A stretch of DNA of 64,000 bases. It comes from Thermoplasmatales archaeon. Lineage in GTDB: Archaea; Thermoplasmatota; Thermoplasmata; Thermoplasmatales; Thermoplasmataceae. Location of the stretch: the NCBI GenBank assembly GCA_026127925.1, contig JAJSLM010000002.1, positions 1 to 64,000 on the forward strand, read 5' to 3'. The number at the start of each line of letters is the position of its first letter. Positions within the stretch are counted from its first letter, which is position 1. The position numbers and the translations under genes were made by a program. Of this stretch, positions 1-64,000 are shown one piece after another. The notes beneath the pieces are model-generated. The model searched no databases. It was not told the origin of the DNA and saw nothing but the letters and a program-made list of their open reading frames with translations.

Positions 1-1
1 C

Positions 2-292
2 ATCGTAATCAAGCACTCAAAAAGATTGAAATCGAAATACCTCAGCATTGTACGCAGGATCGGAAAGAAGAGGGCGATAGTTGCAATAGCCAGAATACTG
101 CTTGAAATGATATACACAATGCTGAAGAAAGACGAGGATTTCGTTGACGAGATCGATGCCTTGACAGAGAGAAAGATGAATTCCATGCGCGTAAGGGCAC
201 AGAATCCCTCCCTGATAAAGAAACTCTATGAGGTGATGAACTTTATAAAGAAGAAAAGGATGAGAGGTTCGCCTAACGAACTTTTTTCATAG
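2..292 (+). CDS. IS110/IS116-family transposase, C-terminal end (cut by window)
   Basis: The reading frame is open to the left edge of the window and ends at a TAG at 290-292. The visible part is basic and helical, with the stretch RRIGKKRAIVAIARILLEM that is typical of the C-terminal transposase_20 end of IS110-family transposases, where a GKK(R/K)A-x-VA-x-AR-K/I-L-L pattern recurs. A TTG at 26 would give 88 residues, but the frame clearly continues upstream, so that is not the true start. Whether the full element is intact cannot be seen. It sits at the outer edge of the accessory strip that ends at the tRNA-Ala gene. Confidence 0.7.
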   Translation: MVIKHSKRLKSKYLSIVRRIGKKRAIVAIARILLEMIYTMLKKDEDFVDEIDALTERKMNSMRVRAQNPSLIKKLYEVMNFIKKKRMRGSPNELFS

Positions 293-322
293 AAGCGAAT
301 ACTCTCGATTTCATCTGAAAAT

Positions 323-730
323 TCAATAACCCTTTATTTTTTTGACTGCTTCTACTACTTTTTTTATCCTCTCCTCAGTTCTGCTGTCCTTGAATTCAAT
401 ATGCGATATTTTTTTACTTTCCAATAATCGAGCCGCTTCATGTCTGAAAGAGTCACCAATAACACACTTTTTTATTTCCCAGCCATTTACATTGCGAATT
501 ACGCTTATACATTTTTCAATTTGAGTGATAGCTTTACTTGCAGCACTGCTGTCTACCCTTCCTTTGCATTCTATTATCCAGAGTCGTTTAATCTCGGAGG
601 ACTCTATTAGTATTACATCGCATCTGTTTTCACCGCTTCCTTTCGGTTTACACTCGGGTCTATCGTAAAGAAATGACACAATCCCGTTATTTGCATAGAC
701 ATGACATTCATTCGACAATGAAATCACCAT
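323..730 (-). CDS. Small PD-(D/E)XK-type nuclease-like protein, partner of the upstream ATPase
   Basis: This is a 135-residue protein. Residues 36-57 give a restriction-endonuclease-fold signature: Asp38 in RCDVIL, a short spacer, then Glu54-Cys55-Lys56 in WIIECKGR, followed by a helix containing Gln70. That D-(x15)-ExK layout is the core of PD-(D/E)XK nucleases of the RecB/NucS/resolvase type. No other domain is visible. The ATG at 728-730 lies one base past the stop codon of the ATPase gene, so the two are almost certainly cotranscribed and translationally coupled. The fold call is from motif reading only; the family is not one I can name. Confidence 0.6.
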   Translation of the reverse strand: MVISLSNECHVYANNGIVSFLYDRPECKPKGSGENRCDVILIESSEIKRLWIIECKGRVDSSAASKAITQIEKCISVIRNVNGWEIKKCVIGDSFRHEAARLLESKKISHIEFKDSRTEERIKKVVEAVKKIKGY

Positions 731-731
731 G

Positions 732-2015
732 TTATGTTTCTAAAAGGAGTTTGTTCATTACCCTCCCAATTGTTACTATTTCTTCGATTTCCCCCTTTTT
801 ATTAATGTTTAGGGGAGTGGTACGACCCTCGTTCAACAAATAAACTCTCAATATCTTGCTCTTATTATCTTTAGATAGATGTGCTAATCTCATCACAAAA
901 TAATCACTGTGTGTGCTAACAAGTATAGTTTTATTTCTTTCTTCAACAAGGTTCCAAAGGTATTCGGCAACCTCGACCTGTTTGTTGGCATGTAGATTTA
1001 TTTCGGGCTCTTCGATTAGAAGAGCATTGTTAAGATCAGATTCTGCTAGAACAACCAGTGGGATCAGTTGTAAAGTTCCGGAAGATATTAGGTGTAAGGG
1101 TAAACTGTTTTCACCCAACCTGAAGTTAATGAAAAATGGTAAATTAAAATCCAGAGTTAAATTACCCATAATTAAATCAGAAGCGTTTCTAGAGATTTCT
1201 TTCTTACTTGTTGTTATGAACTGGATGGCACCTAGGTAATTTGACATAAATTCTATTAGCGATAGCTTACTTGCTTGATTTGGTTGGGCTTGAGGCAGAA
1301 TCGGAAATAAGTTTTGTAGGCCCCTAGATTTCGCAAGGTCTTCTATAATGTTTGGCATGGTCACAAGAACAGATAGCCTTTCTGTGGGTATGAGAACACT
1401 TCGTAATTGCTGCGATTGGAATGAACTGCCGTATGAACCTCCGCCACTTCCCATGAAATTAACTGTGAATCCTTTTACGTAGTTTATTAGAAATTCACGA
1501 TAAGGCAGGAATTCAATTGAGGGGCCCTTGTCATGTGAAATAGTAATGTTTATTTTCATTTGTTCAAAGTAGGCTGTTATTCTTGCTCGGTCTCTTCCGA
1601 ATCGAATAAGATTTTTAGGATCTGTCTGAAAATATCGGAAGAGTTGGCCATAAACATTTCCTAAACCAATGTTCTGTTGATTTCCTATTTTGCCAAGATT
1701 CTCAATAACATAATCAACAACCTGATTGATGTCGTCTTCTGGATATTCTGACATGTTTATACTTATTGGATATCCTTTATTCTCCTTTTTAACCAATATC
1801 TCCTCTACGCCCCTGAAAACGATGTTTGAAATTGTAAACATGTATGTAGTGGAGGCAAAAGCCATCAGTCTGTCAACAAGATTTATTATGAATGTTTTTC
1901 CAGAGGAATTAGGACCTATTATAGCTGTGAAATCCCCTAGCTCTAGGTCTGCTCTTTCTATTGGGCCAAAGTCTTCGATAAGCAATCTGACTAATTTTCT
2001 ATTTGTAGGTTTCAT
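732..2015 (-). CDS. ABC/OLD-like (AAA_15/AAA_21 type) ATPase
   Basis: The 427-residue protein has an SMC/ABC-type ATPase core split by a long insert. In order: Walker A GPNSSGKT (residues 34-41), a signature-like SSGTLQ near 311-316, Walker B with catalytic Glu in LLIEEPEINLH (332-342), and a switch His in STHSDY (367-372). The middle region (about 60-300) has a Gly/Ser-rich patch near 190-200. No nuclease domain is fused at the C-terminus; the small nuclease gene follows after one base instead. An upstream ATG at 2039 would add 8 residues, but GGGAGGAAAT sits just before the ATG at 2013-2015, so I prefer that start. Overlong ATPases of this class often act in phage defence; that role here is inference. 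Confidence 0.75.
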   Translation of the reverse strand: MKPTNRKLVRLLIEDFGPIERADLELGDFTAIIGPNSSGKTFIINLVDRLMAFASTTYMFTISNIVFRGVEEILVKKENKGYPISINMSEYPEDDINQVVDYVIENLGKIGNQQNIGLGNVYGQLFRYFQTDPKNLIRFGRDRARITAYFEQMKINITISHDKGPSIEFLPYREFLINYVKGFTVNFMGSGGGSYGSSFQSQQLRSVLIPTERLSVLVTMPNIIEDLAKSRGLQNLFPILPQAQPNQASKLSLIEFMSNYLGAIQFITTSKKEISRNASDLIMGNLTLDFNLPFFINFRLGENSLPLHLISSGTLQLIPLVVLAESDLNNALLIEEPEINLHANKQVEVAEYLWNLVEERNKTILVSTHSDYFVMRLAHLSKDNKSKILRVYLLNEGRTTPLNINKKGEIEEIVTIGRVMNKLLLET

Positions 2016-2141
2016 ACTATTTCCTCCCTGCATTTTCATTATTGTCTAGTAAGATATAGCTAATAACTATTACTTTTTGTTCCCCCTGTAATGATAGGTG
2101 TTTGATTTCTCCTAAACATCGCATAAAAGTTAATTTTTACC

Positions 2142-2317
2142 TACCTTTTCTAAAAAGGTATGGTCGCAGTGCCGTGCAGTTATTGCTCCTTGAATAGTTG
2201 AAGAACAGCACGGTGCGAGGCCCCTCATATCCCCGTAATTCCGCACTGAGCGGAGGACACAGAGTAAATAGCGAAGTCGGGGTGAATTTGAGCCTGAGCA
2301 TACCAAAAGGTATTAAA
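2142..2317. other. Palindrome-bounded structured element (possible MITE or IS200/IS605 remnant)
   Basis: The left edge is a perfect hairpin at 2142-2160 (TACCTTTT, loop CTA, AAAAGGTA) and the right edge is a second palindrome at 2300-2313 (ATACC-AAAA-GGTAT), so both ends carry TACC/GGTA arms and share AAAAGGTAT. Between them lie a 9-bp stem with two wobble pairs (2169-2177 with 2208-2216), and a nested stem CCCCG (2231-2235) with CGGGG (2278-2282) enclosing TCCGC-ACTGA-GCGGA (2240-2254). No reading frame is convincing. Terminal palindromes plus an internal folded RNA suggest a non-autonomous or decayed IS200/IS605-type element, but no transposase is recognisable. Confidence 0.4.
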
Positions 2318-2342
2318 ATCTGAAAGAATAAAGAGTCATATT

Positions 2343-2519
2343 ATGACCAGAGAGAAACAGTCAAGGCTAGTAAGCATACCAAAGTCCGATCTGGATAGCC
2401 TTGAGGCTACAGTTGAGACTCTTGAGAATGAGTATGTAATGGATCAGCTTGAAAAAAGTGAGCAAGATATACAGAATGGAAAAGTCAGAAACGTTAGAGA
2501 TTTCCTGAAAGAACTCTAA
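2343..2519 (+). CDS. RelB-like antitoxin (solitary)
   Basis: This 58-residue acidic protein has the layout of archaeal RelB-type antitoxins: a basic N-terminal strand, a central helix, and a C-terminal MDQLEKSEQDIQNGKV followed by a RDFLKEL tail that matches the usual E-x2-DI-x-x-GKV-x-x-x-x-x-x-L-x-EL ending. A TATA-like GGTATTAAAA at 2310-2319 is placed for a nearly leaderless transcript. The expected toxin is not downstream in the same direction; instead a decayed RelE reading frame lies tail-to-tail on the other strand and its stop overlaps this gene's stop. The family call comes from pattern only. Confidence 0.6.
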   Translation: MTREKQSRLVSIPKSDLDSLEATVETLENEYVMDQLEKSEQDIQNGKVRNVRDFLKEL

Positions 2520-2689
2520 TAATATTTCTTCGCTTCGTCTTTGTGAAGAATTGCTCTAAGAATCACTTACTTTTACTCCTAATTTATTTCATACCAAACT
2601 CTGAAAGAGCCGATTCTGAGCTGCCATAGTCGGTGGAGCTTGCATCTCAATGGCTTACCAAACTGCGGTTCCTGTTCCAGTCTCAGGGC
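2516..2689 (-). pseudogene. RelE-family toxin remnant (C-terminal part, three in-frame stops)
   Basis: Read on the minus strand without any frameshift, 58 codons give the C-terminal half of a RelE toxin: LEQEPQFGKPLR, then LHRLWQLRIGSFRVWYEIN, three stop codons (TAG, TAA, TAA) at alternating positions, then VILRAILHKDEAKKYY and a final TAG. GKPL-R-x-KL, LWxLRIGxFRVxYEI and AIxHKDEAxKYY are RelE hallmarks. The N-terminal half is missing, and what precedes it is AT-rich sequence before the tRNA gene. The toxin cannot be made. Its stop at 2516-2518 overlaps the stop of the RelB-like gene on the other strand, so the pair has been rearranged relative to a normal relBE operon. Confidence 0.65.
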
Positions 2690-2740
2690 AATGAGAATAC
2701 AAGAATACAGAAGTAAAAAATATTCTATTAATAAATTAAA

Positions 2741-2812
2741 TGGACCGGTCGGGATTTGAACCCGAGACCTCCTGCTTGCGAAGCAGGCGATCTACCGCTG
2801 ATCTACCGGCCC
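2741..2812 (-). tRNA. tRNA-Ala (anticodon CGC)
   Basis: The minus strand folds as a complete 72-base tRNA. The acceptor stem GGGCCGG pairs with CCGGTCC, including the G3-U70 wobble that is the alanine identity element; the anticodon arm is CCTGC-TTCGCAA-GCAGG with anticodon CGC; the T arm carries GGTTCAAATCC. The discriminator base is A (position 2741). CCA is not encoded and no intron is visible. The gene's 3' end faces the accessory strip at 1-2740, which is the side on which tRNA-targeting elements integrate. Confidence 0.95.
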
Positions 2813-2975
2813 GTTTATGGTTTCCTGTCAGGAATTATGTAGAACTACATTATTCTATTCCAAATTCTTGGGTTTCAAACGAGAGGAGAGCATTTAATTT
2901 TTGAATTTTTTGGCCTCACGCTTTAATTTGTTCCTAAGACAATTTCGTTTTAATATCCGTTTGCGATAAATCAGA

Positions 2976-4550
2976 ATGAATTTGCTTCCCGGGGGGAACA
3001 TAGAACCAAGGGAATACCAGATCAATCTCTTCAATTCTGCAAAAGAGCAGAACACGTTGATTGTTTTACCGACAGGTCTCGGAAAAACAGTAATTGCCGC
3101 AATGGTTGCAAATTACGTGATCAACGGAAAGGGGGAAAAGGTACTGTTCCTGGCTCCAACGAGACCACTTATACACCAGCATTTCGGAACGTTAAAAACA
3201 CTTTTGGATCTGAAAGAAAACGAAATATCTGAATTCACAGGGGAAGTTGGGGACGAAGATCGCTCAGCATCATGGGTCACAAGCAAGTTGGTCGTTTCAA
3301 CTCCTCAGGTTGCCCTAAACGATCTCAGGCATGGCCTTTACGATTTATCAAGGTTCGGTCTTATCGTCTTTGATGAGGCACACAGGACAACGGGAAATTA
3401 CGCCTATGTTGAAATAGCAAAAAACTACCTGGAAGCCCGGAAAAAATTAATTCTGGCAATAACCGCAAGTCCGGGGTGGAACAAGGAGAAACTGAACGAA
3501 GTCATTTCTTTATTGGGAATAACAAACGTACAGATAAAGAACGAGAATGATCTGGATGTCAAAAAATATTTTGGCGGCATAAACATAGAAACCATAAGGC
3601 TGAAGAGATCTCAGGAGGAGATCGAGCTTTCAGGCATTATAAGAGAGATAAGCAACAAAATTTCCTCACGCTTAAAAGAGATGGGCATACTGAATTCAAC
3701 GAAAGTCTCAAGAAGCGAACTGGCAAAACTTATTCCGATACTGGTGCAGAAGGCAAAGGATGGAGACAAATCTATATTCAGGATCATTCCGTATCTCACG
3801 GCTCTCATTCGCCTGGATTATCTTTCTGAATATCTCGAGACACAGGGTATAGAAATCGCTTATGATTACCTGAACGAGATGCTTGAAAGCGAAGAAAAGA
3901 CCATCCAGAGGACAGTGTCAATTCTTTCCAAATTCGCAGAGTTTGCTGAGTTGAGAATCAGGATGAAGACCTTTATAGACGAACATCTGACGAATCCAAA
4001 AGTGTACATGACTCTCAGGCTGTGCGAAGATCAGATCCGGAAAAACCCGGGGTCCAGGATAATCATATTTACTCACTTCAGGAAAACATCTGATATCGTT
4101 GTGGAATATCTTACCAAAAACTCCAGGTTGATAAAACCAGTAAGATTCGTTGGCCAGTCATCAAGAACATCCGATCAGGGGATGTCGCAGAAGATTCAGG
4201 AAGAGATCATAGAGAAATTCAAGAGCGGAATATACAACGTCCTGGTGGCTACAAGTGTTGCCGAGGAGGGTCTGGACATACCATCAACAGATCTTGTGAT
4301 ATTCTATGAACCAGTGCCCTCTGAGATCAGGAGCATTCAGCGACGAGGAAGGACGGGAAGGACACATGCAGGATCTGTCAAGATCCTTCTCAATGAAGGG
4401 ACCAGGGACATAGGATATTACATGTCCAGCCTTAAGAAGGAAACCAAGATGAACAGGAACATATCCAAAATGAATAACACGAAAGAGAACGAGGGAAAAG
4501 CGGAATCCAAAGAGAAGAGGATCGAAAAGAGTCTTGATGACTACTTCTAA
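2976..4550 (+). CDS. Hef-type (FANCM/Mph1-like) DEAH helicase without nuclease domain
   Basis: The 524-residue superfamily-2 helicase acts on forked or branched DNA in replication-fork repair. Motif I PTGLGKT is at 32-38, motif Ia APTRPL at 60-65, motif II DEAH at 133-136, motif III TAS at 163-165, and motif VI QRRGRTGR lies near 445-452; the helical insert between the two RecA lobes fits Hef. Euryarchaeal Hef is about 750 residues with an XPF nuclease and HhH2 at the end; here the protein stops after the helicase and a charged tail. The last residues, EKSLDDYF, resemble a PCNA-binding PIP box (Gln replaced by Glu). The gene converges on the RFC small-subunit gene, 31 bases apart. Confidence 0.85.
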   Translation: MNLLPGGNIEPREYQINLFNSAKEQNTLIVLPTGLGKTVIAAMVANYVINGKGEKVLFLAPTRPLIHQHFGTLKTLLDLKENEISEFTGEVGDEDRSASWVTSKLVVSTPQVALNDLRHGLYDLSRFGLIVFDEAHRTTGNYAYVEIAKNYLEARKKLILAITASPGWNKEKLNEVISLLGITNVQIKNENDLDVKKYFGGINIETIRLKRSQEEIELSGIIREISNKISSRLKEMGILNSTKVSRSELAKLIPILVQKAKDGDKSIFRIIPYLTALIRLDYLSEYLETQGIEIAYDYLNEMLESEEKTIQRTVSILSKFAEFAELRIRMKTFIDEHLTNPKVYMTLRLCEDQIRKNPGSRIIIFTHFRKTSDIVVEYLTKNSRLIKPVRFVGQSSRTSDQGMSQKIQEEIIEKFKSGIYNVLVATSVAEEGLDIPSTDLVIFYEPVPSEIRSIQRRGRTGRTHAGSVKILLNEGTRDIGYYMSSLKKETKMNRNISKMNNTKENEGKAESKEKRIEKSLDDYF

Positions 4551-4581
4551 TGAAAATAAAAGATCAGTGCAGTTTAAAAAT

Positions 4582-5538
4582 TCAACTGTATTCCTGGCCA
4601 ATGTAAGTAAGTTTTGCAAGCAGAGCGTCAAGCTGGATCCTCTCGCTTGAACCCTCAACCAGCCGGAATTCGGCTTCTCCGAGTGCCATTATAACCTGCA
4701 GCTTCTGTTTCGCCTGTATTCTCTCATTCCTTATTGCGCTGTGCAGGCCACGGATTATGTCAAATCCGGATAATCCTCTGGACATCAGGAGCGAATCTAT
4801 GCCATCTCTGGCGTCATCGAACTGCCCGGCAAGTGCCTTTGAGAGAATCGATTGAAAATCCTTCGGATTCGCTAGACCAGAAATCTCGTAAATATTCTTT
4901 GCAGATATCTCCCCAGAAGAGGCTGCTGTCTGCAGAATGTTTATGGCTCTCCTCATGTCTCCGTCCGAAAGATCGGCTATTGCATCCGCACTGTCTTCGG
5001 AAAGTGTAATCTTTTCCTTTTCGCATATGTATTTTAGCCTGCCCTTTATATCTTCATTTGATAGCGGCTTGAATCTCATTACAACAGTCCTTGACTGTAT
5101 GGGCGGTATGATCTGAGTGGAGTAGTTGCACGACAGTATGAATCTGGTGGTGGATGAATACATCTCCATGGTCCGTCTCAAGGCTGCCTGAGCTTCCTGC
5201 GTCAACTGATCAGCCTCGTCCAGGAAAATGATCTTGAAACCAACGGGATTCGAGGATAGTAGCCTCGCAAAATTCTTCACGTTCTCCCTTATAACATCTA
5301 TCCCCCTCTCGTTGGATGCGTTGAGTTCCATGAAATTTTGTTTCCAGTCCTCTCCAAAAAGCTCTATCGCTATGGCTATGGCTGTTGTCGTCTTTCCGGT
5401 ACCGGCAGGGCCAGCAAATATCAGGTGCGGAAGCTCCTTGTGCGTGACAAACGATTTGAGCTTGGCTATTTCTTCCTTCTGTCCGACGATCTCGGATAGG
5501 CTTTTTGGCCTGTACCTTTCCGTCCAGATATCTATCAT
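4582..5538 (-). CDS. rfcS: Replication factor C small subunit (sliding-clamp loader)
   Basis: The 318-residue AAA+ protein loads PCNA on primed DNA together with a large subunit not seen here. It starts with the RFC box WTERYRPKSLSEIVGQ, then Walker A GPAGTGKT (43-50), Walker B LDEAD (107-111), sensor 1 region ILSCNYSTQI (near 136-145) and the conserved PPIQSR arginine region (about 146-151). A lid domain and a helical C-terminal collar follow. The length is normal for archaeal RfcS. It converges with the Hef-type helicase gene, placing two replication-fork proteins side by side. A TATA-like box lies near 5650-5662 on the minus strand, leaving a leader of roughly 90 bases. Confidence 0.95.
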   Translation of the reverse strand: MIDIWTERYRPKSLSEIVGQKEEIAKLKSFVTHKELPHLIFAGPAGTGKTTTAIAIAIELFGEDWKQNFMELNASNERGIDVIRENVKNFARLLSSNPVGFKIIFLDEADQLTQEAQAALRRTMEMYSSTTRFILSCNYSTQIIPPIQSRTVVMRFKPLSNEDIKGRLKYICEKEKITLSEDSADAIADLSDGDMRRAINILQTAASSGEISAKNIYEISGLANPKDFQSILSKALAGQFDDARDGIDSLLMSRGLSGFDIIRGLHSAIRNERIQAKQKLQVIMALGEAEFRLVEGSSERIQLDALLAKLTYIGQEYS

Positions 5539-5831
5539 CTTAACTTTTCCTCTCTTGGCCAGGATTATTCTGTCTCACGCCCATTACTGTAAAGCGAAAC
5601 AAGCTCGAGAGCCATGATCCCGATGTTCTCTCTTTGAACTGATACTTAGAATATATAAAAAGTTGAGTCCATCTCCTTCGTTCACTCAACGTTCACACTT
5701 ATCTTTGGCAAATCCCCAGTCTAGGAATCGAGGCTGCTGCTCTTTTTCGTGACCTCACCTTCATTTTAGCATCCGTTTGATCTGCCTGCGAACATTTTAT
5801 GACTGTGGATAAAATACGATGCGCGTAGATC

Positions 5832-6449
5832 ATGAAAAAGATCCTTGTTATGGCATCCGGACACGGTACGAATTTTAGGGCGATCATTTACAGCATAAAA
5901 GAGCACAGACTCATGGCAGAAATAGCGATGCTGGTTACAGAAAATCCCGAATGCGGTGCGGTAGATATCGCTAAGCGGAACAACATAGAAACTAAGATCG
6001 TTCCGTTTGACAAAAACGATCGTGAAAGTTTTTTCCGTCAAGTCTACGGGATCATAGATCAGGTCAAGCCAGATCTTGTTGTCCTTGCAGGATTCATGAA
6101 GATACTTCCCAAGTGGATGGTCGACCGCCTTCCGGAGAAGATAATAAACCTTCACCCTGCCCTTCTTCCATGTTTCGGTGGCAAAGGATTCTACGGAAGC
6201 AGGGTGCACAAGGCAGTGCTTGAAAGCGGTGCTCGGATAACAGGATGTACAGTGCATTTCGTCACATCAGACGTGGACGGCGGTCCCATAATTGTACAGA
6301 AAGCCTTGACGGTGAAGGACGATGACACAGAGGAATCACTTGCCGATCGCCTCAGCACTCTCGAGCATGAATCGATTGTTGAGGCCATAGCCCTCATCCT
6401 CTCTGGAAAATACAGAATATCAGGGAAAAGAGTCATCAGGGGGAAATAG
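5832..6449 (+). CDS. purN: Phosphoribosylglycinamide formyltransferase (GAR transformylase)
   Basis: This 205-residue enzyme transfers a formyl group from 10-formyl-tetrahydrofolate (or an archaeal equivalent) to GAR in purine synthesis. It shows the nucleotide-binding start ILVMASGHGTNF, the catalytic Asn106 and His108 in INLHPALLP, and the conserved Asp-Gly-Gly in TSDVDGGPII (147-153). The length matches the family. GATAAAAT at about 5808-5815 puts the transcript start close to the ATG, suggesting a leaderless mRNA. Its 3' end overlaps the convergent CPBP protease gene by 14 bases. No other pur gene is present in the window. Confidence 0.95.
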   Translation: MKKILVMASGHGTNFRAIIYSIKEHRLMAEIAMLVTENPECGAVDIAKRNNIETKIVPFDKNDRESFFRQVYGIIDQVKPDLVVLAGFMKILPKWMVDRLPEKIINLHPALLPCFGGKGFYGSRVHKAVLESGARITGCTVHFVTSDVDGGPIIVQKALTVKDDDTEESLADRLSTLEHESIVEAIALILSGKYRISGKRVIRGK

Positions 6450-7476
6450 TGGCAGTCTTTCCAGTTCTGGATGATACTCTGTTTACAAGGAACAGGATAA
6501 GAAATACCGTGGCGATAATGCCGGAAAATATGAACCAGAACGAAGCGATGTCGATAAACGGACTTGTCCCGGGAGCTATATAGTTTAGCGTTAGAACGCC
6601 ATTGTAGAACCAGTGCATGGGGATGTCCACAAATACCCCGAACTCTAGGTAGCCAAAGGCGAGAATGACGCCGATCAGGGCGGCCTGTAGGAATTTTCCC
6701 CAATCCCAGGCACCGAAGAGCACATGCGCATATCCGAAGGCAGCGCTAGTTATTATTATCAGGGAATATCCAACCCATCCAAGCTTGAGCCCGTACTTCC
6801 TGCGAACGTATCCCGGAGCTAAGAACGAAAGAAGAACATCCTTCTTGAACGGTCTGTAAAGGGAAACAAGAACCATGGCATAAATCCCGAGAGGAATGAT
6901 TCTGAAGCCAAGCTCCTCCACGAATGGTGCGTATATGAGGCTGATGTAACTGAGGTATTTTTCAGAACTATTCACAACACTACCGCCGCCTATGGGTATA
7001 CCGAAGTGTCTCTCGACGGCGATCACGACGAGGGAGAGGAAAAGGCCGAACGTTGTCATTGCTCCGTAAAACAACGCTGAGTTCCTGTCCAGAGCCCTAT
7101 CCTGTTTCTTCAGGAACGATGTTACGAGAATGACCGCGAAGAACACTACGTAAAGGATCATCATTACCAGGGCAAGGTTGTAAACGGTGACTCCAGGCAT
7201 CGGAACGTAAAGATGCGGTACCGTCATGCTCTGCCTGCCAACGAACAGCAGGAATATCCAGAAGTACGGTGCTATGTATTCCGAGAGGTAACGGCTAAAC
7301 TCAACACTAAACAGTTGCAAGCTGGAAAATATGAGAAAGATAAAAACTATGGAAAAACTTGCCAGAAATACGTAGAAAAAGAACCTGGAGCTTAGTATTC
7401 TATCCAGATCCTTATTTGCTGAATTACCCTGATGGTTTGTTTTCTGGCTCGCTGACATCTCAATGGGCGATGACAA
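6436..7476 (-). CDS. CPBP-family intramembrane glutamic protease
   Basis: This 346-residue multipass membrane protein contains the CPBP (Abi/CAAX-like) motifs: EELGFR at 187-192 (EExxxR), an FGYAH segment with His251, and a final helix containing IPMHWFYN with His288. About eight hydrophobic segments are visible, starting after a polar N-terminal 30 residues. The family includes the CAAX prenyl endopeptidase Rce1 and bacteriocin-immunity proteases; the substrate here is unknown. It is monocistronic, and its 3' end overlaps purN on the other strand. The first AT-rich promoter-like stretch is near 7480-7500. Confidence 0.85.
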   Translation of the reverse strand: MSSPIEMSASQKTNHQGNSANKDLDRILSSRFFFYVFLASFSIVFIFLIFSSLQLFSVEFSRYLSEYIAPYFWIFLLFVGRQSMTVPHLYVPMPGVTVYNLALVMMILYVVFFAVILVTSFLKKQDRALDRNSALFYGAMTTFGLFLSLVVIAVERHFGIPIGGGSVVNSSEKYLSYISLIYAPFVEELGFRIIPLGIYAMVLVSLYRPFKKDVLLSFLAPGYVRRKYGLKLGWVGYSLIIITSAAFGYAHVLFGAWDWGKFLQAALIGVILAFGYLEFGVFVDIPMHWFYNGVLTLNYIAPGTSPFIDIASFWFIFSGIIATVFLILFLVNRVSSRTGKTATISP

Positions 7477-7542
7477 GATACTTATTTAAGCATTATTTAA
7501 AATCCGATCGCCTGGGTCACGGATTCTCCGTCGGTGGAAATA

Positions 7543-7950
7543 TCATGCTCCATCAAGAACGAATTTGTATCCATATTCTATGATCCCGTAATCCCCCTCC
7601 TGGGAGACACGCCTGAATACAGATCGCACTCTCTTACCGATCTCAACCTCGCCAGGATCGCTGTCAACGATCTGCCCTGTGATCATCGGACCGTCATCGA
7701 GCTTTATTATTGCAAGCGTGTATGGCCTCTGCCTTGTGAATGCAGTTGGCGCATCATGCACAACGGTGAACGACACGATCTCTCCCTTTCCTGAGAGCTG
7801 TATTTCCTTCATCTTTCCGATAGATTCACGATGGCACTTCGGACAAATGTCTCTTGCAGGAAAATACACCCTTCCACAGTTTCCGCACTTCACGCCGAGA
7901 AGCCTGTATCTTTTTTCTGATTCTCTCCAGAACCTTGATAGCTCTCCCAT
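7543..7950 (-). CDS. DUF35 Zn-ribbon/OB-fold protein of the HMG-CoA synthase-thiolase complex
   Basis: The 135-residue protein has an N-terminal rubredoxin-like zinc ribbon with Cys22, Cys25, Cys36 and Cys39 (KCGNCG and ICPKCH), followed by an OB-fold from about 55. In archaea, DUF35 proteins bridge thiolase and HMG-CoA synthase in one complex so that acetoacetyl-CoA is channelled; this knowledge comes from methanogen work on the same gene trio. The ATG overlaps the thiolase stop in an ATGA arrangement, and the three genes form one operon on the minus strand. Confidence 0.9.
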   Translation of the reverse strand: MGELSRFWRESEKRYRLLGVKCGNCGRVYFPARDICPKCHRESIGKMKEIQLSGKGEIVSFTVVHDAPTAFTRQRPYTLAIIKLDDGPMITGQIVDSDPGEVEIGKRVRSVFRRVSQEGDYGIIEYGYKFVLDGA

Positions 7951-9122
7951 CAGTCCACCCCCACTATGTGTACAACTGATGTGGAACCGGTTCCACCCAT
8001 GCTGTGGAGCATAGCAGTCCTTGCATCCTTGACCTGTCGATCACCTGCTTTTCCCTTGAGCTGCATGAATGCCTCAAAGAATTGGCCAACCCCCGACGCA
8101 CCGTACGGGTTGCCCTTGGCCTTGAGTCCTCCCGATGGGTTCATCGGGATTCTTCCATTGAGCTTTATCTCGCTTTCCACAAGATCCTTCGCCTTACCCT
8201 TTGGAGCAAATCCCAGATCCTCGAGTTCAAGAAGGCCGTATATGCTGTAAGAGTCATGAAGTTCGACAAAAGAAAGATCGTCATTCTTCATTTCTGCCTT
8301 TTCCAGCGCCTTTCTCGAGGCTATCTTTGCAGATTCAAGCGTGTACATGGATCTCCTGCTGTGCACGGCAAGATAATCCTGACCCTCCGCCGAACTTATG
8401 ATCCTGATTCCTTCCAGCTTGTTCTTCTTCATGAATTCCTCAGACGCGAGCACTACTGCAGCGGCACCATCGCTTATCGGGCTGCAGTCCATCAGGTTGA
8501 GAGGCTCCGCCACCTGCGGGGATGCCATTGCCTGCTCCATCGTGATCTTGTTCCTGAAATGCGCGTCCGGATTCTTTGATCCGTTAAGGTGATCGTTTAC
8601 CGATACGGCAGCTAAAGCTTCCTTTGGAACGTTGAAGTCACGCATGTACTTTCTGGCAACTATGGCAGCCATGGCAGCAGGGGTGGCGCCAAGAAATGCT
8701 TCCCATTCCCTGTCCAGTATCGAACTTGTAAGATCGAGAATCTCGGAGCCGAATATGTCAGTCATCTTTTCAACACCGCCAACCATGGCAACATCGTATT
8801 CTCCAGACTTTATCGCAAGGAAAGCTTCCCTGACCGCAGCTCCCCCAGAGGCTGTCGAGGCTTCAACCCTGATCGCTGGCATGTCATTTTCCGCCATGCC
8901 AGAGAAATCAGATATTAGGGCACCGATGTTCTCCTGGCTGTTTATTATGCCAGAGAGGCTGTTGCTCCCGTAAAGCACCTGGACGTCCTTGGAGTATATG
9001 CCAGCATTCTGGACGGCAAGGAGTCCTGCGCTGACGGCAAGTTCTCTGAGCGATTTGTCCCACAGTTCACCGAATTTTGTTTCACCTGCACCTATTATAT
9101 AGACATTACTCAATTCCTTCAC
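7950..9122 (-). CDS. Thiolase-fold protein (acetyl-CoA acetyltransferase family) lacking catalytic residues
   Basis: The protein is 390 residues, the usual length for archaeal SCP2-type thiolases, and aligns by eye over its full length (start [40 protein letters not shown]). However, the nucleophile motif normally written E-A-(A/G)-CASG reads EASTASGG, with Thr90 in place of Cys. The HDCF motif reads HDSY (Ser291), and the GH(P/A)xGATG loop reads GNPYGASG (Asn338 for His). All three were checked at codon level (ACA, TCT-type Ser, AAC). It overlaps the HMG-CoA synthase gene by 17 bases. It is either a structural subunit or uses unusual chemistry; a second, active thiolase elsewhere is likely. 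Confidence 0.88.
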
Positions 9123-10161
9123 CCACTATGATCTTCTTCTTGAATTTTGCATAGAGCGCATAATCTACCCATCTCACATTGGAAAGCATCTGCTTAATTG
9201 TTGGAGCTGCATTCCTGTCCATCTTTTCTATTTCCTCTGTTACCGTAATGTCGAACGCATCTGATCCTGCACCCGATCCAAAGGATACAGCCAGGATCCG
9301 GTCTCCGGGTTTTGCAACATCCAGTATTGAGGATAGGCCAGTCATCATCGAAGCGGAATACGTGTTTCCTATAACAGGGGTCAGAAGGCCCTGTTTTACC
9401 TGTTCGTCCGTGAAATTGAGAATCTTTCCCGCGCGTGTCGGGAATTTTCCGTTGGGCTGGTGGAATACGGCGAAGTTATAGTCCTTCGGCGTTGTGCCCA
9501 TCCGCTCCATCATCATCTTCGCGGCCGAAATGACATGCCTGAAATAGGCGGGTTCACCAGTGAACCTCTCACCGTGTGTTGGGTAAGGTTCTCCTTCCCT
9601 TCTCCAGAAATCCGGAGTATCTGAGGTTACAGACAATGTATCGTTAATCTCAGCTATGACATCCTTCTTTCCCAGCACGAAAGCTGTTCCTCCGGCCGAG
9701 GCAGTATATTCGAGAACGTCTCCCGGAGCCCCCTGTGATGTATCTGCACCTATTGCCAAACCGTATTCTATATTCCCTGCATCAACCATTGCTTTCACGT
9801 TCTGCATCGCCGCTGTTCCTGCTTTGCACGCAAACTCGTAATCTGCAGAGAACAGCGAAAAATCCGTTCCAATGGCCGACGCCACTATGGTCGCAGAAGG
9901 CTTAACAGCATATGGATGTGATTCGGAGCCTATGAACAGGGCACCTATCCTTTTCGGGTCGATGGCTTTTCTCTTGAGTGCGTTCCTCGCTGCTTCGACC
10001 GAGATCGTTACCGTATCCTCGTCCGGGGCCGGAACAGACTTGCTTAAAACATAAATACCGTTCTTGATCGAATCGGCATCCTCCCCCCAGACCCTTGCAA
10101 TTTCCTCTGGCTTTATCCTGAATATCGGGACATATGAGCCATACGTTACAATTCCAGACAT
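9106..10161 (-). CDS. Hydroxymethylglutaryl-CoA synthase
   Basis: The 351-residue enzyme condenses acetyl-CoA with acetoacetyl-CoA to HMG-CoA, the entry to the mevalonate route for archaeal ether lipids. The catalytic residues are all present: Glu80 in [12 protein letters not shown], Cys112 in [12 protein letters not shown], and His234 in FHQPNGKFP. The length fits archaeal HMGCS. It is first in a three-gene operon with the thiolase-fold and DUF35 proteins. TTTTTAATACA near 10190-10200 on the minus strand is a plausible TATA box about 30 bases before the ATG. Confidence 0.95.
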
Positions 10162-10357
10162 AATATAACCTGTACTTTAAGAGATTAGTTGTATTAAAAA
10201 CTCACGAAATCAAAGACGGCAGTTGACGTATTTTTATCGAGCGGAATCTGAAAAATTAGCCATTATGGTCTTCCGGTACTTTGAATCCGGTAAAAACAGC
10301 GCACCTCAGAATAGTATATATATTGTTTATTAATTTCCTTCTATAAAAGGTGTAGGA

Positions 10358-10573
10358 ATGGTTGATTTAACTCCTAACGAAAAAAAGGTTTACGATGCGA
10401 TTAAGAAGCTCGGTGCGACTTCTGAGGACAAGCTGAAATCCGCAGACGATATCATGAAGGCATCAGGTCTTGGAAAAGCCATAGTCACAGCGGCACTGCA
10501 GACTCTTGCGAGCAAAGGATACGTTAAGAGAGTAGCAAGATCCAAAAGCGCCGGTTATTTTGCTACAAAGTGA
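10358..10573 (+). CDS. Small winged-helix DNA-binding protein
   Basis: This 71-residue basic protein is essentially one winged helix: a helix from NEKKVYDAIKKLG, a DDIMKASGLGK helix, a recognition helix VTAALQTLASKG, and a wing YVKRVARSKSAGYF. There is no ligand or dimer domain. A strong TATA-like run TATATATT at about 10316-10323 lies roughly 35 bases before the ATG, and the AAAGGTG before the start could serve as a ribosome binding site. It stands alone between divergently and convergently placed neighbours. Small size, basic charge and a strong promoter would suit an abundant chromatin-type protein or a global regulator, but nothing here proves that. Confidence 0.8.
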   Translation: MVDLTPNEKKVYDAIKKLGATSEDKLKSADDIMKASGLGKAIVTAALQTLASKGYVKRVARSKSAGYFATK

Positions 10574-10668
10574 ATGCTTTTTCATTCCTTCAATTTGGAA
10601 AGAAGCGTGTGTTCAAGGGCGTATGCTTTAACTTCTTGGCGGGTCAATAATTTTCTTCTAATATCTCA

Positions 10669-10692
10669 TGAGACTGTACTTGTTCGGTCTCA
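10669..10692. repeat. Inverted repeat (possible terminator hairpin)
   Basis: TGAGAC at 10669-10674 pairs perfectly with GTCTCA at 10687-10692 around a 12-base loop. It lies just past the stop of the GDPD gene, which ends at 10698 on the minus strand, and between two convergent genes. On the minus strand it is not followed by a long T run, so a transcription-termination role is only a guess. Confidence 0.35.
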
Positions 10693-10697
10693 GGAAG

Positions 10698-11459
10698 TTA
10701 CTTTTTTAGGAACTTATCAGGATTGTCCGTAACGATTCCGTAAAGCTCCACATTGATTGCTGATATTTCCGATGGATCGTTTACCGTCCATGGAGATATT
10801 TTGGTTCCATGAATATCATGCATCTTATGGCCTTTCAGGAGAGTGTATTCTGGAAGGAGATGGTCGATATGCTGCCTGTCGATAAACTCCTGCAGATCGC
10901 CGATAGAAAAATAGTTTAGTGAATCCGAAGAAACATCAAGGCCAATCTCGATCTTGCTTGACAGTTCCCTGATCCTTTCTATAGAAAGTGGGTTAAAGGA
11001 TATGATTTTTGCAGTGTCTGAAGCTCCGTGATCATTTACCAGTTCCAGTACCCTTGCGGGAAGATCAGGGTAGCATGGCGTCCCATTGTCCCTAACGGTC
11101 TTTAGCTCAATAAAAATCTGCTTTTCTCCAAGTTCCGACAGGACTTCATCCAGGGTTGGCACCGCTATGTCTGTTCCTGGGAAGCGGTATCGTTTAATCG
11201 TGTCGAGATCGAGATCATTTATTTCAGCATCCACGCCAAGCAATCGTTTTAGATTGAAGTCATGAAAGACGACGATTTTTTTGTCCTTTGTAAAATGAAC
11301 ATCAAGTTCCACAGCGTCCGACCCTATCCTGAAGGCATCTACGAACGCCGGGATCGTATTTTCCGGATAATTTTTCCTGAATCCTCTGTGTGCTATAATT
11401 TTCACGTCCCACTGATTGGGAGAATTTATTAAAATTATACTGTGTTGTTGGGTTTCCAT
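10698..11459 (-). CDS. Glycerophosphodiester phosphodiesterase (GDPD)
   Basis: The 253-residue TIM-barrel enzyme hydrolyses glycerophosphodiesters to glycerol phosphate and an alcohol. It shows the GDPD signature: HRG at 24-26, metal ligands Glu51 and Asp53 in AVELDVHFTKD, catalytic His66 in VVFHD, and a later IELK strand. No signal peptide is present, so it is cytoplasmic. A TATA-like GATAATACA near 11480-11490 (minus strand) supports the ATG at 11459; a GTG at 11405 just before KIIAHRGF is an alternative start. It is divergent from the AbiE pair and shares a 156-base intergenic region with it. Confidence 0.9.
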   Translation of the reverse strand: METQQHSIILINSPNQWDVKIIAHRGFRKNYPENTIPAFVDAFRIGSDAVELDVHFTKDKKIVVFHDFNLKRLLGVDAEINDLDLDTIKRYRFPGTDIAVPTLDEVLSELGEKQIFIELKTVRDNGTPCYPDLPARVLELVNDHGASDTAKIISFNPLSIERIRELSSKIEIGLDVSSDSLNYFSIGDLQEFIDRQHIDHLLPEYTLLKGHKMHDIHGTKISPWTVNDPSEISAINVELYGIVTDNPDKFLKK

Positions 11460-11502
11460 TAAATCTGGAACAAAGAGTCATGTATTATCATCTATATTCT
11501 AC

Positions 11503-11516
11503 GGACTTAGCAGTCC
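11503..11516. promoter_or_regulatory. Inverted repeat 1 upstream of the AbiE operon
   Basis: GGACT-TAGC-AGTCC is a 5-bp-arm inverted repeat in the divergent GDPD/AbiE promoter region. It shares the GGAC...GTCC core with the stronger palindrome at 11557-11574. AbiEi antitoxins are known to repress their own promoter by binding inverted repeats, so this is a candidate second operator. Confidence 0.4.
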
Positions 11517-11556
11517 ATGGTTCTTTTTCAGAGATTATATATTAAATTGCATTATA

Positions 11557-11574
11557 ATGGACAAAATTGTCCAT
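11557..11574. promoter_or_regulatory. Perfect palindromic operator candidate of the AbiE operon
   Basis: ATGGACAAAATTGTCCAT has perfect 8-bp arms (ATGGACAA / TTGTCCAT) around two A residues. It lies between a TATA-like TTATATATTA at 11535-11544 and a second one (AAAAATATATT) at 11585-11595, so binding there would cover the promoter or the transcript start in either case. The GTG of the antitoxin gene is at 11616. Confidence 0.55.
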
Positions 11575-11615
11575 ATTAATGGATAAAAATATATTCGATT
11601 AAAGACTATCAGATC

Positions 11616-12311
11616 GTGAACATTTATAGTATATTGGAAAACCTGAGGAAATCCGGCATGGCAGTATTTAATTCACTAGAGTTTCAAAGGTTTGCGGGCA
11701 TATCTCAAGATTCGGTTCCGAAATATATTATGCGTATGAAGGAGAGAGGTTTGCTACTCGGTGTGGAAAAAGGAAAAATATCCATAACCGAAGATCCTTT
11801 TATAGTGGCATCCCAGATAGCATACCCTTCATATATATCATTCACAACCGGCCTCTATTTGAATAATTTGATGGAGCAGACTGTTGACAAAATATTTGTT
11901 GCAACGCCTGTTAGGAGGAACAAATTGGCGTTCAATGGGATGGACATAATTTTTGTTCACTTTAACCCATCTATGATGTTTGGGTACCAAAAACATAGAC
12001 AGGAAAATTCATACATTGTGTTCGGGGAACCAGAAAAAATAATACTGGATATGCTTTACAAACCATGGATTGCTAATCTGTCGTACGTCCTGGATATCAT
12101 GAAACAGATTGATGTTAAAAAATTATTAGGTTTTGTCTCCTCGGTAAAGGAAGAATCGGTAAAAAGACGGCTATTTTATTTACTGGATTACAGTGGTATA
12201 AGTGTAGATGCAAGCGATTTTAAAGTTATATACACACTGAATCCCCATAATAAGTTCAGGGGGAAGTATGTCAGCAAATGGAAAATATACGACAATGAGG
12301 TGAACTTTTGA
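11616..12311 (+). CDS. AbiEi-like antitoxin / transcriptional repressor
   Basis: This 231-residue protein starts with a GTG. Residues 1-60 form a winged helix (ILENLRKSG, then FQRFAGISQDSVPKYIMRMKERG, then a wing), and the remainder matches the AbiEi layout: a SYISFTTGLYLNNLM segment and a later VFGEPEKIILDMLYKP segment typical of such antitoxins. In type IV AbiE systems this protein represses the operon and neutralises the nucleotidyltransferase toxin without stable binding. The toxin gene overlaps its stop by 4 bases. The inverted repeats upstream fit autoregulation. Confidence 0.8.
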   Translation: MNIYSILENLRKSGMAVFNSLEFQRFAGISQDSVPKYIMRMKERGLLLGVEKGKISITEDPFIVASQIAYPSYISFTTGLYLNNLMEQTVDKIFVATPVRRNKLAFNGMDIIFVHFNPSMMFGYQKHRQENSYIVFGEPEKIILDMLYKPWIANLSYVLDIMKQIDVKKLLGFVSSVKEESVKRRLFYLLDYSGISVDASDFKVIYTLNPHNKFRGKYVSKWKIYDNEVNF

Positions 12312-13075
12312 TTGACAGGAGCGATATTTTAAGTCTGAGCAAATTGAACTCGTTGAAGCCATTTCAGCAGGAAAAAAATTACATACAGACGTTGATGTTG
12401 CGTTCTATTTACCGAAGTGCAAACAGCTTCATTTTTAAGGGTGGTACGGCGCTATTTTTTTTCTACAGGTTACCTAGATTTTCTGAGGATCTGGATTTCA
12501 ATGACCTGTATGGGACAGACGAACAGAGAATAATTGAAACCTTGCACAGGGACCTACTGTTAGTCGGCATCGAAAATAGGTTTAAGATCACTTCCTCAAA
12601 CGAAGCCTCAGCAACATACCAGTTCTCGGTCAAAGGTCCTTTGTATACATCCGAAGTTTCGGGCTTGACAGTAAAGGTAGACATTAGCAAGCGCGAAAAA
12701 ACACTGAGGAAACCAAAGGTAATGCAGATCGATTCCCAGTACAGGGATGTACTCCCGTTTAGCGCAATTGTCATGGATATTAGTGAGATTAAGGCAGAAA
12801 AGGTTAGAGCAGTAATTACGCGGGACAAGGCGCGCGACGTTTATGATATTTTTTTCCTCATGAGAAATTTTGGAGATACGATTGACAAGGACCTCGTGAA
12901 TCTAAAGCTTGGATATTATGGAAGAAAATTTTCAATTGAGGAGTTTGCTGAATCTTTGAACAGGAAGAAATCAAAATGGATCAGTGAGCTGAGTTCGATC
13001 GTAATAGGAGAGATACCAGATGTGAACGACGTAGTATCCTCAATTATGGTATCGGCGGAAAAGCACCTTGTTTGA
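12308..13075 (+). CDS. AbiEii/AbiGii-family nucleotidyltransferase toxin
   Basis: The 255-residue protein belongs to the DUF1814 nucleotidyltransferases. It has the GG-(S/T) motif FKGGTALF (43-50), the metal-binding pair SEDLDF (59-64, Asp61 and Asp63), a third Asp125 in VKVDIS, and the conserved KVRAVITRDKARDVYDIFFL helix region (165-184). All expected catalytic residues are present, so the toxin should be active. It starts with TTG overlapping the AbiEi stop, preceded by GAGGTGA as ribosome binding site. Such toxins add nucleotides to tRNA or otherwise stop growth during phage attack. The next gene is about 280 bases on, and that gap shows nothing recognisable. Confidence 0.88.
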   Translation: MIDRSDILSLSKLNSLKPFQQEKNYIQTLMLRSIYRSANSFIFKGGTALFFFYRLPRFSEDLDFNDLYGTDEQRIIETLHRDLLLVGIENRFKITSSNEASATYQFSVKGPLYTSEVSGLTVKVDISKREKTLRKPKVMQIDSQYRDVLPFSAIVMDISEIKAEKVRAVITRDKARDVYDIFFLMRNFGDTIDKDLVNLKLGYYGRKFSIEEFAESLNRKKSKWISELSSIVIGEIPDVNDVVSSIMVSAEKHLV

Positions 13076-13358
13076 ACCAGGGCAAGGTTTAGCAGTGAAT
13101 CTGGCTGTAATTAATGTTAGAACAAATTTTGAGACTGTTAAATCCTGAAAATAGAATCTAAGCCATAGGAAAAAAGGGAATGTCGATCAGTCCGGAAATG
13201 GGAGTAACTACGAGTGTGAGAGGAAAATAAACGAGATACTATAGAAAAATGTGTCTGAAATGAACTCATCCCTACTTGATATACAAATTGGATATCTTTA
13301 TATTGTAGGACTCCATAAATAGATTTGTTCACAGAACCATAATTGGGTAGAAAGCAAC

Positions 13359-14522
13359 ATGACGACATTAATCCTTAACGTTGACCGCGATAACGACTTC
13401 GGAGAGAAAGCGAATTTCAATGGGCCAGTCGTAGGATTGGAAAATTGCCACATTGCCGCCGAAAAACTCATGGAAGTGGACCCTGAAGATTCTGACGCAA
13501 ATGCTTTGTTTGGCGCAATTAAGCACTATCGCGATCTCAAGAAAGAAGACGAGGATGTGGAGATAGCACTCGTTACAGGGGATAAAAATGTCGGTGAGGT
13601 TTCCGACAGAAAACTTGGGAAGCAGCTTGAACAGCTTCTCTCGGGCAATAAGTACAGCGGAGTCATCCTTGTAACAGATGGAGCGGAGGATGACTACATC
13701 GTTCCTCTGATAGTCTCATTCAAGAAGATAGAGTACGTCAAACATATAATCGTGAGGCACAACCAGAACATTGAATCACTATATTATTACATTGTCAGGG
13801 CTATACAGGATAAGAGGCTTGTAAACAAGTTCATAATCCCGATAGGCCTTATTCTGCTGGCGTATGGTGTCGTGTCGGTTGTTCTCCTGAGCTATAACTG
13901 GGTGACAGCAAAGATAACATACCTTGATCCGAGCATTGCCGCGTTGACCGTTGTTACGATAGTCATTGGTGCGTATCTGCTCGAGAAGGGCTTTGAGATC
14001 GGAAAATCTACGCAGCAGATGGTTGGGAGGATGTGGGATTACGCATCTGAAACCAGGATACTATTTCTTTCTTATATAATTGCCATTGGCTTAATATTCG
14101 TTGGAATAGCATACAGTTACGCATCTGCAAGGGCCATAGTCAATTCTCCGTTTAACAGCGTCCTTGTTTTTCTTAGCGTTTTTACATGGTGGGTCCTTGC
14201 CTCCATTTTTGTAAGGGAAGTGGGCCTTTCCCTTGAACTTTACACAAACGGGGAACATGGCGGTGTGTCCAAATCCTTATTCGGAGTGACATTCTCTGCT
14301 TCCATAGCATTCATAGTTTACGGAATAATAAGTTATATCCGGTTCCTTCTTCTGTTCACATCTTTTACCACAGGGATACTCAGTGTCTTCTATATTGTCC
14401 TTGGAGTAATAATAGCCATCCTCTCTGCACTTGTGCACAGGTACTTCAACGAGAAGGGTGTCTCTTCCAGCAATGTCAAAGTGGAAAGCAACACCCCAGA
14501 TGGGCCTGCAGATAACAAATGA
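13359..14522 (+). CDS. DUF373 family membrane protein
   Basis: The 387-residue protein matches the archaeal DUF373 family. The soluble N-terminal part begins TLILNVDRDNDFG, continues with a conserved NCHIAAEKLMEVDPEDSDAN segment and IALVTGD, and resembles a Toprim-like or nucleotide-binding fold. Six hydrophobic segments follow from about 150 to 370, ending in a polar tail. Its function is unknown. The ATG of the MptE-like gene overlaps its stop (ATGA), so the two are coexpressed. A TATA-like CTTTATATTG lies at about 13295-13305. Confidence 0.85.
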   Translation: MTTLILNVDRDNDFGEKANFNGPVVGLENCHIAAEKLMEVDPEDSDANALFGAIKHYRDLKKEDEDVEIALVTGDKNVGEVSDRKLGKQLEQLLSGNKYSGVILVTDGAEDDYIVPLIVSFKKIEYVKHIIVRHNQNIESLYYYIVRAIQDKRLVNKFIIPIGLILLAYGVVSVVLLSYNWVTAKITYLDPSIAALTVVTIVIGAYLLEKGFEIGKSTQQMVGRMWDYASETRILFLSYIIAIGLIFVGIAYSYASARAIVNSPFNSVLVFLSVFTWWVLASIFVREVGLSLELYTNGEHGGVSKSLFGVTFSASIAFIVYGIISYIRFLLLFTSFTTGILSVFYIVLGVIIAILSALVHRYFNEKGVSSSNVKVESNTPDGPADNK

Positions 14523-15193
14523 ACTTGAATGAATGGAATGCTGTTTATGATCGTATATCTCGCGATCTTGGTTTTTCAAAGGAGTTGGATTTCAAAAGTT
14601 CCAGGATACTCTCCTCGATTCTTGGGTCATCTTCAGGCCTTGCCATTACGGAAAAATTTCGTGGAAAGAATGCTTACGTTGTTGGGAATGCGCCGGATCT
14701 GAAAAATTATCTTGAAAAGAGGACCGGGGAAGTATCAATAGTTGCGGACTCTGCGATAGATACCTATCTTGAACTTGTTGGCATGCCGGATATAATAGTT
14801 ACGGATCTTGACGGTGACATTCCTGCCATGCTCAAATGCAATGAATCAGGGACACTATGTTTGATACATGCCCATGGAGACAATATTGGTTTGATAGAAG
14901 AGTGGTCCAGGAAATTCACAGGGCCAAGGATTGGAACGACACAGAACCAGCCACTTGATAATATATTCAATTTCTTCGGGTTCACGGATGGAGACAGGGC
15001 AGCTTTTTTCGCAAATTATCTTAATTCCAGGGAGATTCGCCTTGTAGGATTCGACTTCAAGAATCCTTCGTACAAAAGTGGCGGAAATAGAGAACGAAAA
15101 CTAAAGAAGCTTACGTGGGCTAAGTTCCTCCTGGACTTGCTTTCTAAGGAGAGGGGAACGGAGTTAATTGAGGGCGGCGTTATTCTTCTTTAA
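14519..15193 (+). CDS. mptE: 6-hydroxymethyl-7,8-dihydropterin pyrophosphokinase (MptE-like, DUF115)
   Basis: This 224-residue protein belongs to the DUF115/MptE family, which pyrophosphorylates 6-hydroxymethyl-dihydropterin in archaeal pterin cofactor synthesis. It contains AYVVGNAPDL, VADSAIDTYLELVGMPDIIV followed by TDLDGDI (the metal/nucleotide-binding DLDGD), HAHGDN and TTQNQ, all hallmarks of the family. It overlaps DUF373 by 4 bases upstream and the convergent comB-like gene by 14 bases downstream. The final product (folate-like or tetrahydromethanopterin-like) cannot be told from this window. Confidence 0.88.
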   Translation: MNLNEWNAVYDRISRDLGFSKELDFKSSRILSSILGSSSGLAITEKFRGKNAYVVGNAPDLKNYLEKRTGEVSIVADSAIDTYLELVGMPDIIVTDLDGDIPAMLKCNESGTLCLIHAHGDNIGLIEEWSRKFTGPRIGTTQNQPLDNIFNFFGFTDGDRAAFFANYLNSREIRLVGFDFKNPSYKSGGNRERKLKKLTWAKFLLDLLSKERGTELIEGGVILL

Positions 15194-15833
15194 TAATTTC
15201 GGATCCATTGAAAACTACCGGAAATTTTGCTATGTCAAGCTTCAGGGAAGCTTCCACATCGCCTGATGATCCGATAAGCCTGAGCCTTCTTGCTCCATTT
15301 GAATTTCTGATCTTTTCCGCGTAATCTTCAAAATCTGGATTCTCGTTCAACAGGAGTTTCTGCAAATAGCTTGAGAAAATATAGTCCTCATCGGCAGAGC
15401 CATCCGGTCTCCCAGACATGACTATCTCCACGGTCTTCTCATTCATGAGGGAAATTTGTGTGGCTTCTGCGTTCAGGAACGATGAGATGTAAACCTTGTC
15501 GTTTCCATATATCTTTTTCAGGACCAGTGTTCCGTTTGTTGACGTAAAAATAACAGTTTTTCCATAAAAATTAATCTTTGACAGAATTGATGGCGAGTTA
15601 TTGAAATCGAAGCCAGGAACCTTGAATCCGAAACGTTCGCCAATAAGCACGTAGGATGGATTTTTTGATTTCATCCTCTTTGCGTCGCCTACACTGTACA
15701 TCGGTATTATCTTCTCGGCACCTTTCAGAAGGATCATCGGGATGGAACTGGTTGATCGAAATATGTCTACCAGGACTTTTGTCGAATCACTGAACTTTCC
15801 AGTTTTTCTTCCCTCGGTTATTAGGACTTCCAA
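15180..15833 (-). CDS. 2-phosphosulfolactate phosphatase family protein (ComB-like)
   Basis: The 217-residue protein shows the ComB signature: VLVDIFRSTSSI near the start, the GERFG-x-x-VPGFDFNNSP block and FTSTNGT, then SFLNAEA. ComB removes phosphate from 2-phosphosulfolactate in coenzyme M synthesis in methanogens, but homologues occur in many non-methanogens, where the substrate is not settled. It starts near a TATATATGG run at about 15842-15850 that probably also serves the region upstream of L11. I call the family with confidence, not the substrate. Confidence 0.82.
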   Translation of the reverse strand: MEVLITEGRKTGKFSDSTKVLVDIFRSTSSIPMILLKGAEKIIPMYSVGDAKRMKSKNPSYVLIGERFGFKVPGFDFNNSPSILSKINFYGKTVIFTSTNGTLVLKKIYGNDKVYISSFLNAEATQISLMNEKTVEIVMSGRPDGSADEDYIFSSYLQKLLLNENPDFEDYAEKIRNSNGARRLRLIGSSGDVEASLKLDIAKFPVVFNGSEIIKEE

Positions 15834-15964
15834 CGAAACGGATATATATGGATCATTAAAGAACTATTCAGGTCATAATTTTTGAAAATGAAAAAAATAA
15901 TGAACGATCAAAAACATTAATGAGGGTAAAATGGATATGGCGAAAATAAAGAGGTAACATATAA

Positions 15965-16435
15965 ATGCCACAATCTGTATCAACTATGGTAGAAGGGGGT
16001 AAAGCTACAAGCGGTCCTCCACTTGGTCCTGCACTCGGCCCACTGGGCCTGAACATGGGGCAGGTTATAAAGGATATCAACGAGTTAACAAAAGACTTCA
16101 AGGGACTTCAGGTCCCAGTTACTGTGATCGTTACGGATCCTGCCAACAAGAAATATGAGATAAAGGTTGGCATGCCCCCAACATCAGCGCTACTTAAAAA
16201 AGAACTGGGCATAGAAAAAGGATCGGGCAAGCGGAAGGAAACAATAGCCGGGAACATTACGATCGACCAGATAAAGAAAGTTGCGTCTTCAAAGATTGAG
16301 AAGTTACTTTCAAACGACATTAAGGCAGCTGTCCTTGAAGTTGCCGGTACATGTGTTTCAATGGGAATAACAATAGACGGAAAGGACCCGAAAGAATTTC
16401 AAAAGCTTGTGAAGAGCGGAGAGATCAAGCTCTAG
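15965..16435 (+). CDS. rpl11: Large ribosomal subunit protein L11 (uL11)
   Basis: The 156-residue protein is the stalk-base protein that binds the GTPase-centre rRNA with P0. The N-terminal GPPLGPALGPLGLNMG, then VPVTVIV, and a C-terminal rRNA-binding domain with AGNITIDQIKKVA and AGTCVSMGITI are diagnostic. The length suits archaeal L11. GAGGT lies 9 bases before the ATG. In this genome L11 is separated from L1 by about 220 bases carrying its own TATA-like boxes, rather than being in a tight L11-L1 operon. Confidence 0.97.
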   Translation: MPQSVSTMVEGGKATSGPPLGPALGPLGLNMGQVIKDINELTKDFKGLQVPVTVIVTDPANKKYEIKVGMPPTSALLKKELGIEKGSGKRKETIAGNITIDQIKKVASSKIEKLLSNDIKAAVLEVAGTCVSMGITIDGKDPKEFQKLVKSGEIKL

Positions 16436-16610
16436 GATCCTTATTGTCAGTTGAAACAAGAAGAGTGATATTTAAAGTAACATATACTATTTAAGACTCA
16501 CGTCAAGAGTTGCTAAGGTTAATATCTACCTTTGATCTTGCGGTGTACAGGCATCGACTGTAATATGTTCGTTCAAAATAGACGGAAGGACTTATGGTTT
16601 TGCTGTAATT

Positions 16611-16642
16611 GGTAGGAGAAGGTTATCTTCGCTGGCACTACC
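16611..16642 (+). promoter_or_regulatory. Candidate L1-binding autoregulatory hairpin in the L1-P0-P1 leader
   Basis: The leader folds as GGUAG (16611-16615), GA (16616-16617), GAAG (16618-16621), a 5-base loop, CUUC (16627-16630), GCUGGCA (16631-16637), CUACC (16638-16642). Two stems flank an asymmetric loop with GA on the short side and a G-rich purine stretch on the long side. That is the architecture of the L1 site in 23S rRNA and in methanococcal L1 mRNA as I recall them. The ribosome binding site GGGTGA follows at once (16643-16648), so bound L1 would block initiation at the TTG at 16654. Confidence 0.6.
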
Positions 16643-16653
16643 GGGTGATTGAA

Positions 16654-17310
16654 TTGGCTGAAAAAAACGCTGTATCTGAAACAATCGAGGAAATTAAGAA
16701 AAATTCCAAGGAACGCAAGTTCAAGGAAAGTATTGAGCTTGCAGTTAACATGAAGGAAGTAGATTTGAGCGATCCTAAGAACAGAATAAACGAGGAAATA
16801 ATTTTGCCCAAGGGACGGGGAAAGGATCTTAAGGTTGCGGTCATTGGAACAGCCGAAATGAAAACTAAGGCTGCCAAGGTTGCAGATTTTGTTTTTGGCC
16901 CGGAGGACCTTGGCAAATTCGCCGAGGACAAAAAGGCGTTCAAGAAACTCGCTGGAGATGTTGATTTCTTTGTAGCCGAAGCTACACTCATGGCAGGGAT
17001 AGGTAAATCTCTTGGTCAGGTTCTTGGTCCAAGGGGAAAGATGCCAAAGCCCCTTCCCCCAGGTCAGGATCCTACACCTTTGATAAACAACCTCAAAAAG
17101 ACTGTGAGGGCAAGAAGCAGGGACAGGAGGACTTTCCATGTACCTGTGGGCACAAGAGACATGAACACCAGTGATCTTGTGGACAACATAAATTCAGTGG
17201 TAAAGAGGATTGTGGGCAGGATGGAGAAGGGAAGGGGAAATATCGAATCCATATACCTCAAGACGACGATGGGTAAAGCAGTGAAACTTGATCTGGAGGC
17301 GATACAATGA
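16654..17310 (+). CDS. rpl1: Large ribosomal subunit protein L1 (uL1)
   Basis: The 218-residue protein forms the mobile L1 stalk and is a classical autogenous repressor. It contains GRGKDLKVAVIGT, a second-domain core, and GPRGKMPKPLPPGQDP with the following RARSRDRRTFHVPVGT, ending in GNIESIYLKTTMGKAVKLDL. I place the start at a TTG at 16654 because GGGTGA sits 5 bases upstream and the product then has the family length. Starts further upstream (TTG 16609, GTG 16645) would lie inside the leader hairpin and add residues not seen in L1. The stop overlaps the P0 start (ATGA). Confidence 0.93.
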   Translation: MAEKNAVSETIEEIKKNSKERKFKESIELAVNMKEVDLSDPKNRINEEIILPKGRGKDLKVAVIGTAEMKTKAAKVADFVFGPEDLGKFAEDKKAFKKLAGDVDFFVAEATLMAGIGKSLGQVLGPRGKMPKPLPPGQDPTPLINNLKKTVRARSRDRRTFHVPVGTRDMNTSDLVDNINSVVKRIVGRMEKGRGNIESIYLKTTMGKAVKLDLEAIQ

Positions 17311-18257
17311 CGCACCCAGCACCTTGGAAAATAGAGCTTGTAAAGGATCTTGAGAGCGATATCGAGAATAATCCTGTCGTGGTGGTTGTAGGCATTAAGG
17401 GAATAGCGAATGCACAGCTTCAGAATATTAGAAAAACCCTGAAGGGGAAAGCAAAGTTGAGGGTCGTGAGAAAGAGGCTCCTCCTGAAGGCTCTGGAAAA
17501 CAGCAAGAAGGAAAACATTCATGACCTGGAAAAACTCTCTGAAGGACAGGTTGCTGTCGTCACAACATCTTCTCAACCCGCTATTATAGGGAAAATACTT
17601 GAGGGAACAAGGCAAAAGGCTTTTGCAAAGGGGGGAGAAATTGCGGAAGATGACATAATAATACCTGAAATGGCAACAGATTTCCCGCCGGGCCCCATGA
17701 TGAGTGAATTCCAGAAAGTTGGCTTGCAGACGGGAATCGATAAGGGGAAGATAGCCATTAAAAAGGAGGCTCTCTTCGTAAAGGCTGGAGAACCGATACC
17801 TAAGAGCAAAGCGAAGATACTCGTTAAACTGGGAATACCAACGGTTGATTCCGGGCTTGACATCAGGGGTGCATACAGTGAAGGTCTTATTTTCGATAAG
17901 GAAACTATGTCGATCAATGTGGACTATGCCACTTCAAACATAGCGATTGCTTTCTCACAGGCGAAGAATGTCGCTCTCGAGGCAATGTTCCTTGTTCCAG
18001 AGATACTGCCCTCCCTGATCGTGAAGGCAAGGTTCTCTGCCGAGCAGCTTGCCGTGATGACGGGAACAGTTGACGAAGGCAATGTAGACTTATTTATACT
18101 TAAAGCTATTAGGGAAGCAAACAAACTGAATGCTACTGTTTCTGGCGAGGAAACGGAAAAACAGGAAGAGAAGAAAGAGGAAAAGAAAGAACAAAAGGCA
18201 AAGGCTGAAGACACCTCGGACAGTGTTTCAGAGGGTTTAAGCTCGCTATTTGGATGA
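17307..18257 (+). CDS. rplP0: Large ribosomal subunit protein P0 (uL10)
   Basis: This 316-residue protein anchors the P1 dimers of the ribosomal stalk. It has the start [13 protein letters not shown], the RNA-binding [15 protein letters not shown] region, the archaeal insertion domain with [16 protein letters not shown] and [17 protein letters not shown], helical P1-binding segments, and a Lys/Glu-rich hinge ending EGLSSLFG. The terminal GLSSLFG is shared with P1 and is the translational GTPase-binding tail. It is cotranscribed with L1 and P1. Confidence 0.96.
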
Positions 18258-18271
18258 AAGGAGGAAGAAAA

Positions 18272-18589
18272 ATGGAATATATATACGGAGCACTTTTGCT
18301 CCATTCGGCTGGAAAAGAAATAGATGAAGAGAATCTGAAGAAAATACTCAAGGAAGCTGGCGTAGATGCGGACGATGCAAGGCTGAAGTCCCTTGTTGCT
18401 AGCCTCAAGGAAGTAAAAATAGATGAAGTGCTGAAGAACGCTGGCACGGTCCTGGCCGCTCCGAGCGCCCCGGCATCATCAGATTCTGGAAGCAAGAGCG
18501 AAAAGAAGAAGGAAGAGAAGAAAGAGGAAAAGAAAGAAGAGGCACACTCTGAAGAGGCTCTTGAAGGCCTGAGCTCACTTTTCGGATGA
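18272..18589 (+). CDS. rpl12: Ribosomal stalk protein P1 (archaeal L12)
   Basis: The 105-residue protein has the archaeal P1 start [19 protein letters not shown], a helical dimerisation domain to about residue 60, an Ala/Pro/Ser segment, a Lys/Glu-rich hinge and the GTPase-contacting tail [21 protein letters not shown] ribosome binding site precedes the ATG at 18272; an ATG at 18254 that overlaps the P0 stop would add six residues, but it lies upstream of that site and is less likely. Dimers of P1 bind the C-terminal helices of P0. Confidence 0.96.
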
Positions 18590-18598
18590 GAGTGATAG

Positions 18599-18778
18599 AT
18601 GGACTATTATGCATATTTCTGGGATCTGTTGAAATATTACATCCCAGTGATATTACTCATTCTTTCCCTTGTCGTTTTTAAGAGTATTCTTCTCTTGATA
18701 ATCTCGATAGTGTGGATACTGGCTTCCGTTTTTGTTTCAATTTCAGAAATGGAGCCGCGCAAGGGCAATTTTGTATAA
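18599..18778 (+). CDS. Small membrane protein of unknown function
   Basis: The 59-residue reading frame begins MDYYAYFWDLLKYYIPV and holds two adjoining hydrophobic segments (about 14-27 and 29-49) with one Lys between, then a polar tail EMEPRKGNFV. It starts 9 bases after the P1 stop with GAGAGTGAT just before the ATG, and ends one base before the stop of the convergent peroxiredoxin gene, so it fills the gap exactly. Cotranscription with the stalk operon is likely. I do not recognise a family. Confidence 0.6.
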   Translation: MDYYAYFWDLLKYYIPVILLILSLVVFKSILLLIISIVWILASVFVSISEMEPRKGNFV

Positions 18779-18779
18779 A

Positions 18780-19238
18780 TTAAGATACTAATTTCAATTC
18801 TTTTAACTTTTCAAAGACCTCAACAGCGTGTTCTTTTGGGCTCACCCTCGGATATACGTAAGCAATTTTTCCATCCCTACCTATAAGATATGTGACTCTG
18901 CTGGCGGTCCTCTCCTTAAGCACGCCATATTTCTGTGTGATATCTTTCTTCTTGTCGGATACAAGCGTAAAGTTCAGATCGTACTTTTTCTCGAATTTCT
19001 TGTGCGAGGTATCGCTGTCAACGCTCACACCAAGAACTTTTATGCCATTCTTCTCGTAATGGTCTATGTGATCCCTGAAATTGCATGCCTCAGCCGTGCA
19101 TCCCGGTGTGTCATCCTTAGGGTAAAAATACAGGACAACAGGTTTGCCCTTAAAGTCCGAAAGCCTGACAGTTTTTCCGTTCTGATCTATAGATTCAAAG
19201 TCTGGTGCTTTTGCCCCCACTTCCAATAAATTCGCCAT
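18780..19238 (-). CDS. bcp: Peroxiredoxin of the Bcp/PrxQ type
   Basis: This 152-residue thiol peroxidase reduces hydrogen peroxide and organic peroxides. The motif YFYPKDDTPGCTAEACNFRD holds the peroxidatic Cys and, five residues later, the resolving Cys, which is the atypical 2-Cys PrxQ arrangement. GVSVDSDTSHKKFEKKY and a conserved R in TASRVTYLIG also fit. It is cytosolic, with no signal sequence. It suits an aerobic acidophile, which needs defence against oxygen products. It is monocistronic and convergent with the ribosomal stalk operon. Confidence 0.95.
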   Translation of the reverse strand: MANLLEVGAKAPDFESIDQNGKTVRLSDFKGKPVVLYFYPKDDTPGCTAEACNFRDHIDHYEKNGIKVLGVSVDSDTSHKKFEKKYDLNFTLVSDKKKDITQKYGVLKERTASRVTYLIGRDGKIAYVYPRVSPKEHAVEVFEKLKELKLVS

Positions 19239-19339
19239 GAAATATGATTGCCATTTTCATAGATAAACCTTATGTTACTTTTAGCTCATAAAAATTTGTT
19301 AACACTATATTTAATAACGCGTTTTTCCTCATTACTTTT

Positions 19340-19933
19340 ATGGACATTGGATCGTTGAAGAAAAATCTCCTCTGGAGCGGGGTGGTGGCGATGATCTCTG
19401 CAGCGATATGGATCGGCGCTGCAATAATTATCAATCCAAGTTTTGACTTCTTTACTGGAGCGTTGAGCCAGCTGGGATCCCCAGGGGCAAATTATCCATG
19501 GGTATACAATGTTGGTCTGATGTTTACCTCGGTCATTCTTTTCGCCTTTGCGATCGCACTTCTGCTTAATTCGCAGAATAAGGTGGAGTCTTCAGGAAGC
19601 GCCTTTCTGATGATCGCATCCTTATTTCTGGCCCTTATAGGAATCTACCATGGGGGGACGTATCCTCATGATTTTGTTTCTCTCTGGTTCTTCGTTCTTG
19701 CGGACATTTCCATCCTGACATGGGGGATAGGCATGATTCTTCATGACCTGCTACATGGGGCATATGTGATCGCAATTGTGGCAGTTGCCACAGGTGCGGG
19801 TTTCGGAATCTCATGGCCGTCAAGTGCTGAACTTGAAACTTTCGGTACGGCTGCGATTGCGTTTTGGGCGGCCTTAATGATCGTGTTTTTTATGCGTAAT
19901 TCAGGAAAAGTGGGGAAAAAACGACAGATATAA
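19340..19933 (+). CDS. DUF998 family membrane protein
   Basis: The 197-residue protein has six predicted membrane helices (about 11-32, 49-75, 83-104, 107-133, 138-158 and 163-186). The conserved DUF998 features are the GALSQLGSPGANYPWVYNVG segment between helices 1 and 2 and the GTYPHD motif between helices 3 and 4. Members are found in archaea and bacteria with no settled function. A TATA-like TATATTTAATAA at about 19304-19315 precedes the ATG, and the gene appears monocistronic. Confidence 0.82.
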   Translation: MDIGSLKKNLLWSGVVAMISAAIWIGAAIIINPSFDFFTGALSQLGSPGANYPWVYNVGLMFTSVILFAFAIALLLNSQNKVESSGSAFLMIASLFLALIGIYHGGTYPHDFVSLWFFVLADISILTWGIGMILHDLLHGAYVIAIVAVATGAGFGISWPSSAELETFGTAAIAFWAALMIVFFMRNSGKVGKKRQI

Positions 19934-20257
19934 ACAGCTATTCTTGGTTTTCTGCTAAAAGGCTGAGATAGTGTACATAATTTGCTGTAATTTCTGAAAG
20001 ATCCTGCACATTTCCTAATTTTCTTCCATGACGTTGTTGAGAAAACACTCCATCAACTGTTTCTTCCTTCCTTGCTGTCATTCAGGAAAATACTTATTAC
20101 TTCTTTCACTACATCTAATTGATTCTGTGTATTTTCGCCTCTTCAAATCCAAATTGTGCGGGATCCCGTCAATTCTACAGCAGATTCGGTACACTATTCA
20201 TCGAACTGAATAGTTAAAAAACTGCTCATTTTAATATACATCGTTAAATCATGGTTT
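19934..20257. other. Intergenic region without a recognisable gene
   Basis: I see no convincing reading frame or RNA gene in these 324 bases; the sequence is T-rich on the plus strand. The only clear signal is TTTTAATATACAT at about 20230-20242, a TATA box placed for a near-leaderless transcript of the pyruvate oxidase-like gene at 20258. Confidence 0.6.
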
Positions 20258-21904
20258 ATGGCAGTAACGGTTGCGAATATTATAATAAATACGCTGGCAG
20301 ATCTCGGTGTTAAGAGAGTTTACGGAGTTCCAGGAGATTCAATAAATCCACTTGTGGATGCTCTCAGAACACAGAAAAGAATAGAATTCGTCCAGACAAG
20401 GCATGAAGAGGGGGCGGCACTGGAGGCAGCGTTTGAAGCGAAGTTCACGGGGCATGCAACTGTATGCATGGGTACTTCCGGTCCAGGGTCAATACATCTG
20501 ATAAATGGTCTCTACGAGGCAAAAATGAGCAGGGTACCTGTCATAGCTCTCACTGGGCAGGTTGAGACGGACCTGCTCTACCAGGATTATTTCCAGGAGG
20601 TTGATCTCAACAGGCTGTTTGACGATGTCTCTGTATTCAACGCACAGGTCATCAATCCCGATTCAGCATTCGCCATAGTCAAAAGAGCGTATCGGGAGAG
20701 CATGAGTAAGAGAGGTGTATCTCACCTCACCCTGCCGGTCGATATACTGAGAAAGAATGCCAGCTCAGGCATAATCGATAATTTTTCATTCAAGTTTCCG
20801 CAAACGGTTATTGATGCGAAACCTGCAGAAGAAATGATCAATGCAAGCCAAAACCCTCTGATATTCATCGGAAGGGGTGCATTTGGCCTATCGGATCTAA
20901 TAGGTAAGTTCGCAGAGAAGATAGGTGCCCCCATCATATACAGCGTGAATTCTAAAGGCGTGGTTGACGACAACGATCCCAAAGTCATGGGCCCGCTAGG
21001 TCTTCTCGGGTCAAAACCAGCCGTCGAGGCTATGAAACACGCAGATCTCCTGATTCTCCTCGGTACCATATTCCCCTACGTATCATTCATGAACGATAAG
21101 GCCAAGGTCATACAGGTCGATATAGACACCGCAAACATAGGAAAGAGAGTTCGTGTCGACTTACCGTACCAGTGTACGGTCTCAGATTTTCTCAGCAGTG
21201 TGTCACCTGAAGAGAAAGAGGAAAAATTCTATGCTAAATTCTCCGAAGACAAAAAAGACTGGATCTCAAACCTTGAAAAACTGGAATCCGATATGTCCAC
21301 TCCCATCAAACCGGAATTCCTTACATCGATAATATCCAGGAAAGCTGATAAAGATGCTGTCTTCATAGTTGATACCGGCAACGTTACAGTCTGGTCAACA
21401 AGAGATATAAGAGGAGGTACGCAGAGGACATTTCTGCTCTCCCCCTGGCTTGGTACCATGGGCGTTGGAATTCCAGGAGCCGTCGGGACCTCGTTCGCCA
21501 CAGACAGGCAGGTCATAGCCATTACCGGTGACGGAAGTTTTGCAATGACAATGATGGAACTGATCACTGCAAAGAAGTACTCAAGGCCGGTTAAGATTGC
21601 AGTGTACAACAATTCCAAGCTCGGAATGATCAAATTTGAAGAAGAGATAATGGGGTATCCGGAATGGGGTGTCGATCTCCTTAACCCCGATTTTTCGAAG
21701 ATTGCAGAAGCCATAGGGATAAAGGGAATACGCGTTGAGGACCCGAATAAACTTGAAACCGCGATCGATGAGTTCCTGAAGTTTGACGGGCCAGCTGTCC
21801 TGGACACTGTAATTTTCGCAAACGAGAGACCCATGCCGCCAAAACTCGTGTTTTCACAGGTAAAGGGATATATCACCTCGATCCTTAGGGAAAAGCTGGA
21901 GTGA
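20258..21904 (+). CDS. Thiamine-diphosphate enzyme of the pyruvate oxidase / pyruvate:quinone dehydrogenase type
   Basis: The 548-residue enzyme has the three domains of the POX/AHAS family. The N-terminal Pyr domain has VYGVPGDSINPLVDAL and the catalytic Glu in RHEEGAALEAA; the FAD/central domain spans about 185-330; the C-terminal PP domain has the ThDP motif GDGSFAMTMMELITA ending in NN (YNNSKLGMI). GVPGDSI and the LYQDYFQEV loop favour pyruvate oxidase over acetolactate synthase. It would turn pyruvate into acetate and CO2 with transfer to quinone or oxygen. No catalytic-subunit partner (IlvN) is nearby, which also argues against acetolactate synthase. Confidence 0.82.
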   Translation: MAVTVANIIINTLADLGVKRVYGVPGDSINPLVDALRTQKRIEFVQTRHEEGAALEAAFEAKFTGHATVCMGTSGPGSIHLINGLYEAKMSRVPVIALTGQVETDLLYQDYFQEVDLNRLFDDVSVFNAQVINPDSAFAIVKRAYRESMSKRGVSHLTLPVDILRKNASSGIIDNFSFKFPQTVIDAKPAEEMINASQNPLIFIGRGAFGLSDLIGKFAEKIGAPIIYSVNSKGVVDDNDPKVMGPLGLLGSKPAVEAMKHADLLILLGTIFPYVSFMNDKAKVIQVDIDTANIGKRVRVDLPYQCTVSDFLSSVSPEEKEEKFYAKFSEDKKDWISNLEKLESDMSTPIKPEFLTSIISRKADKDAVFIVDTGNVTVWSTRDIRGGTQRTFLLSPWLGTMGVGIPGAVGTSFATDRQVIAITGDGSFAMTMMELITAKKYSRPVKIAVYNNSKLGMIKFEEEIMGYPEWGVDLLNPDFSKIAEAIGIKGIRVEDPNKLETAIDEFLKFDGPAVLDTVIFANERPMPPKLVFSQVKGYITSILREKLE

Positions 21905-21911
21905 TCATAAA

Positions 21912-22280
21912 GTGGCGCTGGAACTCGGAGGCGTTGACGAAGTGCTGTTCTTTGTAGATGATGTGCCTCGAGCAACAAATTGGATCATGGAACTCCTAGG
22001 CAAGAAACCTGTTTTTGAGAGTGAAAATTACTGTTCCTTCGACCTGGGATTTTGCAGGATCGGACTACACGCTTCAGATGAAAAGACAAGCTCCGGCGTT
22101 TCCGGTCAGGTAACATACTGGAACGTGAGTGACCTTACGCAGGCAATGTCGTATTTCATGAATCATGGCTGTAAGTTGTTCAGAGGTCCCTTAACAGGTG
22201 TAGACGGGGTGGACGTTTGCCAGATGGTCGATCCGTTCGGCAATTCATGGGGACTCGTCCAGAGAGCAAAAGTACATTGA
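21912..22280 (+). CDS. VOC (glyoxalase/bleomycin-resistance) fold protein
   Basis: This 122-residue protein has the paired beta-alpha-beta-beta-beta layout of the VOC superfamily: VDEVLFFVDDVPRATNWIMELLG at the start and the closing IVDPFGN-like MVDPFGNSWGLVQR. The start codon is GTG, seven bases after the stop of the oxidase-like gene, so the two are probably cotranscribed. Metal ligands and substrate cannot be assigned by eye. Confidence 0.8.
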   Translation: MALELGGVDEVLFFVDDVPRATNWIMELLGKKPVFESENYCSFDLGFCRIGLHASDEKTSSGVSGQVTYWNVSDLTQAMSYFMNHGCKLFRGPLTGVDGVDVCQMVDPFGNSWGLVQRAKVH

Positions 22281-22284
22281 AAAA

Positions 22285-22656
22285 TCATTTCATGAATTCG
22301 TGCCAGCGTATTGGGTGGACGTCAATATGATCCATTAATGATGAAGCACCTTTTCCAACCTTGATCAGCGTTTGCTTTTTATATCTTATGTCTACAGAAA
22401 TGTTGCTTGAATTAAAAAATTTAGAATAGGAACGCAACGTTGAAAGTTTCATCAAGTTCTTCGGTATCTTTGAAACCAAAAGTTTTGAAAACTTTTTGTC
22501 CAACAAATCTATCGTTACGTTACCTGCATCCATTGATACATGCATAAGTGGTGAATTATTCAAATTAATTGAGATATTTCCGTTTACAGATTTAATGAAT
22601 GCCGCAGATAAACCTTTAAGACTTGTCTTTGTCATGGATAGGCCGGACCAAGACAC
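22285..22656 (-). CDS. Hypothetical protein, downstream part of an apparently frameshifted gene
   Basis: From a GTG the frame gives 123 residues rich in short beta strands (GNISINLNNSPLMHVSM, NVTIDLLDKKF, NISVDIRYKKQTLIKVGKG). The frame is closed by a TAA four codons before that GTG. It overlaps the 65-residue frame upstream by 41 bases in a different frame. Placed end to end the two read as one continuous strand-rich protein (…NANITINGTVS / VSWSGLSM…), so this may be the second piece of a broken gene of about 175 residues, or a coupled second gene. No known domain is recognised. Confidence 0.5.
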   Translation of the reverse strand: MSWSGLSMTKTSLKGLSAAFIKSVNGNISINLNNSPLMHVSMDAGNVTIDLLDKKFSKLLVSKIPKNLMKLSTLRSYSKFFNSSNISVDIRYKKQTLIKVGKGASSLMDHIDVHPIRWHEFMK

Positions 22657-22813
22657 TGACTGTTCCGTTTATTGTTATATTAGCATTCACACCTGGTAAC
22701 TTTATACTGAGCCCCTGAAACGTGAATTCAGCGGAACTTTTAGTACCTTCTATTGCGTCGAGAAAACTCTCTATTAATGATTCTTCTTCTGCCATAGTTA
22801 CGTATGTATTCAT
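22616..22813 (-). CDS. Hypothetical protein, upstream part of an apparently frameshifted gene
   Basis: The 65-residue frame starts MNTYVTMAEEESLIESFLDAI and ends in a non-homologous-looking tail (VLVRPIHDKDKS) after a strand-rich GLSIKLPGVNANITINGT. The strand pattern continues in the next frame, as described for the neighbouring entry, so a one-base shift near 22650-22660 is likely. TATA-like AAATATATATGAA lies just upstream (about 22810-22822), giving a promoter for this piece only. A second in-frame ATG (MAEEESL) at 22795 is an alternative start. Confidence 0.5.
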   Translation of the reverse strand: MNTYVTMAEEESLIESFLDAIEGTKSSAEFTFQGLSIKLPGVNANITINGTVSVLVRPIHDKDKS

Positions 22814-22952
22814 ATATATTTAAGCTTTTCAATTTAGAGACTCGAATTCAAACAACTTCTCCAAAATTGAAACGGTCGAATAAGATATGAACCGGAATTC
22901 ACGTATTCCAGAGATTCGCAGAAGCTTAAGCTAGATCAGCTCCTTTTTACTG

Positions 22953-23321
22953 TTAATTTTTCAGATCAGCTTCCAGATTGTTGAGCAATTTCTTCATAGA
23001 ACTCTGAATATCCAGGACCACACCTTCGGCCCTCTTTTTGATTACAGTCGGATCGTTAACGTGGAACTCATAATACTTCCCCCCGGCCTGCAGCGTCTTG
23101 GGTGTCTTGTATACCAGGCCTACGCTTACAAGCCTCTGCAGGGATTTGAACACAGTGCTCCTGTTACGCTGAATCTTCTGGGAGAGCTGATCCAGTGTCA
23201 TAGTTCCATTCGCTTTAAGCACATTAAACACATACGCGTCTGAAGTCGAAAGGTCGTATATGCACGTAAGAAAATCCGTGCACGTTGATCCTCTTCTGGT
23301 TAATTCTGTTACGTTTACCAT
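22953..23321 (-). CDS. Winged-helix transcriptional regulator (TrmB/Lrs14-like)
   Basis: The 122-residue protein has a winged helix from about residue 30 to 95 (DAYVFNVLKANGTMTLDQLS, then NRSTVFKSLQRLVSVGLVYK, then a wing ending GGKYYEFHV) and a C-terminal helix IQSSMKKLLNNLEADL likely to form a dimer coiled coil. The recognition helix RSTVFKSLQRL resembles TrmB-type regulators. I place the start at the ATG at 23319-23321 (MVNVTELTRRG); a frame continuing 73 codons further upstream is unrelated in composition. It is divergent from the SIS-domain gene, with about 200 bases between, and might control it. Confidence 0.75.
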   Translation of the reverse strand: MVNVTELTRRGSTCTDFLTCIYDLSTSDAYVFNVLKANGTMTLDQLSQKIQRNRSTVFKSLQRLVSVGLVYKTPKTLQAGGKYYEFHVNDPTVIKKRAEGVVLDIQSSMKKLLNNLEADLKN

Positions 23322-23518
23322 GTATGCATATCCCTTGGATATAGAGATATTTTTCGCTAATTGAAATAGTGACATAAAGTATGATTTGTACCCGGATAAT
23401 AGAATTGGAGAATCGCTGTGCAGTCCTTTCTCCAATCTTGTCCAGAGGCAAAATTCCAAGGTCGCACAATAGATATCATTGTGAGATACGCTATTGTATA
23501 ACTTTATAATCATCAAAC

Positions 23519-24346
23519 ATGGAAATGGATTACGCGGCATTAATCAAAAAATATCTAGGTGAATTTACGGATCTAAAAAGCGTTAAACCCATTGGTCGAA
23601 GAGCGATCGTAACCGGAAGCGGTGATGCTTTTGCAGCCGCAACGGTTATCGAAGACGCATCAGGTGGCAGGTTTATCGCCATGGATCCAGAAACTCTCTT
23701 GGTGTCAGATTCAGAGATTCCGATAATAATTGTGTCGGCTTCTGGGAGAACCAAAGAGGCAATAAATGTTGCACGTAAATTCCACGGCAAAAACACGTTG
23801 GTTTCCGTTACTGGAAACATGGACTCTGAAGTATCGAGGTTGTCAGATCGTACTATAGCAATTCCGATAGAATCAGAAAAAATGAGTGGAGTGCTGTCCT
23901 TTCTTGAAATGCTCGACGCACTTTTCAGACTCGCGGGCTTGCATGTTGAATTTGAAGACGTGAGATCTTCGGAACACTTTGATCATCCATGTTTTGTTGG
24001 TTCTGCGTTAAATTTTGGAGTGGCTCAGTTTCTCTCGCTCAAAATGGCAGAGGTATTCGGTATCAGTTCTGAATACTTTAGAGGAGGGCAATTCTTCCAT
24101 GCGCCAATATTCTCCATGAGAAAGAGAGAGGTAGTGTTTCTGTCGTCTTTGGATCATCGGCTGGAAAATTATCCAGTTGATGTTTTTGGCAGGATCGTGA
24201 CCTCAGGTACAAATAATCCTTTTTCTAATACTATATGGGGGCTCGAAACAATAGCCAACACTATGGTAAAAAATGGGAGGAAAACCTTGTATTTTCTGGA
24301 TGATAAGGAAATTCTTGATATAAGTTCATCCGCAATTTACGGCTGA
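23519..24346 (+). CDS. SIS-domain phosphosugar-binding protein
   Basis: This 275-residue protein has a SIS domain: AIVTGSGDAFAAATVIE, then the Ser-rich phosphate loop IIIVSASGRTKEAINVA and a TVSVTGN-like VSVTGNMDSEVSRLSD, followed by a second half ending TLYFLDDKEILD. The pattern resembles the isomerase half of glucosamine-6-phosphate synthase and related archaeal phosphosugar isomerases. Which sugar phosphate it acts on is not evident. A TATA box at about 23498-23510 makes the ATG at 23519 or the in-frame ATG at 23525 a near-leaderless start. It may be cotranscribed with the MBL-fold gene 21 bases downstream. Confidence 0.78.
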   Translation: MEMDYAALIKKYLGEFTDLKSVKPIGRRAIVTGSGDAFAAATVIEDASGGRFIAMDPETLLVSDSEIPIIIVSASGRTKEAINVARKFHGKNTLVSVTGNMDSEVSRLSDRTIAIPIESEKMSGVLSFLEMLDALFRLAGLHVEFEDVRSSEHFDHPCFVGSALNFGVAQFLSLKMAEVFGISSEYFRGGQFFHAPIFSMRKREVVFLSSLDHRLENYPVDVFGRIVTSGTNNPFSNTIWGLETIANTMVKNGRKTLYFLDDKEILDISSSAIYG

Positions 24347-24367
24347 AAGAACAACAAAGAATTAATC

Positions 24368-25153
24368 TTGGAAGAGATTGCGGATACATTGGAGTACATA
24401 GGATATAATTCAATAGCCAGTGGCAGCAAGGGAAACTGCTCAATAATCTGGGACGATCAGGATCTTCTGATATTTGATTTTGGCATAAGCCTTAAATCTT
24501 TTAAAAAGCGTATATCTGAACTTAAAATTGACGCTTTGAATAAGTCACTTTTCATAAGCCATGAGCACTCTGATCATACAAAGGGTGTTGGGTCCCTTGT
24601 CAAACACGGACATGTCGACGTTTATTCTACAGGAGAGACTCTCGAAGCGATACGACTCAGCAACGGATACCCAATTTACGGGAAAATTGCGCTTGGGAAT
24701 TTTAAAATTACACCTGTTAAAATATCGCATGACGCTGTTAATCCCGTAGCATTTGTTGTATCTTATGGGCACTACAAAATTTCCATAGTTTCAGACCTAG
24801 GTATTGTATCCCAGGAATTGATCTCAGAAACAAAAGGGTCGAAAATTGTATCTTTTGAATCGAATCATGACGTGGAAATGCTGAAATCTGGAAGGTATCC
24901 GGATCAGTTGAAGAAGAGAATTCTAAGCGATCATGGTCATCTCTCAAATGAACAGGCTGCCGAGGCACTTTCAAAAATAGTTGATCGAGATACAGAGATC
25001 GTTTTAGCGCACCTGAGCCAGGAAAACAACAGACCTGATATTGCGATGGACTGCACAAGATCTTATTTGAAAAATAGAAACATAGAGTTCGGAAGCCTGG
25101 AATTTGCAAGTCAAGAAAGCGGTTCTACTCTTCACCTGATTGATATGCTATAA
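24368..25153 (+). CDS. MBL-fold metallo-hydrolase (YycJ/WalJ-like)
   Basis: The 261-residue protein has the metallo-beta-lactamase fold of the YycJ type: NSIASGSKGNCSII with FDFGIS, the metal motif SHEHSDHTKG (HxHxDH), a later SDLG, and FESNHDVEML plus SDHGHLSNEQA near the end. YycJ-type enzymes are exonuclease or hydrolase proteins of unsettled substrate. The start is a TTG at 24368; another TTG lies seven codons in. It follows the SIS gene by 21 bases. Confidence 0.82.
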   Translation: MEEIADTLEYIGYNSIASGSKGNCSIIWDDQDLLIFDFGISLKSFKKRISELKIDALNKSLFISHEHSDHTKGVGSLVKHGHVDVYSTGETLEAIRLSNGYPIYGKIALGNFKITPVKISHDAVNPVAFVVSYGHYKISIVSDLGIVSQELISETKGSKIVSFESNHDVEMLKSGRYPDQLKKRILSDHGHLSNEQAAEALSKIVDRDTEIVLAHLSQENNRPDIAMDCTRSYLKNRNIEFGSLEFASQESGSTLHLIDML

Positions 25154-25213
25154 CTTAAGCCGATTCCTGAGGCAACTGCTAATGGTAATATTTGATATTG
25201 TCATACGTAAAAT

Positions 25214-26092
25214 ATGAGTAGCAATATAGGTTTTGTCGGAACTGGAAAGATGGGTTCAAGGATCATATCAAGGATCCTGCAGAAATACGAAGTGACTGGA
25301 GCATACAACAGAACAAAGGAAAAATTGAATCAATTCCCATCATTGAGGCAATACCAGACGCCTGCACTTCTGGCAGCTGAAAACGATATAATATTCATAA
25401 TGCTAACAGATGATAATGCTTGTGGTGAAGTTGTATTCGGAGAAGATGGCATCCTCTCCACGATCAGGCCAAAGTCCATTATAGTAAATTTGAGCACTGT
25501 TTCCTATAAATTCGCTGTGTCATGCGCGTCAGCGCTTTCTGAACATGCAGTACATTACTTGGATTGCCCCGTGCTCGGTAGTATAATCCCTGCGGAACAG
25601 GGAAAGCTGACCGCACTGGTTTCCGGAGAGGAAGATATATTCAATATCGTAAAGGGTGTAATCGAGACCTTCTCAAGCCATGTTCTGTTTCTCGGTCCAG
25701 CCGGAAATGCGATAAAAGGGAAACTGGCAAACAATCTCCTGATGGCAACAAATTTTGTCGTTGCATCTGAGGCGATACTGTTTCTTGAAAAAAGCGGCTT
25801 TAAGAGAGAAATTGCTCTGGACATACTCCTAAACGGAGGGGGTAGTTCAAAAGCGCTTGAATCGAAGGTGGACGACATAAAATCTGAGGACTTCATTCCA
25901 CAGTTCACGCTCAACCATATCGTCAAAGACATAAGGTATGGAGAGGAGCTCTGCAACTCCGCCAATTTTCCAATGCTGAGCATGGCGTCGGCTCTCCAGA
26001 TATACAACATTGCAGAGTCTATGGGGCTAGGAAACCTGGATTATTCTGCAGTGTTTAAGTCCTTCCGGCTCTCCCTGGGCGTGAAAAAATAG
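25214..26092 (+). CDS. 3-hydroxyisobutyrate/6-phosphogluconate dehydrogenase family oxidoreductase (beta-HAD)
   Basis: This 292-residue NAD(P)-dependent enzyme has an N-terminal Rossmann domain (IGFVGTGKMGSRII) and an Arg after the second strand (AYNRTKE), which favours NADP(H). The substrate segment DCPVLGSIIPAEQGKLTALVSG and the catalytic-helix region GPAGNAIKGKLANN carry the conserved Lys. The closing helices contain FTLNHIVKDI, matching the F-x-L-x-x-x-x-KD motif. It may act on 3-hydroxyisobutyrate, tartronate semialdehyde or succinic semialdehyde; the substrate cannot be chosen from sequence. Confidence 0.88.
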   Translation: MSSNIGFVGTGKMGSRIISRILQKYEVTGAYNRTKEKLNQFPSLRQYQTPALLAAENDIIFIMLTDDNACGEVVFGEDGILSTIRPKSIIVNLSTVSYKFAVSCASALSEHAVHYLDCPVLGSIIPAEQGKLTALVSGEEDIFNIVKGVIETFSSHVLFLGPAGNAIKGKLANNLLMATNFVVASEAILFLEKSGFKREIALDILLNGGGSSKALESKVDDIKSEDFIPQFTLNHIVKDIRYGEELCNSANFPMLSMASALQIYNIAESMGLGNLDYSAVFKSFRLSLGVKK

Positions 26093-26096
26093 ATAA

Positions 26097-26130
26097 ACGT
26101 CTCCAAATTGTGTTTCAATCAAAGAGACGT
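26097..26130. repeat. Inverted repeat after the beta-HAD gene
   Basis: ACGTCTC at 26097-26103 pairs perfectly with GAGACGT at 26124-26130, with a 20-base loop. It begins five bases after the stop of the beta-HAD gene and ends about 45 bases before hutI, so it could be a 3'-end or processing hairpin, or an operator for hutI. A TATA-like CTATATAGG follows at about 26149-26156. Confidence 0.35.
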
Positions 26131-26177
26131 ACCGCTATCATAGTATCTATATAGGGATGAAATATACTTTTGCGTAA

Positions 26178-27419
26178 ATGGACAACCTCATAATTAGGAA
26201 CGCCTCGCAGATGCTTACAATGTCGGGCTCCAAAGGCCATCCCCTTGTAGGCGATAAACTGGGAAGATTGAAGATAAAGAAACATCATTCCATAGTCATA
26301 AAGGAAGGATACATAAGCCGGATCATTCCAGATGATGGGCTTTCCGAGATGAAGCTCGACAAATTCAGGATCATTGATGCACATGGATCTGTCGTTATGC
26401 CCGGCCTTATAGACTCCCATACACACATAGTTTTTGGCGGTGACAGAACCGAGGAATTTTATTTGAGGCTGAAGGGAAAAAGCTATCTCGACATCCTCTC
26501 CTCCGGAAATGGTATCTACAAGACGGTAAATGATTCCAGATCGATGGAAGAGGAACAGATCTTTAAGGAAACCTACTCCCGCGTAACAGAATCCATAATG
26601 ATGGGCACGACGAGCATGGAAATAAAAACAGGCTATGGCCTCAACCTTGAAACGGAAATGAAGCTTCTGAGGATAATCAACAGGATTGCTTCTCTTGGAA
26701 CTATGAACGTTGTGCCAACTTTTCTTCCGTTGCATGCTGTGCCTCACGGAATGACCGAGAGTCAATATGTAGACTACGTGGTTGAGCAGATTCTTCCTAG
26801 GATAGGCAAAGAAGTAAAATTTGTGGATTCGTTCTGTGACAGGGGCGCGTTTAGCGAGGAAAGCACGGACGTATTCTTTAGAGAAGCATCAAAGAGAGGC
26901 TTTGAATTGAGATTGCATGCAGATGAACTTGCGGATATTGGTTGCCTGAAACTATGTGAAAAATACAGGTTAAAGAGCGTCGATCATCTGATAATGACCG
27001 ACAGAAAAGGGATCGATAAGATTTTGCATTCAGGTGCCTTTGCGACATTCCTGCCTATAACTGCATTCAACATCGCAAATGGCAAATATCCAGACATAAG
27101 ACAATTCATCGAAGCCGGAATCCCTGTTTGCATCGCTTCTGATATATCGCCACTTTCAATAAACTCCAACCTGTTCTTCGCTGTGTATCTCGCAGTGCGG
27201 TTCAGTCGAATCTCAATTGAAGAGGCCTTGAACGCTGTTACCATTAATGCTGCGAACTCTCTTGGTATTCAGGATAAAACAGGTTCCATTGAAAAGGGGA
27301 AAATCGCTGATATCATAATTTTGAATGTAGACGATTACAGAAAGATTCCCTACGAATACGGTACACGGTTGATAAAAACAGTGATAAAGTCCGGGAACGT
27401 GCTTTTTGAAAATATGTAA
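26178..27419 (+). CDS. hutI: Imidazolonepropionase
   Basis: The 413-residue metal-dependent amidohydrolase opens 4-imidazolone-5-propanoate to N-formimino-L-glutamate, the third step of histidine breakdown. It has the HxH metal pair His81/His83 in GLIDSHTHIVFGGDR, the HutI-specific LKGKSYLDILSSGNGI loop, LHADELADIG with the next metal His, and a final Asp in IASDISP. The length matches the family. No other hut gene lies in the window, so the pathway genes must be dispersed. The gene appears monocistronic. Confidence 0.94.
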   Translation: MDNLIIRNASQMLTMSGSKGHPLVGDKLGRLKIKKHHSIVIKEGYISRIIPDDGLSEMKLDKFRIIDAHGSVVMPGLIDSHTHIVFGGDRTEEFYLRLKGKSYLDILSSGNGIYKTVNDSRSMEEEQIFKETYSRVTESIMMGTTSMEIKTGYGLNLETEMKLLRIINRIASLGTMNVVPTFLPLHAVPHGMTESQYVDYVVEQILPRIGKEVKFVDSFCDRGAFSEESTDVFFREASKRGFELRLHADELADIGCLKLCEKYRLKSVDHLIMTDRKGIDKILHSGAFATFLPITAFNIANGKYPDIRQFIEAGIPVCIASDISPLSINSNLFFAVYLAVRFSRISIEEALNAVTINAANSLGIQDKTGSIEKGKIADIIILNVDDYRKIPYEYGTRLIKTVIKSGNVLFENM

Positions 27420-27610
27420 CATCCTTGTATCTTTATGGCCATACTCCGGACTCTATTGGACCGCAAGACTGAGCAACAATCCTCTGACAGATCCAATATT
27501 CCAATTTCAAATCCAATCCGACATGCAAGAACAAGATAACTAGTCTAATGCGAAATTATGTTGCGTATTTTTTTGTTGGAAAATCAATAGTTTTGCTCGG
27601 TCCGATTCGG

Positions 27611-29593
27611 CTATTCCTCAAGATTTTCACTGATGATTTCTGCTATATCCTTCACCGATATCTTATCTTCTGCGTTAAGAGTCCTTGAAGCGTCCTCCAT
27701 CATGGGCATGCAAAATGGGCATGCAACAGCCAGCTTAGTTGCACCAGTATCCAGTGCCTGCTTGAATCTTATCTGGCTTATAGAATCCTGGCTTTCAACC
27801 TTATACCAGTAATTGCCTCCTCCAGCGCCACAGCACAAGCTTTTTTCTTTCGACATGATCATCTCTTTCAGATCGCCCGAACTGCTGACTATCGCCCTCG
27901 TATTGTCGTATTCCCCATTGATCCTTCCAAGATAGCACGGGTCATGAAGCGTTATAATTTCCTTTGTTTTCTTCACCTTAAGTTTTCCCTCATCGATCAA
28001 TTCCTCCAGGAACTTGCTGTGGTGAATCACTTCTGCCTTCAGGCCGAATTGTCTATACTCATTTTTGAATGTATTATAACAGTGCGGACATGATGTTATT
28101 ATCTTTTTCACGGAGTGGTTGTTGAATGTCTCGATGTTCTGCATTACAAGGTCCTGGAAACTTCCCTCTTCGCCTATCCTTCTCGCAGTTTCGCCAACGC
28201 ATTTTTCTTCGGATCCGAGAATGCCATAACTAACACCCGCCTTATTCAGGAGTCCAAGAATTGTTCTCGTTGTCTTGTTGTCTCGAGGATCGAACGCACC
28301 CATGCATCCCACCCAATAAAGATACTCCTTCGTCTCATCATACTTAGGGGCAATGTCAAGGAGTTTGTCTCTCTCGAAGGGACTGTTGCCAAACGGGTTC
28401 TGTGCATTTGTAAGGTTGTTCAGATAGGTGCTGGTCTGCTTTGAAACTTTGCTTTCCATGACTAAATCCTTTCGATAATCCATCACAAAACTGAAAGGCT
28501 CTATAAGCACCGGACATTCTTCGACGCAAGCCTGACAGGTGGTGCAAGACCACGCTGCGTTTTCAGTGATAAGAGAACCTATTGCAACCTCGTTATCGTA
28601 TAGATTTTTCTTTATGTTCTGAACAAGAGCTCTCGGGCTTAGATCAGTTCCAGCCATAAAAGCGGGGCACGCACGCTCACATCTACCACAGTCCGTACAC
28701 GCGAGTGCATCTACTTTTTGCATCAGCGGTACCTCTGAAATAGTCTTTGTTCCTACCTTGAAATTGAAATCTCCTGATTGGAGGGCATCAGCGAGAATAA
28801 AAGGCGTAGGAAGCGCACCCCTCTCCTTGATACGCTTTTCGGAAATGCTGACCATTGCAAGAGCCATATGAGAAAGCTTGGAAAATGGCAGGTAAGCAGC
28901 AAGAAGAAATCCAGTATAAACGTGTACCATCCACATTATACGATATGTCTGGACGCCAAAGGAGAAACTCCAGGAAGAAAACAGATAACTCAATGGCCAT
29001 TCCACGAACCTGTATACATCAAAGGATTGCCGAAAGAGATATATTTTTAAAGCCCCTAGAAAGAAACCTTCGGCAGCCATAACGAGCAGGCCAAAGAGTA
29101 TAACATAATCTTCATTTTTTGTGTCAAGCAATACACTCTTTCTTAGGCGTCTGTAAAAAGCCATTAAGATACCGGCGATCAGCATTACTCCGCCCAAGTT
29201 TGCAAACGCTTCAAAAATAAGGTAAAATTCCCCTACTAGTATTCCATGGTGTATTGTAGGTTTGAGGATATCATGGGAAAGCATGATCAATGAAGTTGCA
29301 ATGAAGAGTATGAGTATGCCCCATGAGATCAAAAAATGCATTGTCCCCGCGTATCTGTTCTTGATGTTTTTCTTGTGGAAGAAGCCATATACGAGGGCCT
29401 GCTTGATCATCCTCAAGATATTGTGGCGAAAATAATCCCACATTTTTCCTATGGTAATACCCATCTTGCTGTAAGATCGATACCACCAGAAGAAAACAAA
29501 GGCCACAACGGCAAATGAGAGTACGTAATCAATTATCAATTCCTGGCTACTAACAAAGACCAAAGTGGAACTGGTTATCGGGGCTCCAGCCAT
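27611..29593 (-). CDS. Membrane-bound (Fe-S) oxidoreductase, FadF/HdrD-like
   Basis: The 660-residue protein has an N-terminal membrane domain of about six helices (20-250, cytochrome b/NarI-like), then two [4Fe-4S] motifs, CTDCGRCERACP (299-310) and CTTCQACVEECP (350-361), then two CCG domains: GCMGAFDP with TSCPHCYNTF, and HDPCYLGR with CCGAGGG. This is the layout of FadF-type proteins, which pass electrons from ETF or acyl-CoA dehydrogenase to quinone, and it is related to the heterodisulfide reductase subunit D. No ETF or acyl-CoA dehydrogenase gene lies next to it here. It is read alone on the minus strand. Confidence 0.88.
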   Translation of the reverse strand: MAGAPITSSTLVFVSSQELIIDYVLSFAVVAFVFFWWYRSYSKMGITIGKMWDYFRHNILRMIKQALVYGFFHKKNIKNRYAGTMHFLISWGILILFIATSLIMLSHDILKPTIHHGILVGEFYLIFEAFANLGGVMLIAGILMAFYRRLRKSVLLDTKNEDYVILFGLLVMAAEGFFLGALKIYLFRQSFDVYRFVEWPLSYLFSSWSFSFGVQTYRIMWMVHVYTGFLLAAYLPFSKLSHMALAMVSISEKRIKERGALPTPFILADALQSGDFNFKVGTKTISEVPLMQKVDALACTDCGRCERACPAFMAGTDLSPRALVQNIKKNLYDNEVAIGSLITENAAWSCTTCQACVEECPVLIEPFSFVMDYRKDLVMESKVSKQTSTYLNNLTNAQNPFGNSPFERDKLLDIAPKYDETKEYLYWVGCMGAFDPRDNKTTRTILGLLNKAGVSYGILGSEEKCVGETARRIGEEGSFQDLVMQNIETFNNHSVKKIITSCPHCYNTFKNEYRQFGLKAEVIHHSKFLEELIDEGKLKVKKTKEIITLHDPCYLGRINGEYDNTRAIVSSSGDLKEMIMSKEKSLCCGAGGGNYWYKVESQDSISQIRFKQALDTGATKLAVACPFCMPMMEDASRTLNAEDKISVKDIAEIISENLEE

Positions 29594-29799
29594 AGTTAAC
29601 TATTGTGATTCCGGCTTAAATTTTTGTGAGAAAACAATAGGCTATAGATATTTCTCACGAGGGTAGAAAATGATTAACATATTTGGAAAATAACAGAAGT
29701 GTATTGCACACATTTTCGATTTTCAATTCTATTTGTAATTTCTATTCATTTAGCGATTCCGTGAACATCTAATATCCTGTTATTTCAAAAGGAATGTAA

Positions 29800-29818
29800 A
29801 TTATGCTTACAGCATAAT
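29800..29818. repeat. Perfect palindrome upstream of dph2
   Basis: ATTATGC (29800-29806) and GCATAAT (29812-29818) flank TTACA, a 7-bp-arm palindrome 44 bases before the dph2 ATG and about 15 bases before a TATA-like TGTTAAAAC at 29835-29843. Its core ATGCTTAC…AGCAT also occurs in the palindrome at the proS start (63090-63106). Confidence 0.45.
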
Positions 29819-29862
29819 GAAAGAAGACGAGCAAGTGTTAAAACCATGAACGTAATAAGCGC

Positions 29863-30900
29863 ATGTTGGATAAAATAGAGGAATGCATAATAAAATTAAA
29901 ATCAGCTGGGTCTAAGCGTATTCTTCTGCAGCTCCCAGATGGCCTTAAGCCAAAAGTGTTCGATATCTTCAATAGATTTTCCAAGGAATTTAGCGTTATT
30001 GTGAGCTCTGATGCATTTTACGGGGCATGTGATGTAGGCAATGTGGAATCTTATGCTAACGTTGATTACATAGTGCAGTTCGGACACTCCGAAATCCCGA
30101 ATATAAAATACCCACGGCCAATGATGTTTATAGAATACCCTTACGACAACAAGATAAAAATTACATACGAGCAGTTTTCCATTCTTAAGTCTAAGGGATA
30201 CAAGACTATTGGTGTATTATTTTCTGTCCAATACAGGGATCAGGCTCTCCAGCTCCTTGATATGCTTAAAGAAAAAAGTTTCGATGCGATAATGGGCAAA
30301 CAGGACGAAAGGTTGAAGTATCCCGGTCAGGTTCTTGGGTGCAATTTCAGTTCAGCACATTCTATATCTCTCCAGGCAGATGCATTTATAGTTGTCAGCA
30401 CAGGCATGTTTCACGCCATAGGCGTCCAGTTGGCTACAGACAAGGAGGTCTATATATTCGACGTCAACGCAATGAAACTGATAAGCATAAGGGATGAGGT
30501 AGATCTGTTTTTAAGGAAAAGGTACGCAAAAATATCCAGAGCACTTGACGCAAGGAAGATCTGTGTTGTGGTTGATACAAAGATAGGGCAATACCGAGAG
30601 AAGTTGGCGGATAAAATAATAGAGCAGGCAAAAGAACTTGGCCTTGAAACGGTGAGGGTGGAGGCCAACGATGTTAAGCCAACAGATCTGGAGAATATGA
30701 TGTGCGATGCTGTGGTATTCACAGGATGTCCAAGAGTCCCCATCGATGATGCAGAGAAATTCAGGATGCCAGTCCTTACCCCACCAGAATTCCAGCAACT
30801 TTTCGGTCTAAAGAAGACCAGAAAGTACGTTATGGACGAGATAGTGTCCGTTGACGAGCTACACCTAAACCTTTCTTCCGATAAGATAGGTCGAACCTAA
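29863..30900 (+). CDS. dph2: Diphthamide synthase, radical-forming subunit (archaeal Dph2)
   Basis: The 345-residue enzyme transfers the 3-amino-3-carboxypropyl group of SAM to the diphthamide His of elongation factor 2, using a [4Fe-4S] cluster in a non-classical radical reaction. The three cluster cysteines are present, one per domain: Cys56 (FYGACDVG), Cys160 (VLGCNFSSAHS) and Cys289 (FTGCPRVP). LLQLPDGLK near the start is a family hallmark. Its 3' end overlaps the convergent methylthiotransferase gene by 36 bases. Confidence 0.95.
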   Translation: MLDKIEECIIKLKSAGSKRILLQLPDGLKPKVFDIFNRFSKEFSVIVSSDAFYGACDVGNVESYANVDYIVQFGHSEIPNIKYPRPMMFIEYPYDNKIKITYEQFSILKSKGYKTIGVLFSVQYRDQALQLLDMLKEKSFDAIMGKQDERLKYPGQVLGCNFSSAHSISLQADAFIVVSTGMFHAIGVQLATDKEVYIFDVNAMKLISIRDEVDLFLRKRYAKISRALDARKICVVVDTKIGQYREKLADKIIEQAKELGLETVRVEANDVKPTDLENMMCDAVVFTGCPRVPIDDAEKFRMPVLTPPEFQQLFGLKKTRKYVMDEIVSVDELHLNLSSDKIGRT

Positions 30901-32070
30901 GCCAACGATCTCCACATCAACCCTTGAATATATGGGTAGATGTAATTTTACAACAACCGGCCTGTAAGCCTGATCGCGCCCAACTATCGTATCGTCCTTT
31001 CCATTCTCCGTAACAAGGATACTTTCAATCCTGCCCAAATTCTTTTCAAGATTTTCGGAAAGTATCTTCTTGTGTAAATCAGAATATTCCTTTGTCCATC
31101 TTTTCACTAGATTTGAAGAAGGCGGTTTTGCGAGGTAGTCAGGTGTATACGGTCTTGGAGAAAACCGAGTTACATTGATTATATCCGGTCTTGATCTCTC
31201 TATAAGCTTCACGGTCTTTTCGTGGCTCTCCTCGTCATCACCATGATAACCAGAAATTATGTCTGTTGAAAGAGTGGAATCCTTGTAAGTAGACCTGAAC
31301 TTTTCCACTATGTCATAGAACGTGTTGACATCATATTCCCGGTTCATGGACTCCAGTATACGGTTGTCACCGCTTTGAACAGGGAGATGCATGAATTTGA
31401 ACACTCTTCCGTCACGGTAGCATTGCATAAGATCATCCACGATGTCGGAGGTATTCTTTGGTTCCATCATTCCAACTCGAAGGGAAAAATCATCCTCAAG
31501 AAGAAGGATCTGTTTTATGAGATCAGGCAACGTCAAATTTATGTCCCTGCCGTAAGCTGCTGTGTCGAGAGAACTTATCCTTACCTCTTTCAATCCCCTC
31601 TTGAGCTGCATTGCGATCTGGTTTCTTATCTTCTCTGGTGTCCTTGAAATCAGCTTGCCCCTGGCAATATGCGATATGCAGAAATTGCAGCTCCCTGTAC
31701 AACCCTGGTTTATCGGAATACCATCAAATATCGACGGTTCTTTGATCTCAATACCATCAAGATTCCCCGTATAAAATGACCTGAAACTTTTTGAATCGAT
31801 TACCTCGATATTGCTGCCATTCAGCATCCCGCCGTTAACAGTCGCAAGGCAGCCTATCACCTTAACTTTTGAATATCTGGAAAGCTCCTGGATTCTTGAG
31901 TACATCTTATCCTCTGTTTTCTTCACAACGACGCAAGTGCCTATAACACAAAGGTCTGAATCCTCGGGCGAGCCAACAAGCTCGTTTCCCTCGTTGAGGA
32001 GCTTGTTAACAAACAATCCGGATTCTGATTTGTTAAGGGTGCAACCATAGGATTCAGAGTAAATTTTCAT
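30865..32070 (-). CDS. tRNA t6A methylthiotransferase (archaeal e-MtaB/CDKAL1 type)
   Basis: The 401-residue radical SAM enzyme adds a methylthio group to t6A37 of ANN-decoding tRNAs. It has the three domains in order: UPF0004 with Cys10 (SYGCTLNKSE), Cys46 (GTCVV) and Cys74 (GCLAT); a radical SAM core with NQGCTGSCNFC; and a C-terminal TRAM domain from about 335 (GRDQAYRPVVVKLH). The SYGCTLNKSE start is typical of the archaeal/eukaryotic subfamily rather than MiaB. It is preceded by a palindrome at 32078-32094 lying at the predicted transcript start. Confidence 0.92.
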   Translation of the reverse strand: MKIYSESYGCTLNKSESGLFVNKLLNEGNELVGSPEDSDLCVIGTCVVVKKTEDKMYSRIQELSRYSKVKVIGCLATVNGGMLNGSNIEVIDSKSFRSFYTGNLDGIEIKEPSIFDGIPINQGCTGSCNFCISHIARGKLISRTPEKIRNQIAMQLKRGLKEVRISSLDTAAYGRDINLTLPDLIKQILLLEDDFSLRVGMMEPKNTSDIVDDLMQCYRDGRVFKFMHLPVQSGDNRILESMNREYDVNTFYDIVEKFRSTYKDSTLSTDIISGYHGDDEESHEKTVKLIERSRPDIINVTRFSPRPYTPDYLAKPPSSNLVKRWTKEYSDLHKKILSENLEKNLGRIESILVTENGKDDTIVGRDQAYRPVVVKLHLPIYSRVDVEIVGLGSTYLIGRKV

Positions 32071-32077
32071 TATCGAC

Positions 32078-32094
32078 CAATCTACCGTAGATTG
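32078..32094. promoter_or_regulatory. Perfect palindrome at the promoter of the t6A methylthiotransferase gene
   Basis: CAATCTAC-C-GTAGATTG has 8-bp arms around one base. Eight bases separate it from the ATG at 32070 (minus strand), and an AT-rich TATA-like run lies at about 32097-32108, so a protein bound here would sit on the transcript start. No candidate regulator is next to it. Confidence 0.45.
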
Positions 32095-32228
32095 TTAACA
32101 ATTATTATTTGTTTGTCACAAAGAGATGGAAATTGAAAATGCTAAGATTGAAATTATCCTCATTGTGTTGAAACGTTCAATTGCTTATGAGATTTATTTC
32201 CAATGACAATACTATGGCCGAGCGTGGC

Positions 32229-33602
32229 CTACTTTGGAACGCCTGATGCCATGACTTTGTCATAATCCTCTGCGCTTATTTTACCCGTTGCAACAGCAAG
32301 GGTCTTTATGGATTTTCCAGTTTCGAGAGCTTCATGGACTATCTGAGCTACGAGATCATAGCCCAGGTAAGGATTTAGTAAAGCAGCCGATCCGAAGCTC
32401 TTTCCCATGTGCTCCAGACACATTACTTTATCTGCAGTTATCCCGTCAATGAGTTTTTCACGGAACATCTTGATACCGTTCGTCAGTATGTTTTCAGAGC
32501 GTGTAAGCTCGTAGTCAATATGTGGCATCATTACGTTAAGTTCCAACTGTCCAGCCTGGACTGAGAAATTCAAGGCCTGTTGAGCTCCGAGTACAGAGTG
32601 GCAAATCATGTTCATGGCTTCTGCTATGGACGGGTTTATTTTTCCCGGCATAATGGAAGAACCCTGCTGTACTGCTGGTATCTTTATTTCATGTATCCCA
32701 GCGCCCGGACCAGAATACAGCAGCCTTATGTCATTTGATATTTTCGTTATGTCAAGCGCCAGATCCGAGATAGAGTTCATGACCCTCGCAAAATCTGTCA
32801 TGAATTCCATTATTCCTGGCAAATTGCTGCTACCGTAAAAGTTTACGCCTGTAATCTTAGATATCTCATCGACTACATTTTTCTGGAAACCTGGTGCAGT
32901 ATTTATTCCAGTTCCAACGGCAGTTCCCCCAATGTTCAATTCCAGCAAGTAATCAATAGCCTGTTTGATTGCATTTCTGTCCTTTTCAAGTGCATATCCC
33001 CAGGCAGAGAATTCTATTCCTAACGTTATGGGTGCGGCGTCCTGAAGATGAGTTCTCCCGGTTTTAACAACATCCGCAAATTCCTTTGCTTTCCGTTTCA
33101 TCGACGAGACCAGCAAATCAAGTTCTCCTAGGAGATGCTCCCCCTTATGGTACCCTGTAAGCCGAATCATAGTTGGAATGACATCATTTGTTGACTGGCT
33201 CATATTGACATGATCGTTGGGATGTATGAATGTATACTCTCCCTTATGTTTTCCGCCTATTTCCAAGGCCAGATTGGCTATGACTTCATTTGCATTCATG
33301 TTGTAGGAAGTTCCAGCACCAGCTTGGAATACATCGATAATAAATTGATTTGTGAGTTCTCCTTTAAGAATCCTGTCGCACGCTGCTAGAATTAGATCTT
33401 TCTTTTCCTCCGGCAATTTTTTTCCTTTGTAATTTGCAATAGCTGCTGATCTTTTTATTCTTACAAGAGCGACTATATGATCAAAATCTGCAGTCGTACC
33501 TGTAATCTGAAAATTTTCTTTTGCACGTATAGTGTTGATCCCATAATACACATTGTCGGCTAATTCAACTTCTCCTATAACGTCTTTTTCTGTTCTGCTC
33601 AT
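32229..33602 (-). CDS. aspA: Aspartate ammonia-lyase (aspartase/fumarase superfamily)
   Basis: The 457-residue enzyme shows GSSIMPGKINP, the superfamily signature with the catalytic Ser, along with GRTHLQDAAPITLG and STNDVIPT. The N-terminus (IGEVELADNVYYGINTIRA-type) and FQAGAGTSYNMNANEVIANLALE are closer to aspartases than to class II fumarases, which read W-Q-T-GSGTQ-x-NMN. It would convert aspartate to fumarate and ammonia, or if a fumarase, malate to fumarate; both feed the TCA cycle. Confidence in the superfamily is high, in the substrate moderate. Monocistronic. Confidence 0.85.
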   Translation of the reverse strand: MSRTEKDVIGEVELADNVYYGINTIRAKENFQITGTTADFDHIVALVRIKRSAAIANYKGKKLPEEKKDLILAACDRILKGELTNQFIIDVFQAGAGTSYNMNANEVIANLALEIGGKHKGEYTFIHPNDHVNMSQSTNDVIPTMIRLTGYHKGEHLLGELDLLVSSMKRKAKEFADVVKTGRTHLQDAAPITLGIEFSAWGYALEKDRNAIKQAIDYLLELNIGGTAVGTGINTAPGFQKNVVDEISKITGVNFYGSSNLPGIMEFMTDFARVMNSISDLALDITKISNDIRLLYSGPGAGIHEIKIPAVQQGSSIMPGKINPSIAEAMNMICHSVLGAQQALNFSVQAGQLELNVMMPHIDYELTRSENILTNGIKMFREKLIDGITADKVMCLEHMGKSFGSAALLNPYLGYDLVAQIVHEALETGKSIKTLAVATGKISAEDYDKVMASGVPK

Positions 33603-33836
33603 GTCTTAACTATCGCTCTGCAATATTAATATGTTTTTAGAAAGCCAATCAATAGTCATTGCAGTGTTATCGGTTTAAATTTAAAGAGATTCAAAACAAC
33701 GTAAACTTTGAACGGAATGGACAGCAATCTAGCCGTGGAGATGATCGATCGCAGGTATATCGTACATTTCTGTATGCACTAATGTGTTAGGCATAGAGCT
33801 TATAGGGGATATAGATATTTACCGGTAGGTGAAAAT

Positions 33837-34433
33837 ATGACACTTTATGTAGATTCACTGGCAGTTATGCTGATTGGACTTGCCATGGGAACTTTCCTTG
33901 GGGCATTCTATTTTTTCTTCAAGGCAAGAGGAAATGATCAACAGGTTAGAAACCTTATAATCCCGGCAATAGCGATAGGGTTCTTTGACTTCGTAAGCGG
34001 TTACGAAATGTCCTTCACTTGGCCATTGCCAAGTGGGTACAACATGCTTTTTGGAGACCCATTATTGCTGTTTGGGCTGTTGCTGATAGCTTCAGCGGTA
34101 ATGATCTACAAGAACATGAATCTTGGACTTCTCCCGCTACTCTTTGTATTGCTCGGGATATACGTCCTTGTTGGCGCATATAGCATAAATGAGTTAGGTC
34201 TTGAAGGTAAGGCTTTTGTGAGCGATAACTGGTTTACTTCAATGGGCCTGTATATATCTGATGGCATAGGCGCGTTACTTGCTCCGATTCTCTATCTAAA
34301 GCCAGTCGGAAGCGGGAAATATCTCTATTACATCGAGTGGATAATACTTGGAATAGGAACAGTATTCGCTTTGGTAATAGGATTCATAGCACTTAACGGT
34401 CACCTAATTGATTTCGCGCATTACTTCCCATGA
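33837..34433 (+). CDS. DUF981 family membrane protein
   Basis: The 198-residue protein has about seven hydrophobic segments and little else; conserved points include the FDFVSGYEMSFTWPLPSGYNMLFGDP loop between helices 2 and 3 and DSLAVMLIGLAMG near the start. These match the archaeal DUF981 family, which has no assigned function. AGGTGA lies six bases before the ATG, and a TATA-like GATATAGATATTTACC at about 33809-33824 precedes it. Confidence 0.78.
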   Translation: MTLYVDSLAVMLIGLAMGTFLGAFYFFFKARGNDQQVRNLIIPAIAIGFFDFVSGYEMSFTWPLPSGYNMLFGDPLLLFGLLLIASAVMIYKNMNLGLLPLLFVLLGIYVLVGAYSINELGLEGKAFVSDNWFTSMGLYISDGIGALLAPILYLKPVGSGKYLYYIEWIILGIGTVFALVIGFIALNGHLIDFAHYFP

Positions 34434-34620
34434 ATACGCGCAATTAAATTTATTTTTATTTTATTTAATATTTCTAAATTTTAAATTTTTTCTTTGTTTA
34501 ACGTGTTTTTTACACATAATTTTCAACAATATATATTTCTAACATATACATGCTGTAATATAATATTACCTAAAACACGATAATGATTAATAATTTGTCA
34601 AAATACCGCACAAGAGTTGA

Positions 34621-36360
34621 ATGAAAACAGATGAAATTATTATAAGAGTAGGAGGCGCGGCAGGAGACGGAGTGCAGTCTGCCGGTTTCATTATTGCAAA
34701 AACCTTTTCCAGAAGTGGGTTGCATGCTAATACGTATAATTATTATCAGAGCCTCATACGTGGTGGCCAGAGCTGGTATCAGGTAAGGGGATCGGATAAG
34801 AAGGTAAAGTCTCAGGGCGATGGCCTTGACATACTAATCGCTCTGAATAAAGACGCCCTTGAACGCCATACAAATCCGGAAATAAACGAGGGGGGTGCTT
34901 CTCCGCTGGACCCAGATGGTATAGCCATCTTTGATAAATCTATTTCTGGTTTTAAGGCTGGCAAAGGAAATTACCTAGCCATGCCACTATCGGATATAGC
35001 CGGTAAATACAGCAAGAATGCACTTATGAGAAATACTGTGGCAATTGGGGCAGCAATGGCAGCAATCAACATTAATTTTGAGATTCTTGCTTCTGTGATC
35101 AGGGATCAGTTCGGAAGCAAGGGTGAAGTTGCAGAGCAGAATGTAAAAGCAGCGAAGGAGGGATATGATTATTATCTGGCGAACTTCAAGAAACTGGGAG
35201 TAAATCTTAAAACCTCGGATAAGAAATATTACCTGATGGCAGGAGGAGAGGCACTTGGACTTGGGGCAGTCCATGGTGGTTTGAAGATGTACATAGCATA
35301 CCCTATGACACCCGCTTCTTCCGCACTTGATTTCCTGGCAGACCATCAAAAAGAGTACGGTATACTTGTAAAAGTACCCGAGGACGAGATATCTGCAATA
35401 AATATGGCCATTGGTGCCAATTATGCTGGTGTAAGGGCGATGACAGGTTCTTCAGGCGGCGGCTTTTCGCTTATGGTGGAGGCGCTTGGTATGGCCGGAA
35501 TGGTGGAAGTTCCGCTTGTTGTCTACGAATCACAGAGGGCAGGACCATCTACAGGACTCCCTACAAAGACGGAACAGGGGGATCTCAACCTTGTTCTTGG
35601 TGCTTCTCAGGGTGATTTTCCAAGAGTCGTGCTGACGCCCAGGAATGTCGAAGAAGTGTTCTATTTTGTTGGTAAAGCGCTGAATATAGCAGAAAAGTAC
35701 CAGATGCCTGTCATAATAATGAGCGATCTTTCACTTTCAGAACATTACGAAACTATCGAGCACCTTGATCTAAGTTATAAAATGGAAAGAGGGAAGATTG
35801 CCACTCCAGACATGAAGAATTATAAAAGATATGAATTCACAGAGGACGGCATATCATATAGGGCAATTCCTGGTACACCCGGACTTATGCACAATGAGGA
35901 TTCGGATGAACACGATGAATACGGGGCTGTCGTCAGTGATGCAGTTACCGATCCAGAAATAAGAAGAAAATCAATGATAAAAAGGATGAAAAAACTGGAA
36001 ACTTATATGAAGGAAATTCCTCCAACTCCAACCTACAGATTTGACGATGCAGAGTATGCAGTTATTCAGTGGGGAAGTACACAGGGAGTTGTCGAGGAAG
36101 CCGCTGATATACTCAGGGAGAAGGGACTCAAAGTTGGTGTGGTCGAGATCAATCATGCGTTTCCTCTGAACCCGGATATCGGGAAATTACTTGCCGGAAA
36201 GAAGAAAGTAGTGGTTGTTGAGGGAAATTACACAGGACAGCTTAACAATAGAATTAGAGCTGAATTCCTCGTTAAGACACAACTTGTAACAAAATTCAAC
36301 GGAGAGAGTTTCTATCCAGGTGAGCTTGCAGAAGAAATTGAGAGTGTTTTAAAGAGGTGA
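34621..36360 (+). CDS. 2-oxoacid:ferredoxin oxidoreductase, fused gamma-alpha subunit
   Basis: The 579-residue protein joins a gamma domain (GGAAGDGVQSAG at 11-22, to about 190) and an alpha domain with the YPMTP motif (227-231; YPITP in most), which contacts CoA and ThDP. GSSGGGFSLMVEALGMAGM and the later LSDLSLSEHY match the Sulfolobus and Thermoplasma enzymes. With the beta subunit it oxidises pyruvate, 2-oxoglutarate or both to acyl-CoA and reduces ferredoxin. The two-subunit form with a fused alpha is typical of aerobic archaea. The AT-rich 190 bases upstream hold several TATA-like runs. Confidence 0.93.
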   Translation: MKTDEIIIRVGGAAGDGVQSAGFIIAKTFSRSGLHANTYNYYQSLIRGGQSWYQVRGSDKKVKSQGDGLDILIALNKDALERHTNPEINEGGASPLDPDGIAIFDKSISGFKAGKGNYLAMPLSDIAGKYSKNALMRNTVAIGAAMAAININFEILASVIRDQFGSKGEVAEQNVKAAKEGYDYYLANFKKLGVNLKTSDKKYYLMAGGEALGLGAVHGGLKMYIAYPMTPASSALDFLADHQKEYGILVKVPEDEISAINMAIGANYAGVRAMTGSSGGGFSLMVEALGMAGMVEVPLVVYESQRAGPSTGLPTKTEQGDLNLVLGASQGDFPRVVLTPRNVEEVFYFVGKALNIAEKYQMPVIIMSDLSLSEHYETIEHLDLSYKMERGKIATPDMKNYKRYEFTEDGISYRAIPGTPGLMHNEDSDEHDEYGAVVSDAVTDPEIRRKSMIKRMKKLETYMKEIPPTPTYRFDDAEYAVIQWGSTQGVVEEAADILREKGLKVGVVEINHAFPLNPDIGKLLAGKKKVVVVEGNYTGQLNNRIRAEFLVKTQLVTKFNGESFYPGELAEEIESVLKR

Positions 36361-36365
36361 TAAAG

Positions 36366-37211
36366 ATGGTTACAGTAGCAGATTATAGAGGTAGAGTAAG
36401 GCCAGACTGGTGCCCAGCGTGCGGAAATTTTGCACAATTGTCAGCGATAAGCGGTGCTCTGACGGAGTTGTCCATAGCTCCAAAAGATGTGGTCGTAGTA
36501 TCTGGAATAGGATGTTCAAGTAATATGCCGGAGTTCATAAATACCTACGGGTTTCATGGCCTTCATGGGAGATTGCTCCCAGTTGCTTCGGCGATAAAAT
36601 GGGCGAATCCCAAACTGACCGTTATAGCGTATGGCGGCGACGGAGATGGTTTCTTTGAGGGAACACAGCATTTCTATCATTCAGCAAAGAGAAACATCAA
36701 CATAAAGTATATAGTATCTGATAACCAGACCTTCGGGCTGACAACCGGACAGGCGTCTCCAACCGCACCACTTGGCAGGGTCACAAAGTCAACTCCTTTC
36801 GGAAATCCGGAAAAACCCGTTAATCCATTGACTTTCGCCCTATCTGCAGGTGCAACGTTTGTCGCAAGAGGATTTTCTGGAGATACAATTTTCCTTAAGG
36901 AAATTATAAAGAAAGCCATAATGCACAAGGGTTTCGCTTTCGTCGACGTTTTTAGTCCTTGTGTGACCTACAATAAAATAGAGACATATGACTATTTAAG
37001 ACAGAGGGTCTATAAACTTGATACGGACGTTACAGATTTCGACAAGGCATACAAGCACGCGCAGGAAGAAGGCGACAGGTTACCAACGGGCGTATTTTAT
37101 GATGTAACGGAAAAAATCTACGATGACTACGATCCAGTGATATCAAAGGAATCCTTGAACGAGGTACCGCCGTACAAGTTCACAGAAAAGACGCTTGAAG
37201 AATTTCTTTAA
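36366..37211 (+). CDS. 2-oxoacid:ferredoxin oxidoreductase, beta subunit
   Basis: The protein is 281 residues from the ATG at 36366, which has AGAGGTGAT just upstream; a GTG at 36357 that overlaps the alpha stop would add three residues. It binds ThDP (YGGDGDGFFEGTQHF to SDNQTFGLTTGQASPT) and a [4Fe-4S] cluster through DWCPACGN, GIGCSSNMP and FSPCVTYN cysteines, as in the Sulfolobus enzyme. No extra ferredoxin domain is fused. Stop and start are adjacent, so alpha and beta are made together. Confidence 0.93.
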   Translation: MVTVADYRGRVRPDWCPACGNFAQLSAISGALTELSIAPKDVVVVSGIGCSSNMPEFINTYGFHGLHGRLLPVASAIKWANPKLTVIAYGGDGDGFFEGTQHFYHSAKRNINIKYIVSDNQTFGLTTGQASPTAPLGRVTKSTPFGNPEKPVNPLTFALSAGATFVARGFSGDTIFLKEIIKKAIMHKGFAFVDVFSPCVTYNKIETYDYLRQRVYKLDTDVTDFDKAYKHAQEEGDRLPTGVFYDVTEKIYDDYDPVISKESLNEVPPYKFTEKTLEEFL

Positions 37212-37234
37212 GCGCTAAAAAATTTTTTTGTATT

Positions 37235-38179
37235 TTAAGAACTCACGATTGGTGGTGTTTGCACCGGTTTGAAATACTGTGTATTTCTTGTTTTCACATG
37301 ATTGAACCACCATATCTTTGAGACAAGCTTGGCATCTTCGAAAGGTGTCGGCATTGAAGGTTCCCTGAAGCACTGGGTGAAACAGTCGTTGCAGTCTTCC
37401 GTGAATTCGTCCCATTCTGGTTTCTTGTTCAGGACAGTCTCTATGTGTGTAAAGCATGGATGCACCTTACCCTTGTAGTCCGTGTAATACACAGTTTGCC
37501 CCGCCTTGCACTTTGATACAGCTTTCCGATTCACATAATTCACGGCTTCCCTGTAATAGCTTCTTGTGTTGCCGAAAACGTGTTTGTCGTAGTTCTCGTA
37601 CGCGTAAGAGAATGCCTGTTTTATCATGTCGTCCGATACCTGAAAATCCTGGAAATAATAAGATCCCTGATCTGGGAAGCACATGGATAATGGAACTCCA
37701 AGCTCATCGTTTGCGAATTCAACCATATCCTTGACCTTGAAATAATTGAAGTTCGTGACCAATGCGTTTGCGGTGACAATTTTTAGTCTTTTTTTACTTT
37801 CTATTATGGTCTTGACGACTGTGTCAAATATCTTGAGACCACGGTATTCGTTATGTTCCTCAGGAATATTGCTGTCAAGTGATATTGTCGCGCCATCAAG
37901 ATACGGATAAAGCTTTCTCAGGACGTAAGGATTGGTACCATTGGATGCTATATGGGTGATAAAATGTTTTTCCTTCAATTTCTTTATTATAGATTCAACG
38001 GATTTGTTGAGTGTCGGTTCACCGCCGGTAACAGATACAATCTTTATGCCATTCTTTTTCATTTCATCGATATGTTTGTCGATCTGATCTTCTGGGAAAA
38101 ATATCTGTCCCTGCCAAGCATTACAACTTTTACATCTCAGGTTACAGAAGTAATCGATGTTCCAAATCATCGTCTTCAT
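37235..38179 (-). CDS. Radical SAM enzyme with extra C-terminal cysteines
   Basis: This 314-residue protein carries the radical SAM motif CNLRCKSC (Cys12, 16 and 19 from the chosen start), VTGGEPTL for SAM binding, and a TIM-barrel continuation. The last 70 residues hold at least five more cysteines (SKCKAG, HPCFTH, EDCNDCFTQC), a SPASM- or twitch-like auxiliary cluster site. The overall pattern resembles HpnH/MoaA-like proteins, but I cannot name a substrate. A TTG at 38230 would add 17 residues, but a TATA-like AAATATAAG box at 38229-38237 lies on top of it, so the ATG at 38179 is preferred. Confidence 0.82.
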   Translation of the reverse strand: MKTMIWNIDYFCNLRCKSCNAWQGQIFFPEDQIDKHIDEMKKNGIKIVSVTGGEPTLNKSVESIIKKLKEKHFITHIASNGTNPYVLRKLYPYLDGATISLDSNIPEEHNEYRGLKIFDTVVKTIIESKKRLKIVTANALVTNFNYFKVKDMVEFANDELGVPLSMCFPDQGSYYFQDFQVSDDMIKQAFSYAYENYDKHVFGNTRSYYREAVNYVNRKAVSKCKAGQTVYYTDYKGKVHPCFTHIETVLNKKPEWDEFTEDCNDCFTQCFREPSMPTPFEDAKLVSKIWWFNHVKTRNTQYFKPVQTPPIVSS

Positions 38180-38467
38180 ATACTTCCGTAACCGTTTCAA
38201 AGATTTATTCCTTTTGTATTGTTTGCCCAAATATAAGGCGCACGAGGCAATATGGATTCCTAAAAGAAAAACTGGTAAGAAAACGCGATAAAGAGCCTCA
38301 TAACAATAGAAAATTTATTATTTCGTGTAGGATGATATATTCGCCCAGCGAATTTCTCTTCATGGAAGTCATTGTTCAACAAAACAAGGGGTGGATATTC
38401 TATTCGATATGACATGTATTTAATCGACATTATATATAACACCCAATCCGGTTTTTATCGCTGAACA

Positions 38468-38995
38468 TTAAAAATATTTCGTCATAAAAACATCGTCAAC
38501 ATAGGCCCCTTCCATGAAAAACTGATTCTTACGCCTTCCCTCTTCTTCGAAATCCAGCTTTTTGTAAAGCTCTATTGCGTTGGTGTTCGACGAAAATACC
38601 TCGAGGTTCAACTTCTTAATACCATTCTGTTTACACCATTCAAAACTTCTTTGCATTAGTTTGGTACCGATACCTTTGTGGCGATACCCCTTCTTTATGG
38701 CTATACCTAGATTTGCAGTGTGCCTATTCTTTCGATGAAAACCCCGTTGAAGCGTGAGAACACCAATGATCTGATCATCCTTCTCACATACAAAAGTGGC
38801 ATCGTCTGGATTTTTCAGGCGTTCCTGCTCACCTCTCTCGGTAAGCATATAATACTCCCCCACTAGATATATTCGCTCATCCATGACGCTTTGCATGCAC
38901 ATTATGACGCCACGCGCATCCTTGGGCTCGGCCAGCCTCACCAAATAATCGTTCGCAATTTCGTTCGGATGCTCCTTTGCATGCCAGTGCAACAT
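38468..38995 (-). CDS. GNAT-family N-acetyltransferase
   Basis: The 175-residue protein has the GNAT acetyl-CoA loop in IAIKKGYRHKGIGTKLMQRS, a following beta strand LNLEVFSSNTNAIELYKKLDF and the tail GAYVDDVFMTKYF. The N-A-x-x-L-Y-x-x-L-(D/G)-F ending is typical of RimI/PhnO-like members. The substrate is not predictable. The leading residues (MLHWHAKEHPNEIANDYLVRL) appear extended; an in-frame start further in is possible. Monocistronic. Confidence 0.88.
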   Translation of the reverse strand: MLHWHAKEHPNEIANDYLVRLAEPKDARGVIMCMQSVMDERIYLVGEYYMLTERGEQERLKNPDDATFVCEKDDQIIGVLTLQRGFHRKNRHTANLGIAIKKGYRHKGIGTKLMQRSFEWCKQNGIKKLNLEVFSSNTNAIELYKKLDFEEEGRRKNQFFMEGAYVDDVFMTKYF

Positions 38996-39035
38996 ACCAG
39001 ACTCAACGCATTATAGCAATATTAGATAATATAAT

Positions 39036-39362
39036 TTACCTTTTAATCAAAGTGGCTTTCAATCCTTTGTAAAGTTCACTCACGTCTTCAGACAACTTTC
39101 TGGCTTCTTCAGCAATCTGGTCCCTATTTTCTATAAACTTCGGAGTAAGGATTGCTCCTTCTTTGGAAGGTGATATCAGCCCATCATTTTCAAGGACCCT
39201 CAAGGAGTATCTGATCTTGTGTTGCGGTATTCCTGTTTCATTGGAAATCCTTATGATCCCTGCAGGTTGTTCCTTCATGAGTGTCTGTATAATTGAAATG
39301 TGCCTCTTGATCGTTTTTAAATCTTCTTCAAGCTCTTTGAATATTATGGTTTCATTTGCCAT
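39036..39362 (-). CDS. Winged-helix transcriptional regulator
   Basis: The 108-residue protein has an N-terminal helix (FKELEEDLKTIKRHISIIQTLMKEQP), a winged helix (IRISNETGIPQHKIRYSLRVLENDG, wing LISPSKEGAILTPKF), and a C-terminal helical tail. This is a small archaeal regulator type seen in Thermoplasmatales and relatives. I start it at the ATG at 39360-39362 (MANETIIF); a 28-residue extension upstream is unrelated in composition. No operator is evident. Confidence 0.72.
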   Translation of the reverse strand: MANETIIFKELEEDLKTIKRHISIIQTLMKEQPAGIIRISNETGIPQHKIRYSLRVLENDGLISPSKEGAILTPKFIENRDQIAEEARKLSEDVSELYKGLKATLIKR

Positions 39363-39621
39363 GCTAATGAATGTCTCAGCGTTATATACACATTTCGAAG
39401 TCCTGTTCTCCCTAAATATCAATGGGAAAAGTTGCAGGAGAAGCAATTAACTCCTGATAATGTGTTATAGGAATACAGACGGAATGCCAGGGGCCTTACA
39501 ATTTTCTGAGCAGGAAAGTCCCGATCTTCAGAGAGGAGATGAATTGCGAACGAAAAATTTACAGCAAACAAATCCCATAAAATACGGAAGCAAAGGCAAA
39601 GGAGGAGTTTTAGTCTAATTT

Positions 39622-39843
39622 TCATGGATATATCTTTTCATGGTTTTCGAATATGCTGAAATCGCCCTTCACCTTGAGGATGGACTCCAATTTCTCATCT
39701 CTTTCCTTTATATAGCGGTTGAATTTTTCCTTGTCCGTATAATACTCGCTGGTCTTTATTGCAGTTTTCCTCAGTGCAATTTGAAGCTTGATCTCAAATT
39801 TCAGTCTCTCATCAAAGTTATCTATATTTACTTCGATACTCAC
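39622..39843 (-). CDS. Small charged hypothetical protein, divergent from rtcB
   Basis: The 73-residue frame starts MSIEVNIDNFDERLKFEIKLQ and is mostly charged helix (KTSEYYTDKEKFNRYIKERDEKLESIL), followed by a short tail. It has no signal peptide or membrane segment. It is divergent from rtcB with 45 bases between starts, so the two share a promoter region. I do not recognise a family; the codon pattern and helix make it a plausible gene. Confidence 0.55.
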   Translation of the reverse strand: MSIEVNIDNFDERLKFEIKLQIALRKTAIKTSEYYTDKEKFNRYIKERDEKLESILKVKGDFSIFENHEKIYP

Positions 39844-39888
39844 GATGAATAGATAATGCTGTGAGCATATTAATTATTCAGTCTTTCT

Positions 39889-41373
39889 TTGGATGTCAGC
39901 AAAAAGGATAAATCGTTCAGGGATATAGTCATCTATATGCCAGAGTTCAAGCTTAGGCAAAGAGAGCCTTTCGTCTACGAGATCTACCAGTCAAGCGATC
40001 CAAGGATGAAGGTTCCAGGGATTATATACTCCAGTGACAGATTGATGGAGCAGATATCGCATGATCAGAGCGTACAGCAGGTCATGAACGTTGCAATGCT
40101 GCCTGGCATCGTGAGGGCTTCATATGCTATGCCTGACATCCACTGGGGCTATGGTTTCCCGATCGGCGGAGTTGCAGCATTTGACTTTGATGATGGCGTC
40201 GTCTCCCCAGGAGGCGTCGGTTACGATATAAACTGTGGGGTTTCACTTGTACGGGTAGATGCTCCGCTTTCTGATGTGAAATCAAGGATAAAGGAATTGA
40301 CGAATCTGTTATTTTCTGCGGTCCCGTCGGGAATCGGTAGCACGAAGTTCCACCTAAATGAATCCCATGTTGAAGATTTACTTATCAATGGTTCAACATG
40401 GGCCCTCGAGAACGGATTTGCTGAACCATCCGATCTGGCTTCCACGGAAGAGCACGGAAGACTGTCAGGTGCTGATCCAGGGAAGGTTTCTAAAGAAGCA
40501 AAGAAGAGAGGGGCAAAACAGTTAGGGACTTTGGGGGCAGGAAACCACTTCCTGGAGATCCAGCGGGTCGAAAAAATACTTGATGCAAATGTTGCAAAGG
40601 AATTTGGCATATCAGGTGAAGATACAGTTACGGTCATGGTTCACACCGGTTCAAGAGGCCTGGGCCATCAGGTTGCAACTGATTACATTCACTCAATAAA
40701 TAGTGGAGAAAGCGGTGTCGTAGAGCATCCGGTGGATCGCCAACTTAACTCCGTAATGCTCGACAGTAATTTGGGTATGGACTATATTGCCGCCATGAAC
40801 GCTGCAGCGAACTTTGGATTTGTCAATCGCCAGATCATTGTGAACAGCATAAGGGAGGTCTTCGGCAAGTTATTTCCTGGCACCAAAGTGGAGCTCATAT
40901 ACAGCCTTGCTCACAACATAGCCAAGGTCGAGGAGCACCATGTTGACGGATCAAAGAGGAAGCTGATCGTCCACAGGAAAGGAGCGACCAGGGCATTTGC
41001 ATCAGATGAGATGCCTGAGGGTGATAGATTTTCCAGATATGGCCACCCCGTCCTTATTCCAGGAGATATGGGTTCCGCTTCTTACGTTCTCGTTGGAACG
41101 AGCGGAAATGAAGAGCGATCGTTCGGTTCCAGCTGCCATGGAGCGGGAAGAAAAATAAGCAGGAAAAAATCCCTGGCAGAGTTTGACAGCGGCATGGTTG
41201 TCTCAGCTCTAGAAAAAAACGGAATATACTTGAGAGCACAAAATAAGAACGTTGTTTCGGAGGAAGCACCTGGAAGTTACAAGGACGTAGATGAGGTTGT
41301 GGAGGCTGTCACCGGAGCTAAGCTGACGCTACCTGTAGCGAGGATGGTTCCCATGGGTGTAGTGAAAGGATAA
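39889..41373 (+). CDS. rtcB: RNA-splicing ligase RtcB
   Basis: The enzyme joins 2',3'-cyclic phosphate and 5'-OH RNA ends in tRNA splicing, with GTP and Mn. The N-terminal region contains RASYAMPDIHWGYGFPIGG, the metal-binding VGYDINCGVSLVR (Asp113, Cys116), LGAGNHFLEI and MVHTGSRGLGHQ, and the guanylylated His in FGSSCHGAGRK. The start is uncertain: TTG at 39889 (494 residues) or ATG at 39937 (478 residues, MPEFKLRQREPF). No archease gene adjoins it. The amidohydrolase gene follows with a one-base stop/start overlap. Confidence 0.94.
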   Translation: MDVSKKDKSFRDIVIYMPEFKLRQREPFVYEIYQSSDPRMKVPGIIYSSDRLMEQISHDQSVQQVMNVAMLPGIVRASYAMPDIHWGYGFPIGGVAAFDFDDGVVSPGGVGYDINCGVSLVRVDAPLSDVKSRIKELTNLLFSAVPSGIGSTKFHLNESHVEDLLINGSTWALENGFAEPSDLASTEEHGRLSGADPGKVSKEAKKRGAKQLGTLGAGNHFLEIQRVEKILDANVAKEFGISGEDTVTVMVHTGSRGLGHQVATDYIHSINSGESGVVEHPVDRQLNSVMLDSNLGMDYIAAMNAAANFGFVNRQIIVNSIREVFGKLFPGTKVELIYSLAHNIAKVEEHHVDGSKRKLIVHRKGATRAFASDEMPEGDRFSRYGHPVLIPGDMGSASYVLVGTSGNEERSFGSSCHGAGRKISRKKSLAEFDSGMVVSALEKNGIYLRAQNKNVVSEEAPGSYKDVDEVVEAVTGAKLTLPVARMVPMGVVKG

Positions 41374-42383
41374 TGAGGATATCGGGCAATATATTTACAG
41401 GCTCAAAACTCCTAAAAGGAAGTGTAAGTATATCTGAGGATGGAATGGCTTTTTCGGACGAAATTTCAAATAGTGGAATTACCGGAACTCTCGTTCCAAC
41501 GTTTGTCAATGCACATACCCATATAGCGGACTTTTTCATGGACAATGTTCCAGAAGGTGGAATCCCGGAAATCGTTGGCCCTGGTGGTTTCAAAGCAAAA
41601 GCTCTCGAGCGTACTTCAGATGATATAATTATATCCAGCATGAGAGGCGCCCAGAGGATAATGAAGGCAACCGGGACATCTGCATTCCTAGATTTCCGTG
41701 AATCTGGTGTCAAGGGAATAGATTTACTGAAAGCCTCCCGGCTTGATGGAATAAAGGCCCTGGCTCTCGGCAGGCCAGTAAATGGAGACAGAGATTTGCC
41801 CGATGTCCTCGACAGATCTGTGGGGTTGGGTTTAAGCTCGATCTCTGACGTCGCCATTAGTCATATGATGTCTGCGGCCGAACTGGTCAGAAAGAACGAG
41901 AAGATATTCGCAATGCATTTCAGCGAGAATAAGCGAGAAGACGCAAATAGACTGAAGGAGTTGAAGCCTGATCTTCTTGTCCACTGCCTGGAAGCTACAG
42001 ATTCGGATCTTGAGATCATAAGGGACATCAGGGCTCACGTTGTCATTACGCCAAGATCGAATGTGTTCTACGGGAAGCGGCCGGATTATTCCAGATTTTT
42101 GAAATACAGGATACCGTTGATGCTTGGAACCGACAATGGAATGATAAATGCGCCGGACATGTTCCAGGAGATGCATTTTCTATTTCTATACCAGAGGAGC
42201 ATCGGATATTTTGAACCTGAGATGTTGCTGGAAATGTCCACTTCCTTACCAAGGGAGTTTTTAAAAAAATTTGGTATCTCCATTCCTGAACGGTATATCC
42301 TGTTTCCGAATCAAAGGCTCACTGCCTATGAGATAATTGAAAAGGGCAGTTACATGAGGAAGAAAATTTTAAAAATCAGGTGA
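41373..42383 (+). CDS. Metal-dependent amidohydrolase (ATZ/TRZ-deaminase-like)
   Basis: The 336-residue protein begins with a small beta domain and the metal-binding VNAHTHIAD (His48, His50), and later has AMHFSENKRED (a metal His on a strand), VHCLEATDSD, and the Asp in LGTDNGMINAPD. This is the deaminase/chlorohydrolase type of the amidohydrolase superfamily; the substrate could be a purine, a nucleoside or a related amide. The gap-free TAATG link to rtcB makes an operon, and a link to RNA-end or nucleotide salvage is conceivable but unproven. Confidence 0.82.
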   Translation: MRISGNIFTGSKLLKGSVSISEDGMAFSDEISNSGITGTLVPTFVNAHTHIADFFMDNVPEGGIPEIVGPGGFKAKALERTSDDIIISSMRGAQRIMKATGTSAFLDFRESGVKGIDLLKASRLDGIKALALGRPVNGDRDLPDVLDRSVGLGLSSISDVAISHMMSAAELVRKNEKIFAMHFSENKREDANRLKELKPDLLVHCLEATDSDLEIIRDIRAHVVITPRSNVFYGKRPDYSRFLKYRIPLMLGTDNGMINAPDMFQEMHFLFLYQRSIGYFEPEMLLEMSTSLPREFLKKFGISIPERYILFPNQRLTAYEIIEKGSYMRKKILKIR

Positions 42384-42385
42384 AT

Positions 42386-42434
42386 ATGATGAGTTTCTCG
42401 TGCCTGACAGCAAGATGGAAAAAATATCTGCTGA
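42386..42434 (+). ncRNA. Possible C/D box guide sRNA
   Basis: A perfect C box ATGATGA (42386-42392) is followed by an 11-base guide-sized spacer and a CTGA (D' box, 42404-42407), and a second CTGA (D box) is at 42431-42434; total 49 bases, the usual archaeal size. The internal C' box (ATGGAAA at about 42415-42421) is weak and the terminal stem is poor, so this is a low-confidence call. It lies right after the amidohydrolase stop. Confidence 0.25.
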
Positions 42435-42481
42435 TCAATTAATAAATAACGTGGCGATTCCGGTCGAAATGAGCAGTTGAT

Positions 42482-43840
42482 ATGACCGATTTACTATCAG
42501 GAAAGAAGATCAGGCAATCCGCGAGAGGAGGAGCGGATCATGCATGGTTCACAAGCTATCTTCTTTCAAATATTTCCGGTGGTATAATTTCACCTCTGAT
42601 TCCATTGTTCGTAGTCCTTTACCTACATTCGAATGTCGAGTACGTTGGTATAGTTTCCGCACTATCTTCCGCCGCAAGCGTACCGGCACTGATATTCTGG
42701 GGCAATCTATCGGATAAGCTGAAGAAGAGAAAGGTCTTCGTTGTGATCGGGTTCGTTGGGTCGTTTCTTTCGCTACTTTTGATCCTAATTTCCAAAACTC
42801 TGGGAATGTACATATTGACGCTTGTTATATTCCAGTTTGTGGCTGTTGCCAGCACTCCAGTTGCCACACTTCTTATACTGGAGAGTACGGTAGAGAAAAA
42901 ATGGCCGAATGTAATGTCAACATTCAACATTTTCTCATACATAGGTCTGATTGCAGGGCTTGCAGTAGGTCTGGTACTTATGACGGTTTACGCGAGTATC
43001 AGTTACAGCCTCCTTCCTTATCTGTATCTTGTAGCAGCCTTTATTTATTTTGCGGCAGGCATAAGCGCGATATTTTTACTGCCGGAGCCTGTAAAGAAAC
43101 TCCAGAGGAATACGGGCGCCCTGGCCAGCATCTTCTCTCTGAGGACGACAGAAAAGATACGCTATTTCCCGAACTATATGATACACATAATCTCATCGAG
43201 GAAGAATAACGGGACTTCAAAGCTTGCTCAGCGGACAAAAATTTACATCTTCTACACCGGTTTCCTCATGTTTGCCTTCCAGCTGTTCTTCGTGCCTTTT
43301 CCAGTTTTCATGATAGACAAGCTCGGAGGAACCCAGGATGAAATATTCATAATGTACCTGCTTAATGATTTTGCATCTGCAATTGCATTCCTTTTCAGCG
43401 GTAGGTTGTTGAATTCTATAGGTATAGCCAAAACACTCAGTATTGCATTATTTTCACGGGTCGGAATACTGTTTTCAGCTATGGTCCTTGCCTTTTTCTT
43501 TGGTTCTCTGAGCTTTTCACTTTACCTGGGGATAGCCATATATGCTATAATGGGCCTTTTCTGGAGCTTTATAAGCATATCATGGTCGACATCAATATCA
43601 AAACTTGCCCTGCCAGAGAACCGCGGGAAAGCCATAGGATATTATAATTCCTTCTTGGGCATTGGACAGATTATAAGCGGGGTGACGGCAGGTTTGCTGG
43701 CCCTTTATTTTGGGTACGGCATAACATTTGCTCTTGCCGCAATAACTGTGCTGTCTGGCGCCGCGTTGCTGATAAGGTTTCAATACAAAATGAAGGACAT
43801 AATAACGAATAGCCAGACCAAGAGGGTTGGAAGTGTGTGA
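42482..43840 (+). CDS. Major facilitator superfamily transporter
   Basis: This 452-residue protein has twelve predicted membrane helices in two halves joined by a long cytoplasmic loop rich in Lys/Arg (about 205-255). The loop between helices 2 and 3 reads WGNLSDKLKKRKVFVVIG, the MFS motif G-x-x-x-D-(K/R)-x-x-(K/R). The second half has a related FSGRLLNSIGIAK loop. The substrate is unknown; the family is large. It lies about 100 bases after the amidohydrolase and may or may not share its transcript. Confidence 0.88.
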   Translation: MTDLLSGKKIRQSARGGADHAWFTSYLLSNISGGIISPLIPLFVVLYLHSNVEYVGIVSALSSAASVPALIFWGNLSDKLKKRKVFVVIGFVGSFLSLLLILISKTLGMYILTLVIFQFVAVASTPVATLLILESTVEKKWPNVMSTFNIFSYIGLIAGLAVGLVLMTVYASISYSLLPYLYLVAAFIYFAAGISAIFLLPEPVKKLQRNTGALASIFSLRTTEKIRYFPNYMIHIISSRKNNGTSKLAQRTKIYIFYTGFLMFAFQLFFVPFPVFMIDKLGGTQDEIFIMYLLNDFASAIAFLFSGRLLNSIGIAKTLSIALFSRVGILFSAMVLAFFFGSLSFSLYLGIAIYAIMGLFWSFISISWSTSISKLALPENRGKAIGYYNSFLGIGQIISGVTAGLLALYFGYGITFALAAITVLSGAALLIRFQYKMKDIITNSQTKRVGSV

Positions 43841-43951
43841 ACAGAGCAACTATTTAACCCCCGCGTTCGATTGGATCGAAGCAGAGTTTTATCTTTTTAA
43901 CTGCTATAACGAATCCACAAATACTGTGTATTAAGGGAGTTGTAGTAACCT

Positions 43952-45352
43952 ATGAGAAAACTTTATTCCGACGTGATCATAATCGGTGGAGGGATATCCG
44001 GGCTATCCACCGCATATTTTCTTCATGATTCTCGAAAAGACTTAAAGATCACACTTATAGAGGGAAGTGACAGATTCGGCGGAAAAATAAGAACAGAGTC
44101 TCTTGGAGAGTTAATAGGTGAAGCTGGACCGGACACCTTTGTTATGGGATATCCCGTAATGAACACTCTTCTCGAAAAAACTGGGCTGGAAAAAGAGATA
44201 ATAAAGCCATTGCCAAATAAGGCATATATCTGGACTCGTGGCGGTCTTCATCCTATACCCGAGGGCCTTGTCATGGGCTTCCCATCTACAAAGGTCGGTC
44301 CCCTAATAAATTCCAGAATCCTTTCGTTCAGCGAGTTGATGAGATGCTCTATGGACATATTTCTGCCAAAGACAAAAATAGACGGGGATATAGGTATAGG
44401 GGAGCTTGCGGAGAAAAGATTTGGAAGGGGACTCAAAGAGTCGATAGTCGATCCGCTCATAGGTGGAATAATGGCATGCAGTTCCGATCGTCTCAGCACA
44501 AAAGAAGTGATGCCCGCATTGTTTAAAGCTGCCCAGGAGAACAGGAGTCTGATATTGGCCATGAGAAATTCTGCTAAGAACAACAAGGCAAAGAGAGCAG
44601 GGTCGGCATCTTTCATGAACGGGATGTCGTACATGACCGATAAGATCGTCGAGAAGCTTGAAGGTGTGGAAATCATCAAGGGGGAGAACGCAACGAGCTT
44701 GGCAATCCGTGATGGAATGTTCAAGCTGGGAACTGAAAAATCTGAGATTGAGGGCAAATCGGTTGTTCTGGCTGTACCGGCTTTCTCATCTGCTAAGATC
44801 CTTGAATCCAATTTTCCAGAGCTATCAGCGAAGCTTTCAGGAATCACATACACGTCTGTGGCCATAGTGATTCTGGCTTACAGAAAGGAGGATTTCAATC
44901 CGCCGTTCAGATCAAGTGGATTCCTTGTGTCTCCAAAGGAAGGAAAGCTTATGACTGCTTCTACCTGGCTAACGATGAAGTGGGAATATGCGAAATCTGA
45001 TGATTACTTTCTGGTCAGGTGCTTTATCGGCACACCTGAAGATGCCAGATGGGAAGACATGACCGATGAAGAACTTGTAGGAAAAACAAATTTAGAACTC
45101 TCGGAGGTTGTGCATATCAGTGGTAGTCCAGTTAAAACAAAAGTTATCAGGTGGTTCAATGCTCTTCCTCAGTATAAAGTGGGGCATTCTGACATTGTAA
45201 AAGAAGTAGAATCCAAATTGCCTATGGGACTATATCTGACAGGTGCAGCGTATCACGGAGTTGGAATACCCGCATGCGTAACTGATGCTTTCAATGTTGC
45301 AAAAAAGATAAACGAGAAATTTCAAGAAAAAGATTCGAACCAAAAAAAGTGA
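43952..45352 (+). CDS. hemY: Protoporphyrinogen/coproporphyrinogen III oxidase, HemY type
   Basis: The 466-residue FAD enzyme oxidises a porphyrinogen to a porphyrin late in heme synthesis. It has the FAD dinucleotide fold VIIIGGGISGLSTAYFL with the acidic residue after strand 2 (LIEGSDRFGGKIRTES), and the closing FAD-binding GLYLTGAAYHGVGIPACVTDA, typical of HemY/PPOX. HemY is rare in archaea outside Thermoplasmatales and a few others. The glutamyl-tRNA reductase gene lies 2.3 kb downstream on the same strand, so the window has both the first and a late heme enzyme. Confidence 0.92.
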   Translation: MRKLYSDVIIIGGGISGLSTAYFLHDSRKDLKITLIEGSDRFGGKIRTESLGELIGEAGPDTFVMGYPVMNTLLEKTGLEKEIIKPLPNKAYIWTRGGLHPIPEGLVMGFPSTKVGPLINSRILSFSELMRCSMDIFLPKTKIDGDIGIGELAEKRFGRGLKESIVDPLIGGIMACSSDRLSTKEVMPALFKAAQENRSLILAMRNSAKNNKAKRAGSASFMNGMSYMTDKIVEKLEGVEIIKGENATSLAIRDGMFKLGTEKSEIEGKSVVLAVPAFSSAKILESNFPELSAKLSGITYTSVAIVILAYRKEDFNPPFRSSGFLVSPKEGKLMTASTWLTMKWEYAKSDDYFLVRCFIGTPEDARWEDMTDEELVGKTNLELSEVVHISGSPVKTKVIRWFNALPQYKVGHSDIVKEVESKLPMGLYLTGAAYHGVGIPACVTDAFNVAKKINEKFQEKDSNQKK

Positions 45353-45353
45353 T

Positions 45354-45728
45354 TTAATAGGCTTTTATTTTGTTTCGGTCTATTACTGTCCCCGGAGGCG
45401 TCACAACAAGGTAGTTCTTGCTGATTCCGGCAACATCTCCATTATTGTCTTTCACCAGTTTCTTTACCTCTTCGGTTATTCTTCTTATTGTGTATTCTTC
45501 GGTGAAAGCAGACGTGCAGTCAAGTATGAGTATATCCCCATCGAATATGTATGGCGATATCTTTCTCAGGTCTTCAAGGCGAGTTATCTCAGCAACGCGC
45601 ACGACTGACTTTGTGTCTTCCATCTCTCCGGAAAACTTGTAATCATTCAGATCGATAAACTTTCTGCCGCCGGAGGTCAGGCCCTCAATATCCCTTCTGT
45701 TTCTTTTCCCTATTATTGGCATATGCAT
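45354..45728 (-). CDS. sepF: SepF-like cell-division protein
   Basis: The 124-residue protein matches the archaeal SepF core: VVRVAEITRLEDLRKISPYIFDGDILILD, then an RRITEEVKKLV helix and GDVAGISKNYLVVTPPGTVI. SepF tethers FtsZ to the membrane. The N-terminal 45 residues are short and charged, with MPIIGKRNRRDI instead of a clear amphipathic anchor. No ftsZ is in this window. The gene ends two bases after the hemY stop on the opposite strand. Confidence 0.85.
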   Translation of the reverse strand: MHMPIIGKRNRRDIEGLTSGGRKFIDLNDYKFSGEMEDTKSVVRVAEITRLEDLRKISPYIFDGDILILDCTSAFTEEYTIRRITEEVKKLVKDNNGDVAGISKNYLVVTPPGTVIDRNKIKAY

Positions 45729-45833
45729 GGGTAATTGTCAGACAAGCCTATTAACTTTTCTCAAGTTTTCGCAATTCACGATCCATTTCTGCGTCTTTTA
45801 AGGTTTGAATTGCACTATGTACAGAGGTAAGAA

Positions 45834-46493
45834 TCATGTGTTAACTCTCTTTACGAAGATATAAAACAGGTTTGAAAGCCCATCTCTCCATGTCCTGAGA
45901 TTGGACTTTGTGGCCCTTACTCCATAGTTTATCGGTACCTCGATCAGTTTTCCAAGGCGTATGGCTTCTATCTTGATATCCTGGGAAAACGACATACCGT
46001 CACTGAGGTTCCTCATTTTGTCGTAAATTTGTCTTCTGAAGACCCACAGGCCGCTTTGGGAGTCCTTTAGTTCATATTTGAAAAGGAAACTTATTGTTTT
46101 ATTCAGTACTGTGTTTCCCACATAGTGTAGCGTTGTATAGTTTCTGGAAGTCCTGAGTGTCAGGCGCTCACCGGAAACAAAATCCACTTGATCTATTTCC
46201 AGCAGTTCTATCAATGGTTTTACAATCTCCGTTGGATAAGTTCCGTCTCCATCCATGCATATTATTATGTCGCCTGTAACCTCGCTCAATCCACGTTTGT
46301 AAGCTACACCGTAACCCTTCTTTTGTTCATTAATTACTTTAGCGCCTTTTGATTGTGCAACTTCCTTTGTATTGTCCGTGGAATCCGAATCCACGACAAT
46401 AACTTCTATATCTCCAAGAGTCTTCAAGCCGTCTATAACGTATCCTATAGTCCTTCCTTCGTTGATCGTTGGAATCACTGCACTTAATTTCAT
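45834..46493 (-). CDS. Glycosyltransferase family 2 (dolichol-phosphate sugar transferase type)
   Basis: The 219-residue protein has the GT-A fold of GT2: LSAVIPTINEGRTIGYVIDGL, VVDSDSTDNT for nucleotide binding, GYGVAYKRGL, and the metal-binding MDGDGTYP (DxD). This small, soluble form resembles dolichol-phosphate mannose/glucose synthases, which load sugars for S-layer or lipid glycans. The start is the ATG at 46491-46493, two residues ahead of LSAVIP; a 6-residue upstream extension is less likely. Monocistronic. Confidence 0.88.
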   Translation of the reverse strand: MKLSAVIPTINEGRTIGYVIDGLKTLGDIEVIVVDSDSTDNTKEVAQSKGAKVINEQKKGYGVAYKRGLSEVTGDIIICMDGDGTYPTEIVKPLIELLEIDQVDFVSGERLTLRTSRNYTTLHYVGNTVLNKTISFLFKYELKDSQSGLWVFRRQIYDKMRNLSDGMSFSQDIKIEAIRLGKLIEVPINYGVRATKSNLRTWRDGLSNLFYIFVKRVNT

Positions 46494-46511
46494 TTTTCCA
46501 ATTGAGAACAC

Positions 46512-46931
46512 AATTTCGATTCTATATAATAATCTGACTTATGACGATCTTGGCAAACATACATAATTTTAGATGTACTCAAAAACAATTGTTGGGATCT
46601 TTTTCACTTTCGATCCGGCATTCTGGAGAAATTTGCATGTTCTTGACTTGTCGCGAATAATATCATTATTTTGATAATGCAATTCTGGTCACAAATCTTT
46701 TTGAATTAACAAGCAGGATGGAATGCGCGTTAATTAGGAATCTATGAACTCATTGAACAAATCTCTATTGATCGTGCGTTGTAACAACCTTGTATGGTAC
46801 GAATGTAAGTAACCGATGTACATGCCCCTCTAAGTAAAACACTTTTCTGAGTATACTATTTGATGGACTAACCAAAAAAACTCAAAAAGATTTATATGAT
46901 TATTAGAGTTGTAGAATGAAGGGATGATTAT
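46512..46931. other. Intergenic region with an inverted repeat but no recognised gene
   Basis: About 420 bases lie without a convincing reading frame. AATTAAC and GTTAATT (about 46703-46734) form a 7-bp inverted repeat around 18 bases. Toward the right, GATTTATATGATTATT at about 46889-46904 is a plausible TATA box for the RAM-domain gene, and GGGATGAT before its TTG is a fair ribosome binding site. Confidence 0.5.
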
Positions 46932-47165
46932 TTGTCTATAGCATTTGTATTAATAAGTACAGTTCCGGGCAAGGAGCACGAGGTATACAATAAAATCTCA
47001 AAAATTAACTATGTCACCGAAGTTCATCCTCTGTTTGGTGAGTATGATTTGATAGCGAAAATAGATGCCAAGGATTACAGTGAGCTGGGAAAAATAGTCC
47101 TGGATCAAATCAGAACCATAGACGGTGTTATAGATACAAAAACTTTAACGGGTATAAAACTTTAA
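46932..47165 (+). CDS. Stand-alone RAM-domain protein (Lrp/AsnC C-terminal domain)
   Basis: The 77-residue protein is a single RAM domain (beta-alpha-beta-beta-alpha-beta): AFVLISTVPGKEHEVYNKIS, VHPLFGEYDLIAKIDAK and a closing VIDTKTLTGIKL. It has no DNA-binding helix-turn-helix. The family senses amino acids and related ligands as oligomers. It starts with TTG after GGGATGAT. The next gene, a small membrane protein, starts 13 bases on, suggesting a two-gene unit. Confidence 0.85.
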   Translation: MSIAFVLISTVPGKEHEVYNKISKINYVTEVHPLFGEYDLIAKIDAKDYSELGKIVLDQIRTIDGVIDTKTLTGIKL

Positions 47166-47177
47166 GGTGTTAAAAAA

Positions 47178-47495
47178 ATGGCATACATGTTTGGTGGGTG
47201 GTTTAACTCCCTGATATTTGCTTTTGTAATATGGGCCCTGCTGGCCATCACAATGGTTATACTGGGAACGCTTACAGCATATTTCGGAAGCGGAAAGAGT
47301 CGGATGGTCGGAGGGTTACTCGTAGTAGGCGGACTTGTTATTGGGGTCGTTGAAATATATGTGGGGCATTTCCTTATGCCAAGCATACACTTGCTCCAAA
47401 ACGTTGTCCTGGGGACAGTGTTTTATGTTGTGGCTGCTGTCATCGGGGTAGTAATTGGCCTGTTGATATTCCTGGGCGCCATAATGAAGACATAA
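47178..47495 (+). CDS. Small membrane protein of unknown function
   Basis: The 105-residue protein has three or four hydrophobic segments (about 8-32, 37-57, and 68-103), with GSGKSRMVGGLLVVGGLVIG between the first two and Gly-rich helices that can pack closely. There is no signal peptide. AAGGTG lies 7 bases before the ATG. Cotranscription with the RAM-domain gene is likely; no known family is recognised. Confidence 0.7.
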   Translation: MAYMFGGWFNSLIFAFVIWALLAITMVILGTLTAYFGSGKSRMVGGLLVVGGLVIGVVEIYVGHFLMPSIHLLQNVVLGTVFYVVAAVIGVVIGLLIFLGAIMKT

Positions 47496-47622
47496 AATAT
47501 CCATTAAATTTGTTCTTGAGCAACTGTTTTCCAAATATTTCTTTATTTTTTTGAAATCAATGTTTAAATAAATGAGTGTAATTTTTGGAATATTCTGATT
47601 GACTTTAGATAGGTAGTTCAAC

Positions 47623-48804
47623 ATGTTAAAATTTGCTGTCATTCCATGGAACTTCAAAACTGATCCAGTTATGTTTGCCAAGGCTTCCGCTTTCAGTGAC
47701 GGGGAGTGGAATTCAATGATGAACAAACTGGGTAAAGATTCAGGTATCGTGCTTTCCACCTGCAACCGAAGCGAAGTATATTTTTCCATTGAAGAGAGAG
47801 AGATCGATAGTATCAGGGCAAAATTTCCTGAGATCTTGCTAGACGACGATGCATTAAGGCATGTTTTCAGGGTTGCAGCCGGCCTGGAGTCCATGTCTAT
47901 TGGCGAGAACGAAATACTTGGTCAATTAAGCGAAGCTTTTGAAAAATCTCTGGAACAGAATCGATCGAACAAATTCCTTTCCCTGATCTTGAGAAAGGCG
48001 ATAAGCACTGGAAAGCTGGTAAGGAAGGAAACGAAGATATCGAGGGGAAAAACATCCATCTCTGCTATTGCAGTTGAGAGAGCCAGCAAGAAAACAAGCA
48101 TCTCAGATTCTGTGATCTCCATAATAGGCACCGGAAGAATGGCCGAGCAATTCCTGAAATACCTTCTTAAATACAGGCCTTCGAATATTTCGTTGATAGG
48201 AAGGAACGCTGATAGGCTTTCACAGCTTTCAAAGCAGTACGGGGCTGTTCCACACTACTTTGATGACATGCCGTCAGTAATCAGTTCCTCTGACGTTGTT
48301 TTTGTCGCAACTTCGTCAAAGAAAATTATCGTTAGAAAGTCTTCAATAGATCCAGCTATCAGGGAGAAGCAGATTTTTATCGATATATCGCACCCAAGGA
48401 ACGTGGAAGCCGACATAGCCAGAATACCTGGTCGGGAGATAGTAAATCTTGACGATATTACCAGGGAGGTAAGCAAAAACCTCTCAAAGAAGGAAAGTGA
48501 AATCGCATCTGCCGAAAAAATAATTTGCGAAAGCATAGAAAACCTGAAAGCAAAAATAAAGGAAATGCAGATTGAAGATTTGATAGAGAAATCCTATAAT
48601 TATATGGAGCAGATAGCGAAGCGCGAGGTTGACAGGATGTTCATTGAGTTGAAGAAGGGGAATGATCTCGATTCAGTAAAGGGCGCAATGATAAAATCTA
48701 TGATCGATAAGATGCTTTCACAGTTCATCAGGATCCTGAAGAAAGCGGCAGACAAAGGCGATTCGGAAACTCTTGAAAAGCTGGAAACGGCCTTTTCTTC
48801 ATAA
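47623..48804 (+). CDS. hemA: Glutamyl-tRNA reductase
   Basis: This 393-residue enzyme makes glutamate-1-semialdehyde from Glu-tRNA, the first committed step of heme synthesis by the C5 route. The catalytic Cys47 lies in VLSTCNRSEVYFS, the substrate loop GENEILGQLSEAF follows, then the NADPH domain VISIIGTGRMAEQFL and a helical dimerisation domain. The length is normal. No hemL, hemB or siroheme gene follows; the next gene is convergent pheT. The upstream RAM pair is on the same strand but over 120 bases away. Confidence 0.95.
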   Translation: MLKFAVIPWNFKTDPVMFAKASAFSDGEWNSMMNKLGKDSGIVLSTCNRSEVYFSIEEREIDSIRAKFPEILLDDDALRHVFRVAAGLESMSIGENEILGQLSEAFEKSLEQNRSNKFLSLILRKAISTGKLVRKETKISRGKTSISAIAVERASKKTSISDSVISIIGTGRMAEQFLKYLLKYRPSNISLIGRNADRLSQLSKQYGAVPHYFDDMPSVISSSDVVFVATSSKKIIVRKSSIDPAIREKQIFIDISHPRNVEADIARIPGREIVNLDDITREVSKNLSKKESEIASAEKIICESIENLKAKIKEMQIEDLIEKSYNYMEQIAKREVDRMFIELKKGNDLDSVKGAMIKSMIDKMLSQFIRILKKAADKGDSETLEKLETAFSS

Positions 48805-48822
48805 CGCCTGTGATTTTGTTAT

Positions 48823-50433
48823 CTATTGGATTATAGAATCAAGATCAAGCTCTGCCATTGCTACGGGATTAACAAGTTCAAATTTTTCGAGTAGCGCAGG
48901 ATGTATCTCTCCGATGAGCCCGATCTCCTTTCCGCCAACGGAAAGCGATCCTGTCCGACCTTGTATGAAACCGTAATAACTGGTCTGCGTAATGTCAGTC
49001 CTTTGGATATTCAACCTGGAGAGAAATGGATCAACTATCCTCTTTATTTCAGAGAAACCTGCCTTAGAATTTGTCAAGCCAATGCATAAGTGTGTTTTCT
49101 CACCCATGTGAATCACTACCTTTCCTATTTCAAATGTTTCTTGTGGCAATTTCCTCCTCTTGTTCAGTCTGAAGAAATCAAGCATTCCAAAAATCAATCG
49201 ATCCCTTGGGATGCTATAATCCAAACTCTTGGGATTTATGACCTCAACGTCACCGTAATAATTCACTCCCTGGTAATATACTGATGGTGACAAGAAAAAT
49301 GTTTGAATTTCCTGGAGACCGAAGCCAACTAGAAGCTCCCGTATACCATCTTTCCACTCAGATTCTTTTGACGTTGATCCGATAGTGCTCAATTGCGGTT
49401 TTCTGCTTGCGATATTGTCGTATCCGTAAGCTTTCCCGATATCCTCTATGACATCCACCGGCCCCATTACATCAATCCTTGATCCTTTAACAAAGACTGA
49501 GAATCCGCGTGGATTTTCTTCAACCACATAACCCATTCTTTTCAACGCACTACTGGTTTCTGTGTTAGTTAGCCTGGTTCCAAGGACCCCCTCGACTTCG
49601 GCGCGGGAAATAAGCACCTTACGATCGTTATAAGTATGGAGGTCCTTCCGGTATCCTCCATCCTGTTCTGCTTTATGAAGCTTAAAGCCTATAGAGTTTA
49701 GGTAATTTGCAACAAGGTAGTACGCAGAACGAGTGGACGGCCAGTCATTGCCAGTTATATCAACGAATATGTCGCTGGTCATTTCTGAAATCTTTGAGGC
49801 ATTTCCGTTCACGATAGGCGGCATAGAAAGCACATTATCATCCGAATCCAGAATGAGCGGAACGTAATCCCTGTCCGGGATCAGGTGTCCGAATTCCTTC
49901 CCAAGCTCGTGGCCGTTCAGTATATCTTCAGGTGTTCCTGTAATTTTTTCATCGTAAGTCGTGAATGATATCTCGTTAAGTCCTGCAGAAATATAACGGA
50001 AAGGTGGCTTTAGATTCCTGAGGTCGTGTATTCCTATGGCAAATTTCGACCTATTTTTCCCTATCGTTTGATGCAGTTTTTCTTGGTAATCTATGATTTC
50101 GTTAAACCTATCACCGAGTGTGGAGCCATTTGCCCAGAAACATAATATATATCTTCTTAGCTTCAAAGCTTTATCTGATACATGAAGTGATACTGGTGGC
50201 GGCTTCATTGCTATTCCAGAGAGGTTTTCGGGATTCTTAAAGGTCCTGATTGCGTCAAACATTGTCGAAAAAGAATAAAGATCAGGCCTGTCAGGATTCA
50301 ACTCGATTTTAATAGCATCTGAAGTGACATCAATTGAAAAACCGATTATACCGGAGAACCAAGTAAGTTCATTCGAAGCGTTCTCACCGAATCGGCGCTT
50401 AAGATCTGAAATATCTTCACGAATTACAACCAT
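48823..50433 (-). CDS. pheT: Phenylalanyl-tRNA synthetase beta subunit
   Basis: The 536-residue protein is the archaeal-type beta subunit. It contains the B3/B4 editing region in the middle, the B5 DNA-binding-like fold (VLISRAEVEGVLG-type start, near 275-340), and the catalytic-like core with SIPRDRLIFGMLDFF and GRTGSLSVGGKEIGLIGEIHP. The length is normal for archaea. The alpha subunit gene is not adjacent, though bacterial and many archaeal genomes pair them. It converges with hemA. Confidence 0.93.
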   Translation of the reverse strand: MVVIREDISDLKRRFGENASNELTWFSGIIGFSIDVTSDAIKIELNPDRPDLYSFSTMFDAIRTFKNPENLSGIAMKPPPVSLHVSDKALKLRRYILCFWANGSTLGDRFNEIIDYQEKLHQTIGKNRSKFAIGIHDLRNLKPPFRYISAGLNEISFTTYDEKITGTPEDILNGHELGKEFGHLIPDRDYVPLILDSDDNVLSMPPIVNGNASKISEMTSDIFVDITGNDWPSTRSAYYLVANYLNSIGFKLHKAEQDGGYRKDLHTYNDRKVLISRAEVEGVLGTRLTNTETSSALKRMGYVVEENPRGFSVFVKGSRIDVMGPVDVIEDIGKAYGYDNIASRKPQLSTIGSTSKESEWKDGIRELLVGFGLQEIQTFFLSPSVYYQGVNYYGDVEVINPKSLDYSIPRDRLIFGMLDFFRLNKRRKLPQETFEIGKVVIHMGEKTHLCIGLTNSKAGFSEIKRIVDPFLSRLNIQRTDITQTSYYGFIQGRTGSLSVGGKEIGLIGEIHPALLEKFELVNPVAMAELDLDSIIQ

Positions 50434-50527
50434 TTCAGAGAATATAGCTATAGGTGTTATTTATTTTGTCTTTAAAATGCGTATCTGCTCCGGAAAAAGG
50501 CAAAATTGTATTTTCGCGGAAGTGAAA

Positions 50528-50857
50528 TTATTCTATTCCGCCTTCTTTGGAAATTTCCCCTATCTCCTTGTTCATCCTGTTGAGTGTGTAATCTCTCAGG
50601 ATTACCCTGATTAGATCATCCAGGGATATTGCTGTACCCTGATCCAGATCTTTCTCAAGATCCTGAATCATCCTCTTTGGCAACACAAGATCTATCTTTG
50701 TTGTTGGGCCTTTCCTGTAGTTTCGTTCTATGAACTCATCGATCGCACGTCTGACTATATCTGAAACATTCTCATACTGGAAACTCTCCACAAGATCCTC
50801 CAGTTGATCCATAGTCTCCTTCGAAACTCTTACCGTAATCCTATATGGAACTGACAA
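50528..50857 (-). CDS. Ribbon-helix-helix (CopG/Arc-type) regulator
   Basis: The 109-residue protein has an N-terminal ribbon-helix-helix (VPYRITVRVSKETMDQLEDLV, then VSDIVRRAIDEFIERN) and a second, similar half (TKIDLVLPKRMIQDLEKDLDQG, then SLDDLIRVILRDYTL), so it looks like a tandem RHH. It starts with TTG preceded by AGGTGAG. Such proteins bind short inverted repeats; one lies at its own promoter (50902-50915), consistent with autoregulation. It is divergent from the carbonic anhydrase gene. Confidence 0.8.
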   Translation of the reverse strand: MSVPYRITVRVSKETMDQLEDLVESFQYENVSDIVRRAIDEFIERNYRKGPTTKIDLVLPKRMIQDLEKDLDQGTAISLDDLIRVILRDYTLNRMNKEIGEISKEGGIE

Positions 50858-50901
50858 TTTCTCACCTTTTATTCAGTAGGACAATTTCTTCTCGACTGAT
50901 A

Positions 50902-50915
50902 TGTCTGACAAGACA
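50902..50915. promoter_or_regulatory. Inverted repeat at the RHH promoter
   Basis: TGTCT-GACA-AGACA has 5-bp arms and lies just inside a TATA-like run on the minus strand at about 50918-50928 (TTATATAATAT), between that box and the likely transcript start. It suits an operator for the RHH protein encoded next to it. Confidence 0.45.
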
Positions 50916-50994
50916 ACTATATTATATAAGCTTTATGATTTATTTTACATATATGACATAAATAAAATAATAAGGGAGAATGTGATAAATAACT

Positions 50995-51531
50995 ATGTCA
51001 ATAAAAATTGGACGTGACTGCTTCATAGCAGACAGCGCCGTCTTAATTGGTGACGTTGAAATAGGGGATCGAGTTGCAATAATGGATGGTGCGGTAATAA
51101 GGGGAGACCTGGCAAAAATAACTATAGGCAATGACACCAACGTGCAGGATAATGTGACAATACACTGTGATGAGAATGATCCAACAATAATCGGGAACAA
51201 TGTGTCAATTGGGCATAACGCGGTTGTTCATGGATGTATTATTGGCGATAACGTCTTGCTGGGAATGGGTTCTGTTGTTATGAATCGCGCAAATATAGCT
51301 GATGGATCGGTAGTTGGAGGTGGAGCACTCGTCACTGAAGGATTCAAATGTAGTGCAGAAAGTCTCATTGTAGGCGTCCCTTCAAAAGTTATAAGATCTA
51401 ATGACAAAAAATTGTTGCAATATGCAACCGAAAACGCTCGATCTTACGGTGAATTAAGAAAAGGTTACATTTCTGGGAAGTTCGAGAAGCTGTATGGTTA
51501 CCAGATGAGGAAGAACGAATCTGTCAAGTAA
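50995..51531 (+). CDS. Gamma-class carbonic anhydrase-like hexapeptide protein
   Basis: This 178-residue protein is a left-handed beta helix of hexapeptide repeats (e.g. IADSAVLIGDVEIGD, VRGDLA-like VIRGDLAKITIGNDTNVQDN). The three metal His of gamma carbonic anhydrase are in place: His57 (VTIHCDE), His74 and His79 (IGHNAVVHGC). It is of the YrdA/Cam type rather than an acyltransferase. The catalytic proton-shuttle loop of Cam is absent, as in most short relatives. The start is an ATG after a TATA-like TTACATATATGAC at about 50944-50956. Confidence 0.9.
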   Translation: MSIKIGRDCFIADSAVLIGDVEIGDRVAIMDGAVIRGDLAKITIGNDTNVQDNVTIHCDENDPTIIGNNVSIGHNAVVHGCIIGDNVLLGMGSVVMNRANIADGSVVGGGALVTEGFKCSAESLIVGVPSKVIRSNDKKLLQYATENARSYGELRKGYISGKFEKLYGYQMRKNESVK

Positions 51532-51775
51532 AGTCTCCTCTTCGTTGCATTTGTTTCTTAATTCCTTAGGGTCTTCAGTATTTTCAGCATGAAGTTCACT
51601 GAATACACAATGAATAGGAAATAAGTGCGTGCATCAATATGGTAAAAACAGTGCTAATTATCGGTACTCTGGGCATAAAATTTAATGAAAAAGGATAAGG
51701 TGTAATTTATCGAATATTATTTTATAAATTGTGGTCAAGATAATCGCAGTAGGTATAATAATAACAAAGTATATC

Positions 51776-54700
51776 ATGGGATCATTGTCTAATTCTGGTC
51801 TGACGAAGAAAAATACGAAATTGATCAAGCGCCTGGTAAATGAACTGCAAGCCGCATCATCGATTGATGAGAATGCAGTATATAAGGAGATAGCCGGCGC
51901 GATGCTCACATTCACCTCTATAGAAGACAAGGAAAAGTTAGCAATGCTCACAGGCTACTTGAATGATGTATTCTCTCTCTTGAATGAAAAGTTTCACGAC
52001 AAATACGTCGCCATTGTCATGAATCTTTATTCGCTTTCCACATCCAATCCGATAATCATTGCCAACATGATTGATGTGTATGCGGAGCAAAAAAATTACC
52101 CAGCTATAGTAGACCTGTTCAGAAAGGACCATGAGTTGCAGATAACTCCCCACGTCATAGAGATTTTAAGGGGCATGTGCGACAGCCCAAAGAACTCCTC
52201 TATGGCTGCATCCCTCATATCCTCCAGGGGGATTTATGATGAGACAATACTGGAAAAGTGTTCTCAACACTGCGATTCAAAGGTTTTGGAAGATGTAATT
52301 AAAAGCTATTCCTCCATCAAAGATGATAGGACAAGAGTATTGGCGTTAAAATTTTTCTGGGATAAAGTGGAAGATGCTAAGCCCAAGCTCGATCTCGTAG
52401 AGCTCTTACTTTCAGCAAATTCCGGGGATCTTAAATTTTACACAGAGTCTTTTCCCGTTGAACAGCTTAGAACAAAAGAGGAATGCGAGCAGGCGTTGCA
52501 GGTTCTTAAACGGTCCGGAACCACAGAGATTCTCGAAAGAGCAATTGACAAATGCATGCTCATATGCCCGGACAATGTCACAGTCTTAAAGGCGGATGCG
52601 GATAATAAATACAGTAGAGGTGATATAAAAAAAGCGCTAAAGATTTACAGGCAGATTCTTAAATCATCTCCGGAAGATCTAGAAGTCCTTCAAAATGTGA
52701 TAGACATAACGTTCAGCGAGGGACTGTACAAAGAGTGCCTCAATCTGATTAGCAATTCGGATATATTGCAAATAAAAGGGAATAATAAAATCACGGCCAT
52801 AGAATGTGAAATTAACCTCCTGCAATTTCAGGAAGCTCTACATGATCTCGAATCTGCTCTTGCGGCGTCACCGGACAATTTGAAACTTCTCGCCTTAAAA
52901 TTAGGTGTCTCAGAAAAGATCGGAAGAATTCTGGAAAGTTACGAGACAGCAAAGAAAATTTTTAATATCGATCGTGCAAACATCTCCGCAATGAACTATC
53001 TATGCAAATATTATGTGGATAGGCGAGAGTTCGAAAAACTGGTAGAACTTCTTGGTTCAATAGATAATATTCCAGGAAATTTCCGTGGATTTTACGCGGG
53101 CTCTCTTTTATTCGAAGGCAAAATAAAAGATGCAATGACGGTTATGCAAAGTTACCCTGAATTGTTGACTGATGGATTTGTACTTGACGCAATATACGCC
53201 AAAGTAACAGATTCAGTTTCTATTAATCAGCTTTCTGAGATAAGTAGGAAACTAAGCGGTGGTGCATCAGAGTTTAAGCTCATAGTTGATGCACTCTATG
53301 GCAGGCCCATAATGCATGCGGGTTATGAAGAAATGGCGATGCGAACATCGTCGCTAGCCGTTATGTACGTTATAACAAATTCGTACTATAAAGACAATGC
53401 CGAACTCTCAACCAGCATCGAGAAAAGGCTTAGGCTTCCAGAATTCGAAAAGTTGTATTCCGTGCTGAAGAGTATCAGGGAAATCAGAAGTGGGATGAAA
53501 CCCGAGAGTTTATTTGATTATTCAGATCTGGGGTATCCTGTTTGCAATGCCCTTCTGGACATGAACATGACTGACAAATGTGAACAGCTCTTTTCCGGGG
53601 AAAAGTATGATAAGAACAATGTGCACTATATGTATGTCCGTGCCAGAATATTTGCTGCAAAAAAACAAATGGGAGAGGCAGAAAAAATTCTAACGAACCT
53701 GAGGCAGATTATCGATAGTCTGGAATTTTCAAGGATTCTCCTACTTCTGGACCTTGAAAAAGGGGACAAAGATGAATTTTATAAGACTGTTGTTAACATG
53801 AAAAAAGAAGGGGGGCTGGTAGATAACGACATTGAGGTTATCCGAAAAGCAATAAAGCAGACAAATCACTGGGACTTCGCTGAAGTGGTGATCGGTCTCT
53901 TCGGATCTGAAGTATCGGACTCGCCTGCTATGCTGAGGTTGAACAGAGATTTTTCACTTCATTCTAATGAGCTCGAGAAAGCGCTGGAACTTTCAGGAAA
54001 GATAATGTCTTCCATGAATTTTTCTCCGGACGATTTAAAAATACATGTCAGTCTGATGCAGACGGCGTACAGTACGAAAGATATACTGAAATTGCTGGAG
54101 GATATTGATAAAAAGCATAGCGATCCTGAGATAGAGGCTATAATCGGGGACCTGTATTATAGAGACAAGCTGTTCAACAGGGCTTACCCGCACTATTCAA
54201 AGGCAAAGGATCTAGGGTACGATATGAGCAGGTCCAGGAACTACGCCGAGGTTCTATTGGAAATGAAAAGATATGACGAAGCATTAACAATTTTACAGAT
54301 CTGCAGCGATTCATTACTGCTTTCGCGGCTTTATTACGAGACATCAAACATATCAGGCATAATACAGCTAATACAAAAACTTAAGCCGACAGACAGTGAT
54401 TTTGACGGAGTTATGGATTTCATAGTGGAAAATTTTTGGGGAAACCCTGAAGTCCGTTATGAATTGATAAAGTATTACCTAGACGGAGATTATGTTAGTT
54501 TTGGATCAAAGATCGTGAGGAAATGTCTCAGCGTGAACGATATAAAGACAGCACTCGGAATTGCGAAGGGTCTGTACGGTAAGCAACCAACAATTGAAAA
54601 TGCAATCCTTTATTCTCAGGCACTCTACTCATCAGGGGAGAAAGATGAAGCCAAAAGGGTTCTTACAAAAGCATTGAAGAAAACACAGGATGGGAAACTT

Positions 54701-55465
54701 AGAATCGATACCTTAAGATTGCTATACTCTTTCCTGTACGAAGATCATGACACTGATTCTATCCTCTCCCTGTACCTGGAAAACCCGGAAAGTGTGGATA
54801 TTGAGATACTTAAAATGGTCATAGATAGTTACATAAGCACTGGTATGGTGAACGAAGCAGAGGCGATTGCTGATAAGTTTTATGAATCCATCCTGGACAA
54901 AGATACATACACAGAGATCAAGAAGAATATAGGCAATAGGAAGGAGCTTATAGAAACCGTTGCATATGCGTCAAAAGTTCTAAAAGAAGAATATGCTGAG
55001 AGGAAAACGTTTAGTTCAAATGAAGAATTTTATAACGCGGATATACCGATAGATAAAATAGCAGAAGTGAAGAAATTTTTGACAAAGAAACCAGGAACTG
55101 GGGAGTTGAGCACAAAGGATATGGAACAGCTATCGGCTGAAATTATACATAAACTAGTTAAGAATGAAAATCTTAAGCAACCCTCTGATCTCACAATCTA
55201 CCTCATATACCATCATCTGGATGGCGACGATTCGATACTGGCGAAAAACCTCTATTTCTACATCAAGGATGCGATCCAGCAGCGAAGGATCCCAGTTGTC
55301 GATGATCCTGAACTCAAAAAGCTAACAAAGATTGCGACGAAGAAATACATACCATTGGATCCGATCATTATGGCTTCGGAGCTGGACATAGGGATATCCA
55401 AAGCCATGGATATTATTACCTTAATACGCTATCTCTCTGAAATTGGCAATGGAAGTGAAGAATGA
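51776..55465 (+). CDS. Large TPR-repeat protein
   Basis: The protein has about 1,229 residues from the ATG at 51776 (a GTG at 51731 sits on the TATA box ATTATTTTATAAATT and is unlikely). It is almost wholly helical and built of degenerate TPR-like repeats; clear examples are LKADADNKYSRGDIKKALKIYRQILK, the block ending SSPEDLEVLQNVIDIT, and GDLYYRDKLFNRAYPHYSKAKDLG. No signal peptide or membrane segment is seen. Such proteins are protein-interaction scaffolds. A membrane metalloprotease gene starts at the base right after its stop. Confidence 0.82.
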   Translation: MGSLSNSGLTKKNTKLIKRLVNELQAASSIDENAVYKEIAGAMLTFTSIEDKEKLAMLTGYLNDVFSLLNEKFHDKYVAIVMNLYSLSTSNPIIIANMIDVYAEQKNYPAIVDLFRKDHELQITPHVIEILRGMCDSPKNSSMAASLISSRGIYDETILEKCSQHCDSKVLEDVIKSYSSIKDDRTRVLALKFFWDKVEDAKPKLDLVELLLSANSGDLKFYTESFPVEQLRTKEECEQALQVLKRSGTTEILERAIDKCMLICPDNVTVLKADADNKYSRGDIKKALKIYRQILKSSPEDLEVLQNVIDITFSEGLYKECLNLISNSDILQIKGNNKITAIECEINLLQFQEALHDLESALAASPDNLKLLALKLGVSEKIGRILESYETAKKIFNIDRANISAMNYLCKYYVDRREFEKLVELLGSIDNIPGNFRGFYAGSLLFEGKIKDAMTVMQSYPELLTDGFVLDAIYAKVTDSVSINQLSEISRKLSGGASEFKLIVDALYGRPIMHAGYEEMAMRTSSLAVMYVITNSYYKDNAELSTSIEKRLRLPEFEKLYSVLKSIREIRSGMKPESLFDYSDLGYPVCNALLDMNMTDKCEQLFSGEKYDKNNVHYMYVRARIFAAKKQMGEAEKILTNLRQIIDSLEFSRILLLLDLEKGDKDEFYKTVVNMKKEGGLVDNDIEVIRKAIKQTNHWDFAEVVIGLFGSEVSDSPAMLRLNRDFSLHSNELEKALELSGKIMSSMNFSPDDLKIHVSLMQTAYSTKDILKLLEDIDKKHSDPEIEAIIGDLYYRDKLFNRAYPHYSKAKDLGYDMSRSRNYAEVLLEMKRYDEALTILQICSDSLLLSRLYYETSNISGIIQLIQKLKPTDSDFDGVMDFIVENFWGNPEVRYELIKYYLDGDYVSFGSKIVRKCLSVNDIKTALGIAKGLYGKQPTIENAILYSQALYSSGEKDEAKRVLTKALKKTQDGKLRIDTLRLLYSFLYEDHDTDSILSLYLENPESVDIEILKMVIDSYISTGMVNEAEAIADKFYESILDKDTYTEIKKNIGNRKELIETVAYASKVLKEEYAERKTFSSNEEFYNADIPIDKIAEVKKFLTKKPGTGELSTKDMEQLSAEIIHKLVKNENLKQPSDLTIYLIYHHLDGDDSILAKNLYFYIKDAIQQRRIPVVDDPELKKLTKIATKKYIPLDPIIMASELDIGISKAMDIITLIRYLSEIGNGSEE

Positions 55466-56074
55466 TTGCGTTATGAAACAGATTCCACGAAAAAGGAAAT
55501 AGAAGACCTAGGCATTGCTATTCTCGCTCTCACCTTTGCCTTCACGGTTTCGTCTTATGCTGGTTACAGGTATCATCCTCCTCCAAGTATCGCAATTACC
55601 ATACTCGTCTACAGTTTCATTGCTGTGATCGTTGCGATGTTGTTCCATGAACTTGCTCACCGGCAGGTCGCAAGAAAATTTGGTGGTTACGCCAGATTCA
55701 AACTCTGGCCGATAGGGGTTCTCGTTTCGGTCCTAGTATCTTTGCTTGGTTTTGTCATAGCAGTTACCGGGGCGGTAAATATCGGTGGGATATATGACAG
55801 GGAGAGAATGGGAAAAATAGCACTTGCTGGCCCGGCGTCTAATCTGGTTTTTGGGACAGTTTTCTTTATCCTGGCCATTGCGACTCCTGCATATTTCCAG
55901 TTCTCATCACTGTTTGTATTTCTCAGCAGGATAAACTTCTACATAGGGACATTTAACATGATCCCGTTTGGTCCGCTAGATGGAGGTAAAGTCCTCGCAT
56001 GGAACATGCGTAATTTTGCTGTTGTTTTCATAATCTCTCTGTTTGGAGCGGTGCTTTCCTTCGTATACCTGTAA
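55466..56074 (+). CDS. Site-2 protease-like (M50) membrane metalloprotease
   Basis: The 202-residue protein has about five membrane helices. The zinc motif HELAH is at 61-65 within LFHELAHRQVARKFGG, and the third zinc ligand region is GPLDGGKVLAWN, where the Asp of LDGG is the ligand. GIYDRERMGKIALAGPASNLVFG is a conserved M50 segment. It starts with TTG immediately after the TPR stop codon, with no intergenic base, so translation is coupled. The target is unknown. Confidence 0.87.
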   Translation: MRYETDSTKKEIEDLGIAILALTFAFTVSSYAGYRYHPPPSIAITILVYSFIAVIVAMLFHELAHRQVARKFGGYARFKLWPIGVLVSVLVSLLGFVIAVTGAVNIGGIYDRERMGKIALAGPASNLVFGTVFFILAIATPAYFQFSSLFVFLSRINFYIGTFNMIPFGPLDGGKVLAWNMRNFAVVFIISLFGAVLSFVYL

Positions 56075-56217
56075 AACTTATTTTTTATTTTGCGAAGCTG
56101 AATCGGAAGCGAAAGTTTTCTTCTCCTAGTCCGCACATGATTCCCTGAGCCATGTGTCCTGAACTTAGGATTTATGTTCAGAAGATATTTTCACAAAGAA
56201 TACGATAATCCTGACAT

Positions 56218-56775
56218 ATGCGCCTTATAAAATTGGTTGACAATATCGTAATGCGAGAAATGTACACGGACGTGAAATGCGCCATTACAAACAATAGGCC
56301 GCAGATGGCCATCATTGCTCTTTTTGCTTACTCCGAAATGATTGGCGGGATATGGAGGATGGTACACGGCGGGGAGGAGGAAGTGGTGTTCGGGAAAGGT
56401 CAATCTAACAAGAATTTTGCATCTTATATTTCGATGGCTGGCACAAAATACTCTGGAATTAACAGCAGGGAAATCTATAGGATAATTCGTGGTGGGCTTG
56501 TTCACAGGTATTTGATAAGGGAAGCCGCAATAGTGAAGATAAATCCGGATGATCCAATGGACAGGAATGCTGGCGACAAATCGCAGGCCATAATCTTTCG
56601 CAATTCAAGAATCGAGTTTGATGTCAATGCCTATTTTCGAGATTTCAGGAGAATCGTAACAGAACTGAGGAAGAATGTTATTAGAAAAAATCTTGCAGAC
56701 CTAATATTTGCAGAAGATATTGGAAAGACCAACTATCTGACAGATGGCAAAAGAAGGACCGAAACAGGTGATTAA
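56218..56775 (+). CDS. Hypothetical protein with a HEPN-like Rx4H motif
   Basis: The 185-residue, mostly helical protein contains REIYRIIRGGLVHRYLI, which includes Arg91-x4-His96, the active-site pattern of HEPN ribonucleases, in the usual (R/N)GLVHxYL context. The preceding helix pair (IIALFAYSEMIGGIW) fits a HEPN four-helix bundle. No nucleotidyltransferase (MNT) partner gene is adjacent, so it is not a standard HEPN-MNT toxin pair. The start is the ATG at 56218, with no clear ribosome binding site. RNase activity is not established. Confidence 0.55.
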   Translation: MRLIKLVDNIVMREMYTDVKCAITNNRPQMAIIALFAYSEMIGGIWRMVHGGEEEVVFGKGQSNKNFASYISMAGTKYSGINSREIYRIIRGGLVHRYLIREAAIVKINPDDPMDRNAGDKSQAIIFRNSRIEFDVNAYFRDFRRIVTELRKNVIRKNLADLIFAEDIGKTNYLTDGKRRTETGD

Positions 56776-56889
56776 ATATCTGTGGAGTACATGTAATCCA
56801 TCTTCCAGATGATCTCGCAAGAGTTATATATTTTCCAAATATAAACGCAGGTAAACAATCATAGCAAAATATTGTTTTAAGTGGTAATA

Positions 56890-57057
56890 ATGCAAACAAA
56901 AGAAACTTGCACTTCATGCGGTGTTGGGCTGGTGGATAAAGGGTATTCTATCTTCCTCTGCCCCAATTGTGGAAATGAACTGATAGGCAGATGTAAGGAA
57001 TGCAGGGAGCACTCTACCAAATATGTGTGTCCGTCCTGTAATTTTATTGGGCCGTAG
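56890..57057 (+). CDS. Small zinc-ribbon protein upstream of aEF-1beta
   Basis: The 55-residue protein carries four CxxC pairs: CTSC, CPNC, CKEC and CPSC, giving two zinc ribbons (FLCPNCGNELIGRCKECRE). This compact double zinc finger is encoded next to aEF-1beta in many archaea, and a haloarchaeal relative affects biofilm or swarming. It ends nine bases before the aEF-1beta start (GGGGAATTTT between), so the two form one operon. A TATA-like GTTATATATTTTCC lies about 65 bases upstream. Confidence 0.88.
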   Translation: MQTKETCTSCGVGLVDKGYSIFLCPNCGNELIGRCKECREHSTKYVCPSCNFIGP

Positions 57058-57066
57058 GGGAATTTT

Positions 57067-57333
57067 ATGGGAGACGTAATGGTTGTGTTGAAGATCCTTC
57101 CAGAGGATTCCGACGTTGATATGTCAGAACTGGAGAACAAGATAAGGGCGAATCTCAAGAAGGTATGCGAAGTAAACAGCGCAGAAATCCAGGAAGTGGC
57201 TTTTGGGCTCAAGGCGATAAGGCTTCAGGTCATAGTCCCTGATGAAGAGGGAAAAATTGATCTGGTGGAATCACTGATTTCCAAGATAGATAAGGTTGGG
57301 CAGGTCGACACAGAAGAGGTCACCCTGGTCTAA
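57067..57333 (+). CDS. ef1b: Elongation factor 1-beta (aEF-1B)
   Basis: This 88-residue protein is the GDP/GTP exchange factor of aEF-1A. The start MGDVMVVLKILPEDSDVDM and the later VAFGLKAIRLQVIVPDEEG with a QVDTEEVTLV ending match archaeal aEF-1B. The full length is normal. It is the second gene of a two-gene unit with the zinc-ribbon protein. Confidence 0.94.
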   Translation: MGDVMVVLKILPEDSDVDMSELENKIRANLKKVCEVNSAEIQEVAFGLKAIRLQVIVPDEEGKIDLVESLISKIDKVGQVDTEEVTLV

Positions 57334-57514
57334 CTATCTCGTATTTTTAGGGGAATCTTAATCCTTTGGGTTATTGCATAAACATCTGGAAAAAGTTGTT
57401 ATTTTTCCTGGTAATGTTGCGTTTAGAACTACATTACCATTACAAATAGAAAAAATATGATCCATGGGATATAAAACCGTTGTTTCATAATAGTGGGCTA
57501 GGTGATAAAAACAC

Positions 57515-58603
57515 ATGATTCCTCTAGGTGTTATTTTCTCGAAACCGTTGACGATCGCTCTTTTCGTCGTCATGATGCTGTTCCTATTTGGACTGATAGT
57601 AATTGCAGTTTCAGGTAGGAAGGACAAAGATTCTACAGAGACTGTGAATTTGAAGGCGCTGGTCATAGTTCCATGCAGGGGAATGGATTACTCGCTTGAA
57701 GATAATTTGCGCCATCTCCTAGAACAGGATTACAGGAATTTCAAAATAATTGCCGTCGTTGATTCCTCAGATGATCCTGCTGTGAAATACCTGAAAGGCA
57801 CAGGAATGGATTATATAATATCTGACTTTGATTGTAGGCATTGCAGCGGAAAGGTCAAAGCCATATCTTCCGCCATCAAGAGCTTTAAGGATTTCGACGT
57901 CTACGTGATTGCAGATTCTGATATCACTGTCGAAAAGACATGGTTAAGTAGACTCCTGTCACCATTCTCTCGCGATGATGTCGGCATCAGCACAACCTTT
58001 CCTTATTTTTTGCCAGTTGGTGGCTTCTGGTCGAAAGTAAAACTCGTCTGGGGATTTGTAGGCCTTGGCATGATGGAATCTAAACTGACAAGGTTCGGGT
58101 GGGGTGGATCCCTTGCTTTTAGGAAATCAATAGTGTCTGGTGAGAATTTCAAATTTTTTTCAGAATTTGTTTCGGACGATATTGCACTTACAAAACTCTG
58201 CAAAAAGGAAGGGAAGAGCATAGCTTATGTGGCAGGTTCCAGGCCAATAATCAATTCTCCAGACAACTTTCGAACGTTCATAGAATGGTCGAACAGACAA
58301 ACATCACTATCGGTGTATGCGACAAGGAATGTTCTTTATTATGGCATTCTTATCTATTCCGCAACGTTGGCTATTTTTGTCCTTTCCATATTGCTCTCAG
58401 TGTTGTTGAATCCAATTTTTTTAATATTCCTGATCCCAACAGTTATAAACGCAGCGAAAGCCATGAAGAGATCTGGAAGAAACTATCTTATAACTTTCCT
58501 TGTTAGTATTTTCCTCCCATTTCTTTACATGTACAATCTTCTTCATGCTTTGAAGGCAAAGTCCATAAGTTGGAGAGGTAGAGAATACTCTCTCTACAAA
58601 TAA
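57515..58603 (+). CDS. Membrane glycosyltransferase of the GT2/GT21 (ceramide glucosyltransferase-like) type
   Basis: The 362-residue protein has an N-terminal membrane helix (12-33), a cytoplasmic GT-A domain with VIVPCRGMDYSLEDNL, VVDSSDDPAV, VIADSDITVEKTWL (DxD) and GWGGSLAFRK, an acceptor-side SDDIALTKLCKKEGK, and two or three C-terminal membrane helices. It resembles GT21 enzymes and HpnI that glycosylate lipids. AGGTGAT lies before the ATG. The lipid acceptor is unknown; glycolipids are abundant in Thermoplasmatales membranes. Confidence 0.82.
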   Translation: MIPLGVIFSKPLTIALFVVMMLFLFGLIVIAVSGRKDKDSTETVNLKALVIVPCRGMDYSLEDNLRHLLEQDYRNFKIIAVVDSSDDPAVKYLKGTGMDYIISDFDCRHCSGKVKAISSAIKSFKDFDVYVIADSDITVEKTWLSRLLSPFSRDDVGISTTFPYFLPVGGFWSKVKLVWGFVGLGMMESKLTRFGWGGSLAFRKSIVSGENFKFFSEFVSDDIALTKLCKKEGKSIAYVAGSRPIINSPDNFRTFIEWSNRQTSLSVYATRNVLYYGILIYSATLAIFVLSILLSVLLNPIFLIFLIPTVINAAKAMKRSGRNYLITFLVSIFLPFLYMYNLLHALKAKSISWRGREYSLYK

Positions 58604-58645
58604 CACATGGCAACACCTGCATCTGCAGGAGAATCTCGCATCACT

Positions 58646-59341
58646 TCACTGCGTTCCTGAAAACCATCCTGCTATGCTCCCGTTGACTTTTAAGGTCCTT
58701 GTCTGAGGTTTTGCTGAAACTATGTTCTTCTTTATCATATCCTTCAAAATTACCGCTCCCAGGAAACCTCCCAGATGGTATTCTTGCTCAGAAACATCTC
58801 TGCAGCCGTATGCAAACATGCGTTTTCCTATTTCATAAAATCGAATATTAACCCCAAGGTGCTGCAGTCCGACTGTACCGATATCCGTCAGTTTGTACGT
58901 TGGTTTCTTTGCATCGTCAACAGCAATCCAGGATTTCTCAATCAAAGAATGCAGGAGCTCCACGCCAAGTTTGCCGGCAAGATGATCGTAGCAAGTTCTT
59001 GCCTTTGAAAAATCGCCATCTTTTGCCGGCGTTCTTTTTTTAGAGTCACGGATAGAATTTATAAACCTGGATCCTGCAAGATCATCGAGCCACATAGAGT
59101 AACTTTCTAAGGGTTCTGGTATCAATGTATACTTTATTTCTCTCCCAGATCTGTGCGGTGCAACAAGGCCAACCGAACGGAGTTCTGAGAGGTGCGCGGA
59201 CACTTTTGGTTGAGGGATTCCCGTACTTTTTACTATGGAACCTACGTTGCGTGTTCCAGATGCCAGAACCTCAATTATCGCTGTCCGTTCAGGATTAGAG
59301 AGTGCTCTCGCAATGTTGTTCCTAGTTGACCTACGTTCCAT
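58646..59341 (-). CDS. ArsR-type winged-helix transcriptional regulator
   Basis: The 231-residue protein has an N-terminal ArsR winged helix: ARALSNPERTAIIEVLAS, then SIVKSTGIPQPKVSAHLSELRSVG, then a wing GREIKYTLIP. A C-terminal region of about 130 residues, probably ligand- or dimer-related, follows (YDHLAGKLGVELLHSLIEKSW, VGLQHLGVNIRFYEIG). No metal-binding CxC is in the helix, so it does not look like a metal sensor. It is divergent from the DUF6058 gene, with about 87 bases between, and may regulate it. Confidence 0.83.
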   Translation of the reverse strand: MERRSTRNNIARALSNPERTAIIEVLASGTRNVGSIVKSTGIPQPKVSAHLSELRSVGLVAPHRSGREIKYTLIPEPLESYSMWLDDLAGSRFINSIRDSKKRTPAKDGDFSKARTCYDHLAGKLGVELLHSLIEKSWIAVDDAKKPTYKLTDIGTVGLQHLGVNIRFYEIGKRMFAYGCRDVSEQEYHLGGFLGAVILKDMIKKNIVSAKPQTRTLKVNGSIAGWFSGTQ

Positions 59342-59428
59342 GATTTCCTTTTTGACATATTTAGCTGGACATATTATATTTTTCTTATATTTCCTGCCCC
59401 TTAATTACGCTCCGATCATCATGAAATC

Positions 59429-60073
59429 ATGGAAAAAATGAATCACGAAAACAATAATCCTTTTGATTCAAAGGATCTGATGTACATAACAAAGAACCTG
59501 CTGACCACGGATGAAATAATTGAAAAATCAAAAGTTAGTCCCTCCAGGATTTCTGAATGGTTGGAACTGGGAGCATTCCCAGAACCAACTTATGTGACTT
59601 CGGATGGTAAGAAATGGTATCCGAAGTATACCGTCATTCTTGTCCAGCGAAGTATAAAGAACGGTACTTCACCAAAAGATGAGTTCATAAATGATGCAAA
59701 GAAAGTGATAAATAAATCAGGGCACGTCTACAGATTTGGCAAGGTGGAGGAGACAAACGAGAGTGATGATGAACTGGAAAAAATGTGGACAGATTTCAGA
59801 TCTGGACTGTACGGAGCTTGCCTTCGAGTGCCCGATCCAAAGAACATACTGTCAAAGGGTGACCTGATAAACAAAATAAAAGGGCTGCTCGAAAAACCAG
59901 ACTTATCCGATGTTTCATGGTGCGATTCACTGAAAAAATATGTAAATGAACTTGATAATGTTGAGGCAGAGTTCACCAATTATGATCGTGCAAGATTCGG
60001 GGGCCAAGTTTCAAGGGACATGTTCGTTATTGAAGTAAAGACAAAATACCCACAAATATTCAGAAAGAAGTGA
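59429..60073 (+). CDS. DUF6058-like protein with N-terminal HTH
   Basis: The 214-residue protein starts with a MerR-like helix-turn-helix (LTTDEIIEKSKVSPSRISEWL) and a wing, then a C-terminal region matching DUF6058: MWTDFRSGLYGACLRVPDPK, a helix, SWCDSLKKYVNELDNVEAEF and NYDRARFGGQVSRDMFV. DUF6058 proteins are known mainly from bacteria, often near biosynthetic genes. The start may be the ATG at 59438 (MNHENN). A TATA-like CTTATATTTCC lies at about 59383-59393. Confidence 0.65.
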   Translation: MEKMNHENNNPFDSKDLMYITKNLLTTDEIIEKSKVSPSRISEWLELGAFPEPTYVTSDGKKWYPKYTVILVQRSIKNGTSPKDEFINDAKKVINKSGHVYRFGKVEETNESDDELEKMWTDFRSGLYGACLRVPDPKNILSKGDLINKIKGLLEKPDLSDVSWCDSLKKYVNELDNVEAEFTNYDRARFGGQVSRDMFVIEVKTKYPQIFRKK

Positions 60074-60289
60074 AGCCTTCGGCAGAAGACTAGACTTTTT
60101 TGGAATAATTTCTTATAATCCAAGATTTATTTTGAAAATGAAAAGTAATCCCTGCCCGGGCTATCTCACCCAACTTCGTATTCTCCCAGGTTTTCCGAGC
60201 ATACCGATACCTCGACCTTCTAAGATGAATTATCGGGACTGAAATACAAAGCGTAACGAAAATACTAAGAGAGAAAAGAGATTAAAATA
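60074..60289. other. Intergenic region before the phosphohexomutase gene
   Basis: No reading frame or RNA gene is recognisable in this stretch. GATTAAAATAAT at about 60277-60288 is a plausible TATA box. Confidence 0.5.
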
Positions 60290-60310
60290 ATGCATTTGTA
60301 TTCGTTGTGT

Positions 60311-61675
60311 ATGGCAGAACTAAATGAAAAGGACTTCCCGCCGCTGTTTGGAACAAATGGCATAAGGGGAGTTCCAAACGAGGATCTTACAGCTGAATTT
60401 TCTCTGGCAATTGGAAAATCAATAGGTACGTTCTTTGGATCGAAGATAGCAATGGGCAGGGATACAAGGGACACAGGGCAGATGATATTTGACTCTGTTT
60501 GCTCAGGCATACTCTCCTCGGGATGCGATCTTATCGATCTTGGCATCCTTCCAACCCCCGCCATACAGTACTACTGTAAAATTAACAAGATTCCGGGCGT
60601 TATAATAACTGCATCGCACAATCCACCGCAATTTAATGGAATAAAATGCATAGCATCCGATGGAACTGAACTGGAGAGGGAATCCGAGAGAAAGATTGAG
60701 CTCATATATTACAATAAAAAATACTTGACAGTAAACTGGGATAAAATTGGGCGAGTATTTCAGGATAACAATGCACCTGGAATATACGTTGCAGGAGTGA
60801 TGAGTAAGGTCGATCGTGATAACATACGTGGCAGAAATTTTAAGGTCGTTGTAGACACCGGGAACGGTGCTGCATTCTCCACAACTCCAACTCTACTGAG
60901 AGAGCTTGGGTGCAAGGTGGTCACGCTGAATGCAAATCCGGACGGGAAATTTACGTCAAGAAACTCAGAACCCAGACCTGAGAATCTGTCAGAACTCATT
61001 TCTGTAATGAAGCTTGGAAAATTTGACCTAGGCGCGGCACACGACGGCGACGCAGACAGGGCAGTCTTTGTTGACGAGAAGGGTAATTTTATCGATGGTG
61101 ATATCACACTTAGCCTTATAGTGAAAAATCATGTCAAGAGAGGAGAGAAAGTCGTTACGCCCGTGAGCAGTTCTGATGCCCTTTCTGAAATCTGCAAGGA
61201 GAAAGGTGCTCAGCTGATAAAGACGAGAGTGGGCGCACCTATTGTTTCTAGAACAATGATCAGAGAAAAAGCATTACTGGGTGGAGAGGAGAATGGTGGC
61301 GTAATTTTCGGCCCTCATCAGTACTGCAGAGATGGTGCCATGACGCTGTCGCTCTTTCTAGATCTCATGGCTTCTACCGGATTGAAACCTTCAGAGTTGA
61401 TAAAGACGGTTCCAGAATTCCATATGGAGAAAGCATCCGTCAAAAGAGAACTCGAGTGGAGCATTATGGAGAAACTTCTTCTGGAGCAGCTGGGTGACGT
61501 GGCGATTGATAGGACCGATGGTCTGAAGATCATGCTTGAGGATGGCTGGGTACTTCTCCGTCCTTCTGGAACAGAACCAATAATAAGGATATACGGCGAA
61601 TCGAGAGAAGAGAAAAAGGCTAAAGAAATAGCCAATAAATACAAGGAAATGATAGAAGAACTCAACAGACGCTGA
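60311..61675 (+). CDS. glmM: Phosphoglucosamine/phosphomannomutase
   Basis: The enzyme moves a phosphate on hexosamine or hexose for UDP-GlcNAc or mannose supply. It has the start FGTNGIRGVPNEDL, the catalytic phosphoserine in ITASHNPPQFNGIK, the metal loop AAHDGDADRAVFVD, GGEENGGVIF for sugar specificity, and the phosphate-binding RPSGTEPIIRIYGE at the C-terminus. I start it at the ATG at 60311 (454 residues) because the TATA-like box at 60277-60288 would set the transcript start there; an ATG at 60290 adds seven residues. Archaeal members often act on several sugars. Confidence 0.92.
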   Translation: MAELNEKDFPPLFGTNGIRGVPNEDLTAEFSLAIGKSIGTFFGSKIAMGRDTRDTGQMIFDSVCSGILSSGCDLIDLGILPTPAIQYYCKINKIPGVIITASHNPPQFNGIKCIASDGTELERESERKIELIYYNKKYLTVNWDKIGRVFQDNNAPGIYVAGVMSKVDRDNIRGRNFKVVVDTGNGAAFSTTPTLLRELGCKVVTLNANPDGKFTSRNSEPRPENLSELISVMKLGKFDLGAAHDGDADRAVFVDEKGNFIDGDITLSLIVKNHVKRGEKVVTPVSSSDALSEICKEKGAQLIKTRVGAPIVSRTMIREKALLGGEENGGVIFGPHQYCRDGAMTLSLFLDLMASTGLKPSELIKTVPEFHMEKASVKRELEWSIMEKLLLEQLGDVAIDRTDGLKIMLEDGWVLLRPSGTEPIIRIYGESREEKKAKEIANKYKEMIEELNRR

Positions 61676-61697
61676 CGCTACCGTATACCGGGATGAA

Positions 61698-63089
61698 TCA
61701 GAATGAATGCGAAAAAACTGCAACATTGCCTGGACTTGAACAAACTATGCATTTCCTTCCCTCGTTTGAACCGTATGGTATCCCCAGGTTGCCGAGTCCA
61801 AATTTTTCCTCAAGTTTGTCTGAGCATTCTTTTCTCCCGCACCAGCCAGCCATTAAAAAACCATTTGCTTCAGCTATTTCATTGATGTCATTCAGCACGT
61901 GTGATGAGTTCTTTATGTATTCCTCCGCCCTCTTCATTAGGATCGTTTTTATCTCGTCAAGAATCGCTGTGGTTTCTGATATTCTTTCAACGGGGGCCGT
62001 TCTTTTTTCCTTTGTGGGCCTCAAGGCAAAGGTCACGGTGTTTCTCGAGAATTCTTTTTCTCCGATCTCAATTCTGAGCGGGACGCCTTTCATCTCCCAC
62101 TCATTATATTTGAATCCAGGGGTATAATTGTCCCTGTCATCTGTAGATGCCCTGATACCCATTTCCTTGAGCATCCTCTCGATGTTGTGAGCATATTCTT
62201 TTACCTTTGGGTTTTCTGAAGGTATTGTGACAATAATCACCTGTATCGATGCTATTGATGGAGGAAGGATTAATCCCTTATCGTCGCCATGTATGCCTAT
62301 AACTGCCGCAAGGAGTCTCTCGCTCATACCGAATGTTGTCTGGTTGGCATAATCGTGCGTTCCGTCATCTTTCAGGTATGTGATGTTGTAATTTCTGGAA
62401 AAATTCGTCCCATACTCATGCATAGTTGCAACCTGCAGTGAACGCCCTCCAACCAGAGTATCGCCGGCAAGTGTGTACATTGCGCCAGGGAACTTGTCCC
62501 ATTCAGGTCTCTTGTTGACGATATAAGGTATACAGAGTTCCGAGCTAACCTTTTTCCATATATCAAGGTAATCCAGCAACTGGTTCTCTGCTTCCTCAAA
62601 AGTGGCATGTGCAGTGTGTGCTTCGAAAAAGTGGATTTCTCGGACTCGAATGAAAGATCGTGTGTGTTTTGTCTCGTACCTGTATACGTTCACAATCTGG
62701 TATATCCTAAGCGGGAGGTCTGTGTGCGATCTTATCCATAGGGAAAACATTCCGTACATGGCAGCTTCGCTTGTTGGTCTTAATGCCATTTCAACATCAA
62801 GTTTATCATTACCTCCTTTTGTAACCCAGTAGACCTGATTCTCGAAACCCTTTACATGTTCAAATTCTACTGAAAGCTGGTCTCTTGTGATAAGAACTGG
62901 AAAATTAACCTCTTCAATGCCATGAGCCTCAACGCTTTCCCGGATTATCCTGTCAATTTCCCGCATTATTTTCATTCCGTAAGGGAGCCATACGTTCATT
63001 CCCTTGACCGGATATCTCTTGTCTGATAAACCGCTTATCTCAACAATTTCGTTGTACCATTCACTGAAGTTTTCCTTCTTGTTTTCCAT
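61698..63089 (-). CDS. proS: Prolyl-tRNA synthetase (archaeal/eukaryotic type)
   Basis: The 463-residue class II enzyme has no bacterial editing insert. Motif 2 is RYETKHTRSFIRVREIHFFEAHTAH, motif 3 the LLAAVIGIHGDDKGLILPP region, and an anticodon-binding domain follows. The C-terminal zinc domain has AGWCGRKEC and CIVCSS cysteines. The length is normal for the archaeal form. A TATA-like TTTATATGG at 63112-63120 (minus strand) leaves about 25 bases to the ATG; a perfect palindrome (63090-63106) fills that space. Confidence 0.96.
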   Translation of the reverse strand: MENKKENFSEWYNEIVEISGLSDKRYPVKGMNVWLPYGMKIMREIDRIIRESVEAHGIEEVNFPVLITRDQLSVEFEHVKGFENQVYWVTKGGNDKLDVEMALRPTSEAAMYGMFSLWIRSHTDLPLRIYQIVNVYRYETKHTRSFIRVREIHFFEAHTAHATFEEAENQLLDYLDIWKKVSSELCIPYIVNKRPEWDKFPGAMYTLAGDTLVGGRSLQVATMHEYGTNFSRNYNITYLKDDGTHDYANQTTFGMSERLLAAVIGIHGDDKGLILPPSIASIQVIIVTIPSENPKVKEYAHNIERMLKEMGIRASTDDRDNYTPGFKYNEWEMKGVPLRIEIGEKEFSRNTVTFALRPTKEKRTAPVERISETTAILDEIKTILMKRAEEYIKNSSHVLNDINEIAEANGFLMAGWCGRKECSDKLEEKFGLGNLGIPYGSNEGRKCIVCSSPGNVAVFSHSF

Positions 63090-63106
63090 GATGCTTACTC
63101 AGCATC
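63090..63106. promoter_or_regulatory. Perfect palindrome between the proS TATA box and start codon
   Basis: GATGCT-TACTC-AGCATC has 6-bp arms, abuts the proS ATG (63087-63089, minus strand), and lies between the start and a TATA box about 8 bases further up. It shares the core ATGCTTAC…AGCAT with the palindrome before dph2. Binding would sit on the transcript start. Confidence 0.45.
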
Positions 63107-63181
63107 AGTACCATATAAATAAAATGATTCAGTTCCATGCACGCGTGAGAAGAAAAGCATTTCCATACCGACCTTACTCCT

Positions 63182-63244
63182 TCGTCGGGCTGGCCAATCC
63201 GACGACCGATTATAACATGTTTAATCATCCACGTCGATGATTAA
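63182..63244. repeat. Two strong hairpins beside a tnpB-like remnant
   Basis: Hairpin one is TCGTCGG (63182-63188) with CCGACGA (63199-63205), loop of 10. Hairpin two is TTAATCATC (63221-63229) with GATGATTAA (63236-63244), loop CACGTC. Neither has a following T run. Their place just before a tnpB-like tail suggests IS200/IS605-type ends rather than terminators. Confidence 0.4.
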
Positions 63245-63360
63245 CTACCGTAGCATTGAATCTGAGTGTGAGATGGAATAAGACCTTTGGACGTCATGGC
63301 AAAGGCACCGCCGATGAAGCAGGGACCTCCGGTGCTTTAGCATGGAGAGGACGTCAGTGA
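63241..63360 (+). pseudogene. TnpB-like C-terminal remnant
   Basis: A short open stretch ends at TGA (63358-63360) and encodes a Gly/Arg-rich tail RWNKTFGRHGKGTADEAGTSG, then ALAWRGRQ, which resembles the disordered C-termini of TnpB proteins. The same bases fold: AAAGGCACCG with CGGTGCTTT, and GACGTC on both sides (63290-63355), as expected if a TnpB guide RNA overlaps the gene end. The rest of the tnpB gene is missing (in-frame TGA at 63238-63240). Confidence 0.35.
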
Positions 63361-63794
63361 TCTTTCCCGACACCTATTCAATGGTGTATGTCCTATTATC
63401 CTGATCTATGAATGAGTGCCATCTCGAATGAAACTTGGCGTTCTCACACCATTCATTATCTTGCTCGTTACTGCGTTAATATTTAAATATCGTTAATAAT
63501 TATGATGTCTATGTGTGCTATAAATCCGCACTCTATTTTGTTAGGTCGTTCCTTTCATTTTCTTGCTGTCTATTTGGGGGGTTTTTCTCTCCGGATTAAC
63601 ACAAATATATTCTTCTCTGGTTCTTTTCCCGTTCCCTCCGGTCTCGTTATCCTTTCCACTGCGTTTCTTCGGTATAATGTAATGTTAACACGTACAACGA
63701 CTGCAGAAAGGCCTTATTTATGTGAGGCGTCAACGTTTACAGAGCCAGTTGCTGAAATTGATGTATATACACCGTTACTGGGAGGTAGGTAATA
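63361..63794. other. Intergenic region without a convincing gene
   Basis: The sequence is T-rich on the plus strand. A 96-codon frame at 63502-63792 has no good ribosome binding site, low complexity and no family resemblance, so I do not call it. GATGTATATACAC at about 63759-63771 is a TATA-like box and GGAGGT at 63781-63786 the ribosome binding site of the next gene. Confidence 0.5.
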
Positions 63795-64000
63795 ATGTAT
63801 CTAAGAAAATTGACTTTAATCGTGATCTTAATTGTTGTCAGTGTATCGGCAGTTTCTGGTGCAGTAATACTGTACCATCCTTCTGACCCGGCACATGTTT
63901 CATTTAGCAGTTCAATAATGAAACAGGACGAGACCTCGTTTGTAATTTCGCCATTTAACATAAGCCCCAACACAGTTTTAGTCCAGAACTTCACAACTGC
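63795..64000 (+). CDS. Secreted or membrane-anchored protein, N-terminal part (cut by window)
   Basis: The frame begins with ATG after a strong GGAGGT ribosome binding site and stays open to the window edge (68 codons). Residues 1-27 (MYLRKLTLIVILIVVSVSAV then SGAVILY) are a signal peptide or membrane anchor. The rest (DPAHVSFSSSIMKQDETSFV, NISPNTVLVQNF) is polar and strand-rich, like an extracellular domain. No family can be named from this part. Confidence 0.7.
   Translation, partial: MYLRKLTLIVILIVVSVSAVSGAVILYHPSDPAHVSFSSSIMKQDETSFVISPFNISPNTVLVQNFTT

Follow-up and report, generated by a model that had tools for sequence, protein, structure and literature searches.

Background

In methanococci (M. 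vannielii) the mRNA site for ribosomal protein L1 consists of two stems around an asymmetric loop and lies inside the L1 coding region. For haloarchaea, Shimmin and Dennis reportedly proposed in 1989 that the L1-L10-L12 genes have an L1 site in their untranslated leader. Autogenous control by L1 exists in both bacteria and archaea, the mRNA sites mimicking the 23S rRNA, and L1 sites located in leaders are standard in bacteria (PMC10931766). Only a handful of archaeal cis-regulatory RNAs are known, and the list given in PMC7247131 does not include an L1 leader. L1 sites in mRNA are therefore already known as a class; their occurrence in Thermoplasmatota is new as far as open-access papers show, since no report of an L1 leader element for this phylum was found among them.

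The L1 locus and the element preceding L1

The window, that is, the whole stretch of 64,000 nucleotides analyzed here, belongs to a Thermoplasmata genome of 1.73 Mb in 17 contigs, and carries the genes for L11, L1, L10 (P0) and P1/L12 in this order, with a spacer of 218 nt between L11 and L1 (Table 1). The nearest named relative is MAG YS3.bin24 (L002), whose L1 protein is 98% identical. The TTG at 16654 aligns with the L1 starts of relatives, which makes an in-frame GTG at 16645 a less likely start codon. When aligned with E. coli L1, the protein was found to retain KF.ES and a C-terminal TTMG, which we take to be the conserved RNA-contact regions of L1. The L10 start overlaps the L1 stop as ATGA, an arrangement that probably couples translation of the two genes. 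The 23S rRNA gene of this genome is incomplete and reaches the end of a contig (G000:C14, about 25132-25215).

Table 1. Genes and parts of the leader element at the L1 locus (positions in the window)
Feature	Positions	Strand	Evidence or remark
L11 gene	15965-16435	+	ORF list; separated from the L1 start by 218 nt
Whole L1-site-like element	16609-16644	+	Model R1 match, 22.6 bits; model R2, 33.2 bits (R2 includes the window)
Stem 1, 5' strand GGUAG	16611-16615	+	Sequence; covariation of this stem among relatives
Asymmetric internal loop, short strand GA	16616-16617	+	Alignment of relatives
Stem 2, 5' strand GAAG	16618-16621	+	First pair G-C invariant (85/85); pairs 2-4 covary
Apical loop GUUAU	16622-16626	+	Length and sequence vary in relatives; G16622 and U16626 may pair
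Stem 2, 3' strand CUUC	16627-16630	+	Covariation alignment
Asymmetric internal loop, long strand GCUGGCA	16631-16637	+	Alignment of relatives
Stem 1, 3' strand CUACC	16638-16642	+	Shine-Dalgarno directly after; sequence and covariation
Shine-Dalgarno GGGTGAT	16643-16649	+	Complementary to own 16S 3' end
L1 (uL1) gene	16654-17310	+	TTG start; Pfam PF00687, E=3.7e-51; archaeal L1 structures matched
L10 (P0) gene	17307-18257	+	ORF list; identity from sequence and gene order
P1/L12 gene	18254-18589	+	ORF list; likely start ATG 18272 behind GGAGG

The initial annotation had read the leader as GGUAG-GA-GAAG, a loop, and CUUC-GCUGGCA-CUACC, followed by GGGTGA and the TTG start, and both the letters and the coordinates of this reading proved correct. 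In sequence and alignment alike, the element consists of two helices around an asymmetric loop whose short strand carries GA, and it lies where L1 sites are expected, at or close to the point where translation of the L1 (or L11-L1) operon begins. Stem 1 could be lengthened to 16609-16644 through U.G pairs involving U16609 and U16610. The Shine-Dalgarno (SD) letters GGTGAT complement ATCACC in the 16S 3' end of the same genome (ATCACCTCCT), and RNAduplex predicts an SD/16S duplex of 7 pairs at -8.3 kcal/mol.

Conservation and covariation in related leaders

Using L1 as query, 80 related loci were collected, with relatives sampled within the order. In 63 of the 80 the same element immediately precedes the L1 SD, for example as CUGUAG-GA-GAGC..GCUC-GCAUGCA-CUACAG-AGGUGA, so that the absence of the stem from related leaders, named in the initial annotation as an outcome that would speak against an L1 site, was not what we found. 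Covariation of the stem across Thermoplasmata L1 leaders, which the same annotation had put forward as a check, was present in two alignments. The first (A1, 57 relatives, window excluded) contained 74 changes on both sides of a pair; none of 500 shuffles reached its covariation score, and structures slid along the alignment scored far lower. The second (A2, 85 sequences), to which distant families and the window had been added, contained 151 both-sides base-pair changes, as compared with 35 in shuffles, and again none of 500 shuffles reached the score; 93% of its cells were paired, against 29-46% for slid structures, and both-sides changes occurred at 8 of the 11 pairs.

The letters that do not vary in A2 are confined to the surroundings of the loop and to one stem 1 pair. 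The A of the short strand is invariant in all 85 sequences, preceded by G in most and by A or T in a few, and the long strand, of 5-7 nt in most relatives, begins with G in more than 90% of them and ends with A in all. In families f34 and f42, which are probably Poseidoniales, the stem 1 core GUAG/CUAC is replaced by GCGG/CCGC or GUGG/CCAC and the loop is retained. Cores of GCGG/CCGC, GUGG/CCAC or GCAG/CUGC with the same loop letters were observed in loci L115, L135, L146, L153-L155, L157, L159 and L162-L171, probably Poseidoniales. A further variant was seen in deep families (L116, L142, L144, L145 and L151), in which the long strand bears an additional hairpin that creates a three-way junction.

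At closer range, the window and the same-genus L002 are identical in the element, the SD and the start codon, whereas much of the L11-L1 spacer has diverged. A second block of this spacer, at 16503-16547, is nearly identical in the two genomes (CAAGAGTTGCTAAGGTTAATATCTACCTTTGATCTTGCGGTGTAC); it has the stems CAAGA/UCUUG and AAGGU/ACCUU, is present in single copy and was found only in the genus of the window.

Specificity of the element in the genome and in the phylum

A descriptor of the element matched once in the 64-kb window, where 0.05 matches are expected per strand, and not at all on the minus strand; a looser descriptor of the loop occurred in 0.39% of simulated 100-nt leaders. The covariance model R1, which was built without the window, ranked the element first in the whole 1.73-Mb genome, with the runner-up at 14.8 bits, and the same scan revealed no second element before L11 in this genome. 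At the gathering score, no family of Rfam 15 matched the element, its counterparts in relatives or the stretch of E. coli leader.

Among 390 genomes of the phylum, R1 gave 99 matches in 97 genomes. L1 coordinates were listed for 83 of these matches, and in 81 of the 83 the first Pfam-aligned base of L1 follows at a distance of 48-63 nt; of the other 16, tblastn placed 15 before L1 and one is at a contig end. The two off-target matches are ascribed to chance, one (L098) overlapping an MttB-like reading frame just before an in-frame TAG and the other (L099) having no L1, L10 or L11 nearby. A broader model, R2, which includes the window, matched 157 of the 390 genomes, once each, under strict filters, and owing to these filters the true number of genomes is likely higher. 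A search of a plasmid collection for other archaeal phyla returned bacterial matches only.

These comparative data also decide whether the hairpin could be a functionless product of chance or of constraint imposed by an overlapping feature. Folded with Vienna on its own, the window sequence is unexceptional, as such a product would be, with an MFE z-score of +0.73, and RNAfold favours another inner pairing. Since free energy does not single out the structure, the fold is based on comparison and energy was left out as support; the covariation, the top rank in the genome and the single match per genome across the phylum refute the chance reading, to which we assign a negligible probability.

The element was detected in Thermoplasmatales, in Methanomassiliicoccales and in lineages that are probably marine Poseidoniales. 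Given this spread over much of the phylum, the common ancestor of these lineages probably already had L1 feedback ahead of L1-L10-P1. The element also supplies a defined model for Rfam and an RNA that is directly testable.

A model for feedback by L1 and its alternatives

We consider it very probable that the element is an L1 site mimicking 23S rRNA, through which L1 blocks its own ribosome binding site and, by way of the overlapping genes, also the expression of L10 and P1. According to this model, free L1 produced at a rate beyond what rRNA can take up would bind the two-stem structure in the mRNA and bar the 30S subunit from the ribosome binding site of L1, repressing translation of L1; L10 and then P1 would be repressed along with it through their overlapping starts and stops, and newly made 23S rRNA would compete L1 away, allowing translation to resume. 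That L1 binds the element, and that it represses by doing so, is inferred. As the mode of repression we propose that bound L1 hides the SD sterically, since stem 1 stops right at the SD and L1 would thereby exclude the 30S subunit; repression of L10 and P1 would follow from coupling.

A different downstream route from the same L1 site, through a trapped, stalled 30S complex, through mRNA stability or through premature termination in the L11-L1 spacer, seems unlikely to us, although it is the most probable of the alternatives. The SD is largely unpaired in the structure of the window, so the element by itself does not hide it, and a 218-nt spacer with a second conserved block leaves room for transcriptional events. 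Against this, stem 1 reaches the SD in almost every relative, whatever the distance from L11, and in L004-L006 the element begins within a few nucleotides of the L11 stop, with no room for a separate leader. In those genomes control would act inside an L11-L1 operon; in other relatives a TATA-like box is found just upstream.

It is quite improbable that the hairpin is instead conserved as the target of another protein (L10, L11, L7Ae or an initiation factor) or for tuning of translation. The operon does encode L10 and P1 besides L1, and bacterial L10 complexes are known leader-binding repressors (PMC10931766), but the conserved loop nucleotides match L1 sites and not a kink-turn, and nearly all matches lie directly before L1, even where L1 is apart from L11. 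A site for L1 that acts on the adjoining ribosome binding site is thus the reading that we retain.

A proposed circularly permuted form in a sister clade

In six of the 80 loci, and in further genomes of genera g5 and g10, the canonical element is replaced by CCC-G(N4-5)A-CUG..CAG-GA-GGG (leaders L012, L013, L018, L020, L024, L030, L123, L183, L192 and L197; SD region CAGGAGGG). This form, absent from the window itself, has the same loop letters and the same strand polarity, but here the apical loop caps stem 1, and stem 2 lies on the outside. Both the GA and one of the two strands of stem 2 are provided by its SD, GGAGGG. RNAfold gives the permuted fold for all nine elements folded.

A loose descriptor of the permuted form had 43 other occurrences in 1.77 million strand-bases. 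All 16 of the g5 and g10 genomes sampled contain the exact pattern a single time, in 15 of them at L1; beyond these genera it had three matches in two genomes, and a reversed control pattern had none in 77 genomes. The core pairs are invariant, and accordingly no covariation was detected in the permuted core. A tree of L1 and L11 groups the permuted tips in a single clade (support 0.994) lying within the canonical ones, which suggests a single rewiring event.

From these sequence patterns, it is likely that the L1 site became circularly permuted in one clade of the family of the window (g5 and g10), where L1 would bind the SD as a part of the motif itself and pairing with upstream sequence may set the SD free. 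When longer 5' sequence was included, RNAfold predicted an alternative that frees the SD in L013, L020, L123, L183 and L197, the upstream partners being GGGT..ACCC or a segment complementary to the G....A-CUGC strand. The permuted leader could possibly work as a two-state switch, and the folds are suggestive of a GGG...CCC competitor hairpin in this clade. No report of a permuted L1 site was found in open-access papers. If the permuted form does bind L1, a regulatory contact between protein and RNA has outlasted a rearrangement of the order of the RNA backbone, and a ribosome binding site has been absorbed into the site of a repressor.

Lineages without the element

The remaining 11 of the 80 loci, which are Thermoplasma- and Ferroplasma-like (L016, L022, L025-L028, L031-L033, L037 and L039), have neither the canonical nor the permuted form. 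In those inspected, the L1 start is at or very near the L11 stop, and L1 may therefore depend on coupling to L11. No element was seen in the inspected leaders of families f5, f22, f33 and f45, in many of which L1 starts soon after a TATA-like box and without a clear SD. Leaders L124-L126, L130, L131, L134, L187, L191, L193, L199 and L200, where L1 likewise follows soon after a TATA-like box with neither a clear SD nor the element, look leaderless or short-leadered. In lineages lacking the canonical form, no element was found before L11.

Comparison with known L1 sites

The loop of the element follows a simple grammar, GA opposite G....A with fixed G-C pairs flanking, and the same grammar is found in the L1 site of the E. 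coli rplK leader, GGG-GA-GCCU..AGGC-GUUAUUA-CCC. E. coli and the window have in common the short-strand GA, a long strand of 7 nt running from G to A and the flanking G-C pairs, and in both the 3' strand of stem 1 is close to an SD; the E. coli site, however, precedes L11 (rplK), whereas that of the window precedes L1, with no copy found before L11. In the 23S rRNA of this genome the L1 stalk (H76-H78), GGAAG-GA-..-GAAACA-CUUCC, also conforms to the grammar, although its stem sequences are different and its apical part is much larger. A scan of 2.5 kb of this 23S rRNA with the grammar gave a single match, located at the L1 stalk; as 1.1 matches are expected by chance in 2.5 kb, the weight of this result, which is moderate, lies in the position of the match. 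Neither R1 nor R2 matched the E. coli leader or the 23S rRNA of this genome, because lineage-specific stem letters dominate both models. Mimicry of an L1 site, as claimed in the initial annotation, is thus backed by a loop grammar common to the E. coli rplK leader and the 23S stalk.

With respect to archaeal systems, the window and the methanococcal site are both in L1 mRNAs and both have two stems and an asymmetric loop, but the site of the window is placed before the SD; the methanococcal type of placement does not apply here, as the element ends at the SD, before TTG 16654. The haloarchaeal L1-L10-L12 site resembles it in its position in an untranslated leader, a likeness by description only. 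The contrast with methanococci drawn in the initial annotation is therefore fair, but sites located in leaders were already known elsewhere. In particular, the L1 sites of Actinobacteria, Cyanobacteria and Firmicutes lie directly before the L1 cistron, the same position as in the window (PMC10931766). The comparison with these bacterial sites is one of position; the Thermoplasmatota element has a lineage-wide consensus of its own.
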